A stretch of DNA of 62,435 nt from Candidatus Binatia bacterium (lineage in GTDB: Bacteria > Eisenbacteria > RBG-16-71-46 > SZUA-252). Made by a program: the position numbers and the translations under genes. Below the pieces are notes generated by a model. The model did not search any database. It had not been told where the DNA came from and saw only the letters and a list, made by a program, of their open reading frames with translations. The stretch is taken from the NCBI GenBank assembly GCA_035631035.1, contig DASQJL010000072.1:1-62435 (forward strand), in the 5' to 3' direction. Below are positions 1-62,435 of the stretch, one piece after another (position 1 is the first letter of the stretch; every line of letters begins with the position of its first letter).

Positions 1-527
1 CCGGCGCGGAGCGGGTTCAGCCGCTCGTCCCCGTTCACCGCCATCACCCCGCTCAACCCCTGAATGATCTGGTCGTAGGCCGGCTTCAGGGCGTCGGGGC
101 CGGTGTGTCCGAACCCCGAGATGGCGCAGTAGATCAGCCGCGGGTTCTGCGCGGCCAGGGTCGCGTAGCCCAGCCCCATCCGCTCCATGACGTCGGGGCG
201 GTAGTTCTCGACCAGCACGTCGGCGTCCTTGGCCAGGCGGAGGAAGATCTCCTTCCCCTCCGGCGTCTTGAGGTTCAGCGTGACCGATTTCTTGTTGGCG
301 TTCTGGGCGAGGAACGAGGTGCCCATGAGCTGCTCGTTCAGCTCGGGCACGATGCCGAGCTTCCGGGCCAGGTCCCCGTCCTTGGGGTTCTCGATCTTGA
401 CGACGTCGGCGCCGAGGAGCGCCAGGTGCAGCGTCGCGAAGGGACCGGCGAGCACGTTGGTCAGGTCGAGGACGCGAATCCCCTCCAGCATCGGGCGGCT
501 CGTCCCGTTGCCTCCCGGTCCGCTCAC
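1..527 (-). CDS. CaiB/BaiF-family CoA-transferase (partial, C-terminus outside window)
   Basis: Minus-strand reading frame that runs off the left edge. It opens MLEGIRVLDLTNVLAGPFA and continues through LGADVVKIENP, NANKKSVTLNL and a VENYRPDVMERMGL stretch, the standard N-terminal half of class III (family III) CoA-transferases, which move CoA between carboxylic acids. The catalytic Asp of the family should lie near the end of the visible part or beyond the edge. Two starts are possible: GTG at 527, overlapping the upstream lyase stop as GTGA, or ATG at 491. The overlap implies cotranscription with the HMG-CoA-lyase-type gene. The acid substrate cannot be read from the sequence. Confidence 0.85.
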   Translation of the reverse strand, partial: MSGPGGNGTSRPMLEGIRVLDLTNVLAGPFATLHLALLGADVVKIENPKDGDLARKLGIVPELNEQLMGTSFLAQNANKKSVTLNLKTPEGKEIFLRLAKDADVLVENYRPDVMERMGLGYATLAAQNPRLIYCAISGFGHTGPDALKPAYDQIIQGLSGVMAVNGDERLNPLRA

Positions 528-1444
528 GCGGGCACCTGGGTGGGGACCGGGCCGGTCTTGTACACGAAGCCGGGCAGATCGCGCCCGAAGTGCGCCGCGA
601 CCTCCCGCGCCAGCTCGATCAGGCGGTCCAGATCGACGTCCGGCCGCAGCCCCTCCAGATGCAGCGCGTGCACGAAGTCCTCGGTCGCCACGTTGCCGGC
701 CGCGACCTTCGTGAAGGGGCAGCCGCCCAGCCCCGCGAAGGAGGTCTCGAACGAGGTGACGCCGGCGCGCATGGCGGCGAAGAGATTCGCCATCCCCAGG
801 CCGTAGGTGTTGTGGAAGTGGCAGGCGCACTCGATCGTGGGATCGATCCCGAACACGGCGCCGAAGAGCCGCTCCACCTGGCTCGGCCGCGCGTGCCCCG
901 CCGTGTCGGCCAGGCTGATCGAGCGGAAGCCCGCGTCCACGTAGGCGCGCACCATCTCCAGCACGCGCTCCTCCGGGATCGGACCCTCGAACCCGCACCC
1001 GAACGCCGACTGCACCGAGAGCTGCACGCGGTGGCCCGCCGCGACGGCCTTCCGCGCGGTCGCGAGGATCCGCGTTGTCGCCTCCTCGCTCCCCATCCCG
1101 GTGTTGGCGAGGCTGTGCGTCTCGCTGGCCGAGGCGCCCATGCAGAACAGCTCGACGCCGCACGCCAGGCCCCGATCCAGCCCCCGCTCGTTCAGCACGA
1201 GGCCGGAGAGCACCGGGCCGCCGGACTTCGCTCCCGGGGTCGGGATCAGGCGGCGGAAGAGCTTGTCGGTGTCGGCCATCTGCGGAACCTTGTCCGGGTG
1301 GACGAACGAGCCCACCTGTACGGCATCCACGCCCGAGGCCATGATCTTCCGGATCCACGACTCCTTCTTGGCCGTCGAGACGATCTGCTTTTCCATCTGG
1401 AGGCCGTCCCGGGGTCCGACCTCGTGCAGGACGATTCGATTCAT
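524..1444 (-). CDS. HMG-CoA lyase-family enzyme (hydroxymethylglutaryl-CoA lyase-like)
   Basis: 306-residue TIM-barrel aldol lyase. GPRDGLQ near the N-terminus carries the catalytic Arg-Asp, CHFHNTYG gives the metal-binding His pair, and AGLGGCPF matches the HMG-CoA lyase signature with its active-site Cys. The family splits 3-hydroxy-3-methylglutaryl-CoA or related acyl-CoAs (for example citramalyl-CoA) to acetyl-CoA plus a ketoacid. The ATG at 1444 starts directly at the conserved MNRIVLHEVGPRDG; the upstream open frame is unconserved and rejected. It lies between a dehydrogenase gene and a CoA-transferase, which suits a branched acid or leucine/itaconate-type breakdown route, but the exact substrate is inferred only. 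Confidence 0.88.
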   Translation of the reverse strand: MNRIVLHEVGPRDGLQMEKQIVSTAKKESWIRKIMASGVDAVQVGSFVHPDKVPQMADTDKLFRRLIPTPGAKSGGPVLSGLVLNERGLDRGLACGVELFCMGASASETHSLANTGMGSEEATTRILATARKAVAAGHRVQLSVQSAFGCGFEGPIPEERVLEMVRAYVDAGFRSISLADTAGHARPSQVERLFGAVFGIDPTIECACHFHNTYGLGMANLFAAMRAGVTSFETSFAGLGGCPFTKVAAGNVATEDFVHALHLEGLRPDVDLDRLIELAREVAAHFGRDLPGFVYKTGPVPTQVPA

Positions 1445-1479
1445 GGCGCCTCTCGGGGCACGGGCAAGCCCGGGCCGCT

Positions 1480-2643
1480 CTAGGCGGGGGCGACCCCCGC
1501 GCGGTTCGATGTCGGGAAGGCGGCGCGGCACTTCGCCTCGATGGCGCGCGCCATATCGAGCGTGCCGGCCGCCCCCCCCATGTCATAGGTCCGAACGGTT
1601 CCCTCGCGGATCACGGCGGCGACCGCGCTCGCAATCGCCTGGGCGCGCTCCGCCTCGCCCAGCCAGTCCAGCATCATCGCGGCGGCGAGGATCGTTGCGA
1701 TCGGGTTGGCCTTGTCCTTCCCCGCGTGCTTGGGGGCCGAGCCGTGCGTCGGCTCGAAGACGGCGACGGTGCCGCCGATGTTTCCCGAGCAGCCGAATCC
1801 AAGCCCCCCGACCATCTGGGCGCACAGGTCGGAGATGATGTCGCCGTAGAGGTTGGGGGCCACGATGACGTCGTAGTTGAAGGGATTCTTGAGGAGCCAC
1901 ATCGTCATGGCGTCGATGTTCGCGTCGTCCATGGCGATCTCCGGGAAGTCCTGGGCCACGCGGCGGGCTTCCTCGAGGAAGAGCCCGTCCGTGGCGCGCA
2001 CGACGTTGGCCTTGTGCACCACGGTGACCTTCTTCCGGCCGAATTTCCGGGCGAACTCGAAGGCGGCCCGCACGATCCGCTCCGAGCCGTGCTTGGTGTT
2101 CACCTTGCACGAGATGGCGTACTCGTCGCCGGCCATCTCGGAGAACGGCTTGAACGCCGGGGAGAGCGCGGTCAGGGTGTCGCGGAGCCGGTCGGGCACC
2201 GTCGCGAATTCGACCCCGGCGTAGAGGTCCTCGGTGTTCTCGCGGAACACCACCAGGTCGATCCCCTCTTTGTAGTTGAGCGGGTTGCCGGGGAAGGCGC
2301 GGCAGGGGCGCAGGCAGACGTACAGGTCGAAGAGCTGGCGCATCCGGACGATCGGCGAGCGGTAGACCAGCCCCTTCCCCTGGAGCCAGGGCTCGAGTTC
2401 GCGCTCGGCTTCCCGGAGCGGCTTCGAGGTGATGGCGCCGAACATCGCGGCATCGACGCGGCGGAGAAGCTCGATGGTGCGCTGCGGGAAGGGATCCCCT
2501 TCACGCCGCCAGAACTCCCACCCGATGTCGCCATGCGTGTACTCGGCGTCGAACTGAACGGCGTCGAGGACGAGGCGCGCCGCCTCCATGACCTCGACGC
2601 CGATCCCATCCCCCGGCAGCCAAGCGATCCTGTATTTCGCCAT
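1480..2643 (-). CDS. Isocitrate/isopropylmalate-family NAD(P)-dependent dehydrogenase
   Basis: 387 residues of the beta-decarboxylating dehydrogenase family. WLPGDGIGVEV opens the protein, FRENTEDLYAG is the substrate and phosphate region, NLYGDIISDL is the metal-binding motif, and EPTHGSAPKHAGKDKANP is the cofactor loop. The family oxidatively decarboxylates isocitrate, 3-isopropylmalate, homoisocitrate or tartrate. FRENTEDLY favours an NAD-isocitrate dehydrogenase-like or homoisocitrate-type enzyme over LeuB, and no leuC/leuD genes are nearby. The start is ATG at 2643. It is the first gene of the three-gene set reading to the left edge, with a 35-bp gap before the lyase gene. Confidence 0.87.
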   Translation of the reverse strand: MAKYRIAWLPGDGIGVEVMEAARLVLDAVQFDAEYTHGDIGWEFWRREGDPFPQRTIELLRRVDAAMFGAITSKPLREAERELEPWLQGKGLVYRSPIVRMRQLFDLYVCLRPCRAFPGNPLNYKEGIDLVVFRENTEDLYAGVEFATVPDRLRDTLTALSPAFKPFSEMAGDEYAISCKVNTKHGSERIVRAAFEFARKFGRKKVTVVHKANVVRATDGLFLEEARRVAQDFPEIAMDDANIDAMTMWLLKNPFNYDVIVAPNLYGDIISDLCAQMVGGLGFGCSGNIGGTVAVFEPTHGSAPKHAGKDKANPIATILAAAMMLDWLGEAERAQAIASAVAAVIREGTVRTYDMGGAAGTLDMARAIEAKCRAAFPTSNRAGVAPA

Positions 2644-2756
2644 GTCCCGAGCCCTCCCCGGCCGACAACCATGGTACGGCCTGGGACGGGGGGAGACGCC
2701 CTGCTACCGAGGGATCATGGCCGGCGGGCCGGAGGGACCATCCCGCGGGGGCCGCT

Positions 2757-3890
2757 CTACAGGGTGCGCTTGAACAGCGTGGAGGCGAGCACCAACATCA
2801 CGCTCGCGAAGAGGATCAGGATCACGAAGTCGGGGAGCACCGCCTGGAAGCCGACCCCCTTGAGGAGGAGGTTGCGGAGGGCGTGCACCGCGTAGCGCAT
2901 CGGGTTCACGACCGAGATCGCCTGGAGCCACCCCGGATAGCTCTCCGTGGGATAGAGCGCTCCGCTCGGGAAGAAGGTGACCACGTTCAGGATCCCGAAC
3001 AGCGCTCGGGGGGTCATCGGATTGGACACCCGGGCCATCAGCGTGAACATGAAGAGCACCAGCCCCAGCCCGAGGAGCAGGATCGTGAACTCCACCATGA
3101 GAAGGGTGGGCAATCCACCGATGAGGGGCAGCTGCGCGATCGCGATGGAGGAGAAGGTCACCAGGGTGCCCATGCAGAGGGCGAGGGTCGTCGCCGACAG
3201 GGTGAGCCCCATGACCAGGTCGAGCGACGTGAGCGGCGTCACGAAATAGCCCTCGTGGATCCCCCGCGCTCGGTCGTCCACCAGGATGATGCCGCCGGCG
3301 ACCATGGCGACGAAGAAGAGCGCCAGCGCGATCACCCCCGGGACCAGGTACTGCATGTAGTTCTTGTGGCCGTAGACGTCGACACGCTCGACCGCGACCC
3401 CGACCCGGGCGGTGGGGACCGCCCGCCCCTCGACGCGCATGTCGGCGATCGCGCGTCGCATCTCCCCCTCGATCGTGTTGGAGGAGGTGGCGTCGGTGTT
3501 GTCGACCGCCAGGCCCAGCTCGGCGCGCTCGCCCCGGGCGAAATCCTCGCTGAAGTTGGGAGGCACGATCACCACCGCCCGGTAGCGGCCCTGCCGCAGG
3601 CCGGCGACCGCGGCCCGGACATCGCTCTCGTCGCGCACGAGGAAGAGCTGGCGCGTGGTCTCCAGGGTCACCATCTGCTTTCGGACCGCGGCGGCCGCGG
3701 CCCCCTCGTCCTCGACCACGAGGGCGACCGGCAGGTGATGGAGATCGCCGCCCATCGACTTGCCCAGGATGAGCAGGTAGATGATCGGCATCATGACCAT
3801 CGGGATCACGAGCTGGATGTTGCGCCGGAAGCGGCGCAGGTCGCGCTCGGCCACCGCCAAGGTCCGGCTCACGTTGAAGGGCAACGTCAC
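2757..3890 (-). CDS. ABC-2 type transporter permease (drug efflux)
   Basis: 377-residue inner-membrane permease. One N-terminal transmembrane helix (IQLVIPMVMMPIIYLLIL) is followed by a large extracytoplasmic domain, then about five hydrophobic segments in the C-terminal half, the ABC2_membrane_3 / YhhJ-YbhS layout. GTG start at 3890, 3 bp after the ATPase stop. It is the last gene of the TetR-TolC-HlyD-ATPase-permease operon and should form the membrane channel of a tripartite exporter. E. coli YbhGFSR has two permeases; only one is present here, so a homodimer is expected. The exported substrate is unknown. Confidence 0.88.
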   Translation of the reverse strand: MTLPFNVSRTLAVAERDLRRFRRNIQLVIPMVMMPIIYLLILGKSMGGDLHHLPVALVVEDEGAAAAAVRKQMVTLETTRQLFLVRDESDVRAAVAGLRQGRYRAVVIVPPNFSEDFARGERAELGLAVDNTDATSSNTIEGEMRRAIADMRVEGRAVPTARVGVAVERVDVYGHKNYMQYLVPGVIALALFFVAMVAGGIILVDDRARGIHEGYFVTPLTSLDLVMGLTLSATTLALCMGTLVTFSSIAIAQLPLIGGLPTLLMVEFTILLLGLGLVLFMFTLMARVSNPMTPRALFGILNVVTFFPSGALYPTESYPGWLQAISVVNPMRYAVHALRNLLLKGVGFQAVLPDFVILILFASVMLVLASTLFKRTL

Positions 3891-3893
3891 GCG

Positions 3894-4913
3894 CTACCTC
3901 ATGATCGACGGGAGCGGCCGGACGTACTCGGTGCTGACCGTGTCGCGCAGTCCGCGCCCGGTGTAGTGGATGAAGACGTCGTCCAGGGTCGGCTCCTCGA
4001 GGGTGACGCTCTTCACCTTGTTGTCGGCCTGCCGGGCCACGTCGAGGATCGCCTCCAGCGGCACGACGTCCGTGGTGAGCACGATCCGGACGGCATGGTC
4101 CCCGTCGCGCGCCGCGTCCTTCGCGTCCGGCAGCGCGCGGAGCGCCTCGCGCAGCGGCTCGGCCACCTCGCGGAAGAACTCGATCCGGACCGCCTCCTGC
4201 CCCGGCACCGACTCCTTCAGCTCCTTGGGGGTGCCGAGCGCGGCGATCTTGCCGTGGTCGATGATCGCGAGCCGATCGCAGAGCCGGTCCGCCTCGTCCA
4301 TGTAGTGCGTGCAGATCAGCACCGTCAGCTCGCTCTCCCCGCGCAGCTTCTCGAGCAGCTCCCAGATGACGCGGCGGCTCTGCGGGTCGAGCCCGGTGGT
4401 CGGCTCGTCCAGGAAGAAGACGTGGGGCCGGTGGACCAGCCCGCGCGCGATCTCGAGGCGGCGGCGCATCCCGCCCGAATACGTTCCGGCGGGCTGGTCC
4501 TTCCAGTCCCAGAGCCCCACGGCCTGGAGAAGCTCGGTGGAGCGGTCGATGCGCTCCTTCCGCGACATGCCGTAGAACTTCCCGTAGATGTCGAGGCTCT
4601 CCCAGGCCGAGAGGTCGGAGTCGACGGTGTTCGCCTGCGGGATCACGCCGATCGAGTGGCGGACGGCGTTCGTGCGCCGCGCCACGTCGAATCCCATCAC
4701 GAGCGCGCGCCCCGAGGTCGGGCGGAGGAGCGTCGTCAGCATGCGCACCAGCGTGCTCTTCCCCGCGCCGTTGGGGCCCAGGATGCCGAAGATCTCGTTC
4801 CGGGCGACGGTGAAGTTGAGGTCGTCGTCGGCGGTGAACTCTCCGAACTTCTTGGTGAGGTGCTCGACGACGATGGCCGGCGCCGCCGGATCGCTCGGTT
4901 CGCCCGGGATCAC
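3894..4913 (-). CDS. ABC transporter ATP-binding protein (efflux)
   Basis: 339 residues with a complete ATPase core: Walker A GPNGAGKST, signature YSGGMRRRLE, Walker B VFFLDEPTTGLDP and the H-loop region CTHYMDEAD. This is the DrrA/CcmA/YbhF-like class that powers ABC-2 exporters. The roughly 100-residue C-terminal extension, ending in LEEPTLDDVFIHYTGR, is the usual DUF4162-type tail of this class. GTG start at 4913 overlaps the HlyD stop as GTGA. It works with the downstream permease at the inner membrane and with HlyD and TolC across the envelope. Confidence 0.92.
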   Translation of the reverse strand: MIPGEPSDPAAPAIVVEHLTKKFGEFTADDDLNFTVARNEIFGILGPNGAGKSTLVRMLTTLLRPTSGRALVMGFDVARRTNAVRHSIGVIPQANTVDSDLSAWESLDIYGKFYGMSRKERIDRSTELLQAVGLWDWKDQPAGTYSGGMRRRLEIARGLVHRPHVFFLDEPTTGLDPQSRRVIWELLEKLRGESELTVLICTHYMDEADRLCDRLAIIDHGKIAALGTPKELKESVPGQEAVRIEFFREVAEPLREALRALPDAKDAARDGDHAVRIVLTTDVVPLEAILDVARQADNKVKSVTLEEPTLDDVFIHYTGRGLRDTVSTEYVRPLPSIMR

Positions 4914-5857
4914 CGCGTCCCCTCGGCGCGCGCCTCGGGCACCGCCCCGGCGGCCGAGCCCACGTGGATCGTCACGTCGGCCGTCATGCCGTCCTTCAGC
5001 AGCCCCTCGGGGTTGGGGATGCGCGCGGTGACGTCGAAGGTCCGGATGTCGCGGCGCTGGGCGCCCCAGTCCTTCCGTGTCGCGAAGTCCCCCGAGGGGG
5101 AGACGTCGGTCACGACCCCGGCAAAGACCTTCTTGTCGAACGTGTAGACGCGCACCGAGACCCGGTCGCCGGGGCGCACCGCCCCGACGCGCGTCTCGTC
5201 CACGGCCGCGTGCACCTTGAGCGTGTCGAGATCGGCGATCGTGACCACCGCCGTCCCCACGGTGACCATCTCGCCCGGATGGTGGATCTTCTCCGTCACC
5301 TGTCCGGCCTGCGGCGCGCGGATCACGGCGTAGGAGCGGGTGAGCTGCGCCTGCGCCAGCGCGCTCTCGGCCTGGTGGACCTGAGCGGAAGCGGCGTCCA
5401 CCTGCGCGCGCCCGACGTCGGAGGCCGCGACCGCCGCGTCCAGCTGCTGCTGGGTCGAGGCCCCCTCCCGCGAGAGCTCGCGCATGCGGGCGAGGTCGCG
5501 CGCGGCCTTCTGGCGATTCGCCCGCGCCTGGCCCAGCGCCGCGCGGGCCGACTCCAGCGAGGCCTGCGCGCTCCGCACCGCCACGTCCAGGTCCTGCGCG
5601 TCGAGCTGCGCGATCACCTGCCCCGGCTGGACGCGATCCCCCTCGTTCACCGGCACGTCGGCGAGCCTTCCGGGCACCTTGAAGCCCAGGCTCACCTGCA
5701 CCGCTTCCACGGTGCCGGTGGTGGTGACGTCCCCGCCGGTGTACCCCTCGCGGCGGTGCTGGTACTTCCAGATGGCGATGCCGCCCCCCACGATGACCAG
5801 CAGCAGAATGAGGCCGCGGATCCGCTTGGCGCGCGAGGGCGCCGCTTTTTCGGCCAT
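4910..5857 (-). CDS. HlyD-family periplasmic adaptor (membrane fusion protein)
   Basis: 315 residues: a single N-terminal transmembrane segment (GLILLLVIVGGGIAIW), a first lipoyl half (KVPGRLADVPVNEGDRVQPGQVIAQL), an Ala/Gln-rich alpha-helical hairpin (about residues 80-165), the second lipoyl half (RAPQAGQVTEKIHHPGEMV) and a beta-barrel domain. It should bridge the ABC-2 pump to the TolC-like channel. ATG start at 5857, 4 bp after the TolC-family stop; the stop overlaps the ATPase start. The layout matches the YbhG/EmrA-type adaptors. Confidence 0.9.
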   Translation of the reverse strand: MAEKAAPSRAKRIRGLILLLVIVGGGIAIWKYQHRREGYTGGDVTTTGTVEAVQVSLGFKVPGRLADVPVNEGDRVQPGQVIAQLDAQDLDVAVRSAQASLESARAALGQARANRQKAARDLARMRELSREGASTQQQLDAAVAASDVGRAQVDAASAQVHQAESALAQAQLTRSYAVIRAPQAGQVTEKIHHPGEMVTVGTAVVTIADLDTLKVHAAVDETRVGAVRPGDRVSVRVYTFDKKVFAGVVTDVSPSGDFATRKDWGAQRRDIRTFDVTARIPNPEGLLKDGMTADVTIHVGSAAGAVPEARAEGTR

Positions 5858-5861
5858 GACG

Positions 5862-7208
5862 CTACCGTCCCCCCGTCGAAGTGGTCGGTCCGGCGGCGCG
5901 CAGGAGCGCCGCGCGCGCGGACCAGGTGTCCAGGAGCGACTGCGCCTCCTGGGCGCGCGCGTCGGCGAGCGCGCTCTCGGCGTCGCGCACCTGCGATGCC
6001 GTGGACGTCCCGCCGCGATAGCCCGCCTCGGCCAGGCGAAGCGCCTCGCGCGCCGCGGTCACGCGCGAGGAATCGGACTGCCAGATGGCCAGCGACACGC
6101 GGAGATCCGAGAGCGAGCGTTCCACGTCGCGCCTCACCTCCAGCTCGACCTGGTGCCGGCGCGCCTGGAGCGCCTCGCGATCGGCGCGAAGCTCCCCCGC
6201 CCGCGCCGAGGAAAGCCCTCCGTCGAAGAGCGCGTAGGAGACGTCGACCCCCGCCCACAGGTTGTAGGTCTTCAGGCCGGGGTCCTGCGTGTTGAAGAAT
6301 TCCTCCTGCCGGTTCGGCCCGAGATACTGCGCGGTGCCCGTAAGGCCCAGCTGCGGGCCCCGCGCCGCGCGGGCCGCCCGGATCCGCTGCTCGTTCTCTC
6401 GGAGCTGCTCGTCGAACGCGGCCAGCTGCGCGCGGTTCTGGAGCGCCGACGCCTCCAGCTCCACGGCATCGGGGATCGCGGGCTCGGGCGATCCCGGCGG
6501 ATCCAGGGTCTCGGTGGAGTCGAGCGGGGCGCCGATCGCGGTCTCCAGCTCGACGCGCGAGGTGCGCACCGCTTCGTGGGCGCGGATCAGGGCCGATTCG
6601 CGCTGGAAGAGGTCCACGCGCGCCTGGAGCGAATCGAGGCGCTGCGCCACGCCGGCGCGCACCTGCGAGGCCGCCAGGCGTCGCCGGGCGCCCGCCGCCT
6701 GGACCGCCTCCCCCGCCGCGTTCTCCAGCCGTCCCGCCGCGATGGCGCGGTAGTAGGCCTGGGAGACCCGGAGCACCAGATCGGCGTCCGCTTCCTCGGC
6801 GGCGCGCTGCTGGCTCCGGTGCGCGGCCTCGGCCGCCCGCACCAGGGCGCGGCTCTGGCCGCTCGCGTCGATCGGAAGCCGGGCCTCGGCGCGCAGGTCC
6901 ACGCTGGTCGCGCTCCCGGTCTTCACCACCGCGGGGCTCGGCGACCCGGGGACCGGGATGATGAACTTGGGTGGCTCGCTGCGCTCGATCGCGCTTCCCG
7001 CCACCCGCAGCGTGGGCGAAAGGGCCGCGCGTGCCTCGCGGATCGCCTGGTCGGCGCGGGAGACCCCCGCTTCCGAGACGCGGAGCGCCGGCGCGTTCTG
7101 CCTCGCGAGGGCGATGCACTGCTCGAGCGTGATCGCGCGGACCGGGAGCGCCCCGGCCAGAGCGGCCGCGACGGCCAGCGCGGCGATGAGGAACCCGGCT
7201 CGCCTCAC
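5862..7208 (-). CDS. TolC-family outer membrane efflux protein
   Basis: 448 residues with an N-terminal signal peptide (GFLIAALAVAAALAGALPVRA) followed by two repeated outer-membrane efflux domains rich in Ala, Arg and Glu heptads, the coiled-coil barrel typical of TolC homologues. LEQCIALARQNAPAL is the family's opening helix. GTG start at 7208 overlaps the tetR stop as GTGA, so translation is probably coupled to the repressor. It supplies the outer-membrane channel for the HlyD/ABC pump encoded next. Confidence 0.9.
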   Translation of the reverse strand: MRRAGFLIAALAVAAALAGALPVRAITLEQCIALARQNAPALRVSEAGVSRADQAIREARAALSPTLRVAGSAIERSEPPKFIIPVPGSPSPAVVKTGSATSVDLRAEARLPIDASGQSRALVRAAEAAHRSQQRAAEEADADLVLRVSQAYYRAIAAGRLENAAGEAVQAAGARRRLAASQVRAGVAQRLDSLQARVDLFQRESALIRAHEAVRTSRVELETAIGAPLDSTETLDPPGSPEPAIPDAVELEASALQNRAQLAAFDEQLRENEQRIRAARAARGPQLGLTGTAQYLGPNRQEEFFNTQDPGLKTYNLWAGVDVSYALFDGGLSSARAGELRADREALQARRHQVELEVRRDVERSLSDLRVSLAIWQSDSSRVTAAREALRLAEAGYRGGTSTASQVRDAESALADARAQEAQSLLDTWSARAALLRAAGPTTSTGGR

Positions 7209-7828
7209 GCCGCCTCCTCGGGAAGATAGAGATTCACGATCGCCTCGGCGCGCTCCTTGGGGTTCTTCGGCAGCGGCTCGATCCGGACGATCGCGCCGGT
7301 CATCTGGTAGAAGAAGAGCGACCCGTGGAACGAGCGGGCGGCGACCGCGGCTTCCTGCGCCCCGCGCCGGGCACCGCGCTCGGCGAAGGCGCGCTCGAAG
7401 AGGCGCGTCTCGAGGGCGAGGAGGCGGGAGAGAAATCTCCGGTAGAACTCTCCCGCGAGGTCGGGCACTTCAAGCACGCCGAAGAAGATCACGCGGAAGA
7501 CGCGCGGGTCGTCCCGGAGGGCGGTCAGGCTGTACTCGGCGATACGGCACAGGCCTTCCCGCGGAGAGAGCTTCGTGAAGTGCTCCTCCATCATCGCGAT
7601 CCGCTCCTCGAACCCGACCGACTCGAGGATCGCCCGGACCAGATCCTCCTTCGTCGGGAAGTGGCGGAAGAGGAGCGCCTCGCTCACCCCGGCCTTCTCG
7701 GCCAGGTCCCGGGTGCGGGCACCGTGAAACCCCAGCTCCGCGAAGACGTCGAGCGCCGCCGCCAGGATCTGGGACCGGCGGTCGTCCGACTTGAGTCGAA
7801 GCTTGGGAAAGAACTCCGGTGTGCCCAT
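7205..7828 (-). CDS. TetR/AcrR-family transcriptional repressor
   Basis: 207 residues. The N-terminal helix-turn-helix (RRSQILAAALDVFAELGFHGARTRDLAEKAGVSEALLFRHFPTK region, about residues 18-60) is the TetR DNA-binding domain. The remainder is an all-helical ligand domain of usual length. ATG start at 7828. It heads the efflux operon and overlaps tolC by 4 bp, so it is probably autoregulatory. The 14-bp inverted repeat at 7871-7884 lies 43 bp upstream of its start and is the best operator candidate. The inducer is unknown. Confidence 0.9.
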   Translation of the reverse strand: MGTPEFFPKLRLKSDDRRSQILAAALDVFAELGFHGARTRDLAEKAGVSEALLFRHFPTKEDLVRAILESVGFEERIAMMEEHFTKLSPREGLCRIAEYSLTALRDDPRVFRVIFFGVLEVPDLAGEFYRRFLSRLLALETRLFERAFAERGARRGAQEAAVAARSFHGSLFFYQMTGAIVRIEPLPKNPKERAEAIVNLYLPEEAA

Positions 7829-7870
7829 GGCCCCTTTCGGTGTCGCGCCTCGCGCGCCTGCGCCTGCTGC

Positions 7871-7884
7871 TAAGTGTGTACTTA
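7871..7884. promoter_or_regulatory. Candidate TetR operator (14-bp inverted repeat)
   Basis: TAAGT-GTGT-ACTTA is a perfect 5-4-5 inverted repeat in otherwise GC-rich DNA. It lies 43 bp upstream of the tetR start, in the tetR/osmC divergent spacer. Size, symmetry and position fit a TetR-family operator; binding is inferred. Confidence 0.5.
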
Positions 7885-8036
7885 CTTTCTACCGGCACAC
7901 GCCCTCGGCGCAAGGGAAAAAGAGCAGCGGCCCGCGGACCCCGGAATGGGCGCCACGCATGCCACGCTTCCGGTTTACCATTGCCGCCCTGTCGTGGACG
8001 CGCGGAACGAAGACTTCCCTTTCGATCGGAGGACCC

Positions 8037-8462
8037 ATGATTCGCAAGGCATCGGCGGAATGGCGCGGCGGGCTCAAGGACGGCCAGGGGACGGTCTCCA
8101 CCGACAGCGGCGTGCTCGCCAACGCGCAGTACTCCTTCAGCACGCGCTTCGAGAACGGCAAGGGGACGAACCCCGAGGAGCTGATCGCGGCGGCGCACGC
8201 CGGGTGCTTCTCCATGGCGCTCTCGGCGCAGCTCGGCGCGGCCGGCATCACCCCCGAGAGCGTGCGCACCTCGGCGGCCGTGACGCTGGAGAAGGTGGGC
8301 GACGGATTTTCGGTGACCGCGAGCCACCTCGACGTGACCGCCCGCATCCCGGGCGGCGACCGCGCGGCCTTTCAGAAAGCGGCCGAGCAGGCCAAGACGG
8401 GATGCCCGATCTCGAAGCTCCTGAACGCCAAGATCACGATGGACGCGAAGCTGGAATCCTAG
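8037..8462 (+). CDS. OsmC/Ohr-family peroxiredoxin
   Basis: 141 residues. The two redox cysteines lie in AHAGCFSMAL and KTGCPISKLL, the paired-Cys arrangement of OsmC-type thiol peroxidases that reduce organic hydroperoxides. Length and the opening MIRKASAEWRGGL match OsmC (YhfA/OsmC subgroup). ATG at 8037 follows a GGAGGA sequence ending 3 bp upstream. The gene is divergent from the tetR-led efflux operon and stands alone. Its 3' end converges with the channel gene across a short hairpin. Cytoplasmic. Confidence 0.92.
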   Translation: MIRKASAEWRGGLKDGQGTVSTDSGVLANAQYSFSTRFENGKGTNPEELIAAAHAGCFSMALSAQLGAAGITPESVRTSAAVTLEKVGDGFSVTASHLDVTARIPGGDRAAFQKAAEQAKTGCPISKLLNAKITMDAKLES

Positions 8463-8470
8463 CCTCGCCG

Positions 8471-8487
8471 CGCCGGCACGGCCGGCG
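8471..8487. terminator. Hairpin between convergent osmC and channel genes
   Basis: A 7-bp GC stem (CGCCGGC/GCCGGCG) with a 3-nt loop sits in the 38-bp gap between two convergent stops. It has no T-run, so it is a hairpin terminator candidate for both directions rather than a classical intrinsic terminator. Confidence 0.4.
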
Positions 8488-8500
8488 GGCACGGAGCGCG

Positions 8501-9610
8501 TCAATGCGCCCCGTCGTGCACCTGCCCCACCGCGCTCGTCTTCCAGTTGAACCGCGACTTCTCGGCGGGGATCAGGGCCGGGAGCGGCATGGCGAGGTAC
8601 TGGGAGAGCGCCGCGACGTACGGCGCGTAGAGCCCCCGCAGCTCTTCGAGCCGCGCGCCCGCCTCCGCGCTCTCGTCCAGCGGCACGCCGGCGGCGGTGA
8701 GCCAGCGTCGCAGCTCGGCGATCCGATCCGGGCCGATCCGCTCGAACCCGTCCCGGAGCGGCGCCAGCCGGAACACCTGGCTCACGTCGACGAGGGTGTG
8801 CCGCCCGATGGCGAAGGTCAGCCGGGCCTGAAAGGGATCGACCCCCTCGACGCCGGCGCTCACCAGGGCGGCCGCGTCCAGCACGGAGCAGAGCGACGCC
8901 AGCCACGACTGGTTGTCGTGCTGCGACCGGAAGAACGCGAGGATGGGATAGGAGAGGTGGCTCTCGAGGATGGTGGCGGCCCCCGCCTCCCAGTCGCGGA
9001 AGAGCCGGTTCAGCTCCGCCCCGGGATTTTTGCTCTCGAAGGCCCGTCTCAGGATCTGCCCCGCCGTCGGCGGACTTCCCGCCCACTCGTCCAGCATCGT
9101 GATCCGGGCCTCGCGGGGCGAGAAGGATTGATAGAGCACCGGCACGTACGCGATCACCAGGGCCAGGAAGCCGAAGCCCAGCCCCGCCTCCAGCACCGTC
9201 AGGAAGCGCGAGAGCCCCGTCATCGGCACCACGTCCCCGAGACCCAGCGTGAAGAAGGTGCTCCCGCTCAAGTAGAGATCGGCCGGGAAGCCGCTCATGC
9301 CGCTCGATCCCTGGACCGTCGAGCCCAGCGACCAATGAAGGAGCGAGAAGCCCACGATGATTCCGGTCGCCCAGATGGCGAAGACGAGGATCAGAGAGAT
9401 CTGGGCGTAGAAGCTGAGGAAGAGCTCGCGGCGATTCCGCGCGTGGATCCCGCGGCCCAGAAACTTCCAGACCGTCCAGAGCAGGCGGAAGACCAGCCGG
9501 GAAACACGGATGTCGCCCGGCAGCCGGCGCGGCAGGAGAATCGTCTCGTAGGCGTCCCAGAGCGGGATCAGGACCAGCAGCGCGCCCGCGATCGCGGCGA
9601 GCGCGTTCAG
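8501..9610 (-). CDS. Ion channel-domain membrane protein (potassium-channel-like)
   Basis: About 369 residues. Three hydrophobic segments in the first 190 residues flank a pore region containing TLGLGDVVP, the diverged selectivity-filter form seen in the Ion_trans_2 family (canonical TVGYGD). The C-terminal 170 residues form a soluble, helix-rich domain of unknown role. No ATG, GTG or TTG fits the expected N-terminus; the frame near the start offers CTG at 9610, overlapping the sigma-factor TGA as CTGA, which is the placement used here. The true start could be a few codons away. It is translationally linked to the sigma factor gene upstream. Ion specificity is not determined. Confidence 0.75.
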   Translation of the reverse strand: MNALAAIAGALLVLIPLWDAYETILLPRRLPGDIRVSRLVFRLLWTVWKFLGRGIHARNRRELFLSFYAQISLILVFAIWATGIIVGFSLLHWSLGSTVQGSSGMSGFPADLYLSGSTFFTLGLGDVVPMTGLSRFLTVLEAGLGFGFLALVIAYVPVLYQSFSPREARITMLDEWAGSPPTAGQILRRAFESKNPGAELNRLFRDWEAGAATILESHLSYPILAFFRSQHDNQSWLASLCSVLDAAALVSAGVEGVDPFQARLTFAIGRHTLVDVSQVFRLAPLRDGFERIGPDRIAELRRWLTAAGVPLDESAEAGARLEELRGLYAPYVAALSQYLAMPLPALIPAEKSRFNWKTSAVGQVHDGAH

Positions 9611-10674
9611 TGCACCGATGGCTGCGACTCCGTCGATTCGGATTCGAGCAGGGTGCGCAGCTTGACCAGGGCGCGCTGCTCGAGCTGGCGGATCCGCTCG
9701 CGCGAGAGGCCGAACTGGGCGCCGGTTTCGGCCAGCGTGCGCGGCCGGTCGTCGAAGAAGCCGTAGCGGAAGCGCAGGATCGCCTCTTCCCGCTCGGAGA
9801 GCTGCTTCAGCACCTCGTTCACCTGCTGGTCCCGGAGCTGGAGCTCCACGATCTCGTCCAGGGTCGGCGGCTGCTCCACGGCCTCCGATTCGACCAGGCC
9901 ATGGAACGCTTCGTTCGACAGGTCCACGTCGAGCGACCGGACCGAGTGGACCAGGGTCTCGAGGCGCTTCGCCCGCGTCATGGGAACGCCCATGACCCGC
10001 GCGATCTCCTCCAGGTCGGGGGCCCGGCGCCGCTCCGTCTCCAGCCGCCGCTGCGTCGCGATGAAGCGGCGCATCATCTGGAGCACGTGGATCGGGATGC
10101 GCACCGTGCGCGACTGGTTGGCTACGCCGCGCGCGAGCGCCTGGCGGATCCACCAGGTGGCGTACGTCGCGAAATGGATGCCGCGGTCCACGTCGTAGCG
10201 GTCCACCGCGGTGATCAGTCCGAGATTCCCCTCCTCGACCAGGTCGAGGAATTCCACGCCGCGGTTCCGGTAGGCGCGCGCCTGCGAGACCACCAGGCGG
10301 AGATAGGAGAGGATGAGGCGCTTCCGCGCGTCCTCGACGCCGAGCCGCATCGAGTCCCACAGCGCACGCTCCTCGTCGCGCTGGAGGATGGGATAGCGCT
10401 GGATCTCCTTCAGGTAGCGCCGCTCCAGGTCGCCGATGCCGTGTCCGGCCTCGTCGGGAACGGGCATCTCCGGGGCGGCGGCGCCCTCGGGAAGCGCGAT
10501 CCCCTGCCGGCGGGCTTCGGCCAGGAAGAGATCGAACGCGCTCGCGTCGAAATCGGGAGAGTGGAGCAGCCGGTCGAGCGCCCCCTCGTCCAGGGAGCCC
10601 AGGGACAGGCCCTCCCGCATGGCTTCGGAGAGATCGGAGACGAACCGCCGGGGTCCCATTCCAGCCTCGCTCAA
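9607..10674 (-). CDS. Sigma-70 family RNA polymerase sigma factor (RpoD/RpoS-like)
   Basis: 355 residues with sigma regions 1.2 to 4.2. Region 2 contains NLGLITAVDRYDVDRG and the promoter-melting FATYATWWIRQAL; region 3 follows; region 4 carries LRFRYGFFDD and the helix-turn-helix GLSRERIRQLEQRAL. There is no long region 1.1, as in RpoS or group 2 factors. TTG at 10674 overlaps the acylphosphatase stop (TTGA); ATG at 10659 has a slightly better ribosome site and shortens the protein by five residues. The gene lies downstream of surE and pcm, the genomic place of rpoS in proteobacteria, which suggests a stationary-phase or stress factor. It could instead be one of several housekeeping-like paralogues. 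Confidence 0.88.
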   Translation of the reverse strand: MSEAGMGPRRFVSDLSEAMREGLSLGSLDEGALDRLLHSPDFDASAFDLFLAEARRQGIALPEGAAAPEMPVPDEAGHGIGDLERRYLKEIQRYPILQRDEERALWDSMRLGVEDARKRLILSYLRLVVSQARAYRNRGVEFLDLVEEGNLGLITAVDRYDVDRGIHFATYATWWIRQALARGVANQSRTVRIPIHVLQMMRRFIATQRRLETERRRAPDLEEIARVMGVPMTRAKRLETLVHSVRSLDVDLSNEAFHGLVESEAVEQPPTLDEIVELQLRDQQVNEVLKQLSEREEAILRFRYGFFDDRPRTLAETGAQFGLSRERIRQLEQRALVKLRTLLESESTESQPSVH

Positions 10675-10985
10675 GTCCGGATGACGAAGTCGCGAGCGCC
10701 TTGCGCCGAGAGCCAGCGCACGGTCACGTCGCGGACGCGCGCGGCGGGGGGACCCTGGTGAAGGTCGAGCAGGTACGCCCGGAGCATCGCGTCCGGGCCC
10801 TCGGCGTCGACCTCGACGCCGCCCGAAGGCAGGTTCCGGACCGAGCCCGCGAGCCCTCGGGCGCGAGCCCGCTCCTGGGCGAAGAAACGGTAGCCGACCC
10901 CCTGCACCCTTCCCGCGACGACCGCCACGAAGCGGGCGCGCGGCCCATCGGCCCGGGATGCGGCCGCTTCACGCGGCGCCGTCAT
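10671..10985 (-). CDS. acyP: Acylphosphatase
   Basis: 104 residues. VAGRVQGVGYRFFAQ is the acylphosphatase signature with the catalytic Arg, and RNLPSGGVEVDAEG contains the catalytic Asn. The enzyme hydrolyses carboxyl-phosphate bonds such as acetyl phosphate or carbamoyl phosphate in the cytoplasm. An N-terminal extension of about 18 residues precedes the core. ATG at 10985 has a GGAGG ribosome site only about 10 nt from the 3' end of tRNA-Pro(CGG), so its leader must be very short after tRNA processing. Its stop overlaps the sigma-factor start. Confidence 0.93.
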   Translation of the reverse strand: MTAPREAAASRADGPRARFVAVVAGRVQGVGYRFFAQERARARGLAGSVRNLPSGGVEVDAEGPDAMLRAYLLDLHQGPPAARVRDVTVRWLSAQGARDFVIRT

Positions 10986-11006
10986 GCTGGGCCTCCGACA
11001 AAAAAA

Positions 11007-11080
11007 TCGGGGCGAGAGGATTTGAACCTCCGACCCCCTGGTCCCGAACCAGGTGCTCTACCAGGCTGAGCCACGCCCCG
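11007..11080 (-). tRNA. tRNA-Pro (anticodon CGG)
   Basis: Cloverleaf on the minus strand: acceptor stem CGGGGCG/CGCCCCG, D arm, anticodon stem CCTGG/CCAGG with loop TTCGGGA giving CGG, and a GGTTCAAATCC T arm. The 3' CCA is not encoded; the discriminator A is followed at once by a run of Ts (10999-11006 region on this strand). It sits between pcm and acyP. Confidence 0.95.
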
Positions 11081-11113
11081 ATCGAATCGAGTCTTATGGA
11101 AGTCAAAGGATAT

Positions 11114-11128
11114 CCCCTCGCGGAGGGG
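11114..11128 (-). terminator. Weak hairpin downstream of pcm, upstream of tRNA-Pro
   Basis: Reading leftwards, a 6-bp stem (CCCCTC/GAGGGG, 3-nt loop) lies 44 nt after the pcm stop and is followed by ATATCCTTT. It could attenuate readthrough from pcm into the tRNA. The T-run is weak. Confidence 0.3.
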
Positions 11129-11171
11129 GTCGCCTTTGCCGGGGCAGTGTAGCAACCCCTCCGCCGCCGGG

Positions 11172-11846
11172 TCAACGGGACTCGCGCCGCTCCCAGGCAT
11201 CCCTTCCGATCAGCGGCACGAAGGCGCACCCGCACAGCTCGCGGCGCTGCCATCCCGTCTCGGTGCGGACCGCCTTCACCAGCATCTGGTTCTCCCCCAC
11301 CCCGATCGGCATGACCACAATGCCCCCGGGCTTCAGCTGCTCGTCCAGGAAGTGCGGCATGCGCGGAGCGCCCGCCGCGATCAGCACGCGGTCGAACGGC
11401 GCCATCTCGCGCCATCCGACCGATCCGTCGGCGATGCGGAAGACGATGTTCGTGTAACCCATCGTCGTGAGCCGGTCGCGGGCGGCGACCCCCACCGACG
11501 CGATCCGCTCGACCGTGAAGACGCGGTCGGCCAGCTCGGCCAGGATCGCCGTCTGGTACCCCGATCCGGTGCCGATCTCGAGGATCTTCTCCTCGCCGTT
11601 CAGCTCCAGCGCCTGGGTCATCAGGGCGACCATGTAGGGCTGCGAGATCGTCTGCGACGCTCCGATCGGGAGCGCGCTGTCGCTGTAGGCCTTGGCCTCC
11701 AGCGCCTCGTCCACGAAGAGGTGGCGCGGCATCGCCTCCATGATCCGGAGCACGTGCGGGTCGTGGATGCCCCGCTCGCGCAGCTGCGACTGCACCATGC
11801 GCCGCCGGGCGGCGCCCTGCTCGGACGGATTCATCTCATTCGTCAT
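11172..11846 (-). CDS. pcm: Protein-L-isoaspartate O-methyltransferase
   Basis: 224 residues. Motif I LEIGTGSGYQTAILAEL binds S-adenosylmethionine, and GASQTISQPYMVALM is the isoaspartyl-specific loop. The enzyme methylates isoaspartyl residues in damaged proteins as the first repair step. ATG at 11846 overlaps the surE stop by 11 bp; a second ATG at 11834 is also possible. The surE-pcm pairing is conserved across many Gram-negative bacteria and is linked to survival in stationary phase. Confidence 0.95.
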   Translation of the reverse strand: MTNEMNPSEQGAARRRMVQSQLRERGIHDPHVLRIMEAMPRHLFVDEALEAKAYSDSALPIGASQTISQPYMVALMTQALELNGEEKILEIGTGSGYQTAILAELADRVFTVERIASVGVAARDRLTTMGYTNIVFRIADGSVGWREMAPFDRVLIAAGAPRMPHFLDEQLKPGGIVVMPIGVGENQMLVKAVRTETGWQRRELCGCAFVPLIGRDAWERRESR

Positions 11847-12588
11847 GGATCGCGAGCCCCATCGTTTCCAGCTCGACGATCGCCTTGTAGTCGTTCACGT
11901 CGAACGAGAGCGGCGTCACCGACACGTAGCCGTGCGAGACCGCGTGGAAGTCGCTCGCCTCGTCGGGGTCCCAGGTCGGGTTCTCCCCTCCGATCCAATA
12001 GTACGACTTTCCCCGCGGGTCGGTCTTCTCGACGATCACGTCGTGGAAGACGCGGCGCCCGAGCCGCGCCACGCGCAGGCCCCGGATCTCGCCGTACGGC
12101 AGCGGCGGGATGTTCACGTTGAGGCACATCCCCGGCGTGAGCCCGCGCGCGAGGAGCAGCCGGACCAGCGCCGCCGCGACCCGTCCGGCCGCCGCGAAGT
12201 CGGTCGGCTCCCAGGTCGCGAGCGAGAAGGCGATCGAGGGGATCCCGAGGAACGATCCCTCACTGGCCGCCGACACGGTGCCCGAGTAGAGCACGTCGTT
12301 CCCCATGTTGGGGCCGTGGTTGATGCCGGAGACGATCAGCCTCGGCGGCTCCTTCAGGAACCCGTGGACGGCGAGGAGGACGCAGTCGGTGGGCGTGCCA
12401 TCCACGCTCAGGATTCCCGGGCCGGTCTTCCGCAGGCGGAGCGGACGATGGAGCGTGAGCGAGTGGCTGGTCGCGCTCTGCTCCCGGTCGGGGGCGATGA
12501 TCGTCACCTCGCCGAGGGGGCGCATCGCGTCGGCGAGGGTGCGGAGCCCCTCGGCCGCGATGCCGTCGTCGTTCGTGACCAGGATCAT
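11836..12588 (-). CDS. surE: 5'/3'-nucleotidase SurE
   Basis: 250 residues starting MILVTNDDGI, the SurE metal-binding signature with the paired Asp. SATSHSLTLHRPLRL and SGINHGPNMG carry further conserved metal ligands and the substrate-site Asn. It is a divalent-metal phosphatase acting on nucleoside monophosphates in the cytoplasm. ATG at 12588 overlaps the upstream glycosyltransferase stop (ATGA). It is followed by pcm with an 11-bp overlap. Confidence 0.96.
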   Translation of the reverse strand: MILVTNDDGIAAEGLRTLADAMRPLGEVTIIAPDREQSATSHSLTLHRPLRLRKTGPGILSVDGTPTDCVLLAVHGFLKEPPRLIVSGINHGPNMGNDVLYSGTVSAASEGSFLGIPSIAFSLATWEPTDFAAAGRVAAALVRLLLARGLTPGMCLNVNIPPLPYGEIRGLRVARLGRRVFHDVIVEKTDPRGKSYYWIGGENPTWDPDEASDFHAVSHGYVSVTPLSFDVNDYKAIVELETMGLAIHDE

Positions 12589-13247
12589 CGGAAGAGGTGA
12601 CGCAGCACGAAGCGGACGAACCGCACGGTGTCGCGGACGGGGCGGATGTGGCTCCCCGGCGCGTTGTAGAGGGTGGGGATCCCGACCGCGGCGATCCGGA
12701 ACCCCGCGCGCGCGGCGGCAACCAGGAACTCCGACTCGTACTCGAAGCGGCGCGCCTCGGGACGCACCCGGCGCAGCACGGGAGCGCGGATCGCGCGGTA
12801 GCCCGACTGCGAGTCCTCGATCGGCGTGCGCGCGAGGCGCGACACCCACCAGCTCGTCACGTCGTTGGTCACGCGCCTTAGCCAGGGCATCCCCTCCCGG
12901 CTCTGGAGGCGGGAGCCGACGACCAGGTCGGCGCCCGCGAGCCCGGCCAGAAGCCGCGGCGCCCAGGCGGGATCGTGCTGCCCGTCGGCGTCCAGGGCGA
13001 GGACCGCGTCGGCCCCGCGACGGACCGCCTCGTCGAAGCCGGTCTGCAGCGCGGCCCCCTTCCCCTGGTTCAGCGTGTGCCGGATCACTTCGGCGCCCGC
13101 CTCCCTCGCGCGCGCTCCCGTCTCATCGCACGAGCCGTCGTCCACGACGAGGATGGTCGCTTCGGGAAGGGTCGTCTTGAGGCCTCGTACCACCGGGCCG
13201 ACGGTGCCCGCCGCGTCGCGCGCGGGAATCACCGCGCAGACGCGCAT
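12585..13247 (-). CDS. Family 2 glycosyltransferase (dolichyl-phosphate-mannose synthase-like)
   Basis: 220 residues, single GT-A domain: VIPARDAAGTVGPVV at the N-terminus, VVDDGSCDET for nucleotide-sugar binding, LNQGKGAALQTG and LDADGQHDP with the DxD metal site. This is the DPM1/DPG-synthase class, which usually moves a sugar from a nucleotide donor to polyprenyl phosphate or lipid. There are no C-terminal membrane helices. ATG at 13247 overlaps the acyltransferase stop (TGATG). The pairing with an LpxL-like acyltransferase hints at outer-membrane glycolipid work; the sugar is unknown. Confidence 0.85.
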   Translation of the reverse strand: MRVCAVIPARDAAGTVGPVVRGLKTTLPEATILVVDDGSCDETGARAREAGAEVIRHTLNQGKGAALQTGFDEAVRRGADAVLALDADGQHDPAWAPRLLAGLAGADLVVGSRLQSREGMPWLRRVTNDVTSWWVSRLARTPIEDSQSGYRAIRAPVLRRVRPEARRFEYESEFLVAAARAGFRIAAVGIPTLYNAPGSHIRPVRDTVRFVRFVLRHLFR

Positions 13248-14158
13248 CAGCGGACGCGGCTCCGCGCGAGGGAGCGTTCCCGCGCGGAGCGGCCGCGCGG
13301 CTCCTGGCGCGCGCTGCGGATGCTCCAGTCGAACCACTGCGTCGGATGGGCGCGGACGTGACCGTCGAAGAAGCGAGACAGCGAAGCGAGGGCCTCCTCC
13401 ACGGAGAGGCCGCCCCGCTCCGGATCGAGGGTGAACGGCGCGTGGAAGCGGACCGCGATCTGCCCGTCGGCATCCCGCCACGCGGCTCCCGGGAGCACCT
13501 GGGCTCCCGCGCGCTGCGCCAGCCGGAGCGGGGCGGCATCCACGGCGACGAGCCGCTCGCCCAAGGGCGTCGTCTCCGGAGCGGCGGGCCGCCACGAGCG
13601 ATCGGCGAGCGCCGCGATCCAACCCCCCGCGCGAAGCCGCCGGAGGGCCTCGACCGCGGGCCGCCCGCCCCCCAGCGTGCGCACGCCGAAGGCGGCGCGC
13701 CGCGAGCGGAAGAAGCGCTCCACCGCTTCCAGGCGGTGGGGCGCCGAGAGCGCCTCCATGGGGCCGACCTCGCGCGCCAGCCACCAAAGCGCCATTTCCC
13801 AGGGGCCGAAGTGTCCGCTCACGACGAGGGTCGGAGCCTGGGCCGCGCGCGCCGCGGCGAGATGGCGTGCGGCCTCGGCGTCCAGGCGGACGGCGGGGAC
13901 GCGGGCGCCTCCCCCGCGCGCCGCGAGGAAGTCGCGGAGCGCCCAGGCGAAGGCGCGGAAGGTCTCGCGCGCGGGCGGAGGGGGTCCGCCGAGGCCGGCG
14001 GCGCGCCACGCGCGCCCGACGCGGTGCGACGCCTCGCGCGCGCGGGAGGGATGCGTGGAGACGTAGACGTCGGCAATCCACGCCGCCATCCGGTCGGTCA
14101 TCCAGACCGGCAGGCGGCGCGCCGCGATCGAGGCGATGTGGTAGCCCAGATCCGTCAT
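13247..14158 (-). CDS. LpxL/HtrB-type lysophospholipid (lipid A) acyltransferase homologue
   Basis: 303 residues. [11 protein letters not shown] contains the HX4E catalytic motif of the LpxL/HtrB family, and HPTQWFDW near the C-terminus is the family's late conserved block (compare PEQYMW in lipid A acyltransferases). Family members add a secondary fatty acyl chain to Kdo2-lipid A or related lipids at the inner membrane. ATG at 14158 is preceded by GGGGGAG; in-frame codons upstream have no support. First gene of the acyltransferase-GT2-surE-pcm run. The acceptor lipid is inferred. Confidence 0.78.
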
Positions 14159-14261
14159 GCTCCCCCACGGAAACGGCGGGCCGGCGGCGCGCGGCGCCGG
14201 GCCCCGAAACACGGACGCCCCGGACGGTTCGCGCCGGGGCGAGGGACAGCGGGAATCAAAA

Positions 14262-14338
14262 TGGTCGGGGCGACAGGATTTGAACCTGCGACCACCTCCA
14301 CCCCAAGGAGGTGCGCTACCGGGCTGCGCTACGCCCCG
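14262..14338 (-). tRNA. tRNA-Pro (anticodon GGG)
   Basis: Cloverleaf on the minus strand: acceptor CGGGGCG/CGCCCCG, anticodon stem CCTCC/GGAGG with loop TTGGGGT giving GGG, and a GGTTCAAATCC T arm. The 3' CCA is encoded (14264-14262). Located between the MerR gene and the lipid acyltransferase gene. The acceptor stem equals that of the other tRNA-Pro in the window. Confidence 0.95.
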
Positions 14339-14439
14339 ACCCGAAGCCGGCGGCGACGATCGGCCTCAGGTCCATCCTACACGAGGGCGCCTCGCGGCGA
14401 CAAGTCGCCCCCGGCCGGCGCCGCGCACCGTGCGGGCGC

Positions 14440-14823
14440 CTAGCGCCCGCGGGCGCGCTTCGTCATGTCCTGCTTCAGCATCTGGAGCAGCGACTCCATG
14501 TCCTTCTTGAGGGATCGGATCGTCTCCTCCTTGTCGAATTTGGTGAACGGGAGCTCGATCTGGTCCTTGCCGTCCTGCTTGTCGTCCAGGATCTTCCGCC
14601 GCGCGCCGGCGATCGTGAACCGCTGGTCGTAGAGGAGCTGCTTGATGTCGAACAGCACCTCGATGTCCCGCTTCCGGTACATGCGCGCGCCGCCGCGCCC
14701 CTTGCGCGGGTGGAGCATCTTGAACTGGGTCTCCCAGTAGCGCAGCACGTGGGGTTTGACGCCCACCAAGTCGCTCACTTCGCTGATCGAGTAGTAGAGT
14801 TTTCCGGTCGGAAGCGACTTCAC
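14440..14823 (-). CDS. MerR-family transcriptional regulator
   Basis: 127 residues. The N-terminal winged helix-turn-helix ([25 protein letters not shown]) and wing ([27 protein letters not shown]) are MerR-type. The C-terminal part is a basic/acidic coiled-coil that ends soon after, with no effector domain, as in the MerR proteins found beside ihfA, surE and tRNA-Pro in deltaproteobacteria. GTG at 14823 has a near-perfect AGGAGGTGA ribosome site that overlaps the gpsA stop. Target genes are unknown. Confidence 0.88.
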
Positions 14824-14827
14824 GGGT

Positions 14828-15853
14828 TCACCTCCTCGAAACGGTTCGGGCCTCCGGTTTGAGATCGCGCGTCAAGAGCTCGCGCATGGCCGATCGGGCA
14901 CTCTTTCCTTCGTACAGGATTGCGCGCACCTGCTCCGCGATCGGGAGCTCGATGCCGAGCCGCGCCGCGAGGTCCACCGCCGCCTGCGCGGTGCCGACCC
15001 CCTCGGCCACCATCGGCGACGCCGCCAGCGCCTCAGCGAGGGTGGCGCCGCGTCCGACCGCCTCGCCCAGGCGGCGGTTCCGGCTGTGTCGGCTGGTCGC
15101 CGTCGCGATCAGGTCCCCCATCCCGGCGAGACCCGAGAAGGTCTCCGGGCGCGCGCCCAGCGCCTCGCCGAGCCGCGCGATCTCGGCAAGGCCGCGGGTC
15201 AAGAGCGCTCCCTTGGTCGAATCGCCGAAGCCCAGCCCGTCGCTGATCCCCGCCGCGATCGCGACGACGTTCTTCAGGGCGACAGCGATCTCGACGCCCA
15301 GCACGTCGTCGTTGGTGTAGACGCGAAACGTCTCGCTGGAGAAGGCCTCCTGCACTGACGCGGCGCGCGCGTGATCCCGGCACGCGGCGACGACGGCGGT
15401 CGGAATGCCGCGCGCCACCTCCTCGGCGTGGCTCGGCCCCGCGAGCACGACCGGATCGCTGCCGAGCGGCGCCGGCAGCGTCTCCTGCGCGACCTCGCTC
15501 ATCCGGCGGTGCGTGTCCTGCTCCAGCCCCTTCGTCGCGATCACGGCGAGCCGGGCCGCGGCGAGCGCCGTCTTCTCCGCGGCCAGGCGCGTCGCGGTCG
15601 CGCGGAGCGCGTGCGAGGGGGTGGCGAAGAGAACCGTGGCGCAGCCGGTGGCGGCCTCGGCGAGGTCGGAGGTGATCGCGACCGCTTCGGGGATCGCCAC
15701 GCCGGGGAGAAACAGGTCGTTCCGCCGATCGCGCCGCATCCGCTCGGCGAGATCGGCCTCGTAGACCCAGAGGCGGACCGCGTGCCCGTTCTTCACGAGG
15801 AGGGCCGCCAGCGCCGTGCCCCAGCCTCCGCCTCCGATCACCGCGACGTTCAC
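14828..15853 (-). CDS. gpsA: NAD(P)-dependent glycerol-3-phosphate dehydrogenase
   Basis: 341 residues. VIGGGGWGTALA is the Rossmann dinucleotide motif, NDLFLPGV, VLAGPSHAEEVARG and the catalytic-Lys region EIAVALKNVVAIAAGISDGLGFGDSTKGALLTRGL follow in the order expected. It reduces dihydroxyacetone phosphate to sn-glycerol 3-phosphate for phospholipid synthesis. GTG at 15853 overlaps the plsY stop (GTGA), so its product and the acyltransferase that uses it are translated together. Confidence 0.95.
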   Translation of the reverse strand: MNVAVIGGGGWGTALAALLVKNGHAVRLWVYEADLAERMRRDRRNDLFLPGVAIPEAVAITSDLAEAATGCATVLFATPSHALRATATRLAAEKTALAAARLAVIATKGLEQDTHRRMSEVAQETLPAPLGSDPVVLAGPSHAEEVARGIPTAVVAACRDHARAASVQEAFSSETFRVYTNDDVLGVEIAVALKNVVAIAAGISDGLGFGDSTKGALLTRGLAEIARLGEALGARPETFSGLAGMGDLIATATSRHSRNRRLGEAVGRGATLAEALAASPMVAEGVGTAQAAVDLAARLGIELPIAEQVRAILYEGKSARSAMRELLTRDLKPEARTVSRR

Positions 15854-16455
15854 GGCTTCGCTCCCTTCCCCCCGAAGCTGGGCGCCTCGTTTCCCGCGGC
15901 GAGCCGGCGGATGTTCGGGATGTGCCGGATCACGACGAGAAGCGCCACCAGGATGCCGGCGACGACCCGGGCCAGGCGATACTCGTCGTGCGGAGCGAGC
16001 CACAGCACGAGGAGCGGATACGCGATCGCGGCGCCCAGGGAGCCCACCGACACGCGGCGCGACAGCGCGAAGAGAACGATCCAGATCGCGAGGGCGAGCA
16101 GGGCCGGGACCGGAAGGATCGCGAGGAAGACGCCGAGGCTGGTGGCCACGCCGCGCCCTCCCTTGAAACGGGCCCAGGGGGAGAAGACGTGGCCGAGGAT
16201 GGCCGCCGCTCCGGCCGCGAGCGCGGTCGGGACGTGGCCCTGGCCCAGCAGCGCCGCCACCGCGCCCTTCGCGGTGTCGATCGCGAAGACGAGGCCGCCC
16301 CATCGCGGGCCCAGCCCGCGGATCGCGTTCGTCGCGCCGATGTTCCCGCTTCCGACCTTGCGAAGGTCGACGCCGCGGACGCGCGCGATCCAGAGGCCCG
16401 AAGGGATCGAGCCCAGAAGGAAGCCCAGGATGACGGGGATGGGATGGAACGGAAT
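15850..16455 (-). CDS. plsY: Glycerol-3-phosphate acyltransferase PlsY (non-canonical start)
   Basis: About 201 residues with the three PlsY signatures: LLGSIPSG near the N-terminus, GSGNIGATNAIRG, and FKGGRGVATSLGVFL, on a polytopic membrane protein. It transfers an acyl group from acyl phosphate to glycerol 3-phosphate. The in-frame region between the upstream TAG (16489) and the first conserved motif has no ATG, GTG or TTG. The likeliest start is ATT at 16455, 6 nt after a GGGGGAA ribosome-site sequence; CTG further in is the alternative. The first in-frame ATG (16260) would remove two of the three motifs. Confidence 0.88.
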   Translation of the reverse strand: MPFHPIPVILGFLLGSIPSGLWIARVRGVDLRKVGSGNIGATNAIRGLGPRWGGLVFAIDTAKGAVAALLGQGHVPTALAAGAAAILGHVFSPWARFKGGRGVATSLGVFLAILPVPALLALAIWIVLFALSRRVSVGSLGAAIAYPLLVLWLAPHDEYRLARVVAGILVALLVVIRHIPNIRRLAAGNEAPSFGGKGAKP

Positions 16456-16488
16456 CGCGATTTCCCCCGAACCGGACCCGAGTTCGAA

Positions 16489-17802
16489 CTATTCGCTTCG
16501 CTTCCACTCCAAGATGATCGGCGTCCCCTGGAAGCCGAAGCGGGTTCGCAAGCCGCTTTCCAGGTAACTTACATAATTCTTAGCTCGATATCGAGGATTG
16601 TTCACGAACAGCGCGAATGAAGGCGGGCGCGTGCCGATCTGGGCGGCGTAGTAGAACTTGAGGTGCCGGCCCTCGGCGGTGGCGGGCGGGCTGACCCGGT
16701 TCAGGATCGTCCCGATCGCCTCGTTCAGGGTCGAGGTGGGAATCGAGCGGGTGTACTCCTCGAACACCGTGACGGCGGTCGGCAGGATCTTGCCCACGCC
16801 GCGCCCCGAGAGGGCCGACACGTAGAGCCGCGGCACGTGCTCGAGGAAGGGATAGACCTTCGTGAACTCCTCCTCGATCTCGGCGCGCGCCGCGGCGGGC
16901 TCCTCGACCAGGTCCCACTTGTTGAAGACCACGACCAGGCCCTTCCGCTGCTCTTCGGCCAGCGCCGCCAGCCGCGCGTCCTGGCGCGCCGGCTCCCGGC
17001 CGACGTCGATCACGAGGAGCACGATGTCGGCCCGCGACACGGCGCGGAGCGCGCGCGTCACGCTGTAGAACTCGACCGGATCGTTCACCTTGGTCTCGCG
17101 GCGAAGCCCCGCCGTGTCCACCAGGCGGAAGGAACGGCCGTGCGCCTGCAGCGTGGTGTCCACCGCGTCCCGCGTCGTTCCAGCCACCGAATCCACGACC
17201 ATCCGCTCCTGCCCCAGAAGGCGGTTCACCAGGGAGGACTTCCCCACGTTCGGCCGCCCGAGCACGGCGATCCGGATGGTGTCCGGTTCCTCGGGCTCGG
17301 CCTCGTGATCGGGAAGGAGGCGCACCACTTCGTCGAGGAGATCCCCGGAGCGGAGGCCGTGCAATGCCGACACCGGCATCGGCTCGCCCAGGCCCAGGGA
17401 GAAGAATTCCGCGACCACCTCCTCGCGCGAGGGCTGGTCGGCCTTGTTCACGACGAGGAGCGTCGGCCTTCCGCGCCGCCGCACGCGCTCGGCGACTTCG
17501 CGATCGAGCGGCGTCACGCCGGTCTGGGCGTCCGCGACGACCATCGCGACGTCGGCCTCGTCCAGGGCGACCTGCGTCTGCTGGAGGATCTGCTTCTGGA
17601 TGGGATGGGCGCTCTGCGGATCGATCCCGCCGGTGTCCACGAGCAGGAACTTGTGCCCGCTCCACTCCCCTTCGGCGTAGTGGCGGTCGCGCGTGAGCCC
17701 CGAGAGCTCGTCCACGATGGCGCGGCGCTGGCCCAGGATGCGATTGAAGAGGGTGGACTTGCCGACGTTGGGGCGGCCGACGATCGCGACGATCGGGAGC
17801 AA
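16489..17802 (-). CDS. der: Ribosome assembly GTPase Der (EngA)
   Basis: 437 residues with two tandem GTPase domains: first P-loop GRPNVGKST with DTGG and NKAD, second GRPNVGKSS with DTAG and NKWD, then a C-terminal KH-like domain with the usual SPPATAEGRHLKFYYAAQ-type region. It acts in 50S subunit maturation. TTG at 17802 follows the DUF512 gene stop by 5 bp. The DUF512-der-plsY-gpsA order recurs in clostridia, so this is old conserved synteny. Confidence 0.96.
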   Translation of the reverse strand: MLPIVAIVGRPNVGKSTLFNRILGQRRAIVDELSGLTRDRHYAEGEWSGHKFLLVDTGGIDPQSAHPIQKQILQQTQVALDEADVAMVVADAQTGVTPLDREVAERVRRRGRPTLLVVNKADQPSREEVVAEFFSLGLGEPMPVSALHGLRSGDLLDEVVRLLPDHEAEPEEPDTIRIAVLGRPNVGKSSLVNRLLGQERMVVDSVAGTTRDAVDTTLQAHGRSFRLVDTAGLRRETKVNDPVEFYSVTRALRAVSRADIVLLVIDVGREPARQDARLAALAEEQRKGLVVVFNKWDLVEEPAAARAEIEEEFTKVYPFLEHVPRLYVSALSGRGVGKILPTAVTVFEEYTRSIPTSTLNEAIGTILNRVSPPATAEGRHLKFYYAAQIGTRPPSFALFVNNPRYRAKNYVSYLESGLRTRFGFQGTPIILEWKRSE

Positions 17803-17807
17803 GGAGG

Positions 17808-19103
17808 CTAGGCCGCCCGTTCCGACCGGGCGCTCTCATCGAAGCCGATCTGCACCGGCGCGCCGACCGCGCGCTCCAGGTCGGTGCGCGTGCGGTCGTC
17901 GAGAAAGATCTCGCGCTCCTTCAGGCAATTCGGCGGAAGGAGCACGCGATCCACCGGGCCGTGACGGAGCAGCGCCGCTTCGATGTCGGCGCCGACCAGG
18001 AGCCCGCTGACGGTCACGGTGTCGCCGAAGTACTCGTTCGTGACCACGCAGAGCGAGGCGTCCACGCCCTGAGGCGGGCGCTCGTCGAGGAGACGGCGAA
18101 GGGTCGGCGCGGCGCTCGTCCCGGTCACGACGGCGACGCGTTCGCGCGTCCCGTTCCGGGGCCGGATCGCCTCGGCTCCCTTCGACCAGGCGTCGATCGT
18201 CTGGCGCAGCATCCCGATCCCGTTCTCGAGCTGCGGGAAGCCCTCGTAGGCGCGCGCGGGCGGCACCGCCTGTTCCGCCAGCACGTACATCTCGTCGGCG
18301 GCGAAGACGATCCGCGTCTTGTGGCGCTTCTGGAGCGAGGCCTGGAAGGCGTGCACCACCTCCAGCGCGCCGATCGCGTCCTCGCGCGTGAAGGTGCGCA
18401 GGTCGGGCAGGCGGCCGCGGTGCTTCGTGAGGCCGACCGGCACGACCGCGATCGTCTTGACGCGGGGGTGGCGGGCCGACAGCTCCTCGATCGACTGCGT
18501 GAGCACGGCCCCGTCGTTCATCCCCGGCACCACGACGAGCTGCGTGTGGAGATCGATCCCGCCTGCGGCGAGCCGGTCGATGTCGGCGAGGATCTTCCCC
18601 GACTTGGGATTCTTCATCATGCGGACGCGCACGGCGGGATCGGTGGCGTGCACCGACACGTAGAGGGGCGACAGGCGCTCGTCCAGGATGCGCTGGAACT
18701 CCGCCTCGCCCAGGTTCGTCAGCGTGATGAAATTCCCGTGCACGAACGAGAAGACGTAGTCGTCGTCCTTGATCAACAGCTCGCGCCGGACCCCCTTGGG
18801 GTGCTGGTACACGAAGCAGAAGACGCAGTTGTTGTGGCAGCGCTTGGGCTGGCGGGCCTCGAACTCGACCCCGAAAGGCACGCCGTACTCGCGGAGACCC
18901 TCCACCTCGCGCTCCGTGCCGTCCTCGGAGCGGAGCCGCAGGCGCAGATGCTCCTCGGAGATCTGCGACCCGAAATCGATCTCGTCGTGGAGAAGAACCC
19001 CGTTGATCTCGAGGATCCGCTCGCGCGGGAGGAGGCCCAGTCGCTCGCCGAGGCTTCCCGGCTCGACCTTGGCAATGGTGAAGGGATCGCTCAGACCGAT
19101 CAT
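17808..19103 (-). CDS. DUF512-family radical SAM protein with N-terminal PDZ-like domain
   Basis: 431 residues. Residues 1-65 form a PDZ-like fold (IAKVEPGSLGERLGLLPRERI). The radical-SAM cluster motif CHNNCVFC (CX3CX2C) follows near residue 90, then FSFVHGNFITLTNL and the C-terminal DUF512 domain. The family is conserved beside der but its substrate is not settled. Start ATG at 19103; the longer upstream frame is translated tRNA-Gly sequence and is rejected. Confidence 0.88.
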   Translation of the reverse strand: MIGLSDPFTIAKVEPGSLGERLGLLPRERILEINGVLLHDEIDFGSQISEEHLRLRLRSEDGTEREVEGLREYGVPFGVEFEARQPKRCHNNCVFCFVYQHPKGVRRELLIKDDDYVFSFVHGNFITLTNLGEAEFQRILDERLSPLYVSVHATDPAVRVRMMKNPKSGKILADIDRLAAGGIDLHTQLVVVPGMNDGAVLTQSIEELSARHPRVKTIAVVPVGLTKHRGRLPDLRTFTREDAIGALEVVHAFQASLQKRHKTRIVFAADEMYVLAEQAVPPARAYEGFPQLENGIGMLRQTIDAWSKGAEAIRPRNGTRERVAVVTGTSAAPTLRRLLDERPPQGVDASLCVVTNEYFGDTVTVSGLLVGADIEAALLRHGPVDRVLLPPNCLKEREIFLDDRTRTDLERAVGAPVQIGFDESARSERAA

Positions 19104-19170
19104 AGGCGTGACTTCGCGTTCGTACCCATCGACGGTTTCGTGAGGTGGACGCCGGGCGGGCGAAGGAAAC

Positions 19171-19245
<75 letters not shown>

Positions 19246-19269
19246 TCCCACAACTGTGACGACCGAAGA

Positions 19270-20211
19270 TTACGGGGTTTCCTCCCCGGGGTCAAGGAGC
19301 ATCTCCCGGCGGATCTGGAGCGCCACCCCGGGGAATTCCTCGGGCGATTCCAGGTCGAACCAGCGCACGCCGGCGGTGCGTCGAAACCAGGTCTCCTGCC
19401 GCTTCGCGAGCTGCCGCGTCCGCAGGGCGATCGTCTGGATCGCCTCCTCCAGCGTGGCCTTCCCGCGCAGGTGCTGCAGCAGCTCCCGGTAGCCCAGGGT
19501 ATGGAGGCCCGGAGCGTCCGGCGGGAGGCCCGCGCGCTCGAGGACCCGCGCCTCGTCCAGGAACCCGTCCCGGAGCTGCTGGAGGATGCGGTCCTCGATC
19601 CGGCGCGCGAGCGCGGGGCGCGCCCAGCGGATGCCGAAGCGCCGGGCCGCCGTCGGCTGGTTCCGGCGCTCCCGGCGCAGGACGCTGATCGGCGTCCCGG
19701 TCAGTCGGTAGACCTCGAGCGCGCGGATCACCCGCACCGAGTCCCCGGGAAAGATCTTCGCGTGCGCCGCGGGATCAACGCGCAGGAGCTCGGCGCGGAG
19801 CGCCTCCAGCCCCTCCGCTTCCAGGCGCGCGGAGAGCTCCGCCCGGATCGCGTCGTTCCGCTCGGGCCCGGCGAAAAGCCCTTCGAGCAGTGCGCGAAGG
19901 TAGAGGCCCGATCCCCCGACGACGACGGCGGTTGCGCCACGGCTCTCGACCCCGGCCAGGGCGGCGCGCGCCTCCCGGGCGTAGCGTCCCGCGCTGTAGG
20001 TCTCGGCCGGGGAGAGAAAGGACGCCATGTGGTGGGGCGCCCGCGCGCGGTCGGCGGCGCTGGGCGCCGCCGTGCCGACTTCGAGTCCGCGGTAGATCTG
20101 GCGGGAATCGGCTCCGACGATCTCGGCGCCGATCGCATCCGCGAGGTGGAGGGCGATCTCGCTCTTCCCCCCGGCGGTCGGACCGAGGAGGACGACAGGG
20201 ACGGCGGGCAC
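19270..20211 (-). CDS. miaA: tRNA dimethylallyltransferase MiaA
   Basis: 313 residues. P-loop GPTAGGKSEIAL (usually GPTASGKT), DSRQIYRGLEVGTAAPS with the catalytic Asp, and GGSGLYLRALLEG match MiaA. It prenylates A37 of tRNAs reading UNN codons. GTG at 20211, 1 bp after the mutL stop; mutL-miaA is a common pair. The Ser to Gly change in the P-loop is conservative for the fold. Confidence 0.95.
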   Translation of the reverse strand: MPAVPVVLLGPTAGGKSEIALHLADAIGAEIVGADSRQIYRGLEVGTAAPSAADRARAPHHMASFLSPAETYSAGRYAREARAALAGVESRGATAVVVGGSGLYLRALLEGLFAGPERNDAIRAELSARLEAEGLEALRAELLRVDPAAHAKIFPGDSVRVIRALEVYRLTGTPISVLRRERRNQPTAARRFGIRWARPALARRIEDRILQQLRDGFLDEARVLERAGLPPDAPGLHTLGYRELLQHLRGKATLEEAIQTIALRTRQLAKRQETWFRRTAGVRWFDLESPEEFPGVALQIRREMLLDPGEETP

Positions 20212-20212
20212 G

Positions 20213-22090
20213 TCAGCGGCGGCCGAAGCGGCGGTCCAGCTCCTCCATCGAAACGCGGACGTACGTCGCGCGCCCGTGCGGGTCGCCGTGCGGCAGGTCG
20301 GTGGCGAAGAGGCGGTCGATCAGCGCGCGCCGCTCCTCGGGGCGGAGCGGCTGTCCCGAGCGGACCGCGGCGTGGCAGGCGAACGATTTCGCGACGCGCT
20401 CCTCGGGGGGCTCGTCGCCCGCGCCGTGCGCCTCCTCCCCCACGAGGAGCGAGCGGAGCGCCTCCACGGCCGCCTCCTCGGGCACCGAGGCCGGGACCGC
20501 GCGGATCGCGATCTGCTTTTCGCCGAAGAGCGACACCTCGTAGCCGAGGCGCCGGATCTGCACCTCCAGCAGAAGCAGGTGGTCCAGCTCGTCGGGGGTC
20601 ACGTCGAGCACGCGCGGAAAGAGGAGGTGCTGGCTGTCGGCCTCTTCCCCACACAGGCGGGCGCGCGCCTGCTCGTAGAGGATCCGCTCGTGGGCCGCGT
20701 GCTGGTCCACGACGACCAGTCCGCCGCGGATCGGCGCGAGCAGGTAGCGGTCGTGGAGCTGCCAGATCGGAATCTCGGTCTCGAGGAGGTTCTCGCGAAC
20801 CGCGGCCTGCCCGCCCTCCTCCACGCGCTCGGGGGCGAGTCGCGGCGCCGCGGCGTATTCCTCGATCACGGTCTGCGTCGCCGCCGGCGCCGAGCCCAGC
20901 GCCGTCGCGGTCTCGGCGCCCCCGGGACGCGGAAGGAGCGCGCCCTGCGCGCCCCAGTAGGCGGCGCCCTCGCCGGCCAGGGCGTCCGGGCCCGCGGAGC
21001 CGGGAACGCCGGCCCCCTGAACCTGCGTCCCCGCCGGTGGAGAGGGCTGCGCGGCGGCGGGCCGCGGCGCGCGCACCTCCGGGATGTCCAGCGACACCGG
21101 AACGTGGCGGCGCATCGTCGCGTCCACGGCGCGCTTCACGGCCTGGAAGACGCGTCCCTCGTCGCGGAAGCGCACCTCGCGCTTCGTGGGATGGACGTTC
21201 ACGTCCACCTGCGTGGGGTCGATCTCGATCATGAGGACGGCCATCGGGTGGCGGTCGCCGGGGACGAGGTTTCCGTATCCCTGGCGCAGCGCCGTGCCCA
21301 GCGCGGGCGAGACCACGAGGCGGCCGTTCACGGTGAGGACCTGCTGCTCCCGTCCCGCGCGCGCCTGCTCCGGCGCGCCCAGCACGCCGCGGACGACGAT
21401 CTCACCCGACTCGTCGCTGAACGCCGAGGCTCCCTCGGAGGCTCCGCGTCCGTAGAGGACCTGCCAGCGTTCGAGGAGATCCTCGGCCGCGGGCAGGTCC
21501 ACGTCCTCGCGGCCGGCCGAGGTGAAGCGCCAGTGGATCGCGGGATAGGTCAGGATGTAGCCCCACGCCGCGCGCGCGACGGCCCGGATCTCCGACTCCC
21601 TCGACTTCAGGAAGCGGAGCCGCGCGGGCGTGTTGAAGAAGAGATCTTCGACGGTGACGGTGGTGCCGACCGCGCGGCCGACCCCCGAGACGCCGATCAC
21701 CGTGCCGCCGATCACCTCGACCTGGGTCCCGGTCAGCTCGCCGGCGGAGCGGGTCGAGAGGGAGACGCGCGCCACCTCGGAGATCGACGCCAGCGCCTCG
21801 CCGCGAAAGCCGAGCGTGCGGATCGCCTCGAGGTCCTCCTCGGAGGAGAGCTTGCTGGTGGCATGGCGGCGGACCGAGAGCAGCGCGTCCTCGCGCGACA
21901 TGCCGGCGCCGTCGTCCTGGACGCGGATCAGCTTGTCGGGGCTCGCGGCGACCTGGACCGCGACGAGGCGGCTCCCCGCGTCGATCGCGTTCTCGATCAG
22001 CTCCTTCGCGACGGCGGCGGGACGGTCGACGACTTCCCCGGCGCGGATCTTGGACGCGACCTCCGGAGGGAGAACCCGGATGGAGGTCAT
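20213..22090 (-). CDS. mutL: DNA mismatch repair protein MutL (endonuclease type)
   Basis: 625 residues. The N-terminal GHKL ATPase has ELIENAIDAGS, DDGAGM and TLGFRGEALASI. A Pro/Ala-rich linker (about residues 335-420) joins it to a C-terminal domain with DQHAAHERILYE, which fits the endonuclease motif DQHAX2EX4E, plus the later SFACHAAVRSGQ and DLPHGDPHGR blocks. So this MutL should nick DNA, as in species without MutH. ATG at 22090 overlaps the M24 peptidase stop (TGATG). Partner mutS lies about 8 kb upstream in the same strand run. Confidence 0.96.
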   Translation of the reverse strand: MTSIRVLPPEVASKIRAGEVVDRPAAVAKELIENAIDAGSRLVAVQVAASPDKLIRVQDDGAGMSREDALLSVRRHATSKLSSEEDLEAIRTLGFRGEALASISEVARVSLSTRSAGELTGTQVEVIGGTVIGVSGVGRAVGTTVTVEDLFFNTPARLRFLKSRESEIRAVARAAWGYILTYPAIHWRFTSAGREDVDLPAAEDLLERWQVLYGRGASEGASAFSDESGEIVVRGVLGAPEQARAGREQQVLTVNGRLVVSPALGTALRQGYGNLVPGDRHPMAVLMIEIDPTQVDVNVHPTKREVRFRDEGRVFQAVKRAVDATMRRHVPVSLDIPEVRAPRPAAAQPSPPAGTQVQGAGVPGSAGPDALAGEGAAYWGAQGALLPRPGGAETATALGSAPAATQTVIEEYAAAPRLAPERVEEGGQAAVRENLLETEIPIWQLHDRYLLAPIRGGLVVVDQHAAHERILYEQARARLCGEEADSQHLLFPRVLDVTPDELDHLLLLEVQIRRLGYEVSLFGEKQIAIRAVPASVPEEAAVEALRSLLVGEEAHGAGDEPPEERVAKSFACHAAVRSGQPLRPEERRALIDRLFATDLPHGDPHGRATYVRVSMEELDRRFGRR

Positions 22091-23304
22091 CAGGCGCGGC
22101 GGAGGATGGGAAGCTCTCGGGGAAAGCGGGAGAGGAAGCGCGCGCCCTCTGGGCCCACGACCACGTCCTCCTCCAGCGAGACGAGGCCGTGCCCCTCCAG
22201 CCAGAGACTCGGCTCGAGGGTGTAGACGTTGCCGAGGCGCACCGGCTCGAACGGCTCGTTCCCGTAGCGCTCCCAGCGGGGTCCCAGCACGCCGCCCCCG
22301 TCGTGCACCGCGCGGCCCAGATGGTGGCCGAGCGCGTGCGCGTACTCCGGGTAGCCGCTGCCGGTCAGGTGTCCCCGCGCGACCTGGTCCACTTCCCATC
22401 CGGCCGCGCCGGGGCGAAGCGACCGGGCGGACCGCTCGATCGCCTCGACCACCGCGGCGTAGCCGCGGCGGACCTCGGCCGGAGCGTCGGCGCCCCCCGC
22501 GGCCGCGACGTACCAGAGCCGCTGGAGGTCGGAGCAGTAGCCATCGAGCACGATTCCGAAGTCCATGTGGACGAGGCAGCCGGGGGTCACCTTCTCCTCG
22601 CCCGGGGCGACGTGCCCGACGGCCGCGTGCGGCCCCACCGTCACGGTCGGGCAGTGGCGGCGCGGCCACGCCGTGGGCGCTCCCAGCCGGTCGGCCTCGG
22701 CGTGCGCCAGGGCCGCGATCTCCCGCGCCGTCATCCCGATCGCGAGGGCATCCCGGACGCGGTCGAAGATCCCCTCGGTCTGCTGGATGGCGCGCTCGAT
22801 CCGCTGCCGCTCCTCGTCCAGCTTCACCGAGCGGAGATGCGCGAGGAACTTCCCCGCCGGGGTGAGGCGCGCCGCGTGCGGCGTCGCCGAGAGGACGTTC
22901 CCGAGATAGTCGCGGAGGCCGGCGGTGAGCCCGTCGGCCAGCGCGTCGTCCTCGGAGACGTTGATCCCGATGCTCCGCGGCTTCGCGCCGTCCAGGATCT
23001 CGAGGAGCGCCGCCTTGGGCCCTTCCTTGTACGTCCGGACCTCGTCGAAGATGGCCGCCTTCTGCACGTCGGGCGCGTCGAACGTGGCGACGAGCGCCGT
23101 GGAGGTGCGCTCGGTCACCAGGAAGAAGGTCGTCCACGTGAACTCGACGTCGAGGAAGTAGCGGAGCATCGGATCGGGGCGCTCCTTCGACTCCCGCACG
23201 ACGGTGAGCCAGGCGTCCAGGTCGTGCTCGGCGAGGAGCGACTGGGCCTGGGCGAGCTTCTGCGCGCCCAGCGAGGGGGCGCGCGTCGCGACGGTCGGTG
23301 GCAT
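22090..23304 (-). CDS. M24-family metallopeptidase (Xaa-Pro aminopeptidase-like)
   Basis: 404 residues: creatinase-type N-terminal domain, then a pita-bread peptidase domain. All five metal ligands are present: MDFG and CSDL Asp, ALGHHLGR His, TLEP Glu and LEEDVVV Glu. The family releases N-terminal residues before proline, or acts on small amides. ATG at 23304, just after a 50-bp gap from the GAF protein gene. It overlaps mutL by 1 bp. Cytoplasmic, since there is no signal peptide. Confidence 0.88.
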   Translation of the reverse strand: MPPTVATRAPSLGAQKLAQAQSLLAEHDLDAWLTVVRESKERPDPMLRYFLDVEFTWTTFFLVTERTSTALVATFDAPDVQKAAIFDEVRTYKEGPKAALLEILDGAKPRSIGINVSEDDALADGLTAGLRDYLGNVLSATPHAARLTPAGKFLAHLRSVKLDEERQRIERAIQQTEGIFDRVRDALAIGMTAREIAALAHAEADRLGAPTAWPRRHCPTVTVGPHAAVGHVAPGEEKVTPGCLVHMDFGIVLDGYCSDLQRLWYVAAAGGADAPAEVRRGYAAVVEAIERSARSLRPGAAGWEVDQVARGHLTGSGYPEYAHALGHHLGRAVHDGGGVLGPRWERYGNEPFEPVRLGNVYTLEPSLWLEGHGLVSLEEDVVVGPEGARFLSRFPRELPILRRA

Positions 23305-23354
23305 GCAGGGACAATAAGGTCTGCGGCGAGGAGCGGCAAGCGGGAGTGTTGCGG

Positions 23355-25661
23355 CTATTCGCCGCGGATCAGCGCGATCAACTCTCCGCCGGTGGCGATC
23401 TCGTCGGGGTAGGCGTACTGCCGCCCGAGGAGGCGGATCTCGCTCGGGGTCTCCATCTCGCGCACGCAATCGAGACGCGGGAGGAGGAGGTCCAGCCGCT
23501 TCAGGAGCGCGCCGGAATCCTTGTCGGTCTCGGGCGAGAGCACCGCGAAGCGCCCCTCGCCGACGCGGGCCACCGTGTCCACCTCGCGCACGTTCCGTCC
23601 CAGCGAGGCGCCGAATTCCCTGAGCAGCCGCTCCGCGAACGCAGGACCGTGCCGCTCGGCGATGAGCGGGAACTCGGCGATCGCGCAGAGCGTGAGCAGG
23701 AACCCCTCGTGGTAGCGCTCGGCGCGCTTCACCTCGTCCTGAATGCGCGCCTCCAGCCCCGATCCGGTGAGAAGGCCGGTCACGCGGTCCAGCGACTCGG
23801 GCTCCTGGCCGCCCAGTCCGCGCACGTGGTCCCACGCGATCGAGACGTAGAGCGCGAGCTTCCGGAGCGCGTCCATCTCGGGCTCGCCCAGGCCGCCGCC
23901 CCGGCCCGCGTGCGGAGGAAGCACGATCCCGAGCGAGCCCGCGATGAGGTCGGAGGTGCGCACGGGGACCGTCGCCGCGTCCCCCTGGTCGGCGTCGCCC
24001 ATCGCGCCCATCCCGCCCAGGGAGTCGAGGTCGACGGGTGATGCCGGCGAAAGCTCCACCCCATCGGCCATCGACCTGGCGGCCAGCGCGGCTTCGCGCT
24101 CGCGCGCCGGCTCGCGCCCTTCCTCGGCGCCCTCGTAGGCGGTGCGCAGGACGACGTCGCCATTCCTGTCCAGAAGCCGCGCGACGGCGAGCCCGCTGGG
24201 GAACAGCGCGCGCAGCGCCGCGATCGTCTCCAGCGCCAGCCCCTCCATCTCGCGCGTGACCATGAGACGCGGCGCGATGTCGGCGAGCTGCGAGACCATC
24301 GTCCCGCGCCGGTCCGCGCCCGCGTCGGGCTTCCGATGCTCGAGGAGCGAGACGAGATAGGCGGCGACGCGGTCGAGCACGTGCGCGAGCGCCTCCGGGT
24401 CGTAATCCCCGGCGCCCGCGAACTCGGCCGCGAGCACGCCGTGCACGTCCCGGCCCCGGAGCGGCGTGACCAGGAGCACGGCGGGGCGCGTCATCCCCTC
24501 TTCGCCCGGGCGGACGATCTCACCCGTGAGGCAGGCGCTCTCGCCTTCGCGGTGGGCGCGTCCGACGAGACCGGCCGCGTGGACCGGCAGCATGCCCGTC
24601 TCCCCCGCGCCCGACCCCGACGCCAGCACCGCGAACTCCCGCGCGCCCGCCTCGGCGGCGTACACCGTGACCGATTGCGCGCCCAGCCGCATCGCGAGGC
24701 GGGTGGCGGCCGCGCGGAGCCGTTCGGCGCGCGGCCCGTTCTCCGCCTTGAAGACCCGGTCCAGTCCCTGGCGCGCGCGGAACTCCAGCGCCTCGAGGTC
24801 GCTGCGCGAGCGGCGCACCACGCGGTCGAGGATGGCGGAGATCTGGGCGCCGATCTCGACCAGCCGGTCGAGGTCCTCGTCCTTGAATCGCTTTCCCTGG
24901 CGGTTGCTGGAGACGTTGAGGACGCCGATCACGCGGTCGTCCAGCTGGATCGGCGCGGACATGGCCGACGCGATGCGCGGACGCTCCCGGTCCTTGTAGC
25001 GCGGATCCAGCACCCGCTCGTTCACGATGAGCGGCTTTCCGCTCTGCGCGACCGTTCCGGCGATCCCCTCTCCGATCTTCTGCCGCACGGTCCGCACCGT
25101 GTCGTGCGAGAGCCCGTCGGCGAACGCGATGCGGAGCTCCCCTTCGTCCTCGTCCACCAGCATGAGCGAGCCGGCGTCGGCGCCCGTCTCGGCGATCGAG
25201 AGGGCGAGCACCTCGCGGAAGAGCCGCTGCCGGTCGTCGGAGAGGGCGAGCGCGTCGCGGATCTCCGTGAGCCGGTTCCCCGCCCCCGCGGCCACCTCGA
25301 ATTCGCGCTCCCATTCGTCGATCGGCGCGGGCTGCGGATCCGCGGGACGCTCGGCCGGTCCGTCGTTCAGGATCGCCAGCAGGTCGGGCAGCGGCAGGAA
25401 GATGTTCGGGGAGATCCCGGCGCGCAGGAGCGCGGAAGCGCCCGGGGACTCCAGGGACGGCAGGGCCACGCGATCGGGCTTCAGCGCGAGGAGATCGAGC
25501 GGCTCGGTGGAGCGCGGGATCTGGAGCACCTCCGCGATGCGCAGCGAGAGGGCCTCGGGATCGGCGCTCGCGACGAGGACCAGCTCCACCCCGTCCGCAC
25601 CCCTCGCGGTCGAAATGAGGTCCACCCGGTCGTCGGGCAGGTCCAGGAAAGCGAGTCTCAT
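23355..25661 (-). CDS. Multi-GAF protein with degenerate GGDEF domain
   Basis: 768 residues. After an N-terminal domain of about 120 residues comes a clear GAF domain (GADAGSLMLVDEDEGELRI through VIGVLNVSSNRQG, about 140-290), then one or two weaker GAF-like domains, and a C-terminal GGDEF-like fold starting DRVTGLLTGSGLE. In the position of the GGDEF loop the sequence reads VGEGRFAVL, so the catalytic residues are missing and diguanylate cyclase activity is unlikely. It is probably a ligand or c-di-GMP-responsive sensor without an output enzyme. It sits between the propeller/Ig gene and the M24 gene; no transmembrane segment was seen. Confidence 0.75.
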   Translation of the reverse strand: MRLAFLDLPDDRVDLISTARGADGVELVLVASADPEALSLRIAEVLQIPRSTEPLDLLALKPDRVALPSLESPGASALLRAGISPNIFLPLPDLLAILNDGPAERPADPQPAPIDEWEREFEVAAGAGNRLTEIRDALALSDDRQRLFREVLALSIAETGADAGSLMLVDEDEGELRIAFADGLSHDTVRTVRQKIGEGIAGTVAQSGKPLIVNERVLDPRYKDRERPRIASAMSAPIQLDDRVIGVLNVSSNRQGKRFKDEDLDRLVEIGAQISAILDRVVRRSRSDLEALEFRARQGLDRVFKAENGPRAERLRAAATRLAMRLGAQSVTVYAAEAGAREFAVLASGSGAGETGMLPVHAAGLVGRAHREGESACLTGEIVRPGEEGMTRPAVLLVTPLRGRDVHGVLAAEFAGAGDYDPEALAHVLDRVAAYLVSLLEHRKPDAGADRRGTMVSQLADIAPRLMVTREMEGLALETIAALRALFPSGLAVARLLDRNGDVVLRTAYEGAEEGREPAREREAALAARSMADGVELSPASPVDLDSLGGMGAMGDADQGDAATVPVRTSDLIAGSLGIVLPPHAGRGGGLGEPEMDALRKLALYVSIAWDHVRGLGGQEPESLDRVTGLLTGSGLEARIQDEVKRAERYHEGFLLTLCAIAEFPLIAERHGPAFAERLLREFGASLGRNVREVDTVARVGEGRFAVLSPETDKDSGALLKRLDLLLPRLDCVREMETPSEIRLLGRQYAYPDEIATGGELIALIRGE

Positions 25662-25821
25662 TGGATTTGGTTGTGCCGGCCCCGTTTGGTAGGCGGAATG
25701 GTCCGAGGCCGAGAACGCAAAGAGTGTACCACCCCGGAAACCGCACGGGGGCGCGCCGGAAGCGCGAGCGCGGGTTGCATCGTGCGCGGCGACGTGCGCT
25801 TTGCACGACGGCCCGGAGGGG

Positions 25822-28023
25822 CTACTTCGCTACGGTTAGCACCTTCGCGATCGCCACGTTGCGGTCCTGGTCGGACGCGCGGACCGTGACGGTGTGTTCC
25901 CCGGGGGGAAGGCTCGGGACGGGGATCCGGAAGTTCTCGGTGCGCTGGTCGTACAGGCCGTCCTCCGGAAAGATCTGGACCCAGTCGCCGCCGTCGACCG
26001 AATACTCGATCACCGCGATCCGCGAGTCGGCGTCCACGGCCGTGCCGCTCACCACGACGCCGCGGCCGCCGAGCCCGCCGCCCGAGGAGGTCTTCATCCC
26101 CTCGATGCGCGGCGGGACGTTGTCGATCGTGACGGCCGGGCCGGTCCGCTCCGAGGAGAGCGCCACGTCCGGCGGGTTGTCCACCCTGTCCGAGGCGATC
26201 ACCTTGATGCGGTAGGTCCCGTTCGCGTAGGACTCGGCGTCCCACGAGACGATGCGATCCTTCTTGTCGGTCGCCAGGTTCCGCCACTCCTTCTCGTCGT
26301 CGCTCCGGATCAGCACGTCGTACGTGAGGTCGTCGCCGTTGGGATCGGCGGCGTCCCAGGTCACGGTGCGCACGCCGCGCGCCCAGGCCGCGCTCGCGTC
26401 GGAGACCGCGCGGGGGCCGGTCTTCGGCAGCGAGTACTCCACCTTCAATCCGTTCGGGAAGGTCTGCGAGATCTGCGGGGGCCGGTACTCCGGGCCCCCC
26501 TCCATGAACGGCTGGTCGGGTCCGAACACCTGGATGTTCCCGATCTCCGGCGGCAGGTTGCGCTGCCGGTAGGAGACCTCGGCCATCGAGAGGAACGGAA
26601 GATCGCTCCCCGTCTTCTTGAGACGCAGGCGGAACTGGAGGAAGCGCGCGGGAGGGCTCTTGATCTCGGCCCCTCCGGGACCGATCGGGGTCTCGGGGCT
26701 CCAGTCGCTCCAGCCCTCGTCGGGCGTCTGGCTGAGGCCGCTGCGCGAGGACCACGTCGCCTCGCCGTCGCGAAGGGAGACGAGCGCGCGTCCCCAGGAC
26801 GCCACCGAGCGGAGGTCGTGCGCGTCGGAGAGATAGGTCCCCTGCGCCGCGGGGCCGGAGCCCAGGGCGTAGAGGATGGCCGGGTTCCCCGTGGCGGCGA
26901 AGGTCTCGCCGCCGGAGCGGATCAGGGCGAGCACCTGCTTTTCGTCCGGGGCGCCGAGCAGCGCGTACTTGCGATTGGTCGAGACGCGGAAGAGCGCGCC
27001 CGGGTCGCCCGTCGACACCCACACCGACTGGTCGTCGGCGGGAATCATGGAGTAGATGTAATCGGCCGTGGGCGCGTAGAGCAGCCGCGCGCTCCCGTCG
27101 GGCTGCACCAGGTAAACGCCGCTCCGCCCGCCGCTCGTGGGCGTGACGTCGACGGCGTAGGGACTGGCGCCGCCTCCCCCCGCCGAGCGCGAGGACGCCT
27201 GCCCCTTGCTCGCGCCGACCGCGACGGAGCCGTCGGGAAGCACCGCGATGGCCCGGATCTCGTCGGCGTCGGCGTCGTAGATCACGCGCTGGCGCCCGGC
27301 GCCCTCGACCTTCACGAGGAGCCCCTTCGCCCCTGTGCCCGCGAGGAGCGCGCCGTCCTTGGCCCAGGCGAGGGCGAGCACGTTCACGTCCTTGGTCTCC
27401 GCGTAGACGGAGCCCTTTCCCGGCCCCGTCACCTGGAAGATCTTCCCGCGGGGGCCGGTGCCGGCGTAGAGGGCGCCGTCCTTGCCGACCAGGAGCGACC
27501 AGATCGATTCCTCGCCCGTCTTGAAGTAGCGCGTCGTGTCGCCGCGCGCCGTGATCCGGAAGATCTCGCCCCCGGGCGCCGACGCGGCGTACACGTCGTC
27601 CCTGGCGTCCACGGCCATCGCGGTGATCTCGCTGGCGCCCGTCCTCCAGAGAAGCTTCGCTCCCTCGCCGCGCGTCCAGCGGTAGATGGCGCCGTTGTCG
27701 CCCGTGCCGAAATAGACCCGTCCCTTCGCGTCGCGCGCGAGGCTCCAGATGTAGGCCACGTCGGGAAGGCGCGTCACGACCGAATCCCATCCCGGTCCGA
27801 GGCTCAAGTAGCCGTCGCTCTCGATCGAGACGCCCACGACCTGCTCTCCCTGGAGGAAGTCTCCGGCGCTGTCCAGCCGCCAGAAGGAGGTGCTCACGGC
27901 GAGCGCGCCGGGGGCGTGGCAGGCGAGAAGAAGGACCGCGGCACTCCATGCCGCGACGAGCGCGGAGGGTCGAAGGGGCGTCAGAATGGCTCTCCTTTCG
28001 CGGCGGGACGGGCGCGGCGTCAT
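25822..28023 (-). CDS. Secreted beta-propeller/Ig-like domain protein
   Basis: 733 residues. A signal peptide (LVAAWSAAVLLLACHAPGALA) is followed by repeated propeller blades with GRVYFGTGDNGAIYR, DDVYAASAPGGEIFR and GALYAGTGPRGKIF-type units (about residues 60-430). Ig/Fn3-like modules follow (VTWDAADPNGDDLTYDVLI and YSVDGGDWVQIFPEDG regions) to the C-terminus. No catalytic motif is visible. ATG at 28023 lies 22 bp after the S55-type gene stop, so the two are probably cotranscribed. A surface or periplasmic binding/sensor role is inferred; the ligand is unknown. Confidence 0.75.
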   Translation of the reverse strand: MTPRPSRRERRAILTPLRPSALVAAWSAAVLLLACHAPGALAVSTSFWRLDSAGDFLQGEQVVGVSIESDGYLSLGPGWDSVVTRLPDVAYIWSLARDAKGRVYFGTGDNGAIYRWTRGEGAKLLWRTGASEITAMAVDARDDVYAASAPGGEIFRITARGDTTRYFKTGEESIWSLLVGKDGALYAGTGPRGKIFQVTGPGKGSVYAETKDVNVLALAWAKDGALLAGTGAKGLLVKVEGAGRQRVIYDADADEIRAIAVLPDGSVAVGASKGQASSRSAGGGGASPYAVDVTPTSGGRSGVYLVQPDGSARLLYAPTADYIYSMIPADDQSVWVSTGDPGALFRVSTNRKYALLGAPDEKQVLALIRSGGETFAATGNPAILYALGSGPAAQGTYLSDAHDLRSVASWGRALVSLRDGEATWSSRSGLSQTPDEGWSDWSPETPIGPGGAEIKSPPARFLQFRLRLKKTGSDLPFLSMAEVSYRQRNLPPEIGNIQVFGPDQPFMEGGPEYRPPQISQTFPNGLKVEYSLPKTGPRAVSDASAAWARGVRTVTWDAADPNGDDLTYDVLIRSDDEKEWRNLATDKKDRIVSWDAESYANGTYRIKVIASDRVDNPPDVALSSERTGPAVTIDNVPPRIEGMKTSSGGGLGGRGVVVSGTAVDADSRIAVIEYSVDGGDWVQIFPEDGLYDQRTENFRIPVPSLPPGEHTVTVRASDQDRNVAIAKVLTVAK

Positions 28024-28045
28024 CGGGAGGCGTCTCGAGGCGCGA

Positions 28046-29848
28046 TCATCGGTTTCCGGGAATGACGGTGACGGTGGCGCTCTCGCATCCGCGCACGACG
28101 TGCCCCAGCGGGATCGCGGCCTCGGACACGGTCGCGCCCTTGGTGGCGGCCGACTCGCCCGACTTGGGCGATGAGCCGAGCACGTTGAGCACGGAGCCGG
28201 GCGCCTGGGACATCTCACGGCCGCCCACGACGGCGCCGCCCGCGGCGCGATAGAGCTGCACGTAGATCCGGTCGGACGGACGGTCCGATTCGATCAGATC
28301 GGCGAGCTGGTCGAACGTCTCGGGCTGATATCGCTCCGGCGCCCGCTGCATCTCCCACTTCTCGGTCTCGGTCGCGTCGCAGACGCGCACCGTGAGATCG
28401 CCCGCCGGCGTCGAGGGCGGGACGCGGACCCGCACGCGGCGGGTCTCGACCAGGCGGTTCGAGCGGCGGAGCGTGAGGTCCACGTCGAGCGAATCGCCCG
28501 CGATGACGGCGGCGGGCGCGACGCGGATCCCGAGCAGCGCAGCCTCGTCGATCCCCTCCTCCACGCGCACGCTGACGCGCGCCGAGTCGAGCCGCGAGGG
28601 GCGGAACCGGTCTCCGAGGAGAAGCGTGAGCGACTGCCCCACGGTCTCTCCCACCCCCGAGACGGGTGCCGTGCTGATGAAGGTGTCTTCCTTGTGGATC
28701 GTGCGCGCGCCGCCGTTCATGTAGAGCGCGAAGTCGTACCGCAGCGTGGCCACGCCGGCGTCGTAGAGCGCTTCGGAGATCGAGTTCACGACGGTCGCGC
28801 TTACGAGCGCGGGCGTGAGATAGCGGCTCCGCGCCACCTCCATGCGGTAGGAGCGGGAACGCCCGCCGGTCCCGGTGATCGCGACGGAGACCGGAATCAT
28901 CGACGGCGACGGGCCCAGGGTCCCCGCGATCCCCGTGCTCCGGTCGGCGAAGATGGTGCCGCAGGTCACCGTGGGCGAGCCGATCTTGTTCGAGATCTCC
29001 TGGCTGGACATGATCGTGTGGATCCTGGCCGCCGTCATCGGCAGCTCCATCCAGCCCATCGCGAGGAAGGGATGCCCGAAGGCGAGCACGCGGTCGCCGT
29101 CGCGGTAGGTGACGGTGCCGATCGCCGCCGCCGACCAGTCGCCCCGCACCAGCTGAACCCCCACGGCCGAGCCGGGGCGGAGCGAGTCGCAGGAGCCCCC
29201 GGGGGCGTTGGCCCCGCCGGGGCTTGCGACGAAGCCGCGCTCGGAGAGCCAGGGCTGGAGGTAGCGGATCGCTTCGCTGGTGAAGCCGGCGAGCGCGAGC
29301 GGCGTGGCGATCGGCCTCGCGCCGCCGACGTCGCCCGACGGCTCCTTGGGCGCCCCGAGGGATCCGAAGGCGTCCTCGGGGTTCGACGGCCGGGCGCCGG
29401 GGGCCGGGAGGAGGCTCAGCATCTGGTCGATCGGCGTGATCCCCGCCATCGGCTCCTTCAGGAAGGCCCAGGTGTAGGAGACCGCGCCGATCAGCTTTCC
29501 CCCGACGTAGACCGGGCTTCCGCTCATCCCCGCGATGACGCCGGTCCGGTCCACGACCGGGCCCGACGCTTTCGCCATGATGAGGTCGAAGCCGGGGCGA
29601 TAGCTCTTCAGCACCCCCACGATGGTGACCGAGAAGGTGTCGATCTGGGTGCCGGAGAAGACGCTGTAGCCGGTGCCGACCATCCCCTCGCGGATCTCGG
29701 AGACGGGGAGCCTGGCCGAGGGCGGGATGAGCGGCGGCGGGGCCGCCCAGGCGGCGCCGGGCAGCGTTCCCCCCGCGAGGACCCCAGCGATTCCGGAGGC
29801 GAGGAGGAGAGCCGGTAGGACGCGCCCGAGCGCGCGACGAATGGTCAT
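28046..29848 (-). CDS. Secreted SpoIVB/S55-type serine peptidase-like protein
   Basis: 600 residues with a signal peptide ending near AAWAAPPP. Residues 48-120 (EIREGMVGTGYSVFSGTQIDTF to GMSGSPVYVGG) match the S55 block, with the Ser motif GMSGSP at about residue 107. A second motif, LAFGHPF, lies much later (near residue 265). In SpoIVB the His comes before the Ser; here the order is reversed. Cys-containing CDSLRPG and TVTCGTIF flank that part. ATG at 29848. It lies between mutS and the propeller gene. Such proteins occur in many non-sporulating phyla; peptidase activity is unproven. Confidence 0.75.
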   Translation of the reverse strand: MTIRRALGRVLPALLLASGIAGVLAGGTLPGAAWAAPPPLIPPSARLPVSEIREGMVGTGYSVFSGTQIDTFSVTIVGVLKSYRPGFDLIMAKASGPVVDRTGVIAGMSGSPVYVGGKLIGAVSYTWAFLKEPMAGITPIDQMLSLLPAPGARPSNPEDAFGSLGAPKEPSGDVGGARPIATPLALAGFTSEAIRYLQPWLSERGFVASPGGANAPGGSCDSLRPGSAVGVQLVRGDWSAAAIGTVTYRDGDRVLAFGHPFLAMGWMELPMTAARIHTIMSSQEISNKIGSPTVTCGTIFADRSTGIAGTLGPSPSMIPVSVAITGTGGRSRSYRMEVARSRYLTPALVSATVVNSISEALYDAGVATLRYDFALYMNGGARTIHKEDTFISTAPVSGVGETVGQSLTLLLGDRFRPSRLDSARVSVRVEEGIDEAALLGIRVAPAAVIAGDSLDVDLTLRRSNRLVETRRVRVRVPPSTPAGDLTVRVCDATETEKWEMQRAPERYQPETFDQLADLIESDRPSDRIYVQLYRAAGGAVVGGREMSQAPGSVLNVLGSSPKSGESAATKGATVSEAAIPLGHVVRGCESATVTVIPGNR

Positions 29849-29885
29849 TAGTAGTGGGAACAATACGGACTGGAGGAAGGTTCCG

Positions 29886-32552
29886 TCAACGAGTCCCGCC
29901 CGATCCCCGCGCCCGGTCACGCAGCGAGGCCAGGCGCTGGAGCGCATCCAGCGGCGTGAGCCGCTCCACCGGGGCGTCGGCCAGCTCGACGAGGAGCGCC
30001 GCCCGCTCGTCCGCCCCCACGCCCCGCCCCGGGCCGCCCCCCGCGTCCCCCCGCGCGCCGTTCTGGCCGGCGGCGTGCTCCCGCTCCAGGCGCGCCAGGA
30101 TCTCCTCGGCGCGGGCGAGCACCTCCCCCGGCACGCCGGCGAGCTGGGCGACGTGGATCCCGTAGGAGCGGTCGGCGCGCCCCGGCGCGATCACGTGCAG
30201 GAAAACGATCCTCCCCCCGGTCTCCGAGACCCGCACGTTCCGGTTCTTGAGGCGCGGCAGAGTCGCCTCGAGATCGGTCAGCTCGTGGTAGTGGGTGGCG
30301 AAGAGGGTTCGCGGGCGCGCGCGCGGGCCCTCGTGCAGGGCCTCGGTCACCGCCCACGCGAGGGAGAGCCCGTCGTAGGTGCTGGTCCCCCGCCCCACCT
30401 CGTCCAGGAGCACCAGGCTCTGGTCGGTGGCCTGGCGCAGGATGGCCGCGGTCTCCTCCATCTCGACGAAGAAGGTCGAGGCGCCGCGCGCGATCTGGTC
30501 CGAGGCGCCGACGCGCGTGAAGATCCGGTCGGCGAGCCCGATCTCGGCCGACGCCGCCGGGACGTAGGAGCCGACCTGCGCGAGATAGACCGCGAGCCCC
30601 ACCTGGCGCAGGAAGGTGGACTTGCCCCCCATGTTGGGGCCGGTGATCAGCCAGATCTGCTCCCGCTCCCCGTCGAGCGCGCAGTCGTTCGGAACGAAGG
30701 CGCCGCCGTCCAGCGCGCGCTCCACCATCGGATGCCGCGACTGCTTCAGCACGAGCTTCCGGCTCTCGGTCAGGACCGGGCGCGTCCAGCGCTCGCGTGC
30801 GGCGGTCTCGCCGAGCGCGCGGTACAGGTCGAGCTCGGCCACCACGCGCGCGGCGTCGTGCAGGGCGCCGATCGACTCCAGGCACCGCTCGCGCAGGCGG
30901 TGGAAGTGCGCCGCCTCGGAGCGGCGGCTCTCCACGTTGGCCGCCTCGATCCGCTCCTCCATCCGCTTCAGCTCGGGCGTGACGTAGCGCTCGGCGCCGG
31001 CCAGCGTCTGCTTTCGAATGTAGTCCTCGGGCGCGCGGGCGAGCTGCGAGCGGGTGATCTCGATGTAGTAGCCGAAGACACGGTTGTAGCCCACCTTGAG
31101 ATTGGAGATCCCCGACCGCGCGCGCTCCCGCGCCTCGAGCGCGAGCACCTGCTCGCGGCCGTCGCCCGCGTCGCTCCGCATGGCGTCCAGGTCGGGATCG
31201 AACCCCGGACGGATGATCCCCCCCTGGGTCGCGGTGAGCGGGAGCTCCTCCATCAGCGCTTCCTCGAGCAGCGCCGCGAGCCCCGAGAGGTCGGGAAGCG
31301 CCTCGCGCCAGGCGCCGATCGCCGCCCCCGTCCGCGCCTCCAGCGTAAGGCGCACGGCGGGCAGGCGCCGGAGCGCGTCGCGCACGGCGCCCAGGTCGCG
31401 GGGCGCCGCGCGTCCGGAGCCCAGGAGTCCGAGCGTGCGCTCGAGATCGGGGAAGCGGTGGAGCCGCTCGGCCAGCTCGGCCCGGAGCGGCGCCGACTCG
31501 GCGAAGCAGGCCGTGCGGTCGAGGCGCGACGTGACCACCGCGCGCTCGCGCGCCGGCTTCCTGAGGAGCGCCCGGAGCGCCCGCGCTCCCATCGAGGTCT
31601 CGGTGCGGTCGAGCAGGTGGAGCAGCGCGTGCTCCTTCCCCGCCGGCGACTCGAAGACCTCGAGATTCCGAAGCGTCACCTCGTCGACGACGAGCGGCTC
31701 TCCCTCGCGGAGCGGGCGGATCTCCCGGATCTGCGGCAGGTCCGATTTCGCGAGCGAGCGCAGGTAGTCGAGCAGCGCGCCGGCCGCGCCCAGCCCCTCG
31801 CGTCCCGCGTCCAGCCCGAACGCGTCGAGGCGGGCCACCGAGAAGTGCCGGAGCAGCGCCTGGCGTCCCGCCTCGGGATCGAACCGCGCCGGCTCGCGGC
31901 GCGTGATCGGCACCTTGCCGTAGGGCGAGCCCTCGCCGTCGCCGCACGCCGGGTCGCGCCCGCCGCGACCGGATAGCGGCAGCAGCACCTCGCGCGCGGG
32001 AAACGCGAGCGGGAGCGCGGCGAGTCCCTCGGCGTCCACCGTCCCCGCGCGAAATTCCCCCGTCGAGACCTCGGCCACGGCGACCCCGATGCGCGCCTCG
32101 CCGGGGGCGAGCGCCACGATGTAGTGGCTCTCGGTCGCCTCCAGAAGCCCGAGCCGCGTGACCGTGCCCGGCGTGAGCACCTCCACCACCTGGCGGTCGA
32201 CCAGCCCCTTCGCCTCCTCGGCGCTCTCCATCTGCTCGGCGATCGCGACCGAGTAGCCGTGCTCGACCAGCTTCTTGAGGTACCCCTCGACCGAATGGTG
32301 CGGCACGCCCGCGAGCGGAAGCGGGTCGCGCTTCTTGTCGCGGGAAGTCAGCGCGATGCCGAGCACGCGCGAGGCGACGAGCGCGTCCTCGCCGAAGGTC
32401 TCGTAGAAGTCGCCCATGCGGAAGAGGAGGATGCTCCCCGGATGCTCCGCCTTGAGCCTCCGGTACTGCTCGAGCATCGGGGTCGTCTCCCCGCGGGCGG
32501 CGACGCTCTCCGCCGCGCCGTTCGCTTCCGTGCGGACCGGGGTGGTCTCCAC
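29886..32552 (-). CDS. mutS: DNA mismatch repair protein MutS
   Basis: 888 residues. Mismatch-binding FRMGDFYETF carries the Phe-X-Glu motif of MutS1. The ATPase domain has Walker A TGPNMGGKST, Walker B LVLLDEVGRGTSTYDG and the late FATHYHELTDLE. The C-terminal region after LARLEREH is Gly/Pro-rich and then ends in the usual helix. It recognises base mismatches and recruits MutL. GTG at 32552, 1 bp after the SPOR-domain gene stop. Confidence 0.97.
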   Translation of the reverse strand: METTPVRTEANGAAESVAARGETTPMLEQYRRLKAEHPGSILLFRMGDFYETFGEDALVASRVLGIALTSRDKKRDPLPLAGVPHHSVEGYLKKLVEHGYSVAIAEQMESAEEAKGLVDRQVVEVLTPGTVTRLGLLEATESHYIVALAPGEARIGVAVAEVSTGEFRAGTVDAEGLAALPLAFPAREVLLPLSGRGGRDPACGDGEGSPYGKVPITRREPARFDPEAGRQALLRHFSVARLDAFGLDAGREGLGAAGALLDYLRSLAKSDLPQIREIRPLREGEPLVVDEVTLRNLEVFESPAGKEHALLHLLDRTETSMGARALRALLRKPARERAVVTSRLDRTACFAESAPLRAELAERLHRFPDLERTLGLLGSGRAAPRDLGAVRDALRRLPAVRLTLEARTGAAIGAWREALPDLSGLAALLEEALMEELPLTATQGGIIRPGFDPDLDAMRSDAGDGREQVLALEARERARSGISNLKVGYNRVFGYYIEITRSQLARAPEDYIRKQTLAGAERYVTPELKRMEERIEAANVESRRSEAAHFHRLRERCLESIGALHDAARVVAELDLYRALGETAARERWTRPVLTESRKLVLKQSRHPMVERALDGGAFVPNDCALDGEREQIWLITGPNMGGKSTFLRQVGLAVYLAQVGSYVPAASAEIGLADRIFTRVGASDQIARGASTFFVEMEETAAILRQATDQSLVLLDEVGRGTSTYDGLSLAWAVTEALHEGPRARPRTLFATHYHELTDLEATLPRLKNRNVRVSETGGRIVFLHVIAPGRADRSYGIHVAQLAGVPGEVLARAEEILARLEREHAAGQNGARGDAGGGPGRGVGADERAALLVELADAPVERLTPLDALQRLASLRDRARGSGGTR

Positions 32553-32553
32553 G

Positions 32554-33618
32554 CTAGTGGGGCACGACCTGGTAGGAAAGCCCTCGCTCGCGCCGGAGCC
32601 GCTCGCCCAGCGCGCGCGCCTCGTCGCGCGTGGCGAAGGAGCCCGCGCGCACGCGGAAGAGGGGCGGCGTCTCGGTCCCCTGTCGTACCGACACGTCGTC
32701 GTTCCCCGCCTGGCGCAGCTCGCCCGCCAGCGCGTCGGCCAGCCCCTTCTTCGTGAACGCGCCGATCTGGATGGCGTATCCGCCGCCGATCGGCAGGAGG
32801 GGCGTCACCGTGTCGCCGGGGCGGATGCCGCGGTCGCGGACCCGCGCCGCCTCGTAGGAGAGCGGGAAGCGCTGCGCCACCTGGCGGAACACGCTCGCCG
32901 CGTCGGCCGGACGCCCCACCGCTTCGAGCGCGATGCCCATGGCGTAGAGCGCCTGCGGCGCGTACTCCCCCTGGGGATGGCGCTCGAGAAGCGTCCGGAG
33001 CGCGGCCATCGCCGCCGAGGGCTTGCTGGCGCGCAGCGCGGCCTGGGCCGTGGCGTAGTCGTAGGACTCCTCCTCGGGCGAGCCCCGGAGATCGGACTCG
33101 GCGGAGGCCAGGAACTGGAGCGCTCCCGCGGCGTCCCCGCGGCCGAGCTGCGCCAGCCCGCGCGTCACGAGGGCCTGCCGTCCCGTCGCGCTCCGCTCCA
33201 CGCCGGGGGTGAAGATGGCGAGCAGGTTCTCCGCCTGCGCGTAGTCGCCGCTCACGTAGCGGAGACGGGCCTGGGCCAGCGTCGCCTCGCGCCGGAAGGC
33301 GCCCTTCGGGTAGCGGGTCAGGTACTCCGAGAGCGCCTGGTCGTAGGCGTTGCCGTCCTCGAGCAGGAGCGCGCGCAGGTACGCCGCGGCGTCGGCCTTG
33401 TCGGGCGCCAGGCCGTTCTCGGGAATCCGGATCAGGATGGCGCGCGCCTCCTCGGGGCGGCCCCGGTCGAAGGCCTCGCGCGCCGAGGCGAGGAGCGCCG
33501 CGTTCGCTTCCGGCGCGGAGGGCTTCTTCGCCTCCTTCCGGGGCGCCGCCGCGACCAGCGTGGCCGCGCCGGCGACGAGCAGCGCGAGCGCGGCGGCGCG
33601 GAAGCGGCCGAGCCTCAC
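32554..33618 (-). CDS. TPR protein with C-terminal SPOR domain
   Basis: 354 residues: N-terminal hydrophobic segment (ALALLVAGAATLVAAA, signal peptide or anchor), about six tetratricopeptide-like helical repeats, then a C-terminal SPOR-type domain (GYAIQIGAFTKKGLADALAGEL to FRVRAGSFATRDEARAL). SPOR domains bind denuded peptidoglycan, often at the division site; the TPR part should bind a protein partner. GTG at 33618 overlaps the LapB-like stop (GTGA). Envelope location inferred. Confidence 0.8.
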   Translation of the reverse strand: MRLGRFRAAALALLVAGAATLVAAAPRKEAKKPSAPEANAALLASAREAFDRGRPEEARAILIRIPENGLAPDKADAAAYLRALLLEDGNAYDQALSEYLTRYPKGAFRREATLAQARLRYVSGDYAQAENLLAIFTPGVERSATGRQALVTRGLAQLGRGDAAGALQFLASAESDLRGSPEEESYDYATAQAALRASKPSAAMAALRTLLERHPQGEYAPQALYAMGIALEAVGRPADAASVFRQVAQRFPLSYEAARVRDRGIRPGDTVTPLLPIGGGYAIQIGAFTKKGLADALAGELRQAGNDDVSVRQGTETPPLFRVRAGSFATRDEARALGERLRRERGLSYQVVPH

Positions 33619-34754
33619 GCGCGCTCCATCCAGGCGAGACAGGAGGGGCAGCGCGACCAGTATTCCTCGGCGCGCTCCCCGCACTTGGGGCAGGTGAGCG
33701 GCGCCGAGCCGCCCAGCTCGCGCAGCAGCGAGTCCACCTCGTTCAACGCCCGCGCGGGATCGCCCAGGCGGCGGTGGATCTCGATCACGAGCAGCCGCGC
33801 CTCGAGCGAATGGGGATCCACGGTCAGGGCCTCGCGCGCCGCGTGCGTCGCCTCGGAGAGATCGCCGCGCTTCATGTGCATGCGCGCCAGCGCGAGCAGG
33901 ATCCGCGCGTCGCGCGGGTTCTTCTGCAGCATCTGCTCGTAGAGGGGCGCCAGGTCGCCGAAGCGGCCCCGCTCGAAATAGGAGACCTCGAGCCGCTCGA
34001 GCACCAGGTGCGAGTGCTCGGGGTGCGCGGCCGCGAGTCCCTCCCAGAGCGCCATGGCCCGGTCGGGATGGTTCGTCTCATAGTAGATGTCCCCCATCCG
34101 GAGCAGCGCCACGGGGAGATCGCGCTCCATCTTGAGCGCCGCCTTGAAGTGCCGCGCCGCCTCCTCCAGCTGCTCGTTCCGGAGATAGACCTCGCCGATC
34201 GCGGCCCGGTAACGGGCGAGCGCCGCGGTCTCCTTCTCGCCGCGCGCTTTCGCCATCTCGACCCGCACGTCGTAGGCATGGTCCCATTCGCCGCCCGCCT
34301 CGTAGGCCTGGAGCAGGAGCGGGAGGCCGCTGCCGTTCTTCCGTTCCCGCTCGCGCAGCGCCGAGGCCTCCGCGATCGCCTCCTGGGGCCGTCCCACGGC
34401 GATCCAGTCGAGCACCAGGGCCTCGCGAATCGCCTTGTCCTGGGAGGGGGTGCGCGCCGCGCGCGCGGTGAGCTTCCGGTGCAGATCGAGGGCGCGCGCG
34501 GCCTCGCCGCGCTCGCGAAGGAGATTGCCGAGATGGATGTAGGCGTCGATGTTCCCGCTGTCTTCCTGGACGGTATCGGCGAAGGCCTCGAGCGCGGCGT
34601 CCTTGTCCCCCGCGAGCAGCGCGTGCACGCCGCGCTGGTAGGGCGTCTCCGGACGGGGCGGGCCGGTGTTCGCGTCGCGCGAGAAGAGCCACGCCGCATA
34701 CCCCACCGCCGCCAGCGCCCCCACCACCGCCACCCAGGTGAACAGCGGCGCCAT
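33615..34754 (-). CDS. lapB: LapB/YciM-like TPR protein with C-terminal zinc ribbon
   Basis: 379 residues: one N-terminal transmembrane helix (LFTWVAVVGALAAVGYAAWLF), a long array of tetratricopeptide repeats, and a C-terminal rubredoxin-like metal site CPKCGE...CPSCLAW (two CXXC pairs). This is the layout of E. coli LapB (YciM), which controls LpxC turnover and so lipopolysaccharide levels. The lapA-lapB pair is adjacent here, supporting the call. ATG at 34754. Whether FtsH/LpxC control is kept in this organism is inferred. Confidence 0.85.
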   Translation of the reverse strand: MAPLFTWVAVVGALAAVGYAAWLFSRDANTGPPRPETPYQRGVHALLAGDKDAALEAFADTVQEDSGNIDAYIHLGNLLRERGEAARALDLHRKLTARAARTPSQDKAIREALVLDWIAVGRPQEAIAEASALRERERKNGSGLPLLLQAYEAGGEWDHAYDVRVEMAKARGEKETAALARYRAAIGEVYLRNEQLEEAARHFKAALKMERDLPVALLRMGDIYYETNHPDRAMALWEGLAAAHPEHSHLVLERLEVSYFERGRFGDLAPLYEQMLQKNPRDARILLALARMHMKRGDLSEATHAAREALTVDPHSLEARLLVIEIHRRLGDPARALNEVDSLLRELGGSAPLTCPKCGERAEEYWSRCPSCLAWMERA

Positions 34755-34779
34755 CAGCGCCCCCCGCCCCCCTCCGTCA

Positions 34780-35106
34780 TCAGCGTCCCCCGCCGGCCTT
34801 GGACCCGAGCGCCAGCCCCTCGAGCGGAAGGTTACGGAGCTCCGCCAGCTCCCGTTCCAGCTCCTGCTTCTGCCGCTCGATCGCCGCGACCTCGGAGCGG
34901 GCCTTCAACACCTGAAAGAGCACCAGCAGGAACGCGAGGAACATTCCCGTGGCGAACGCGGCGAACACCGCGACATTGACCGGAATGGAGCGGTAGACGT
35001 GCCCGGGCAGGTTGATCGCCGTCACGCTCTCGCGCATGTTCAGGATCGCGAAGCCCACGACGAGGATCATGACGGCGAGCCAAAGGACGTTCCGGAGAAA
35101 CCACAT
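34780..35106 (-). CDS. lapA: LapA-domain membrane protein (DUF1049)
   Basis: 108 residues: two transmembrane segments (VLWLAVMILVVGFAILN and VAVFAAFATGMFLAFLLVLFQVL) and a C-terminal coiled coil (EVAAIERQKQELERELAEL). Matches the short LapA/YciS family found before lapB. ATG at 35106 with an AGGAGG ribosome site. It likely assists LapB in lipopolysaccharide homeostasis at the inner membrane. A 25-bp gap separates it from lapB. Confidence 0.88.
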   Translation of the reverse strand: MWFLRNVLWLAVMILVVGFAILNMRESVTAINLPGHVYRSIPVNVAVFAAFATGMFLAFLLVLFQVLKARSEVAAIERQKQELERELAELRNLPLEGLALGSKAGGGR

Positions 35107-35187
35107 GGCACGGCCTCCTTGGGGGGAGATGGGCGCGGGCGAACGCCGCACCGATCCGCGCCAGAATAGAGGTGTACCGCGCCCGGG

Positions 35188-36570
35188 TCAACCGGGGGCG
35201 GAACCCAGGAGCGCCCCGTCTCGAAGCGCGTCCACGCGCACGGGAACGATGCCTCCCGCCGGAGGCCGCTGCTCGAGCCGGACCGGCGCGTAGACGTCGG
35301 TCATCGCGACGCAGGGCTCGACCGACGGGCGCGCCCCCTCGACGATGGCGGGGCGAAGCGAGCCGATGAGGCTTCGATGAAAGGCGTCGCGCTTGGCGTC
35401 GGCCAGAACCCGGAGCCGCTCCGACCGCTCGCGCGCCACCGCGAGGGGCGCCGCGTCGTTGTGGAGCGCCGCCCGCGTGCCGGGACGCGGCGAGTAGCGG
35501 AAGACGTGCAGGTGCGTGACCGGGAGCGCCTCGACGAAACGGTACGTCTCCTCGAACTCCGCCTCCCCTTCTCCGGGATGTCCCACGATCACGTCGGCCC
35601 CGATCGCCGCGGGGCCGCCGCCGGCGAGCCGCTCCACCAGCCTGGCGTACGCCGAGGGATCGTAGGGGCGGCGCATCGCGCCGAGCACCGCGGGCGAGCC
35701 GCTCTGGAGCGGCAGGTGGAAATGGCGGCAGAGGCGCGGCTCCGATTCCGCCAGCGCGAGCAGCGACGGGTCCACCTTGTTCGGCTCGATGGAGGAGATC
35801 CGCACCCGGTGCGAGGCGCCGAGGTCGAGGATCGCTTCGATCAGGGCGGCGAGGAGCCCGCGGCGGCCCAGATCGCGCCCGTAGGCGCCCAGATCGGCTC
35901 CCGTGAGGACGATCTCGTGAAATCCCGACTCGAGAAGACGCCGCGCCCGGTCCGTCGCCTCGGCGAGAGGCAGGCTCCGGCTCCTCCCGCGCACGTACGG
36001 AACCACGCAGTAGGAGCAGAAGGCGTCGCAGCCGTCCTGCACCTTGAGCAGCGCGCGCGTCCGTCCGAATGCGATCGGGACGGGGGCCGGGACGGCAGCC
36101 GAAGCGGCCGGCCGCTTCGCGCGCGCCGGCGCCGCGGCGATCACCGGCCCGCGGGGCGGCGCCGCCGGCGCGTTCGGATCAGCAGGCGCGCCCGCGCGCG
36201 GCGCGCCGAGCCGCTCGGCGATCGTGTCGCGCTCCGCCGTGCCGAGCACGTCCGACACGCCCGGGATCGCGGCCACTTCGCGGGGCGCGCGCTGCGCGTA
36301 GCACCCCGTCACGACGACGCGGGCCCCGGGGTGCTCGCGCGCAAGGCGCCGGATCGCCTGACGCGCCTCCTGGTCGGCGCGCGCGGTCACGGTGCAGGTG
36401 TTCACCACCACCACGTCCGCCGCTTCCCCCTCGCGCGCCTCGGCCCATCCGGCGTCTCCGAGTGAGGCGCGCATGGCCGCGGTGTCGTGCTGGTTCAGGC
36501 GGCAGCCCAGCGTGAAATAGAAAACCCGGGGCGCCTTCGCGGTCGCCCCGGGTCGTTGGAAATACGGCAT
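35188..36570 (-). CDS. mtaB: tRNA methylthiotransferase, MtaB family
   Basis: 460 residues. The N-terminal methylthiotransferase domain has TLGCRLNQHDT, VVNTCTVT and VTGCYAQRAP, giving the three cluster Cys. The radical-SAM motif CDAFCSYC (CX3CX2C) follows, then a TRAM domain. RLNQ is typical of MtaB, which makes ms2t6A at A37 of tRNA. An Ala/Pro-rich insert of about 50 residues lies between the two Fe-S domains. ATG at 36570; the gene starts 5 bp after the rpsA stop. Confidence 0.9.
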   Translation of the reverse strand: MPYFQRPGATAKAPRVFYFTLGCRLNQHDTAAMRASLGDAGWAEAREGEAADVVVVNTCTVTARADQEARQAIRRLAREHPGARVVVTGCYAQRAPREVAAIPGVSDVLGTAERDTIAERLGAPRAGAPADPNAPAAPPRGPVIAAAPARAKRPAASAAVPAPVPIAFGRTRALLKVQDGCDAFCSYCVVPYVRGRSRSLPLAEATDRARRLLESGFHEIVLTGADLGAYGRDLGRRGLLAALIEAILDLGASHRVRISSIEPNKVDPSLLALAESEPRLCRHFHLPLQSGSPAVLGAMRRPYDPSAYARLVERLAGGGPAAIGADVIVGHPGEGEAEFEETYRFVEALPVTHLHVFRYSPRPGTRAALHNDAAPLAVARERSERLRVLADAKRDAFHRSLIGSLRPAIVEGARPSVEPCVAMTDVYAPVRLEQRPPAGGIVPVRVDALRDGALLGSAPG

Positions 36571-36575
36571 GAACG

Positions 36576-38441
<1,866 letters not shown>

Positions 38442-38507
38442 TCCGTTACGTTACCCCCTGTTTCTATGAATTTCGGCCTCGAAGGGCCGGTGCTGCCGTT
38501 CGTCGCG

Positions 38508-39368
38508 CTACGCGGAGCGGGCCTGGCCCGGCTCCAGATCGGTGAGGCGTGCGACCACTTCGGCGATCACTTCGTCGGGCGTGGACGCCCCCGCCGAGAC
38601 GCCGACCCGGCGGACGCCGGTGAACCAGGACGGGTCGATCTCTTCGGCCGACTCGACCTGGTGCACCCGCGGATTCACCTTGCGGCAGACCTCGGCCAGC
38701 TGCGCCGTGTTCGCGCTCTGACGGCCGCCGATGATCACCATCGCGTCCACCGAGGGCGCGAGCTCGACGGCCGTCTTCTGCATCGACGTCGTCGCGCCGC
38801 ACAGGGTGTTGAACACCCGCACTTCCTTCCCGCGCTTCAGCAACGCGCCGACCACCTCCTGCACGTGGCCGATCGAATGGGTCGTCTGGAACACGACGCC
38901 CATGCGCGGGATGAACTTCAGCTTCTCCGCCTCTTCGACGGTGTCGATGACGATCGCCTTGCCCTGCGTGTGCGCCACCACGCCGATCACTTCCGGGTGA
39001 TGCGCGTCGCCGATCATGACGACCTTGTAGTTGTCGGCGATCAGCTTCGCCGCGTACTGCTGCGCCTTGGTGACGAAGGGGCAGGTCGTGTCCACCACGT
39101 TGAGCCCCCTCGTCGCCGCCTGCTCGTGCACCTCGGGCCCGACGCCGTGGGAGCGGATCACCACGGTGCCGTCCGGAGCCAGCTCGGTCAGATCGCTCAC
39201 CACTTCCAGTCCGCGCCGGTGGAAGAGATTCACCACCTGCGGATTGTGAATGAGCTGGCCGAGCGACTTCACGGGACCCTGCGCCTGGTCGAGGGTGTCG
39301 GTCGCCATCTTGATGGCGCGCTTCACCCCGAAGCAGAACCCGGCGTTGTCCGCGACGACGACTTCCAT
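38508..39368 (-). CDS. ispH: 4-hydroxy-3-methylbut-2-enyl diphosphate reductase IspH
   Basis: 286 residues. The three Fe-S cysteines are in NAGFCFGV, DTTCPFV and FNTLCGAT, and the substrate residues lie in IRSHGVGP and GDAHHPEV. It makes isopentenyl and dimethylallyl diphosphate in the MEP pathway. ATG at 39368 follows a GGGGGA ribosome site and opens at MEVVVADNAG; a TTG at 39389 would add seven residues and overlap the upstream stop. Confidence 0.95.
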   Translation of the reverse strand: MEVVVADNAGFCFGVKRAIKMATDTLDQAQGPVKSLGQLIHNPQVVNLFHRRGLEVVSDLTELAPDGTVVIRSHGVGPEVHEQAATRGLNVVDTTCPFVTKAQQYAAKLIADNYKVVMIGDAHHPEVIGVVAHTQGKAIVIDTVEEAEKLKFIPRMGVVFQTTHSIGHVQEVVGALLKRGKEVRVFNTLCGATTSMQKTAVELAPSVDAMVIIGGRQSANTAQLAEVCRKVNPRVHQVESAEEIDPSWFTGVRRVGVSAGASTPDEVIAEVVARLTDLEPGQARSA

Positions 39369-39385
39369 GCAGTCCCCCGCCGGGC

Positions 39386-40651
39386 TCAACCCGGCAGCGC
39401 GGCGATCGCTTCCATGACGGCCGCCGCGAATGTGTTCATGGACTCCCGGTCCGCCTCGACGCGGATCGGCGGCGTCATCGGCGTGCCGATGACGATCCGG
39501 ACGAGCGTCTGGCGACGCAGGGAGCGCCGAATCTGGTTGGACCCGGAGATCCGGATGGGGAGCACCGGCGACCGGGTCACGACCGCGAGACGGCCGATAC
39601 CGGCCCGAGGCGCCAGAAGGGCACCGCTCTTGTTGCGGGTCCCCTCCGGGAAAATCAGAACCGCACCTCCCCCGTTCAGCACTTCCTCGGCGCCGAGCAA
39701 ACCCGACCTCGCCCGGGTGCCTCGCTGAATGGGGATCGAATTATACCCCCGGAGCATCGCCCCAAACACCTTATTTTGGAAGAGTTCCGCCTTCGCCACG
39801 AAGTGCAGGACCCGGGGGAAATTGGACCCCACCAGGGGCGGATCCCAGAAGCTGATGTGGTTGCAGGCGGCGATCAGGGGCCCGCTCCGCGGCACATGAT
39901 CGAGCCCTTCGATGCGGAACTTGAGGAAAGTCCGCGAAAACCGCTTCACGAATCGGCTTCCGAACCAGTAGAAGGGCCTCGTCGGACCGGGTCCCCGGCG
40001 GGCCAGCTCGGCCCAGCGGGTCACCACCTCGACCTGTTCGGCCAGCCCGAGGTCTGATGTGTCGAGCCGGATGGCGTCTTCCGCCGGCTGGAGCGGGCTC
40101 TCCGCTCTCCCCTGGTCGCGGCCGTCCCGCTCCCGGATCATCGCCTCGATCGCGGCCAGATCGGGACGCTCGCCCCGGGCCTCCAGCTCCCGAAAGCGGC
40201 GCAGGGCCCGCACCGCCGCCGAGGCTTCGAGGAAGATCTTGAGGTCGGCTCTCGGGAAGACGACGGTGCCGATGTCGCGCCCTTCCATGACCACGCCCGG
40301 GGGGCGCGCGAACGAGCGCTGGATGGCCACCAGCCGGCGGCGGAGCCCGGGATGGACGGCGACGCGGGAGGCGGCGTCTCCGGCTTCGGCAGTGCGGATC
40401 TCGCCGTCGAGGAGCCGTCCGCCGCAGCGGAGGCCCTCGGGCGTCGGCTCGAAGCGGACCCCCTCCAGCGCGCGGAGCATCTCCGCTTCGGAGTCGAGGT
40501 CGGCGCCCGCCTGCAGCGCGACCCAGGCGGCCGCGCGGTACATCGCCCCCGAGTCCACGTGCGGCAGCGCGAGGGTCCGCGCCACGGCGCGCGCGGTCGC
40601 GCTCTTCCCGGCGCCGGCGGGACCGTCGATGGCGACCACGAAAGCCTTCAA
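39386..40651 (-). CDS. cmk-plsC: Fused cytidylate kinase / 1-acylglycerol-3-phosphate acyltransferase
   Basis: One uninterrupted 421-residue frame. Residues 1 to about 220 are cytidylate kinase: P-loop IDGPAGAGKSATA, SGAMYRAAAW, EGRDIGTVVFP and RERDGRDQGR. A short linker (ARRGPGPTRPF) leads to a PlsC domain: NHISFWDP (HX4D), RGTRARSG and FPEGTRNKSG. The first half phosphorylates CMP/dCMP; the second acylates lysophosphatidate. TTG at 40651 overlaps the aroA stop (TTGA). In other genomes the two are separate neighbours in a cmk-plsC-ispH-rpsA order, so this is a fusion of neighbours. Confidence 0.9.
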   Translation of the reverse strand: MKAFVVAIDGPAGAGKSATARAVARTLALPHVDSGAMYRAAAWVALQAGADLDSEAEMLRALEGVRFEPTPEGLRCGGRLLDGEIRTAEAGDAASRVAVHPGLRRRLVAIQRSFARPPGVVMEGRDIGTVVFPRADLKIFLEASAAVRALRRFRELEARGERPDLAAIEAMIRERDGRDQGRAESPLQPAEDAIRLDTSDLGLAEQVEVVTRWAELARRGPGPTRPFYWFGSRFVKRFSRTFLKFRIEGLDHVPRSGPLIAACNHISFWDPPLVGSNFPRVLHFVAKAELFQNKVFGAMLRGYNSIPIQRGTRARSGLLGAEEVLNGGGAVLIFPEGTRNKSGALLAPRAGIGRLAVVTRSPVLPIRISGSNQIRRSLRRQTLVRIVIGTPMTPPIRVEADRESMNTFAAAVMEAIAALPG

Positions 40652-41925
40652 CGGCGAAGGCTCCGGAGCCTGTCGAGAAAATCGGGGTCCGAGATCGCGG
40701 CCGCGTCGGCGCCTTCCACCGTGACGCCTTCCTTCGCGGCGAGGCCGGCCACGAGGAAGGCCATCGCGACGCGGTGGTCCCCCGCCGCGTCCACGCGGCC
40801 GCCGCGCAGCGAGCCTTTCCCCTCGATGATCCAGCCGTCCTCCAGCTCGTCCACGACGCCTCCGGCCGCGCGGAGTGCGACGGCCACGGTTGCGATCCGG
40901 TCCGACTCCTTCACGCGCAGCTCGCGAGCGCCGCGGATCTCGCTCCGCCCTTTCGCGAACGCGGCGAGCACCGCGACCATCGGCAGCTCGTCGATGAGGC
41001 GCGGCGCCTCGTCCTCCCCGACCGTAACGGGACGGAGCCCGCCCGCCTTCACGTGGAGGTCGGCCACCGGCTCTTCGCCCGCGGCCCTCGGCTCCTGCCG
41101 CTCGATGACGGCGCCCATCCGCGCGAGGAGATCGAGGAACGCGGTCCGGGTCGGATTGGCGCCGACGCCGCGGATCGTGATCTCCGATCGCGGGACGAGG
41201 GCGGCCGCGGCCACGAGGAAGGCGGCCGCCGAGAGGTCCCCCGGCACTTCGATCTCGGCGCCGTGGAGCGCGGCCGGACCGGTCACGCGAGCGGCGCGCC
41301 CCTCGCGGACGACGCGCGCGCCGAAGAGCGGGAGCATCCGCTCGGTGTGGTCGCGCGTCGCGACCGGCTCCTCCACGATCGTCGCTCCCGACGCCTGGAT
41401 CGCGGCGAAGAGGAGCGCGCTCTTCACCTGGGCGCTCGCCACCTTGGTGTCCACGTGCGCGCCGTGGAGCGCGGTTCCGCGGACGACGACGGGGGGCAGG
41501 CGGTCGCGCGAGCGCGCGTGCACGTCGGCGCCGAGCAGGCGGAGCGGCGCGATGACGCGGTCCACCGGCCGGCGGCGCAGCGAGGCGTCGCCCGTGAGCA
41601 CGGAAAGGAACGGCTGCGCGGCGAGAAGGCCGGTCGCCAGGCGGAGCGCGGTCCCCGAGTTCTTCGCGTCGAGCACCGTGTCGCTCTCGGCGAGCGTTCC
41701 CCCCTCGAGGATCCACTCGGCGCGGGAGGTCCGGACGCGCGCGCCCAGCGCCCGCGCGAGGCCCAGCGCGGCGCGCGCGTCGGCGCCGGGGTTTCCCCCG
41801 CGGATCCGCGTCGTTCCCGGCGCGAGCGCGCCTAGGAGCACCGCGCGCTGCGTGACCGACTTGTCCCCCGGGACCGTGGTCTCGCCGCGGAGCGGCTTTC
41901 CGGGACGCGTGGCGGCGCGGCTCAT
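40648..41925 (-). CDS. aroA: 3-phosphoshikimate 1-carboxyvinyltransferase (EPSP synthase)
   Basis: 425 residues. VPGDKSVTQRAVLLGALAPG is the N-terminal substrate motif, LDAKNSGTALRLATG holds phosphoenolpyruvate-site residues, and LRVKESDRIATVA is the late conserved block. It joins shikimate 3-phosphate and phosphoenolpyruvate on the way to chorismate. ATG at 41925 overlaps the tyrA stop (ATGA); upstream in-frame codons are unconserved. Confidence 0.95.
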   Translation of the reverse strand: MSRAATRPGKPLRGETTVPGDKSVTQRAVLLGALAPGTTRIRGGNPGADARAALGLARALGARVRTSRAEWILEGGTLAESDTVLDAKNSGTALRLATGLLAAQPFLSVLTGDASLRRRPVDRVIAPLRLLGADVHARSRDRLPPVVVRGTALHGAHVDTKVASAQVKSALLFAAIQASGATIVEEPVATRDHTERMLPLFGARVVREGRAARVTGPAALHGAEIEVPGDLSAAAFLVAAAALVPRSEITIRGVGANPTRTAFLDLLARMGAVIERQEPRAAGEEPVADLHVKAGGLRPVTVGEDEAPRLIDELPMVAVLAAFAKGRSEIRGARELRVKESDRIATVAVALRAAGGVVDELEDGWIIEGKGSLRGGRVDAAGDHRVAMAFLVAGLAAKEGVTVEGADAAAISDPDFLDRLRSLRR

Positions 41926-42800
41926 CGCACGATCTCCTCCCGGAACGACCGGGCCTCTTCCAGGCACGCGCGGAGCGCGGGCCCCCCTTCCTGGATGGCG
42001 TGGCGCAGGGCGCGCACCTCGCGTTCGAGCAGCTCGAGCGCGGGAAGGAGCTTCGGTCCGTTCCGCTCGAGGATCTCCGCCCAGAGCGCCGGCGGCGAGC
42101 CCGCCACGCGCGTGGTGTCGCGCAGCCCGGGCCCCGCCGTCTCGGCCAGCGCGCGCGTCATCGACCCCGTACGGCGCAGCGTGCGCACGAGCGCGACCGA
42201 AGCGACGTACGGCAGATGGCTCGTGAGCGCGACCAGCGCGTCGTGCAGCGCCGGCGCGATCGAGGCGGGGCGCGCGCCCAGCGCGCGCCAGAGCGCCGCC
42301 GCCCGTCCCCCGGGCCTACCCGCCTCCAGCGGAAGCCCGATCAGCACGGCGGCGCCGCGATAGAGATCGGCGCGGGCGGACTCGATCCCCGAGGACTCCG
42401 AGCCGGCGAGCGGATGCGCCGGCACGAACCGGTCGGCGAGGGACGGCGTCTCCAGGGACGCCGCGAGGGCGGGCAGCATGATGCTCGAGAGATCCATCAC
42501 GATGGCTCCGGGGGGAACGGCGTCGCCGAGACCGCGGACCCAGCCGGCCGCGGCGCCCGGAGGCATGGCGAGCGCCACGACCTCGGTCTCGGCGGGAACG
42601 GCGCCGGGATCGCGCAGCCGCTCCGTCATGGCGCCGCGCTCCAGCGCGCGGCGCGCCGCGGCGTCGTCTTCGTCGAAGCCGAGGACGCGCGCTCCGGGAT
42701 CGGCCGCGCGGAGTGCCAGCCCCAGCGAGCCGCCCATCAGGCCGAGTCCGAGGATCGCGACCCGCCGGGGCGGGGCGTCCGGGGTCGGGCGCTCCGTCAC
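41922..42800 (-). CDS. tyrA: Prephenate dehydrogenase
   Basis: 292 residues. GLGLMGGSLGLALR is the NAD-binding motif, PAHPLAGSESSG and LTSHLPYVASVAL carry the catalytic His and substrate residues. It converts prephenate to 4-hydroxyphenylpyruvate. There is no ACT or chorismate mutase domain. GTG at 42800 overlaps the hisC stop (GTGA). Confidence 0.93.
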   Translation of the reverse strand: MTERPTPDAPPRRVAILGLGLMGGSLGLALRAADPGARVLGFDEDDAAARRALERGAMTERLRDPGAVPAETEVVALAMPPGAAAGWVRGLGDAVPPGAIVMDLSSIMLPALAASLETPSLADRFVPAHPLAGSESSGIESARADLYRGAAVLIGLPLEAGRPGGRAAALWRALGARPASIAPALHDALVALTSHLPYVASVALVRTLRRTGSMTRALAETAGPGLRDTTRVAGSPPALWAEILERNGPKLLPALELLEREVRALRHAIQEGGPALRACLEEARSFREEIVR

Positions 42801-43897
42801 GTCGCTTTGGCGAGCGCCTCGATCAGCCGGTCGTTCTCGAGCCGGGTGCCGACGCTGATCCGCGCGTACTCGGCCGGGAGCCCGAAGGAGGTCATCGGTC
42901 GGATGATCACGCCCAGACGCTCCAGCGTGCGGGTGGCTTCCACCGCCGAGCCGGGGAACTTCGCGAGCACGAAGTTCGCCCAGGAGGGGGTCACGCGGAT
43001 CCCCCGCTCCGGGAGCGCGCGCTCGAGGAAGGAGATCCCCTCGGCGTTCACGTGGCGGCTGCGGAGCACCTGCTCCGGATCGGCCAGGCTGGCGCGCGCG
43101 GCCGCCTGCCCCACCGTGGTGACGTTGAACGGCAGCCGGACGCGATGAACCACGGCCGCGAGATCTTCCGGGAAGAAGCCGTAGCCGACGCGGAGCCCGG
43201 CCAGCGCGTAGATCTTCGAGAAGGTGCGGAGCACGGCGACCCGTTTCCCCTGGCGCAGGTAGTCGAGCGCGTTGGGGTATTCGGGATCGGTGACGTACTC
43301 GAAGTAGGCCTCGTCCACGATCGTGAGCACGTGGTCGGGGACGCGCCGGAAGTAGTCGTCCATGGCGCGCCGCCGGACGATCGTTCCGGTGGGATTGTCG
43401 GGGTTCGAGAAGTAGACCAGCTTGGTGCGGCTGGTGATGGCGGCCAGCATGGCGTCGGGATCGTGGAACAGGTCCCGTCCGGGCACGCGCTTCAGCGTCC
43501 CGCCCGCCACCTTCACCGCGACGGCGAACATGACGAACGCCGGGTGCGACATGATCGCCTCGTCCCCCGCGCCGAGATAGATGCGGCAGAGGACGTCGAT
43601 CAGGTCGTTCGACCCCGAGCCGACCGCGATCCACTCGGGCGACACGTTCCAATGCGCGCTCAGCGCTTCGCGGAGGTAGAACGACGAGCCGTCGGGATAG
43701 CGGTTCACCCCGTGCGCCGCGGCGGCGATGGCGGCCACGGCCAGCGGCGAGGGGCCGAGCGGATTTTCGTTCGAGGCGAGCTTGACGGCGCCCGTGATGC
43801 CGAGCTCGCGCTCCAGCTCTTCGACGGGTTTTCCGGGCACGTAGGGCGTGAGGCTTCGAATCTCAGGACGGATTGGATCCATCGCTTTGAGCGTCAT
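42797..43897 (-). CDS. hisC: Histidinol-phosphate/aromatic aminotransferase HisC
   Basis: 366 residues, fold-type I PLP enzyme. KLASNENPLGPSP at the N-terminus, YFSNPDNPTGT, DEAYFEYV and TFSKIYALAGLRVGYG with the PLP lysine all match HisC. Placed between pheA-like and tyrA genes it probably also transaminates aromatic ketoacids, as shown for HisC homologues in such clusters (inferred). ATG at 43897 has a GGAAGGAG ribosome site. Confidence 0.92.
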   Translation of the reverse strand: MTLKAMDPIRPEIRSLTPYVPGKPVEELERELGITGAVKLASNENPLGPSPLAVAAIAAAAHGVNRYPDGSSFYLREALSAHWNVSPEWIAVGSGSNDLIDVLCRIYLGAGDEAIMSHPAFVMFAVAVKVAGGTLKRVPGRDLFHDPDAMLAAITSRTKLVYFSNPDNPTGTIVRRRAMDDYFRRVPDHVLTIVDEAYFEYVTDPEYPNALDYLRQGKRVAVLRTFSKIYALAGLRVGYGFFPEDLAAVVHRVRLPFNVTTVGQAAARASLADPEQVLRSRHVNAEGISFLERALPERGIRVTPSWANFVLAKFPGSAVEATRTLERLGVIIRPMTSFGLPAEYARISVGTRLENDRLIEALAKAT

Positions 43898-43935
43898 GGC
43901 GAAGCACTCCTTCCGGTCGTGATCCGAGGCGCAGT

Positions 43936-45009
43936 CTACCACCCCGATTCGGCCGCGGGGAAACTTCCGAGCACGCGGAACAGGCGCGTTCGCGCGCGCA
44001 TTTCCGCGAGCGCCGGGCGGAGCGGATCGGCATCCTGATGGCCGGCGACCTCGAGCAGGAAGAGGTGCTCTCCGGGCCTCCAGCGATGCGTCCGCGATTC
44101 GATCCAGAGGAGATTCACGCCGTGGTCGGCGAGCGCGCGGAGCGCTTCGAGGAGCGCGCCCGGGGCGTTGTCGAGGGCGAGGAGGAGCGCCGTCTTGTCG
44201 CGCCCGCTCGCGGGGCCGGACGCGCGGCCGAGCACCAGGAAGCGCCGCGTGCGGCGCGGCGCGTCCTCGGCTTCGGGCTCGACCTCGGGCAGTCCCGCGA
44301 GATCGGCCACGATCGCCGGCGCGAGGCAGCAGGCGTCGGGATCGTCCGCCGCGCGCCGTCCCGCCTCCAGGCTTCCCGCCGCGGCGACCACCTCGACGCC
44401 CGGACCGAGCGCGACGCGCCACCGCTGGCAGAGGGCGAGCGCGGCCGGATGCGCGATCAGGCGCTTCGGCGTCCGCGCCCGGCCCAGCGCCTCGTAGCCG
44501 CCGCGCTCCACGAACTCCGCCGTGATCGCCGCCTCGGCGCCGAGAAGGAGATCGTAGGCGTCGAACGGCGGGTCCTCGGCGTCTCCCTCGAGCGCGAAGA
44601 CGCCGTGCTCCGCCCGCTCGGAGCCGATCGCTTCGAGCAGGTGCTGGGGCGAGGCGGTGGCCGCGTAGGTCGAGGAGGCGCCGAAGCGGCGCACGGCGGC
44701 CTGATGCGCGAATCCCCCCTCGGCGCCGAGATAGGCGACGCGAAAGGCTCCCTGCGCCGCGCGCGACGCGGAGACGATCTCGCGGAAGATGGCGCGCACC
44801 CCCGAGCGCGGAAAGGCGCCCTTGGCCTCGCGCTCGATCCGCTCGAGGAGATCGCGCTCGCGCGCCGCATCGAGCGTCGCTTCCCCCGAGGCCTGCTTCA
44901 GCGCCCCGATCCGGCGCGCCAGCTCGGCCCGATCCTCGAGGAGGCGAAGGAGGTCGCGATCCAAACGGTCGATCGCGCGGCGGATCTCGTCCCGCTCGGG
45001 ATCACCCAT
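43936..45009 (-). CDS. pheA: PheA-like P-protein: chorismate mutase with diverged prephenate dehydratase domain
   Basis: 357 residues in P-protein order: AroQ chorismate mutase (about 1-85, IRRAIDRLDRDLLRLLEDRAEL with conserved Arg/Lys and late Gln), a prephenate dehydratase domain and an ACT domain (LALDNAPGALLEALRALADHGVNLLWIESR). The dehydratase half opens normally (YLGAEGGFAHQAA) but lacks the usual PIEN-type motif (here FALEGD) and has RRTRRF where NxTRF is expected, so the catalytic Thr is displaced. Dehydratase activity is doubtful. ATG at 45009 overlaps the pseudouridine synthase by 8 bp. Confidence 0.8.
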   Translation of the reverse strand: MGDPERDEIRRAIDRLDRDLLRLLEDRAELARRIGALKQASGEATLDAARERDLLERIEREAKGAFPRSGVRAIFREIVSASRAAQGAFRVAYLGAEGGFAHQAAVRRFGASSTYAATASPQHLLEAIGSERAEHGVFALEGDAEDPPFDAYDLLLGAEAAITAEFVERGGYEALGRARTPKRLIAHPAALALCQRWRVALGPGVEVVAAAGSLEAGRRAADDPDACCLAPAIVADLAGLPEVEPEAEDAPRRTRRFLVLGRASGPASGRDKTALLLALDNAPGALLEALRALADHGVNLLWIESRTHRWRPGEHLFLLEVAGHQDADPLRPALAEMRARTRLFRVLGSFPAAESGW

Positions 45010-45736
45010 CGCGCGTCTCCCTGCCGAGCGCCGCGCGCCGCAGGGCTTCGATCTCGCGTCCCGTGAGCGGCCGGAGCGAGCCCCGGCGCTGCACGCCCAG
45101 CCGGATCGGGCCGAAGCGGGTCCGGAGGAGCCGCTCCACCTCCAGCCCCGCCCGCTTGGCGAGCACGCGCACCTCGCGCTTCTTCCCCTCGGCGAGATCG
45201 AAGCGGACGATGCCGCGGCCGCGCTCGGCTCCCTCGAGGAGGACCGCCGCGGGACGCACCGGCACCCCCTCGACGACGGCGCCTTCGCGCAGGAGGCGCA
45301 CGATCGCGGGATCGGGCACGGGGCGCACCCAGACCCGGTAGCTCCGGATGAGGGCGCTTCGCGGATGCAGGAGCGCCTCGGCGAGCGCGCCGTCGGTGGT
45401 CAGGAGGAGGAGCCCCTCCGAGTCGTAGTCGAGCCGTCCCACCGGCATCATCCCGCGAGCCTCCGCGCCGAGGCGATCGAAGATGGTCGGCTTTCCCCCC
45501 TGGGAGCGGCGGCTGACGAGAAGGCCGGGCGGCTTGTGGTAGGCGGCGTAGCGCTCGGAGGCGGGAAGGCGGAGGAGCGCGCCGTCGAGAGCGACCTGGT
45601 CGCGCCCCGGGGTCACCGGCGCGCCCATGCCGTGAGGCGGGAGGCCGTTCACGGTGACGCGCCCCTCGCGGATCCACTGGTCGGCCTCGCGCCGCGATCC
45701 GCCGCCGGCGCGCGCGAGAAAGAGGTTAAGCCGCAC
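45002..45736 (-). CDS. RsuA/RluB-family pseudouridine synthase
   Basis: 244 residues: S4 RNA-binding domain (MRLNLFLARAGGGSRREADQWIREGRVTVNG), then the catalytic domain with GRLDYDSEGLLLLTTDG holding the catalytic Asp, and KKREVRVLAKRAGLEVERLLRTRFGPI. Probably RluB, which modifies 23S rRNA, since RluB genes usually follow scpB; RsuA (16S) is less likely. GTG at 45736 overlaps scpB by 11 bp. Confidence 0.92.
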   Translation of the reverse strand: MRLNLFLARAGGGSRREADQWIREGRVTVNGLPPHGMGAPVTPGRDQVALDGALLRLPASERYAAYHKPPGLLVSRRSQGGKPTIFDRLGAEARGMMPVGRLDYDSEGLLLLTTDGALAEALLHPRSALIRSYRVWVRPVPDPAIVRLLREGAVVEGVPVRPAAVLLEGAERGRGIVRFDLAEGKKREVRVLAKRAGLEVERLLRTRFGPIRLGVQRRGSLRPLTGREIEALRRAALGRETRDG

Positions 45737-46397
45737 CCTCGGGCGCGGGCTCCGCTTCCTGGTCGGCGCCCTCGGCCGCGGCCGAGGCGGGCTCGGCTTC
45801 GGGCGGGCCCGCGGAAGCGTCCTCCGCGGCGGCGTCCGCCGTCGCCTCCGGCTCCATCTCCAGCCGCTCGCGCTCCTCCAGCACGGGGCCCAGTTCCTTG
45901 AGCTCCGGCAGATCGGAGAGGTCGTTGATCCCGATGTAGGAGAGGAACTCCGTCGAGGTCGCGTAGACGAGCGGCCGGCCGACGCCCTTGGAGCGCCCCT
46001 TGATGGCGACCAGGCCGCGCTCGAGCAGCGTGTGGAGCGAGCCGCTGGAATCCACGCCGCGGATGGAATCGATCTCCACCTTGGTCACGGGCTGCTTGTA
46101 GGCGACGATGGCGAGCGTCTCCAGCCCCGCTCGCGAGAGCCGCACCTTGCGCCGCGAGCGGAGCATCCGCTCGATCCACGGCGCGCATTCCTTCTTCGAC
46201 AGAAGCTGGTAGCCGCCCGCGATCTCGGCCAGGGTCACGCCCCGCTCGCTCTGCTCGTAGTCGCGCGCCATCTGCTCGAGCGCCTCGGCGACCGTGGCGG
46301 CATCGGGACCGTCGAGAACCTCGACGAGGGTCGAGAGCCCCACCGGCGCGTCGCTCGCAAAGAGGAGGGACTCCAGAATTTGCTTCGTGGTGGTCAT
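45726..46397 (-). CDS. scpB: Segregation and condensation protein B
   Basis: 223 residues: two winged-helix domains (ILESLLFASDAPVGLSTL and LSRAGLETLAIVAYKQPVTKVEID, SLHTLLERGLVAIKGRSKGVGRPLVYATSTEFLSYIG) match ScpB. An Ala/Glu-rich acidic tail of about 50 residues follows. It bridges SMC and ScpA in the condensin complex. ATG at 46397 overlaps the scpA stop (ATGA). Confidence 0.93.
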   Translation of the reverse strand: MTTTKQILESLLFASDAPVGLSTLVEVLDGPDAATVAEALEQMARDYEQSERGVTLAEIAGGYQLLSKKECAPWIERMLRSRRKVRLSRAGLETLAIVAYKQPVTKVEIDSIRGVDSSGSLHTLLERGLVAIKGRSKGVGRPLVYATSTEFLSYIGINDLSDLPELKELGPVLEERERLEMEPEATADAAAEDASAGPPEAEPASAAAEGADQEAEPAPEGAA

Positions 46398-47278
46398 CGC
46401 GCTCCCTCCCCGTCATCGGTCATCGGTAACTCGGACGCCGGGTCCTCGGCCGGCTGGCCGGCGCCCTCGCCGGGCGCGGACTCGTCCATCGCGTCCTCCG
46501 GAGGCGCCTCGCCGCGCCACTCGACCCAGATCGGACCGAACAGCTCTTCCTGGGCGACGTGCACGTTCCCCGCTTTCAGCATCTCGAGAAGCCCGAGGAA
46601 CGCCGTGATCTTCTCGATCCGGCTCACGAACGGCTCGAGCAGCTCCTCGAACAGCATGCGCGGGCGCTCGCGAAGATTGTTCGCGAGGAGCGCGATCGCC
46701 TCTTCCAGGCGGATCGGCTCGGCGACGATCGTGTGGACCGGCACCGGCGCCTGGCGCGAGAGCACCCCCTTCAGCGCGTCGAGAAGGCGGAAGAGGCTGA
46801 CCGGCAGGAGCTCGCTCGCCTCCGGGTCCTCGAGCTGCGCCGGGGCGCCGCGGTCGAAGCGCAGGCGGCGGTCTCCCTCCAGGCGCTCCAGCTCCTTCGA
46901 GGCGTCCTTGAAGCGGCGGTACTCGAGGAGCTGGCGCACCAGCCCTTCGCGCGGATCCTCTTCCTCTTCCTCGGCGGTGATCGGCGGCGGCAGGAGCATG
47001 CGCGCCTTGATGCGCATGAGGGTCGCCGCCATGACCAGGAACTCCCCGGCGACCTCCAGGTCCAGCTCGCGCATCAGCTCCAGCGTCTCCAAGTACTGGC
47101 GCGTGATCTTCGCGATCGGGATGTCGGTGATCTCGATCTCGTTCTGCTGGATGAGATGGAGCAGGAGGTCGAGCGGACCCTCGAACGCGGGAACGTGCAC
47201 GCGGATGCCCGTCTCGGTCGCCGGCTGGCTCTCGGTCGCCGGCTGCGTCGTCGTCACGTCCCCGCGCTCTTCGGTCAT
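46394..47278 (-). CDS. scpA: Segregation and condensation protein A
   Basis: 294 residues. FEGPLDLLLHLIQQNEIEITDIPIAKIT is the kleisin N-terminal domain, MAATLMRIKARMLLP is next, and the C-terminal winged helix ends around IWVEWRGEAPPED. It is the SMC kleisin, paired with ScpB. An 18-bp direct repeat (47213 and 47231) encodes a short PATESQ duplication at the N-terminus. ATG at 47278 overlaps trpS. Confidence 0.93.
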   Translation of the reverse strand: MTEERGDVTTTQPATESQPATETGIRVHVPAFEGPLDLLLHLIQQNEIEITDIPIAKITRQYLETLELMRELDLEVAGEFLVMAATLMRIKARMLLPPPITAEEEEEDPREGLVRQLLEYRRFKDASKELERLEGDRRLRFDRGAPAQLEDPEASELLPVSLFRLLDALKGVLSRQAPVPVHTIVAEPIRLEEAIALLANNLRERPRMLFEELLEPFVSRIEKITAFLGLLEMLKAGNVHVAQEELFGPIWVEWRGEAPPEDAMDESAPGEGAGQPAEDPASELPMTDDGEGAR

Positions 47279-48270
47279 CCGATCTTCATCGCCTCGCGCA
47301 CCTCGCGCATCGTTTCCTGGGCCACCGCGCGCGCCCTCGCCTCGCCGTGGCGCAGCGCCTCGACCACCCGCTCGGGGTGGGCCTCCAGCTCTCTCCGGCG
47401 CTCGCGGATCGGGGCGAGCTGCTCGGCGAGGATGGAGGAGAGGTCCCGCTTGTCGGCCACGCATCCCAGGCGCCCCTCCCGGCACGCCAGGTCGATCCCG
47501 GGAGCGTTCGCCGCGTTGAAGGCGCGATGATACGCGAAGACGACGCATCCGTCCGGGTTTCCCGGATCGGTCAGCCGGATCTTCTTCGGATCGGTGTAGG
47601 CGGTCTTCACCTTGGACGCGATCTCCTCGGGCGTGTCGGAGAGGAGGATCGTATTGCCGAGCGACTTGCTCATCCGCCGCCCGTCCAGCCCCGGCACGCG
47701 CGCGAAGCGGGTCAGCTTGGGCTCGGGCACCGGAAACACCTCGCCGTAGAGGGAGTTGAACTTCCTCGCGATCTCCCGCGTCACCTCGACGTGGGGCACC
47801 TGGTCCTCGCCGACCGGAACCAGGTTCGCCTTGTAGAGCAGGATGTCCGCCGCCTGCAGCACCGGATAGCCCAGGTGCCCGTAGGAGATCCGGTCCTCCA
47901 GCTCCAGGTCGCGCGCCTGGTCCTTCACCGTGGGGTTCCGTTCCAGGCGGCTGGTCGTGACCAGCATCGAGAACAAGAGGTGCAGCTCCGCGTGCTCCTT
48001 CACCCGCGACTGCACGAACACCGGGCTCGTCTCGGGATCGATTCCCGCGGCCAGCCAGTCGGCCACCATCTCCAGCGTGTTCGGAAGGATCTGGTCGGTG
48101 TGCTCGTAGTCGGTGGTGAGCGCGTGCCAGTCGGCAACCATGTGGAAGTTCTCGCTGGAGTCCTGGAGCGCCACCCAGTTCTGGAGCGCGCCGAGGTAGT
48201 TCCCCAGGTGCAGCCTCCCGGTCGGCCGCATGCCGCTCAGGATGCGCGGGCGCTTCGGCGCGGCGCTCAT
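47275..48270 (-). CDS. trpS: Tryptophanyl-tRNA synthetase
   Basis: 331 residues. SGMRPTGRLHLGNYLGAL includes the HIGH-type motif HLGN, and RMSKSLGN is the KMSKS motif. GEDQVPHVEVTREIARKFN is the family's dimer and ATP-binding region. It charges tRNA-Trp. ATG at 48270 overlaps the M50 protease stop (ATGA). TrpS upstream of scpA/scpB is common in deltaproteobacteria-like gene orders. Confidence 0.96.
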   Translation of the reverse strand: MSAAPKRPRILSGMRPTGRLHLGNYLGALQNWVALQDSSENFHMVADWHALTTDYEHTDQILPNTLEMVADWLAAGIDPETSPVFVQSRVKEHAELHLLFSMLVTTSRLERNPTVKDQARDLELEDRISYGHLGYPVLQAADILLYKANLVPVGEDQVPHVEVTREIARKFNSLYGEVFPVPEPKLTRFARVPGLDGRRMSKSLGNTILLSDTPEEIASKVKTAYTDPKKIRLTDPGNPDGCVVFAYHRAFNAANAPGIDLACREGRLGCVADKRDLSSILAEQLAPIRERRRELEAHPERVVEALRHGEARARAVAQETMREVREAMKIG

Positions 48271-48911
48271 CCGACGAGCCCTCCGGTGAAGAGGCGGGTC
48301 AGGACCGCGACCACCGGCAGGATCAGCATGCCGATGATCGAAATGCGCGTCAGGTTGCCGATCAGGATCAGCCCGAGGAGCAGCATGGGGCCGATCGGCT
48401 CGAGCGCGCGGTAGCGCTCGGCCGCGCGCGCGGGCAGGAGCCCGGTCAGGATGCGCGAGCCGTCCAGGGGAAAGATCGGGATCAAGTTGAAGACCGCCAG
48501 CATGAGGTTGAGATAGACGCTGTACCGGACCATGTCCACGAGGGCCGCGCCCATGATGGTCTGGGAGAGATACGCGTTTCCGTCCACCGCGCGCAAGAGC
48601 GTTCCGAAGAGGGCGGCGAGAACGACGTTCGACGCGGGGCCCGCGAGGGCGATCCACATCATGTCGCGCCGGGGGTGCGCCAGGTAGCGGGCGTCCACCG
48701 GAACCGGCTTGGCCCATCCGAAGCCGGCGATGAGGAGCAGGATGGTGCCGATCGGATCGAGGTGCGCGAGCGGGTTCAGCGTGAGCCGGCCGAGCAGCCT
48801 CGCGGTGGGATCGCCCATCCGCGACGCAACGTAGGCGTGGCTGAATTCATGGACGGTGAGCGCGAAGAGAATGGGCGGAATGAGCAGCAGCATCCCCGCG
48901 ACGCCGTCCAC
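48267..48911 (-). CDS. Site-2 protease family (M50) membrane metalloprotease
   Basis: 214 residues. HEFSHAYVA is the HEXXH zinc site in the first membrane segment, and NLIPIFPLDGSRI is the NPDG-type second motif (here PLDG). LAGPASNVVLA is a further M50 mark. Family members cleave proteins inside the membrane. GTG at 48911 has a GGGAGGA ribosome site. It heads the trpS-scpA-scpB run and has no PDZ domain. The substrate is unknown. Confidence 0.85.
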   Translation of the reverse strand: MDGVAGMLLLIPPILFALTVHEFSHAYVASRMGDPTARLLGRLTLNPLAHLDPIGTILLLIAGFGWAKPVPVDARYLAHPRRDMMWIALAGPASNVVLAALFGTLLRAVDGNAYLSQTIMGAALVDMVRYSVYLNLMLAVFNLIPIFPLDGSRILTGLLPARAAERYRALEPIGPMLLLGLILIGNLTRISIIGMLILPVVAVLTRLFTGGLVG

Positions 48912-48944
48912 CCGGTCCTCCCTGCCCCTGCGCCCGAAACGAGC

Positions 48945-50501
48945 CTAGGGCTGTCCCTCGCGTCCGGAGGGTTTCAGCGACACTTCCGCCGAGTGCGTGA
49001 ACCAGCGCGCGGCGGCATCCCGAACGTCCTCGGGCTTCAGCTGCAGGAGCGCGGTCTCGAACTGGCGGGGGAACTCGGTGGTGACGCCCTGGACCTCCCA
49101 CCGGGAGAGGTTGCGCGCCCGGATCACCGGCTCGTTCTGCTTCCAGAAGAACCCGTTCTGCACGCGCTTCACCTGGACGCCCCACTCGCCCTTGTCGAAG
49201 GGCGTGGTCTTGATCTGCTCGAAGACGGCGGCGACCGTGTCGCGCGCCGCCGCATAGTTCTCCGGCTTGGCGGCGAGATGGACCGCCACGCTCGAGCGAT
49301 GCGGATAGCTCGGATACATCACGCCGACGGCGGCGGCCTGCTCCCGCTGCGGCATCCAGAACGTGATCGGCGAGCGGTCGGCCGAGCGCAGGTAGGAGTC
49401 GATCACCATGAACGCCGGGTAGTCGCGGTCGGCATAGCCGGGAGCCGGATAGCCGTAGACCAGCGAGCGCGCCAGGATCGGGCGCTCGGCCGTGATCACG
49501 GTGTCGGCGGCAGGTCCGTGCGGCATCACCGACGGCGGCGCCGGAGGCGGGCCGGCAGGTGCGGCGGCGAAGAGCTTCTCGAGCTGCGCCATCGTCTTCT
49601 TGGCGTCGACGTTCCCCACGACCGACACGGCCATGTTCCCGCCGACGAAGAGCTTCTTGTAGAGCGCGAGGACGTCGGAGCGCCGCGTTTCGGATAGCGA
49701 CTGCACGCTGCCGTGCGGCGGGCGCGCGAGCGGGCTCCCCTGGTACATCGCTCCGAGGAAGTAGGTGTAGGTCGCGAGGAGCGGGTTCTCGACGTCGTCG
49801 GCGGCGCGCGCCAGGAAGTAGCTCCTCGAGTTCTCGACCGCGGTGTCGGGGAAGGACGGCGAAAGAACGATCTGCGCGAGGAGATCGACCGCGTTGGTAG
49901 CACCCTCGCGAAGGGTCTGGAAGCCGACCTGGCCGTAGTCGGCGCTCGCGCCCGATTCCAGAGTGACCTTGTCGGCGAGGAGGCGGAGCTGCAGCTCGGC
50001 CGGGGGCAGCTTCTTCGTCCCCGACGTGAGCGCGCGCATCAGCACCTGCGAGAGGCCGGCCGTCTGGTCATCCTCGTACATCGTCCCCATGCGCAACGCC
50101 ACCATGCCCGCCACGTCCGCGCTGGTCCGCTGCTCCTGGACCATGAGCACGACGCCGTTCTTGAGGACCTTGCGGAAGATCGGGGTGCCGGGGTCGTACA
50201 TCGCGACGCGGGGCCGCTCGGGCAGCACCGGCATGACCCGCTCGTGAAACTCCTCGGCGGGCTGGCTGGAGTCGGGGGTGGCCGAGGCGGTGTCGGAAGG
50301 CGCGGCCGGCGAGGCCTGGGCGGTGGTCGGGTCCGCTTGGGCGAGGACGCACGCGCCTGGTGCCGGCCCGGCGGAGGCCGTGGAGACCGGCATGGCCAGG
50401 GTGATCATCAGGGCCGCGACAAGGCCGGAAACAGCCACGACGCAGCCTGAGGCGACCCGCGAAAGTCGTTTGGGCAAAAGAAGATTCGAGATCAGGGACA
50501 T
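48945..50501 (-). CDS. Secreted M16-family peptidase homologue lacking the zinc motif
   Basis: 518 residues: signal peptide (VASGCVVAVSGLVAALMITLAMPVSTASA region), a Pro/Ala/Ser-rich spacer, then two M16 (pitrilysin/insulinase) domains. The usual HXXEH site is absent; the equivalent stretch reads GLSQVLMRALTSGT. It is therefore most likely non-catalytic, as in the inactive halves of M16 pairs. No active M16 partner is nearby. ATG at 50501 was chosen because it opens the hydrophobic leader; a TTG at 50537 is the alternative. Confidence 0.8.
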   Translation of the reverse strand: MSLISNLLLPKRLSRVASGCVVAVSGLVAALMITLAMPVSTASAGPAPGACVLAQADPTTAQASPAAPSDTASATPDSSQPAEEFHERVMPVLPERPRVAMYDPGTPIFRKVLKNGVVLMVQEQRTSADVAGMVALRMGTMYEDDQTAGLSQVLMRALTSGTKKLPPAELQLRLLADKVTLESGASADYGQVGFQTLREGATNAVDLLAQIVLSPSFPDTAVENSRSYFLARAADDVENPLLATYTYFLGAMYQGSPLARPPHGSVQSLSETRRSDVLALYKKLFVGGNMAVSVVGNVDAKKTMAQLEKLFAAAPAGPPPAPPSVMPHGPAADTVITAERPILARSLVYGYPAPGYADRDYPAFMVIDSYLRSADRSPITFWMPQREQAAAVGVMYPSYPHRSSVAVHLAAKPENYAAARDTVAAVFEQIKTTPFDKGEWGVQVKRVQNGFFWKQNEPVIRARNLSRWEVQGVTTEFPRQFETALLQLKPEDVRDAAARWFTHSAEVSLKPSGREGQP

Positions 50502-50669
50502 TTTCCCGAGAATAGCAGACCCACCGCGCTCCGTCAACGCGGCGGGCGATGTGCACGCCGTGTGTACCTTGCAAACACCGCCCCCGAGGACATTTCGCCC
50601 GTTAAGTTCGCCCGCGCCGAGGCCGATTTTTCAGATGAGGCCGGGGGGCCTTTACGAGAGGAAGGCGAA

Positions 50670-51170
50670 ATGGGACGTCTCGGCATGGACCGCGCGCGTC
50701 TTCGCCGCGGAAATTGCGTCCTGGCCGCCGGCATGGCGATCAGCCTGCTGGCCGCGATGCCGCGGATCGCTCCCGCCGCCTCGGCGCCCGCTTCCCCCGC
50801 CTTCCCCACGCTCGCCAACGCCGCCGGTGTTCCCAAGGCCGCGCTCGATCAATTCCGGGGGATCTGCTCCGACCTGGAGACCGCCCGCGCCCGCCTTGCG
50901 AACGGGCGCCTGGACGAGTCCGCGTTCGCCGACACGCTGCTCGCGCTGTTCTCGCGGGCCGACACCCTCGCCCAGACCCTCGCCGCCGGCGCCCGCGGCA
51001 ATCCGGCGTGGATCACGCTCCAGCGCGGGGTGGGCTACCTGATCGAATCGCTCCGGGACAACTGGGTCGGGATCGCCGCCAAGAACGGGATGAGCTTCGC
51101 CGAGGCGGACACCGCGCTGAAAGCGGCCGTCGCCTGGCGGACCGACGTGGCGGAGGCCTCGACGCCCTGA
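50670..51170 (+). CDS. Small secreted hypothetical protein
   Basis: 166 residues with an N-terminal signal sequence (LAAGMAISLLAAMPRIAPAASA), then an all-helical mature part of about 120 residues with no recognised domain. The ribosome site GAGGAAGG precedes ATG at 50670; longer in-frame starts add non-conserved residues. It is divergent from the M16-like gene and converges on fkbM with only 34 bp between the two stops. No function is assigned. Confidence 0.7.
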   Translation: MGRLGMDRARLRRGNCVLAAGMAISLLAAMPRIAPAASAPASPAFPTLANAAGVPKAALDQFRGICSDLETARARLANGRLDESAFADTLLALFSRADTLAQTLAAGARGNPAWITLQRGVGYLIESLRDNWVGIAAKNGMSFAEADTALKAAVAWRTDVAEASTP

Positions 51171-51204
51171 CGTCGCAATCCTCTGAGCCGAGACCGCCGA
51201 ACCG

Positions 51205-51951
51205 CTAGGGACCCGCCACGAAGTAGTAGTTCCGCCCCTCGTCGAACTGATCCGTGAAGCCACCCCGCGACAGCGGCCCTTTTCCTTCCAGCCAATCCCC
51301 GAGGAGCGACACCTTGAGTCCGATCGCGTCCGCGAGCAGATCGTAGATCGCCTCGGGCCGGGCCTCGAAGTAGTCCGCGCCGCCGATTCCCGACTCGAAG
51401 ACGATCACGGGGCGCCAGCGCCGGAGTAGCTCGACCCCGCCCTGCAAGAGCCCGAGCTCCCCCCCTTCCACGTCGATCTTCACGAAGCCGATGGGAAGCT
51501 CGCGCGGCACGACGCGGTCCAGCGTCTCCATGGGAACACGGATCTCCTCGGTGGGCTCTCCCCCCCAGTACTTCGGACGAGGCCGCAAACCGCTCAGGGC
51601 GGGATGGGCGATCGCGCGATGGAACGGGACCTCTCCCGGCCGATCGCCCAGGGCATAGGGGAGCACACGGACATCGGGAAAGGCCGCCTCGAGCTTCCGG
51701 AATTTTTCGGGATTGGGCTCGAACGCGAGATGGCGGCCACGCGGCGCGAGCCGGCAGAGGTGCCGCAGCATGCCCCCCTCGAACGCCCCGGCGTCGATCG
51801 CGTTGGCGGCGGGCGTGAGGACGCGCCGCATGATCGCGATCGTCTGCGCGTCGTAGAGATGGCTCTTGTTTCCGGTGATCGCGGCGTACAGCCGCTTGGC
51901 GGGCGCCTCCCACCGGGTCCCGACGATCGCGCGGCCGGCTTGTCGGATCAT
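51205..51951 (-). CDS. FkbM-family methyltransferase
   Basis: 248 residues. AIDAGAFEGGMLRHLCRLAPRG is the SAM-binding motif I, FEPNPEKFRKLEAAFP is the acidic loop, and FVKIDVEGGELGLLQGG is the FkbM signature. The family methylates hydroxyls on sugars, polyketides or lipids. ATG at 51951. The gene stands alone beside tRNA-Ala, with no visible biosynthetic neighbours, so the acceptor is unknown. Confidence 0.85.
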   Translation of the reverse strand: MIRQAGRAIVGTRWEAPAKRLYAAITGNKSHLYDAQTIAIMRRVLTPAANAIDAGAFEGGMLRHLCRLAPRGRHLAFEPNPEKFRKLEAAFPDVRVLPYALGDRPGEVPFHRAIAHPALSGLRPRPKYWGGEPTEEIRVPMETLDRVVPRELPIGFVKIDVEGGELGLLQGGVELLRRWRPVIVFESGIGGADYFEARPEAIYDLLADAIGLKVSLLGDWLEGKGPLSRGGFTDQFDEGRNYYFVAGP

Positions 51952-52070
51952 GGGATTTGCGTGGCCCTCCGCCCGGGTCTTCCGCTGTTGTCGTTCTTGG
52001 AGCTACAGGAAGGGGCGAAAGGTGCCGACAGCATTTGGTGCCGGAAGGCTTGCGAGCGAACAAAGTAAGA

Positions 52071-52146
52071 TGGTGGAGCTGGCGGGGTTCGAACCCGCTA
52101 CCTCTTGACTGCCAGTCAAGCGCTCTCCCAACTGAGCTACAGCCCC
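52071..52146 (-). tRNA. tRNA-Ala (anticodon GGC)
   Basis: Cloverleaf on the minus strand: acceptor GGGGCTG/CAGCTCC with one G-T pair, D arm GTAGCTCAGTTGGGAGAGC, anticodon stem CTTGA/TCAAG with loop CTGGCAG giving GGC, T arm GGTTCGAACCC, and encoded CCA (52073-52071). Confidence 0.96.
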
Positions 52147-52267
52147 ATCCTGTCGCAGCGGAACGAGAGTACCCTTGGCTCCGGAGCCCGTCAACGACCA
52201 TGGACTGGAACTTCCGCCCCCCGGTGCCGCCCTTGACCCCGCGCTTCCCTGCGGCGAGTATGCGCCC

Positions 52268-53695
52268 GTGCCTCCGCTGACCGGCCATCGCTACCACTTC
52301 AGCGGCGTCGGCGGGAGCGGCATGGCCCCTCTCGCGATGCTCACCGTCGCCCTGGGCGCCGACGTGACCGGCTCCGACCGGAATCACGACCGGGGCGTCG
52401 CGATGCACGTGTTCGAGGACCTGCGGCGCTCCGGCGTCCACCTCCTTCCCCAGGACGGCTCGGGGGTGACCGAGGGGCTGACCGCCCTGGTCCATTCCAC
52501 GGCCGTCGAGACCTCCAATCCCGATTTCGCGCGAGCGCAGGCGCTGGACATCGCCTGCGTCCGGCGCGGCTCCTTCCTCGCGCGCCTCGCCGCTTCACGG
52601 CGCGCCGTGGCGATCGCCGGGACGAGCGGCAAGTCCACGGTGACCGCGATGACCGCGCACATCCTGGTCGCCGCCGGCTTCGACCCCAGCTTCCTCGGGG
52701 GCGGCGCGGCCGCCGGCCTCGCGGGCGCCACGCCCCCGGGCGGCCTGCGTGTCGGAGGCTCGGATTGGTTCGTGGTCGAGACCGACGAGAGCGACGGCAG
52801 CGTCGCGGAGTTCGCTCCGGCCGTCGCCGTGCTCACAAACCTGAGCCGCGACCACAAGGAGATCGAGGAAACGGCCCGCAATTTCGAATCGCTCCTGGCC
52901 GGAACGCGGGAGCGCGCCGTGATCCACGTGAGCGATCCCGAGCTGGCGCACGTCCGCGTCCCGGAGGGTCTGGACGTCCTCCGCGTGGCGATGCCTGGCG
53001 CGACGTGGGCCGAGCCCGCGCTCCGCGCGAGCGCGATCGAGCTCACCCCCGACGGCGTCCGCTTCGCGATCAACGGCGTTGGGGTGCGCGTGCCCTTCCC
53101 CGGCATCCTCACTGTCGAGAACGCGCTCCTCGCCTGCGGCGCGGCCGTGGCCTCCGGGGTGCTGCTCGAGACCGCCGCACCGGCGCTCGCCACCTTCGGC
53201 GGGGTGCGCCGCCGGCTGGAGCGGATCGGCGGCCATCACGGTGTCGACGTCTTCGACGACTTCGCGCACAACCCCGTGAAGATCCGGGCCGCGCTGCGCG
53301 CGCTCCGCCCCGCGGGGTCGCTTCGCGTTTACTACCAGCCCCACGGCTACGGCCCCACGCGCTTTTTCGCCGAGGAGATGACCGAGGCGTTCCGCGACGA
53401 GCTCCGCTCGGGCGACCGCCTGTACCTGGCGCCGATCTACGACGCCGGGGGCACGGCCGACCGCTCGATCCGCTCCGAGGATCTCGTCCGCAGCATGGGC
53501 GACCGCGGGGTTCCCGTGGTCCTCGCCCCCACGCGGGACGAGGCGTCGCGGGCCATGACCGAGGAGCTCCGGCCCGGCGACCGGCTCCTGGTCATGGGCG
53601 CCCGCGACGACACCCTTCCCGCCTTCGCCCGGTCGGTCTACGCCGCGCTAGTCACGCGCGACGACGCGCCGGCCGCACAGCGCGAACGCGCCTAG
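52268..53695 (+). CDS. MurC/Mpl-like Mur ligase family protein (divergent)
   Basis: About 475 residues: N-terminal MurC-like Rossmann domain (YHFSGVGGSGMAPLAML, GSDRN), central ATPase with GTSGKSTVTAMTAHI (canonical GTHGKTT), VETDESDGS and NLSRDHKEIEE, and a C-terminal domain with DDFAHNPVKI (canonical DDYAHHP). These are the right motifs in the right order with several substitutions. GTG at 52268 keeps the conserved core; TTG at 52175 would add 31 unconserved residues. Family members join amino acids or peptides to UDP-MurNAc; the substrate here may differ. It stands apart from any mur cluster and its 3' end overlaps the next gene by 48 bp on the other strand. Confidence 0.75.
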   Translation: MPPLTGHRYHFSGVGGSGMAPLAMLTVALGADVTGSDRNHDRGVAMHVFEDLRRSGVHLLPQDGSGVTEGLTALVHSTAVETSNPDFARAQALDIACVRRGSFLARLAASRRAVAIAGTSGKSTVTAMTAHILVAAGFDPSFLGGGAAAGLAGATPPGGLRVGGSDWFVVETDESDGSVAEFAPAVAVLTNLSRDHKEIEETARNFESLLAGTRERAVIHVSDPELAHVRVPEGLDVLRVAMPGATWAEPALRASAIELTPDGVRFAINGVGVRVPFPGILTVENALLACGAAVASGVLLETAAPALATFGGVRRRLERIGGHHGVDVFDDFAHNPVKIRAALRALRPAGSLRVYYQPHGYGPTRFFAEEMTEAFRDELRSGDRLYLAPIYDAGGTADRSIRSEDLVRSMGDRGVPVVLAPTRDEASRAMTEELRPGDRLLVMGARDDTLPAFARSVYAALVTRDDAPAAQRERA

Positions 53696-54496
53696 TCCCG
53701 CCAGCCAGAGCGATCCCGACCCGGGCTCGGGCAGCGAGATCGGATCGGGAGGCGGAGGCGCTGTCTCGCCGGCCTCGCTGAAGCTGCCGGTCCACGCGCC
53801 GCACGTCACGCTGATCCCCCCGAACGAGAAGGTGGGGATGTCGAACCCGAACCCGAGGCGCGCTCCCTCGGTCATCCGCTGGAACGCCGAGATCCGCACG
53901 AAATCGGGGATGTCGATCCACTGGCCGGGCGCCAGGTGCACGTTGGCGAGGTAGGCGGCGAGGTCCGCGCCTGAGGCGCCGGTGAGCCCGATCCAGTTGT
54001 CGGCGACGCCGGTCAAGGCGCCGCCGCCCCCGCCGTTCGATCCCGACGCGGGCGAGCTGACCGCGTAGACGGAGTCGGTCAGGTCGATCACCGTCCGGCT
54101 CACGGCTCCCTCCGCTCCCGCGGCTCCCGATTTACCCGCGGCGCCCCCCGCGCCGACGTTCAGCTTGGACGAATAGCCCGTGATCCCGTTCACCCCGGTG
54201 AGCACGGAGACGCCGGGCAGGACGTCGGGGAACGCGATCTCCTGGTCGGAGGTGTTCTGGACGCGCACGGTCAAGCCCAGCGCGCCCGAGGGGTCGAAGA
54301 GAAGCGGCGCGCCGAGCTGGGTGAGCGTGGTGCCGCTGAGCGACTCCTGCGCGAGGGGATCCGCGACCGTGGTCGATCCGTCCGTCGCGGTCGCGCCACC
54401 GACCAGCGTGAGCGAGATCAACCCGGCCGCGGCCGATCCGGGTCCGAGCAGGAATGCGACGGCAAGAAACGGGAACAGCAGACGACGATGGGACAC
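53648..54496 (-). CDS. PEP-CTERM-type surface protein
   Basis: 282 residues: N-terminal signal peptide (LLFPFLAVAFLLGPGSAAAG), a Gly/Ala-rich mature region with no known domain, and a C-terminal tripartite sorting tail: PEPGSGSL, hydrophobic LAGLGAFALCG, then RRVVARD. That is the PEP-CTERM plan, recognised by an exosortase. GTG at 54496 with a GGAGG ribosome site. It overlaps the Mur ligase gene tail to tail over 48 bp. No exosortase gene is in the window. Confidence 0.75.
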   Translation of the reverse strand: MSHRRLLFPFLAVAFLLGPGSAAAGLISLTLVGGATATDGSTTVADPLAQESLSGTTLTQLGAPLLFDPSGALGLTVRVQNTSDQEIAFPDVLPGVSVLTGVNGITGYSSKLNVGAGGAAGKSGAAGAEGAVSRTVIDLTDSVYAVSSPASGSNGGGGGALTGVADNWIGLTGASGADLAAYLANVHLAPGQWIDIPDFVRISAFQRMTEGARLGFGFDIPTFSFGGISVTCGAWTGSFSEAGETAPPPPDPISLPEPGSGSLWLAGLGAFALCGRRVVARD

Positions 54497-54608
54497 GGCA
54501 GGCCTCCGGGAATGGGTGGTGTCGGGAACCGGGGCCTACTGCGAGAGGCGTGCCGCGATCGAGCGAGCCGGAGCCGCGCGCGCGGCGGCGCGTGCGGGCG
54601 CGACAAAA

Positions 54609-54640
54609 GGGCTCCGCGCCGCTTCCATGGCACGGAGCCC
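54609..54640 (-). terminator. Intrinsic terminator after P5C dehydrogenase gene
   Basis: Reading leftwards, an 8-bp stem (GGGCTCCG/CGGAGCCC) with a 16-nt loop is followed by TTTTG. It lies about 53 nt past the stop at 54693 and before the PEP-CTERM gene start. Confidence 0.65.
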
Positions 54641-54692
54641 AAAATCACGAAACGTCAACGCGCGGTAACGCGCGCGCCGACGATCGGCGACG

Positions 54693-56243
54693 TCAGCCGA
54701 CCAGCTCGGCGATCGATTTCCCCTGCAGGAAGAGCCCCAGGTAATCCCGCCCGCCGGCCTTGGAGTCGGTGCCGCTCATGTTGAAGCCGCCGAAGGGGTG
54801 GACGCCGACCAAGGCACCCGTGCACTTCCGGTTGATGTAGAGGTTCCCGACGTGCAGGCGGCGCTTGGCCTCCACGACCTTGGCGCGGTCGCGCGAGTAG
54901 TAGGCGCCGGTCAGGCCGTAGATCGTTCCGTTGGCGATGGCGATCTCCTCCTCGAACGACGCGGCGGGGATGACCGCGAGCACCGGCCCGAAGATTTCCT
55001 CCTGGGCGATGCGGGCCTCGGGGCGGACGTCGGTGAAGACGGTGGGCTTGATGAAGTATCCGGGGCCCGAGTGCTTGCCCCCTCCGTTCAGCGTCTTCCC
55101 TTCCTTCTTCCCGACCTCGATGTAATCGAGGATCGTCTTCTCGGCGCGCGCGCTCACGACGGGGCCGAGGTAGTTCTCCCGGCTGGTCGTGGGGCCGACC
55201 GTGATCGCGTCGACGCGCGCCTTCAGGCGCTGCACGAATTCGTCATAGAAGGAACGATGGATGATCGCCCGCGAGCAGGCGGAGCACTTCTGCCCCTGGA
55301 AGCCGAACGCTCCCGCGGCCACGCCGGCGGCGGCCGCATCCAGATCCGCCCCCTCGTCCACGATCGTGAAATCCTTGCCGCCCATCTCCAGCACCATCCG
55401 CTTGAGCCAGATCTGTCCCGCCGGCACGCGCGCCGCGCGCTCGTGGATGCGGATGCCGACCTCTTTCGAGCCGGTGAAGGCGATGAAGCGGACGCGCGGG
55501 TGCTCGACGAGGGCGTCGCCCATCGCGCCGCCGGGTCCCGGCAGGAAGTTCACGACGCCGGGGGGCACGCCCGCCTCCTCGAGGATCTCGAAGAGCTTCC
55601 AGGCGATGAAGGGCGCGTCGCTCGAGGGCTTGAGCACCACGGTGTTCCCCGTGACGACCGCGGCCACCGTCATTCCCGTCGTGATCGCGAGCGGGAAGTT
55701 CCAGGGCGGGATCACCGCCCCCACGCCGAGCGGGATGTAGAGGAATTCGTTCGCCTCGCCGGGATAGGCGGTGACCGGCTGCTCGCCGCCCCAGCGCAGC
55801 ATCTCGCGGGCGTAGAAGTCGCAGAAGTCGATCGCTTCGGCCGTGTCGCCGTCCGCCTCCGCCCAGCTCTTTCCGACCTCGTAGATCATCGCGGCCGACA
55901 GCTCGTTCCGGCGCCGCCGCATGATTCCCGCCACGCGGAGCAGCACGTTGGCGCGCTCGGCCGGAGGCACCCAGCGCCAGGACTCGAACGCGCGCTCGGC
56001 GGCCTCGACCGCCTGGTTCACATGGTCGGCCGTGGCCTTGGCGAAGTTGCCGACGCACTGGGAAGGGTCGGCAGGATTGACGCTCTGGAACGTGTCGCTC
56101 GACTCGATCCGTCGACCGCCGATCACGAGGGGGTGGGTCTTGCCGAGCTGGCCCCGGATGGTCTCGAGGCCGCACTGCATGCCCTTCTCGTTCTCGGGGC
56201 GCGAGAAATCGAGGAGCGCCGCGTTCTGGAATTCGGGAAGCAT
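54693..56243 (-). CDS. pruA: 1-pyrroline-5-carboxylate dehydrogenase
   Basis: 516 residues, aldehyde dehydrogenase fold of the RocA/PutA-C type. IPPWNFPLAI, LEMGGKDFTIVD and QGQKCSACSR with the catalytic Cys are all present, and the C-terminal YINRKCTGALVGVHPFGGF block is P5CDH-like. It oxidises glutamate semialdehyde to glutamate in proline breakdown. ATG at 56243 has an AAAGGAG site at a 6-nt spacing. No proline dehydrogenase is adjacent. It is divergent from the membrane protein gene. Confidence 0.92.
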   Translation of the reverse strand: MLPEFQNAALLDFSRPENEKGMQCGLETIRGQLGKTHPLVIGGRRIESSDTFQSVNPADPSQCVGNFAKATADHVNQAVEAAERAFESWRWVPPAERANVLLRVAGIMRRRRNELSAAMIYEVGKSWAEADGDTAEAIDFCDFYAREMLRWGGEQPVTAYPGEANEFLYIPLGVGAVIPPWNFPLAITTGMTVAAVVTGNTVVLKPSSDAPFIAWKLFEILEEAGVPPGVVNFLPGPGGAMGDALVEHPRVRFIAFTGSKEVGIRIHERAARVPAGQIWLKRMVLEMGGKDFTIVDEGADLDAAAAGVAAGAFGFQGQKCSACSRAIIHRSFYDEFVQRLKARVDAITVGPTTSRENYLGPVVSARAEKTILDYIEVGKKEGKTLNGGGKHSGPGYFIKPTVFTDVRPEARIAQEEIFGPVLAVIPAASFEEEIAIANGTIYGLTGAYYSRDRAKVVEAKRRLHVGNLYINRKCTGALVGVHPFGGFNMSGTDSKAGGRDYLGLFLQGKSIAELVG

Positions 56244-56253
56244 GACGGCTCCT

Positions 56254-56282
56254 TTAGCATTCAGGTGGTTGGGGGATATACT
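56254..56282 (+). promoter_or_regulatory. Candidate sigma-70 promoter for leaderless membrane-protein mRNA
   Basis: TTAGCA (56254-56259, 4 of 6 to TTGACA), 17-bp spacer, TATACT (56277-56282, 5 of 6 to TATAAT). The ATG at 56292 is 10 bp past the -10, so transcription would begin at or next to it. No ribosome site lies at normal spacing. Confidence 0.45.
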
Positions 56283-56291
56283 GCGGCGCCC

Positions 56292-57041
56292 ATGATATCC
56301 GCTCTCGCCACGGCTGTCATCCCGGCCCTCCTCCTGCCCTGGACGCTGTTCCTGGCGCCCATGCCGATCCTCTTCGCGGTGCTCCCCGTCATTCCGGTCG
56401 CGATCGTCTACGTTCGCGCCATCGCCGCGCGCGACGCCGGGCGCGCCGTCACCCTGGCGCTCGCCTGGGCGGCGGCCTTCAGCGTCTCCACCATCGCCGC
56501 GGCCACCGCGCGGCCGGACGCGGCCGTTCACGGGATCTGGCATGCGGGGGAATTCCGGGACGAGATGGTGCGCTGGATCGCGACCGGGGTGGGCCCGGAG
56601 GGGGACATCCGGCTCTTCCTTCCCCGCGTGCTCCTCGAGTTCGCGCTCGTGCTCGCGCTCTCGGCCGCGACCGCGGGCGTGGCGGGGCTCCTCCTGGGGG
56701 CGGCACTCCTCGGGTACATGAACGGCTACGTGGGGTGGGTGGCCTCGAACGCCGATGCGCGGGTGGGGCCGCTCGCCGCCGCGCTCATCGCCTGGCCCCC
56801 CTGGTCGGCCGCCCGCGTCGTCGCGTTCGTCTGCGCCGGCACCGCCGCCGCGCTCTGGGGCTATCCGCGTCTCCTGGCGCGCGGCGCGCCGAGGGGCCGG
56901 TGGGTCCGGCTCCTGATCGTGGCCGTCCTGCTGCTCGGCCTCGATATCTTTCTCAAGTGGTGGCTCGCGCCGATCTGGCGCGACTGGCTTCGCTCGATCC
57001 TGGGCGCGAGCGCCGGAATCGAAGCGGGCGGGAGCGCGTGA
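56292..57041 (+). CDS. Polytopic membrane protein of unknown function
   Basis: 249 residues with about six hydrophobic segments: ALATAVIPALLLPWTLFLAP, ILFAVLPVIPVAIVYV, VTLALAWAAAFSVSTIAA, VLLEFALVLALSAATAGVAGLLLGAALLGYM, ARVVAFVCAGTAAALWGY and LLIVAVLLLGLDIFLKWW. No domain is recognised. Start ATG at 56292, possibly leaderless. It is divergent from the P5C dehydrogenase gene and convergent with the Ig-repeat gene, with a hairpin between the two stops. Confidence 0.7.
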   Translation: MISALATAVIPALLLPWTLFLAPMPILFAVLPVIPVAIVYVRAIAARDAGRAVTLALAWAAAFSVSTIAAATARPDAAVHGIWHAGEFRDEMVRWIATGVGPEGDIRLFLPRVLLEFALVLALSAATAGVAGLLLGAALLGYMNGYVGWVASNADARVGPLAAALIAWPPWSAARVVAFVCAGTAAALWGYPRLLARGAPRGRWVRLLIVAVLLLGLDIFLKWWLAPIWRDWLRSILGASAGIEAGGSA

Positions 57042-57066
57042 CGCTGGCGCGTCCGGCTCCCGCCCC

Positions 57067-57086
57067 AGGCCGCGGGGTCGCGGCCT
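57067..57086. terminator. Hairpin between convergent genes
   Basis: Perfect 8-bp stem AGGCCGCG/CGCGGCCT with a GGGT loop, between the membrane protein stop (57041) and the Ig-repeat gene stop (57099). No T-run; a terminator for both genes is inferred. Confidence 0.45.
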
Positions 57087-57098
57087 CGTGCTGTCGGG

Positions 57099-59015
57099 TT
57101 ACTTCAAGATCGTGACCGGGCTCACGTCCTTCGTGTACGGCGTCTGGGCCTGGACGTAGTAGCGACCCGACGCGAGCGTCTTGCCGCGATCGTCCTTGCC
57201 GTCGAACCGGACCAGGTGCGTCCCGGCCGGCACGTTCGACTCGTCCATCAGGAGCCGCACCATCCGGCCGCGGGCGTCGAAGACCCGGATGGTGAGCCCG
57301 CCGTCCTGCGGCGTCAGCACGGTCACGACCGCTTCGGGGTTCAGCGGGTTCGGGCCCAGCTTCTTGATCATGCCGCGCTCCGGCACCACCGACGTGCTGA
57401 CGTGGGCCGTGACGGCGGTTCCGCTCCGCAGCGTCGCATGCAGCGTCATGTCCGCCGCGACCTCCGTGGTCAGGTTGGCGAAGAGCGCGCGCAGGTCGTC
57501 CTTCGCGAAGTCCATGCGCAGCTCCAGGGCGCCGTTTCCGTCCCGGTCGTGCGTGCCGTCCACGCTCTCGGCCAGGGGGGCGATCGCCTCGACGGTTCCC
57601 GATCCCGTCCACGCCGTGAGGCGCACGGAGGCCGGGTCGACGTCGGCGAGCGCGAAGCCGGAGACCGGCTCCAGGTAGACGCGCTCGCGGGGCTTGCCGA
57701 TGTTGAGCCGGATCGGGTCCGCCTCGGACCAGGCGCGCGCCACCGGCCCGGTCTCGACATGCGTCACCGTGACCGTCACGACGACGTCCCGCGTCAGGCC
57801 GGGATCCGCCCAGTCGGCGGCGGTCAGCGTGACGTGATACGTCCCCGCGCCGTTTACGGCCGCGGTCAGGGTCAGGTTGCCCGTGCCGTCGCCGGCGTCG
57901 GTCAACGACGTCTGCAGCGCCGCGCCGGCGTCCGAGCTCTTGAGCCGCAAGTTCGGAGCGCCGGGAGTGCACGACTCGTCCGGGTCGCTGGCGCTCACGG
58001 CGACGGCCGTGACGGCTCCTTCACCGAGCGAAGCCGAGTACGAGGGCTGGTCCCACGCGGGGGCGCGGTTCGTGTTCGTGACGGTGATCGTGAAGTTCTC
58101 CCAATCCAGCGCCGTGCCGTCCCAGACCGAGATCGTCGCCGAGTAGCTGCCCGACTGGCAGTAGCCCGGGGAGAGGTCGAGCGAGGCCGTCAGGGAGCCC
58201 GGCCCGCTGCTCACCGGCGTCAGCGTCGCGAAGCTCGGAAGCGTGACGCTCCACGTGAGGTTGTTCCCGTCCGGGTCGGTGGCCGAGACGGACACGTGGC
58301 GCACCTGGCCCTCCGCGACGGTCTGGGTCCCGATCGCGCTCAACACGGGCGGGCGGTTCGCCACCTGGCTCGCCGTGACCGTCACGCTGAACGACTGCTC
58401 CACGGTGGCCTGTCCATCGGAGAGCCGGACCGTGATCGACGTCGTTCCGAGCGGGGTGGACAGGGACGGCGCGAGCGTGATGTTGCCCGAGCCGGCGCCG
58501 TAGTCGCTCAGCGTCGCGTACGACGGAAGCGGGCCGCTCGAGAAGGTGATCGCATCGCCGTCCGGGTCATAGCCGGTCAGCGACACGAACTGCGTGGTCC
58601 CCTGCTCTACGGTGCGGTCGCCGATCGCGAACAGCACCGGCGCCGTGTTGGCGTTCGTCACCTCGATCGAGACCGAGCCCTGGTCGGTCCCGCCGAAATC
58701 GTCGTCGGCCAGAAAGGAGACGAGATAGCTCCCCGCCTGGTCGGTGTTGGGCGTCCAGTCGAACGTGCCGGTGTTGTTGAAATGGTCGGTGAAGGTCGCC
58801 CCCGTCGGCAGGTTCGCCGCGGAGAGGAACACCGACTGGCCGTCGGGATCGGTGGCGCTCACGTTGAACGTGAGATCCGTCCCCTCGGACACGGTCTGCG
58901 GACCGGGCAGGGAAAGAACCGGAGGCGCCGCGGCGGCCGGCGCGCTCGTGAAGAGCCCGCCCGCCACGAACAGCGCGGCGACCGTCGAGTGCAAGAAACC
59001 GGCGAAGCGGCGCAT
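57099..59015 (-). CDS. Secreted Ig/cadherin-like repeat protein with FlgD-like C-terminal domain
   Basis: 638 residues. Signal peptide (HSTVAALFVAGGLFTSAPAAAA), then repeated putative-Ig/cadherin-like units, each with a PxLxxIGxxTVxEG opening and an ATDPDG or YDPDGD block (at least four between about residues 32 and 420). The last 95 residues (LGPNPLNPEAVVTVLTPQDG to GRYYVQAQTPYT) match the FlgD-like domain found at the ends of many secreted FCB-group proteins. The DPDG blocks resemble calcium-binding loops. ATG at 59015. Cell-surface or secreted adhesion or structural role is inferred. Confidence 0.78.
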   Translation of the reverse strand: MRRFAGFLHSTVAALFVAGGLFTSAPAAAAPPVLSLPGPQTVSEGTDLTFNVSATDPDGQSVFLSAANLPTGATFTDHFNNTGTFDWTPNTDQAGSYLVSFLADDDFGGTDQGSVSIEVTNANTAPVLFAIGDRTVEQGTTQFVSLTGYDPDGDAITFSSGPLPSYATLSDYGAGSGNITLAPSLSTPLGTTSITVRLSDGQATVEQSFSVTVTASQVANRPPVLSAIGTQTVAEGQVRHVSVSATDPDGNNLTWSVTLPSFATLTPVSSGPGSLTASLDLSPGYCQSGSYSATISVWDGTALDWENFTITVTNTNRAPAWDQPSYSASLGEGAVTAVAVSASDPDESCTPGAPNLRLKSSDAGAALQTSLTDAGDGTGNLTLTAAVNGAGTYHVTLTAADWADPGLTRDVVVTVTVTHVETGPVARAWSEADPIRLNIGKPRERVYLEPVSGFALADVDPASVRLTAWTGSGTVEAIAPLAESVDGTHDRDGNGALELRMDFAKDDLRALFANLTTEVAADMTLHATLRSGTAVTAHVSTSVVPERGMIKKLGPNPLNPEAVVTVLTPQDGGLTIRVFDARGRMVRLLMDESNVPAGTHLVRFDGKDDRGKTLASGRYYVQAQTPYTKDVSPVTILK

Positions 59016-59347
59016 ACGAACCCCCAGTCATTCGGATGAAACGGAACATCGCGCCCCATCCGTGGGGTCCGCTCAACTCCCGTCAAGTGATGGTTCGGTC
59101 TGGAGGATGCATAGCGTGGGCCACCGCCGGAAGAACGTGTGGGAACGCGGTAAGACCGCTACTTACCTCGGGGTTGGCGTCCGACGTCGGGTCGCGGAGA
59201 ATTGCGTTCCGCGTGGCTCGATCCGACCGGCACAGCCACATGCGGCCCGATCGGGCCACCATTGACGTGGAACCGCGAACGGCCTCCCGCCATACTAAAG
59301 GGAGACAACGCCGTTCCGATTCCCATCCCATCCCAGGAGGCAGCAAC
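59016..59347. other. 332-bp divergent intergenic region
   Basis: Lies between the Ig-repeat gene and lepB, both transcribed outwards. CATACT at 59291-59296 is a weak -10 but no -35 sits at 17 bp; TTGACG at 59262 is too far away. The lepB ribosome site AGGAGG is at its right end. No tRNA, hairpin or small gene is evident. Confidence 0.4.
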
Positions 59348-60007
59348 GTGGCGAGAGCGAACCCCAAGCGTCAGGCCCCGAAGAAAGGCGAAACGCTTCA
59401 GGACTGGATCAAGACCCTGGTGATCGTCCTGGCCGTGGTCATCACCTTCCGCGGCGTGGTGGCGCAGGCCTATCAGATTCCGACCGGCTCGATGGAGCGG
59501 ACCCTCCTGATCGGCGACTACCTCTACATCAACAAGATGCTCTACGGCTCCGAGATCGACATCGGCTTCAAGGGGCATCGCTATTTCTACCATCGCTTCC
59601 CCGCGTTCCGGCAGCCGCAGCCGGGCGACATCATCGTCTTCCGGTATCCCGTCAACCCGCAGCAGGATTTCATCAAGCGCTGCGTGGCGGTCGGGGGCCA
59701 GACGGTGGAGGTCCGCGACAAGGTCCTGTACGTGGATGGAAAGCGGCAGAACGAGCCCTACGCCGTCCACGACGACCCTCGGGACTTCCCCAAGGAGATC
59801 ACGGTGCGGGACAACTTCGGTCCGCTGAAGGTCCCGCCCCACTGCCTCTTCATGATGGGCGACAACCGCGACAACAGCCTCGACAGCCGCTTCTGGGGCC
59901 CCCTGCCGGAGAACATGGTCAAGGGAAAGGCGATGTTCACCTACTTCTCGTGGGATCCCAGCGAGCACATGGTGCGCTTCAATCGGATGTTCCGGGGGAT
60001 CAGCTGA
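59348..60007 (+). CDS. lepB: Signal peptidase I
   Basis: 219 residues. One N-terminal transmembrane segment (TLVIVLAVVITFRGVVA), then IPTGSMERTLLIGDYL with the catalytic Ser, FIKRCVAVGGQTVEVRD with the catalytic Lys, and MMGDNRDNSLDSRFWG (box E). It cleaves secretory signal peptides at the membrane outer face. GTG at 59348 with AGGAGG upstream. The protein is of usual length. The next small gene follows 46 bp on with no terminator between. Confidence 0.94.
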   Translation: MARANPKRQAPKKGETLQDWIKTLVIVLAVVITFRGVVAQAYQIPTGSMERTLLIGDYLYINKMLYGSEIDIGFKGHRYFYHRFPAFRQPQPGDIIVFRYPVNPQQDFIKRCVAVGGQTVEVRDKVLYVDGKRQNEPYAVHDDPRDFPKEITVRDNFGPLKVPPHCLFMMGDNRDNSLDSRFWGPLPENMVKGKAMFTYFSWDPSEHMVRFNRMFRGIS

Positions 60008-60053
60008 GGGAGGCGGATCCCCGCCGAACGCCGGAAAACGGAGGAACGGTTTC

Positions 60054-60353
60054 ATGACCCAATCCCAGGTCTTGAAGAGGCTCCAGCGAACCCACTGGAG
60101 GAGCCTCGAGCGCCTCACCAAGAAGGCGTACCAGGCCGGCTTCGAGGCCGGGCTCGCCCGCGCGCGCGGCGGATCGCGCCGGGGCCGCACCATCCGCGCC
60201 GACGCCACCGTCGAGGGTCTCCTGCGGCGCATCGACCGCCACTTCGGGCTGGATCGCTATGGATTCGAGGTGCGCGTGGTGCACCCCGGATCGGGCCGGC
60301 GGGTCCCCGCGCGGGACCCCCTTTCCCACCACATCGCCTCGAACGGCGCCTGA
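60054..60353 (+). CDS. Small basic hypothetical protein
   Basis: 99 residues, very Arg/Lys-rich, with a helical N-terminal half (VLKRLQRTHWRSLERLTKKAYQAGFEAGLARARG) and a compact end containing RHFGLDRYGFEVRVVHPGSGRRVPARDPLSHH. No signal peptide, membrane segment or known domain. ATG at 60054 has GGAGG at 9-nt spacing. It probably shares a transcript with lepB; nucleic-acid binding is possible but only inferred from charge. Confidence 0.6.
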   Translation: MTQSQVLKRLQRTHWRSLERLTKKAYQAGFEAGLARARGGSRRGRTIRADATVEGLLRRIDRHFGLDRYGFEVRVVHPGSGRRVPARDPLSHHIASNGA

Positions 60354-60360
60354 GTTTCCT

Positions 60361-60381
60361 GCGGCGCCGCTCGGGCGCCGC
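60361..60381 (+). terminator. GC-rich hairpin after the small basic protein gene
   Basis: 8-bp stem GCGGCGCC/GGCGCCGC with a 5-nt loop, 8 bp past the stop at 60353. No T-run follows. It is a possible end of the lepB transcript. Confidence 0.4.
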
Positions 60382-60569
60382 CGCTAACCCGCTCCGCCGC
60401 CTCCGCTTCCCCGCAGCACGCTTTGCCGCACCTGCGCCACAGTCCTGCCATGGGTCCAGGCGTCTTACTGCATAGACACGAGCAGGGGCTCGCGTCGGGG
60501 ATGGTCCGGGCAACGACGTCCGGCGCCCTCGAAGACCCCGAATGGGGCTGGACCCCAGAGGAACGAACG

Positions 60570-61181
60570 ATGAACCGACGTAACGTGGTGCGTCTCGCGC
60601 TTGCCGCGGCGCTCTTTGGGGCCGCGATCCCCGGTGCTGCTCTCGCGCAGTTCGTCGACGCGCAGGCGAAGTACTGGACCCCGAAGGCCCAGGTCCAGGT
60701 GCAGGTGCAGTCGCAGCGGTTCGGCCGATTCCATCGCGACATGTTCGAGGGCCGTTGGGTGGCCCAGGATCGAAATGACGCGGACTTCCGCGGTGAACAC
60801 GGCAACGGCTTCGGTGGACGTGGCAACGGCTTCGGCGGAGGTTTCGGCGGCGGGCGGATGATGGCCCTGCCGAACTTCCTGAACATCGACCAGGGACGCC
60901 GGACGATCAGCGTCGCCGACGGACAGAACAACGTTCTTCAGCTCATCGTGATCGACAACGGCTTCCACGGGATGCAGCAGCGCGGAGCGACGCTCCTCCA
61001 GGGCGACCTGAACGGCAACCGGCTCGTCGCGACCGGATCGGCGGGTCCGTGGGGCGGACGGCAGATCCGCCAGGTCATGACGCTCCGGAATCACGGCAAC
61101 ACGCTCGTGGTCCGCACGCAGATGCAGCGCGGCAACTCGGGGCGGATGGTGGAGGTGGAGAAGGTGTACGACAGGGCCTAA
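60570..61181 (+). CDS. Secreted Gly/Asn/Phe-rich repeat protein
   Basis: 203 residues. Signal peptide (VVRLALAAALFGAAIPGAALAQ), then a Gln/Val-rich stretch (QVQVQVQSQ), a GNGFGGRGNGFGGGFGGG low-complexity block encoded by an imperfect DNA repeat (about 60799-60856), and a beta-rich C-terminal part (RRTISVADGQNNVLQLIV to VVRTQMQRGNSG). ATG at 60570 follows GAGGAACG. No family is recognised. A periplasmic or surface location is inferred. Confidence 0.65.
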   Translation: MNRRNVVRLALAAALFGAAIPGAALAQFVDAQAKYWTPKAQVQVQVQSQRFGRFHRDMFEGRWVAQDRNDADFRGEHGNGFGGRGNGFGGGFGGGRMMALPNFLNIDQGRRTISVADGQNNVLQLIVIDNGFHGMQQRGATLLQGDLNGNRLVATGSAGPWGGRQIRQVMTLRNHGNTLVVRTQMQRGNSGRMVEVEKVYDRA

Positions 61182-61254
61182 CGCCCGAAGCCGGCCGGGG
61201 ATGAACGGCACCGCCACGGTCAGGCTCAAACCGAAAACGGCTACAACGGACTGG

Positions 61255-61281
61255 AGCGCCGCTCCCTCGCGGGGCGGCGCT
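61255..61281 (+). terminator. Hairpin terminator candidate after the Gly-rich protein gene
   Basis: 8-bp stem AGCGCCGC/GCGGCGCT with an 11-nt loop, then TCCTTTCCCCC. It lies 74 bp past the stop at 61181. Confidence 0.5.
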
Positions 61282-61412
61282 TCCTTTCCCCCCTCGGTGG
61301 GTTCGGGGACCGGGCCCCTCCGTACGGCGCCGCGCCTGAAGGAGGCTAAGGTCCGGCCCCGACCTGCCGATACTCCGAGGGGTCGAATCGTCCGCTCTCG
61401 CGGAGGGGAACG

Positions 61413-61793
61413 ATGAACTGGAAGCTCGGATTGACGCGGGTCTACTACGTGCTCTGGGTGCTCTGGGCGCTCGCCTGGATCTACTGGAGCGCGCTCAATC
61501 TGGTGCACTACGGCCGGTCGTACCAGGCGGTCCCGAGCGCCGAGGCGGCGACGTCGGGATTCATCCAGCCCTCCGGCCCCGAGCGCGGCCAGATCACGAC
61601 GCGCTCCGTCGCGAAGGGCCTCGTGGGCGGCTCGATCGTCTTCGAGCCGACCGGCGAGCCGCGCTGGTACTTCATGCCCCGCCCCTCGACCGGTCAGCTC
61701 CTGATGCTCTCGATGATCGGCGCCGCGTTTCCCGGGGCCTTGCTGTTGGCCGGCCGCTGGATCGTCACCGGCTTCCGGAGAGAGCCCGCCTAG
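61413..61793 (+). CDS. Small membrane hypothetical protein
   Basis: 126 residues: a Trp-rich first membrane segment (VYYVLWVLWALAWIYWSAL), a polar loop of about 60 residues (SGPERGQITTRSVAKG, EPTGEPRWYFMPRP) and a second segment (LMLSMIGAAFPGALLLAG). ATG at 61413 has GAGGGGAA upstream. No known family. Its stop overlaps the stop of the converging FG-GAP gene by 4 bp. Confidence 0.6.
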   Translation: MNWKLGLTRVYYVLWVLWALAWIYWSALNLVHYGRSYQAVPSAEAATSGFIQPSGPERGQITTRSVAKGLVGGSIVFEPTGEPRWYFMPRPSTGQLLMLSMIGAAFPGALLLAGRWIVTGFRREPA

Positions 61794-62435
61794 CGGCGCG
61801 CGACAACGACCGACGGCGCGTTCCTGAGAAAGCGGACGGTGCCCGCGTCGGCGCCTCGCGTGATCAGGTCCACGCGACCGTCGCCGTCCACATCGCCCGC
61901 AGCGATATCCACGATCTGGTCGCCCGCGGAGACCGGATCCCCCGCCACGAGCCCTCCGGCCCCGTTTCCAAGAAGGATCGACAGCGCGGTCGCCGGATAG
62001 GGACAGGTCGCGAGATCCGGCTTCCCATCGCCGTTCAGATCCGCGGGCGCGCTGAAACTGCCCGGATTCGAACCAGGCACCATCGCTTCCCCTCCGAGTG
62101 AGACGGACTGCCATGCCAAGCTCCCGACCCCCGGCATCGCCGAGAGATGCAGCACCACCACCTCACGGTCTCCGTCTCCATCCAGATCCACGAGGGACAC
62201 GTCCGTGGGCTGCGTCGCGAGGGTCTTCGTGATGCCGGAGCGGAAGGTGCCGTCACCACGGCCGAGCGACACGGTGACGGAGAAGTCGAACAGTCCGCGG
62301 GCCGCCAGGTCGGCCTTGCCGTCGCCGTTCACGTCGCCGATCTCCGGGAGCCCCAGCAGCGATCCGACCGGCGTCACACCATCATGGCGAATGACCGTTC
62401 CGCTGTAATGGGGGAGATAGAAATCGAAGACGACG
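61790..62435 (-). CDS. FG-GAP/VCBS repeat protein (partial, 5' end outside window)
   Basis: C-terminal 214 residues of a longer protein; the frame is open to the right edge with VVFDFYLPHYSGT, so the start is not here. Repeats of the FG-GAP/VCBS type are clear: DVNGDGKADL, DLDGDGDREVV, DLNGDGKPDL and DVDGDGRVDL, each a calcium-binding DxDxDG-like loop on a beta-propeller blade. There is no C-terminal sorting tail; it ends soon after the last blade. Surface or secreted protein; ligand unknown. Confidence 0.8.
   Translation of the reverse strand, partial: VVFDFYLPHYSGTVIRHDGVTPVGSLLGLPEIGDVNGDGKADLAARGLFDFSVTVSLGRGDGTFRSGITKTLATQPTDVSLVDLDGDGDREVVVLHLSAMPGVGSLAWQSVSLGGEAMVPGSNPGSFSAPADLNGDGKPDLATCPYPATALSILLGNGAGGLVAGDPVSAGDQIVDIAAGDVDGDGRVDLITRGADAGTVRFLRNAPSVVVARR

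Follow-up and report, generated by a model that had tools for sequence, protein, structure and literature searches.

What holds together the genes that lie between mutS and mutL in this genome, and what would they do? The window, by which we mean the whole analysed stretch of 62,435 nucleotides, comes from a genome of 3.35 Mb that is 97% complete. A preliminary description, made from the sequence letters, placed a secreted S55-type protein, a secreted propeller/Ig protein, a GAF protein with a dead GGDEF domain, and an M24 peptidase between the two genes, all on one strand, and left the choice between a signalling module and chance packing. The shared strand is the minus strand, with the M24 and mutL genes falling just outside positions 23,355–32,552 (Table 1). 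The gaps from mutS through the S55, propeller, GAF-GGDEF, M24, and mutL genes to miaA are 37, 22, 160, 50, 2, and 1 bases. For the five proteins scanned, a set that does not include mutL, Pfam agrees with the domains called. On a simple hydrophobicity scale, both proteins called secreted have a fitting N-terminal hydrophobic segment, and the M24 protein has none. Rfam finds four tRNAs in the window and nothing else. A consensus scan of the gap between mutS and S55 gave one sigma70-like site (0.2 expected) and one terminator-like site (2.3 expected), neither of which is used as an argument here.

Table 1 Features of the locus, listed from mutS downstream.
Feature	Position	Strand	Description
mutS	29886-32552	-	GTG start; Pfam MutS I-V; housekeeping neighbour upstream of the S55 gene
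S55 protease gene (predicted)	28046-29848	-	600 aa; PF05580
Propeller/Ig gene	25822-28023	-	733 aa; Reg_prop, Big_7; ATG 22 bp past the S55 stop
Sigma54-type -24/-12 motif TGGTACACTCTTTGC	25717-25731	-	55 nt ahead of the GAF-GGDEF start codon
GAF-GGDEF gene	23355-25661	-	Degenerate GGDEF (GEGRF), RxxD motif REVD retained; lineage-specific neighbour
M24 metallopeptidase gene	22093-23304	-	Lineage-specific neighbour
mutL	20213-22090	-	Name from the preliminary description; homologues in the same place in relatives; housekeeping neighbour downstream
miaA	19270-20211	-	

The S55 protein belongs to PF05580 (33.8 bits against a cut-off of 25), as the preliminary description had called it, by a match that covers only positions 126–202 of the 210 in the profile, the Ser part, at ORF residues 94–170. 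PF05580 was found in 59/59 members of the family at E 0.01; at that threshold the only other Pfam match among them was MG2, in a single member, and there was no trypsin-type or PDZ match. The SpoIVB equivalog TIGR02860 scores 28.4 bits, far under its cut-off of 305.25. From its N-terminus, the protein consists of a signal segment (residues about 1–35), a Ser half (about 36–150) with the GMSGSP motif and Ser109, a linker, a His half (about 220–345) with Asp237 and His259, and an unnamed beta-rich region (about 345–600).

Profile comparisons support a circular permutation relative to SpoIVB, with the Ser half ahead of the His half. When a profile of 30 SpoIVB sequences is used, its Ser part, which is C-terminal in SpoIVB, matches the N-terminal part of all 40 relatives. 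The His part comes second, at residue about 240–260, in the window's protein and four others, with bits below 0 that are not significant alone; in L064 and L074, the second match lands elsewhere. Aligned by hhalign against 62 SpoIVB sequences, query residues 14–118 pair with SpoIVB 256–360 (E 1.3e-14) and residues 135–301 with SpoIVB 81–284 (E 0.0035), giving a swapped block order. The His block alone aligns over 101 columns (score 31.6, E 5e-4), pairing catalytic His with catalytic His and GxGTxT with GxGTxT. This score exceeds all 200 unfiltered column shuffles by a thin margin (mean 15.1, s.d. 3.1, maximum 30.0), and the reversed block scores 16.0; against a narrower set of 30 close SpoIVB sequences the result is borderline, the observed 22.1 being matched by 1 of 100 shuffles. 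A simple motif search finds the Ser motif and then GH in 165/169 sequences and leaves the other four unclassed. Compared with SpoIVB (MEROPS S55; PF05580; TIGR02860; 9lnf), the S55 protein shares homologous Ser and His halves and the GMSGSP and G-H motifs, but has the halves in reverse order, no PDZ domain by Pfam, and an extra C-terminal region of about 250 aa.

The AlphaFold model of the S55 protein (pLDDT 92, pTM 0.90) has no Foldseek match at E 0.001, and by sequence SpoIVB 9lnf is its sole PDB relative. Model residues about 10–119 align in many rows with the half of DegQ, DegS, and HtrA1 that holds the catalytic Ser (second barrel), at Z values of about 6–7.4 that by the tool's own note are possibly common. 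Sequential structure aligners cannot reveal a permutation, and the lack of a His-barrel match for the model in VIA counts neither way. The linker block aligns to SpoIVB at E 0.018, which is weak as a PDZ-like match. The protein resembles HtrA/Deg proteases in its predicted trypsin fold, predicted envelope setting, and match to their Ser barrel, but differs from them in barrel order and in the absence of trypsin-type and PDZ matches from its family.

Among the putative catalytic residues, Ser109 is retained in 169/169 sequences, His259 in 168/168 of those with a residue at that place, and Asp237 in 165/168. The positions that match SpoIVB Asp363 and Thr393 are not conserved, being mostly L/V/A and A/S/G, with one T. 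For SpoIVB itself, the accessible part of a 2025 structure report places Asp363 about 24 Å from His236 and proposes Thr393 instead (PMC12502668). The SpoIVB sequences compared here (among L076–L105 and L186–L225) have Asp in 61 and Glu in 1 of 62 at the place equivalent to Asp237, 23 residues ahead of the catalytic His, a residue that is not named as catalytic in that part of the report (PMC12502668). These patterns point to Asp237, rather than Asp363 or Thr393, as the candidate third catalytic residue common to both forms.

A profile search of named genomes found at least 586 S55 relatives, the best 80 of which were kept. Their titles are Zixibacteria, Latescibacterota, Gemmatimonadota, Planctomycetota, Acidobacteriota, KSB1, Poribacteria, WOR-3, Cloacimonadota, and others, as well as two Actinomycetota, one Acidimicrobiia, and one Bacillota. 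Actinomycetota and Acidimicrobiia are groups without a typical outer membrane, and the loci with these titles (L158, L174, L184) possibly come from mislabelled bins. To these 80 we added 40 loci from 39 of 61 S55-bearing genomes and removed two duplicates, giving 118 loci that are mostly best-matching rather than random. In this sample, 95/108 loci with room have the propeller gene as the next one downstream, in the same orientation, at a median gap of 19 nt; 10 loci have no room, and 13 lack the propeller nearby. Across 118 genomes, with thresholds of E 0.001 for S55 and E 1e-20 for the propeller, S55 occurs in 61, the propeller in 59, both in 58, and neither in 56, so that 58 of the 62 genomes with either hold both. 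The exceptions are G008 (contig edge), G062, and G098 (canonical SpoIVB), with S55 only, and G042, with the propeller only; in G063 the propeller match is partial. For the 71 genomes outside the class of the window, the counts are 18 with S55, 16 with the propeller, and 16 with both.

The two genes are also retained together where they are apart. In 11 of the 13 genomes without adjacency, a propeller match lies elsewhere, in surroundings that vary; seven are near full length at E < 1e-200 (one with an internal stop codon), to which G104 is added, and three are fragments or split. Among the signs that the two genes function jointly, their being kept together while unlinked is the strongest. Distances of the two proteins correlate (Mantel r 0.83, 42 loci, 0/1000 permutations), which mostly reflects shared ancestry and is not counted as proof. 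No fusion in one frame was found among 7312 ORFs, and clustering of neighbour families in the 80 named loci gave no third partner recurring across phyla. On sequence grounds, the S55 and propeller genes are a conserved two-gene unit, predicted to belong to the envelope, and adjacency together with co-occurrence, also where unlinked, rules out chance packing of the pair. A literature search, with subscription journals mostly outside its reach, found no description of a permuted S55 protein or of this pair. By eye, an ECF-sigma-like gene occurs near the pair in 12 of the 80 named loci (L110, L127, L133, L135, L138, L143, L144, L162, L166, L177, L178, L184). Its median distance downstream is about 4.5 kb, and most instances have the opposite orientation and come from Acidobacteriota.

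The propeller protein is modelled as a seven-bladed beta-propeller (residues about 75–391), a further beta domain, and an Ig-like part. It resembles virginiamycin B lyase and Reg_prop propellers in its seven blades (2z2o, Z 34.9 over 288 residues) but shares only 12% identity with 2z2o, carries the extra beta and Ig-like parts, and has no histidine kinase. Vgb_lyase scores 17.9 against a cut-off of 50 on the window's propeller and matches 15/46 of its relatives at E 0.001. In Foldseek, its best matches come from Bacteroides two-component or one-component systems, where they are the sensor domains.

Around the pair, the family of the window preserves the block: mutS is immediately 5′ of S55 in 8/8 other genomes, the GAF-GGDEF gene is next after the propeller in 7/7 loci with room, and mutL is in place in 6/6 loci whose contig reaches it. 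Because of the first two orders, the arrangement is beyond chance within the family. In family f6, the GAF-GGDEF gene is present in 3/3 loci, and M24 was not found in these three. In other loci of the class, the S55 and propeller genes stay together, mutS lies a few kb upstream in six (L053, L054, L057, L058, L063, L070), and the genes in between look lineage-specific by eye. In five of these loci (L053, L054, L057, L063, L070), the interval from mutS to S55 holds a gene of ~617 aa that by eye is homocysteine-methyltransferase-like and has the orientation opposite to that of the pair. The mutS and mutL genes are lineage-specific neighbours of the pair.

The GGDEF domain that the preliminary description called dead has a degenerate active site in 11/11 proteins, comprising that of the window (GEGRF) and 10 relatives (GGGRF, TEGRF, GEATF, and similar). 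The inhibitory-site RxxD is kept as REVD in all 11, and four further GGDEF matches occur in the same genome; the protein may read c-di-GMP rather than make it. Its first 140 aa (25242–25661) have no PDB relative at E 1 and a Rossmann-type look by eye. A search for such neighbours gave a match of at least 1023 bits after the pair in 10/10 loci with room of two related families, and weak matches elsewhere. The latter are five same-strand matches of 21–58 bits, upstream in L060, L129, L158, and L159, and downstream in L160 (58 bits, 257 aa); an intact GGDEF or GGEEF motif is present in L158 and L159 and absent from L060, L129, and L160.

The gap ahead of the GAF-GGDEF gene is poorly conserved apart from TGGTAC-N5-TTGC. 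The sigma54 promoter consensus, TGGYAC-N5-TTGC, has one exact match in the window against 0.01 expected. The motif is exact in 6/7 other family loci (absent in L039) and in L051, with one mismatch in L049 and L050; the genome encodes rpoN (E 6e-65). No such motif was found ahead of S55 in the seven loci scanned. The -24/-12 pattern is not enriched across the genome (14 against 12 in a reversed control), so the sigma54 argument rests on conservation in place. By this conserved motif, the GAF-GGDEF gene is a separate gene with its own predicted sigma54-type promoter. The M24, mutL, and miaA genes lie close behind and could be transcribed in part from the same motif; it would be unusual for RpoN to control mismatch repair, even partly.

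A different gene context is seen in Bacillota, the phylum to which we assigned G098, as PF05580 occurs in 175 of 199 sampled genomes. The form with the predicted permutation was found in 49 of the 199, of which 42 also carry a strong canonical SpoIVB match and seven carry this form only; in G258 and G347 the matches cover only the second part of the permuted protein. A FastTree phylogeny clusters 48 Bacillota sequences with one other sequence (support 0.67). On the same strand within four ORFs downstream, the 49 loci have TamB in 35, Omp85/BamA without TamB in four, and MlaE-MlaF-MlaD in two, which is 41/46 loci with room. Three loci have no room, five (L278, L279, L302, L310, L311) show no TamB, BamA, or Mla gene, and opposite-strand ORFs interrupt a few. 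Upstream, 20/49 have genes for the flagellar L/P-ring or FlgJ. Pfam on representatives identified TamB (E 4e-42), POTRA/Omp85, FlgI, FlgH, FlgA, rod-binding, MreB, M23, and NAGPA/AMIN, while the MlaE, MlaF, MlaD, TolC, Skp, and LptF/G labels are sequences read by eye. The neighbours of the permuted S55 gene in Bacillota are thus TamB, BamA, or Mla genes, not mutS and mutL. Outside Bacillota, outer-membrane genes are not recurrent neighbours of the pair: leaving aside L185, which bears a Bacillota title, we found a single weak TamB match and a single Omp85 on the opposite strand. A propeller search of seven of the 49 Bacillota genomes and of G062 yielded either no match or weak, partial ones (E 1e-8). 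Across L264–L312, an AMIN/NAGPA (phosphodiester glycosidase) gene is often directly 5′ of the permuted S55 gene, and at L280 the order is NAGPA, S55, MlaE, MlaF, MlaD; we take DUF2233 to be the older name of NAGPA.

This context resembles a locus that, in the accessible text of Antunes et al., is conserved in diderm Negativicutes and Halanaerobiales and absent from monoderm Firmicutes (PMC5007114). For Veillonella parvula, the accessible text of Poppleton et al. lists Vpar_0519 (DUF2233), Vpar_0521 (SpoIVB-labelled, of unknown function), Vpar_0526 (TamB), and Vpar_0527 (BamA), and reports Vpar_0521 in the outer-membrane fraction (PMC5491611). A further study gives, in its accessible part, the V. 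parvula order as MlaEFD, then TolC and TamB (PMC10665443). The gene order, with Vpar_0521 between the DUF2233 gene and TamB/BamA as in L280, and the SpoIVB label suggest that the permuted S55 protein is Vpar_0521. Unlike our protein, Vpar_0521 is described as an N-terminal SpoIVB part with a C-terminal DUF1090, and the accessible text mentions no permutation or propeller partner (PMC5491611).

With moderate confidence, we propose that the S55 protein is an active, permuted, SpoIVB-homologous envelope protease with a role in outer-membrane assembly or lipid transport, together with the propeller outside Bacillota; it is probably an overlooked outer-membrane factor. The protein would be an exported trypsin-fold serine protease with the Ser barrel first, the His barrel second, and then the beta-rich region, acting in the periplasm or at the outer membrane in quality control or processing. 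Outside Bacillota, the secreted propeller/Ig protein would present or recognise the substrate, or tether the protease. The swapped order is supported by sequence; catalysis, active-site geometry, site of action, contact between the partners, and substrate are what we infer. Weighing against this reading are the thin margin of the His-block score, the lack of recurrent outer-membrane neighbours of the pair outside Bacillota, the poor propeller matches in the Bacillota genomes searched, and the three loci titled Actinomycetota or Acidimicrobiia. A less probable role is SpoIVB-like signalling, in which the propeller senses an envelope ligand and the S55 protein cleaves a membrane protein, which sets off regulated intramembrane proteolysis with an ECF sigma factor as its possible end point. 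The homology to SpoIVB, which the accessible literature places in such a pathway, the Bacteroides sensor domains, and the 12 loci with an ECF-like gene fit this role. We consider it unlikely, however, as the Bacillota context is one of outer-membrane assembly, the strand and lineage of the ECF-like gene are against it, and no other neighbour family is widely recurrent.

The loss of both SpoIVB Asp363 and Thr393, together with a scaffold-type propeller as partner, could instead mean that the S55 fold is dead and has a structural or lipid-binding role within the outer-membrane machinery. The Ser and His are kept throughout, Asp237 nearly so, and SpoIVB is acidic at the same place in 62/62, making such a fold quite improbable. 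One four-gene module between mutS and mutL, carrying an envelope signal to nucleotide signalling, would fit the close spacing on one strand and a block kept across the family. We regard it as very improbable, since outside two families the pair occurs without the GAF-GGDEF and M24 genes, and the GAF-GGDEF gene has a sigma54-type motif of its own. Of the two options originally left standing, what survives is a real unit of S55 and propeller far beyond the lineage, with the whole block kept in the family, and not a module of four genes. In the favoured reading of an outer-membrane protease and its partner, the GAF/dead-GGDEF protein would be encoded by a sensor gene of its own, under sigma54 control, that two families have gained downstream.

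A family known to databases only through part of a sporulation peptidase, with at least 586 relatives in one collection, appears to be an envelope enzyme of rearranged order that occurs in many groups. In that case, it offers a candidate function for Vpar_0521, which in 2017 was singled out as an important target from the outer-membrane proteins of unknown function. It would also provide a partner gene in many phyla and allow the catalytic triad of SpoIVB, which is disputed, to be compared with that of an outside family (PMC12502668). More tentatively, and with some doubt on our part, the permuted S55 protein could be an ancient core factor in the outer-membrane biogenesis of many diderm lineages that has been overlooked, with SpoIVB as its rearranged relative and Asp237 as the third catalytic residue in both. 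The site of action of SpoIVB is the space between the two membranes that surround the forespore. If this proposal is true, the presence of both forms in one genome would connect the sporulation signal with the tools of the outer membrane and inform the debated relation between outer membranes and sporulation.
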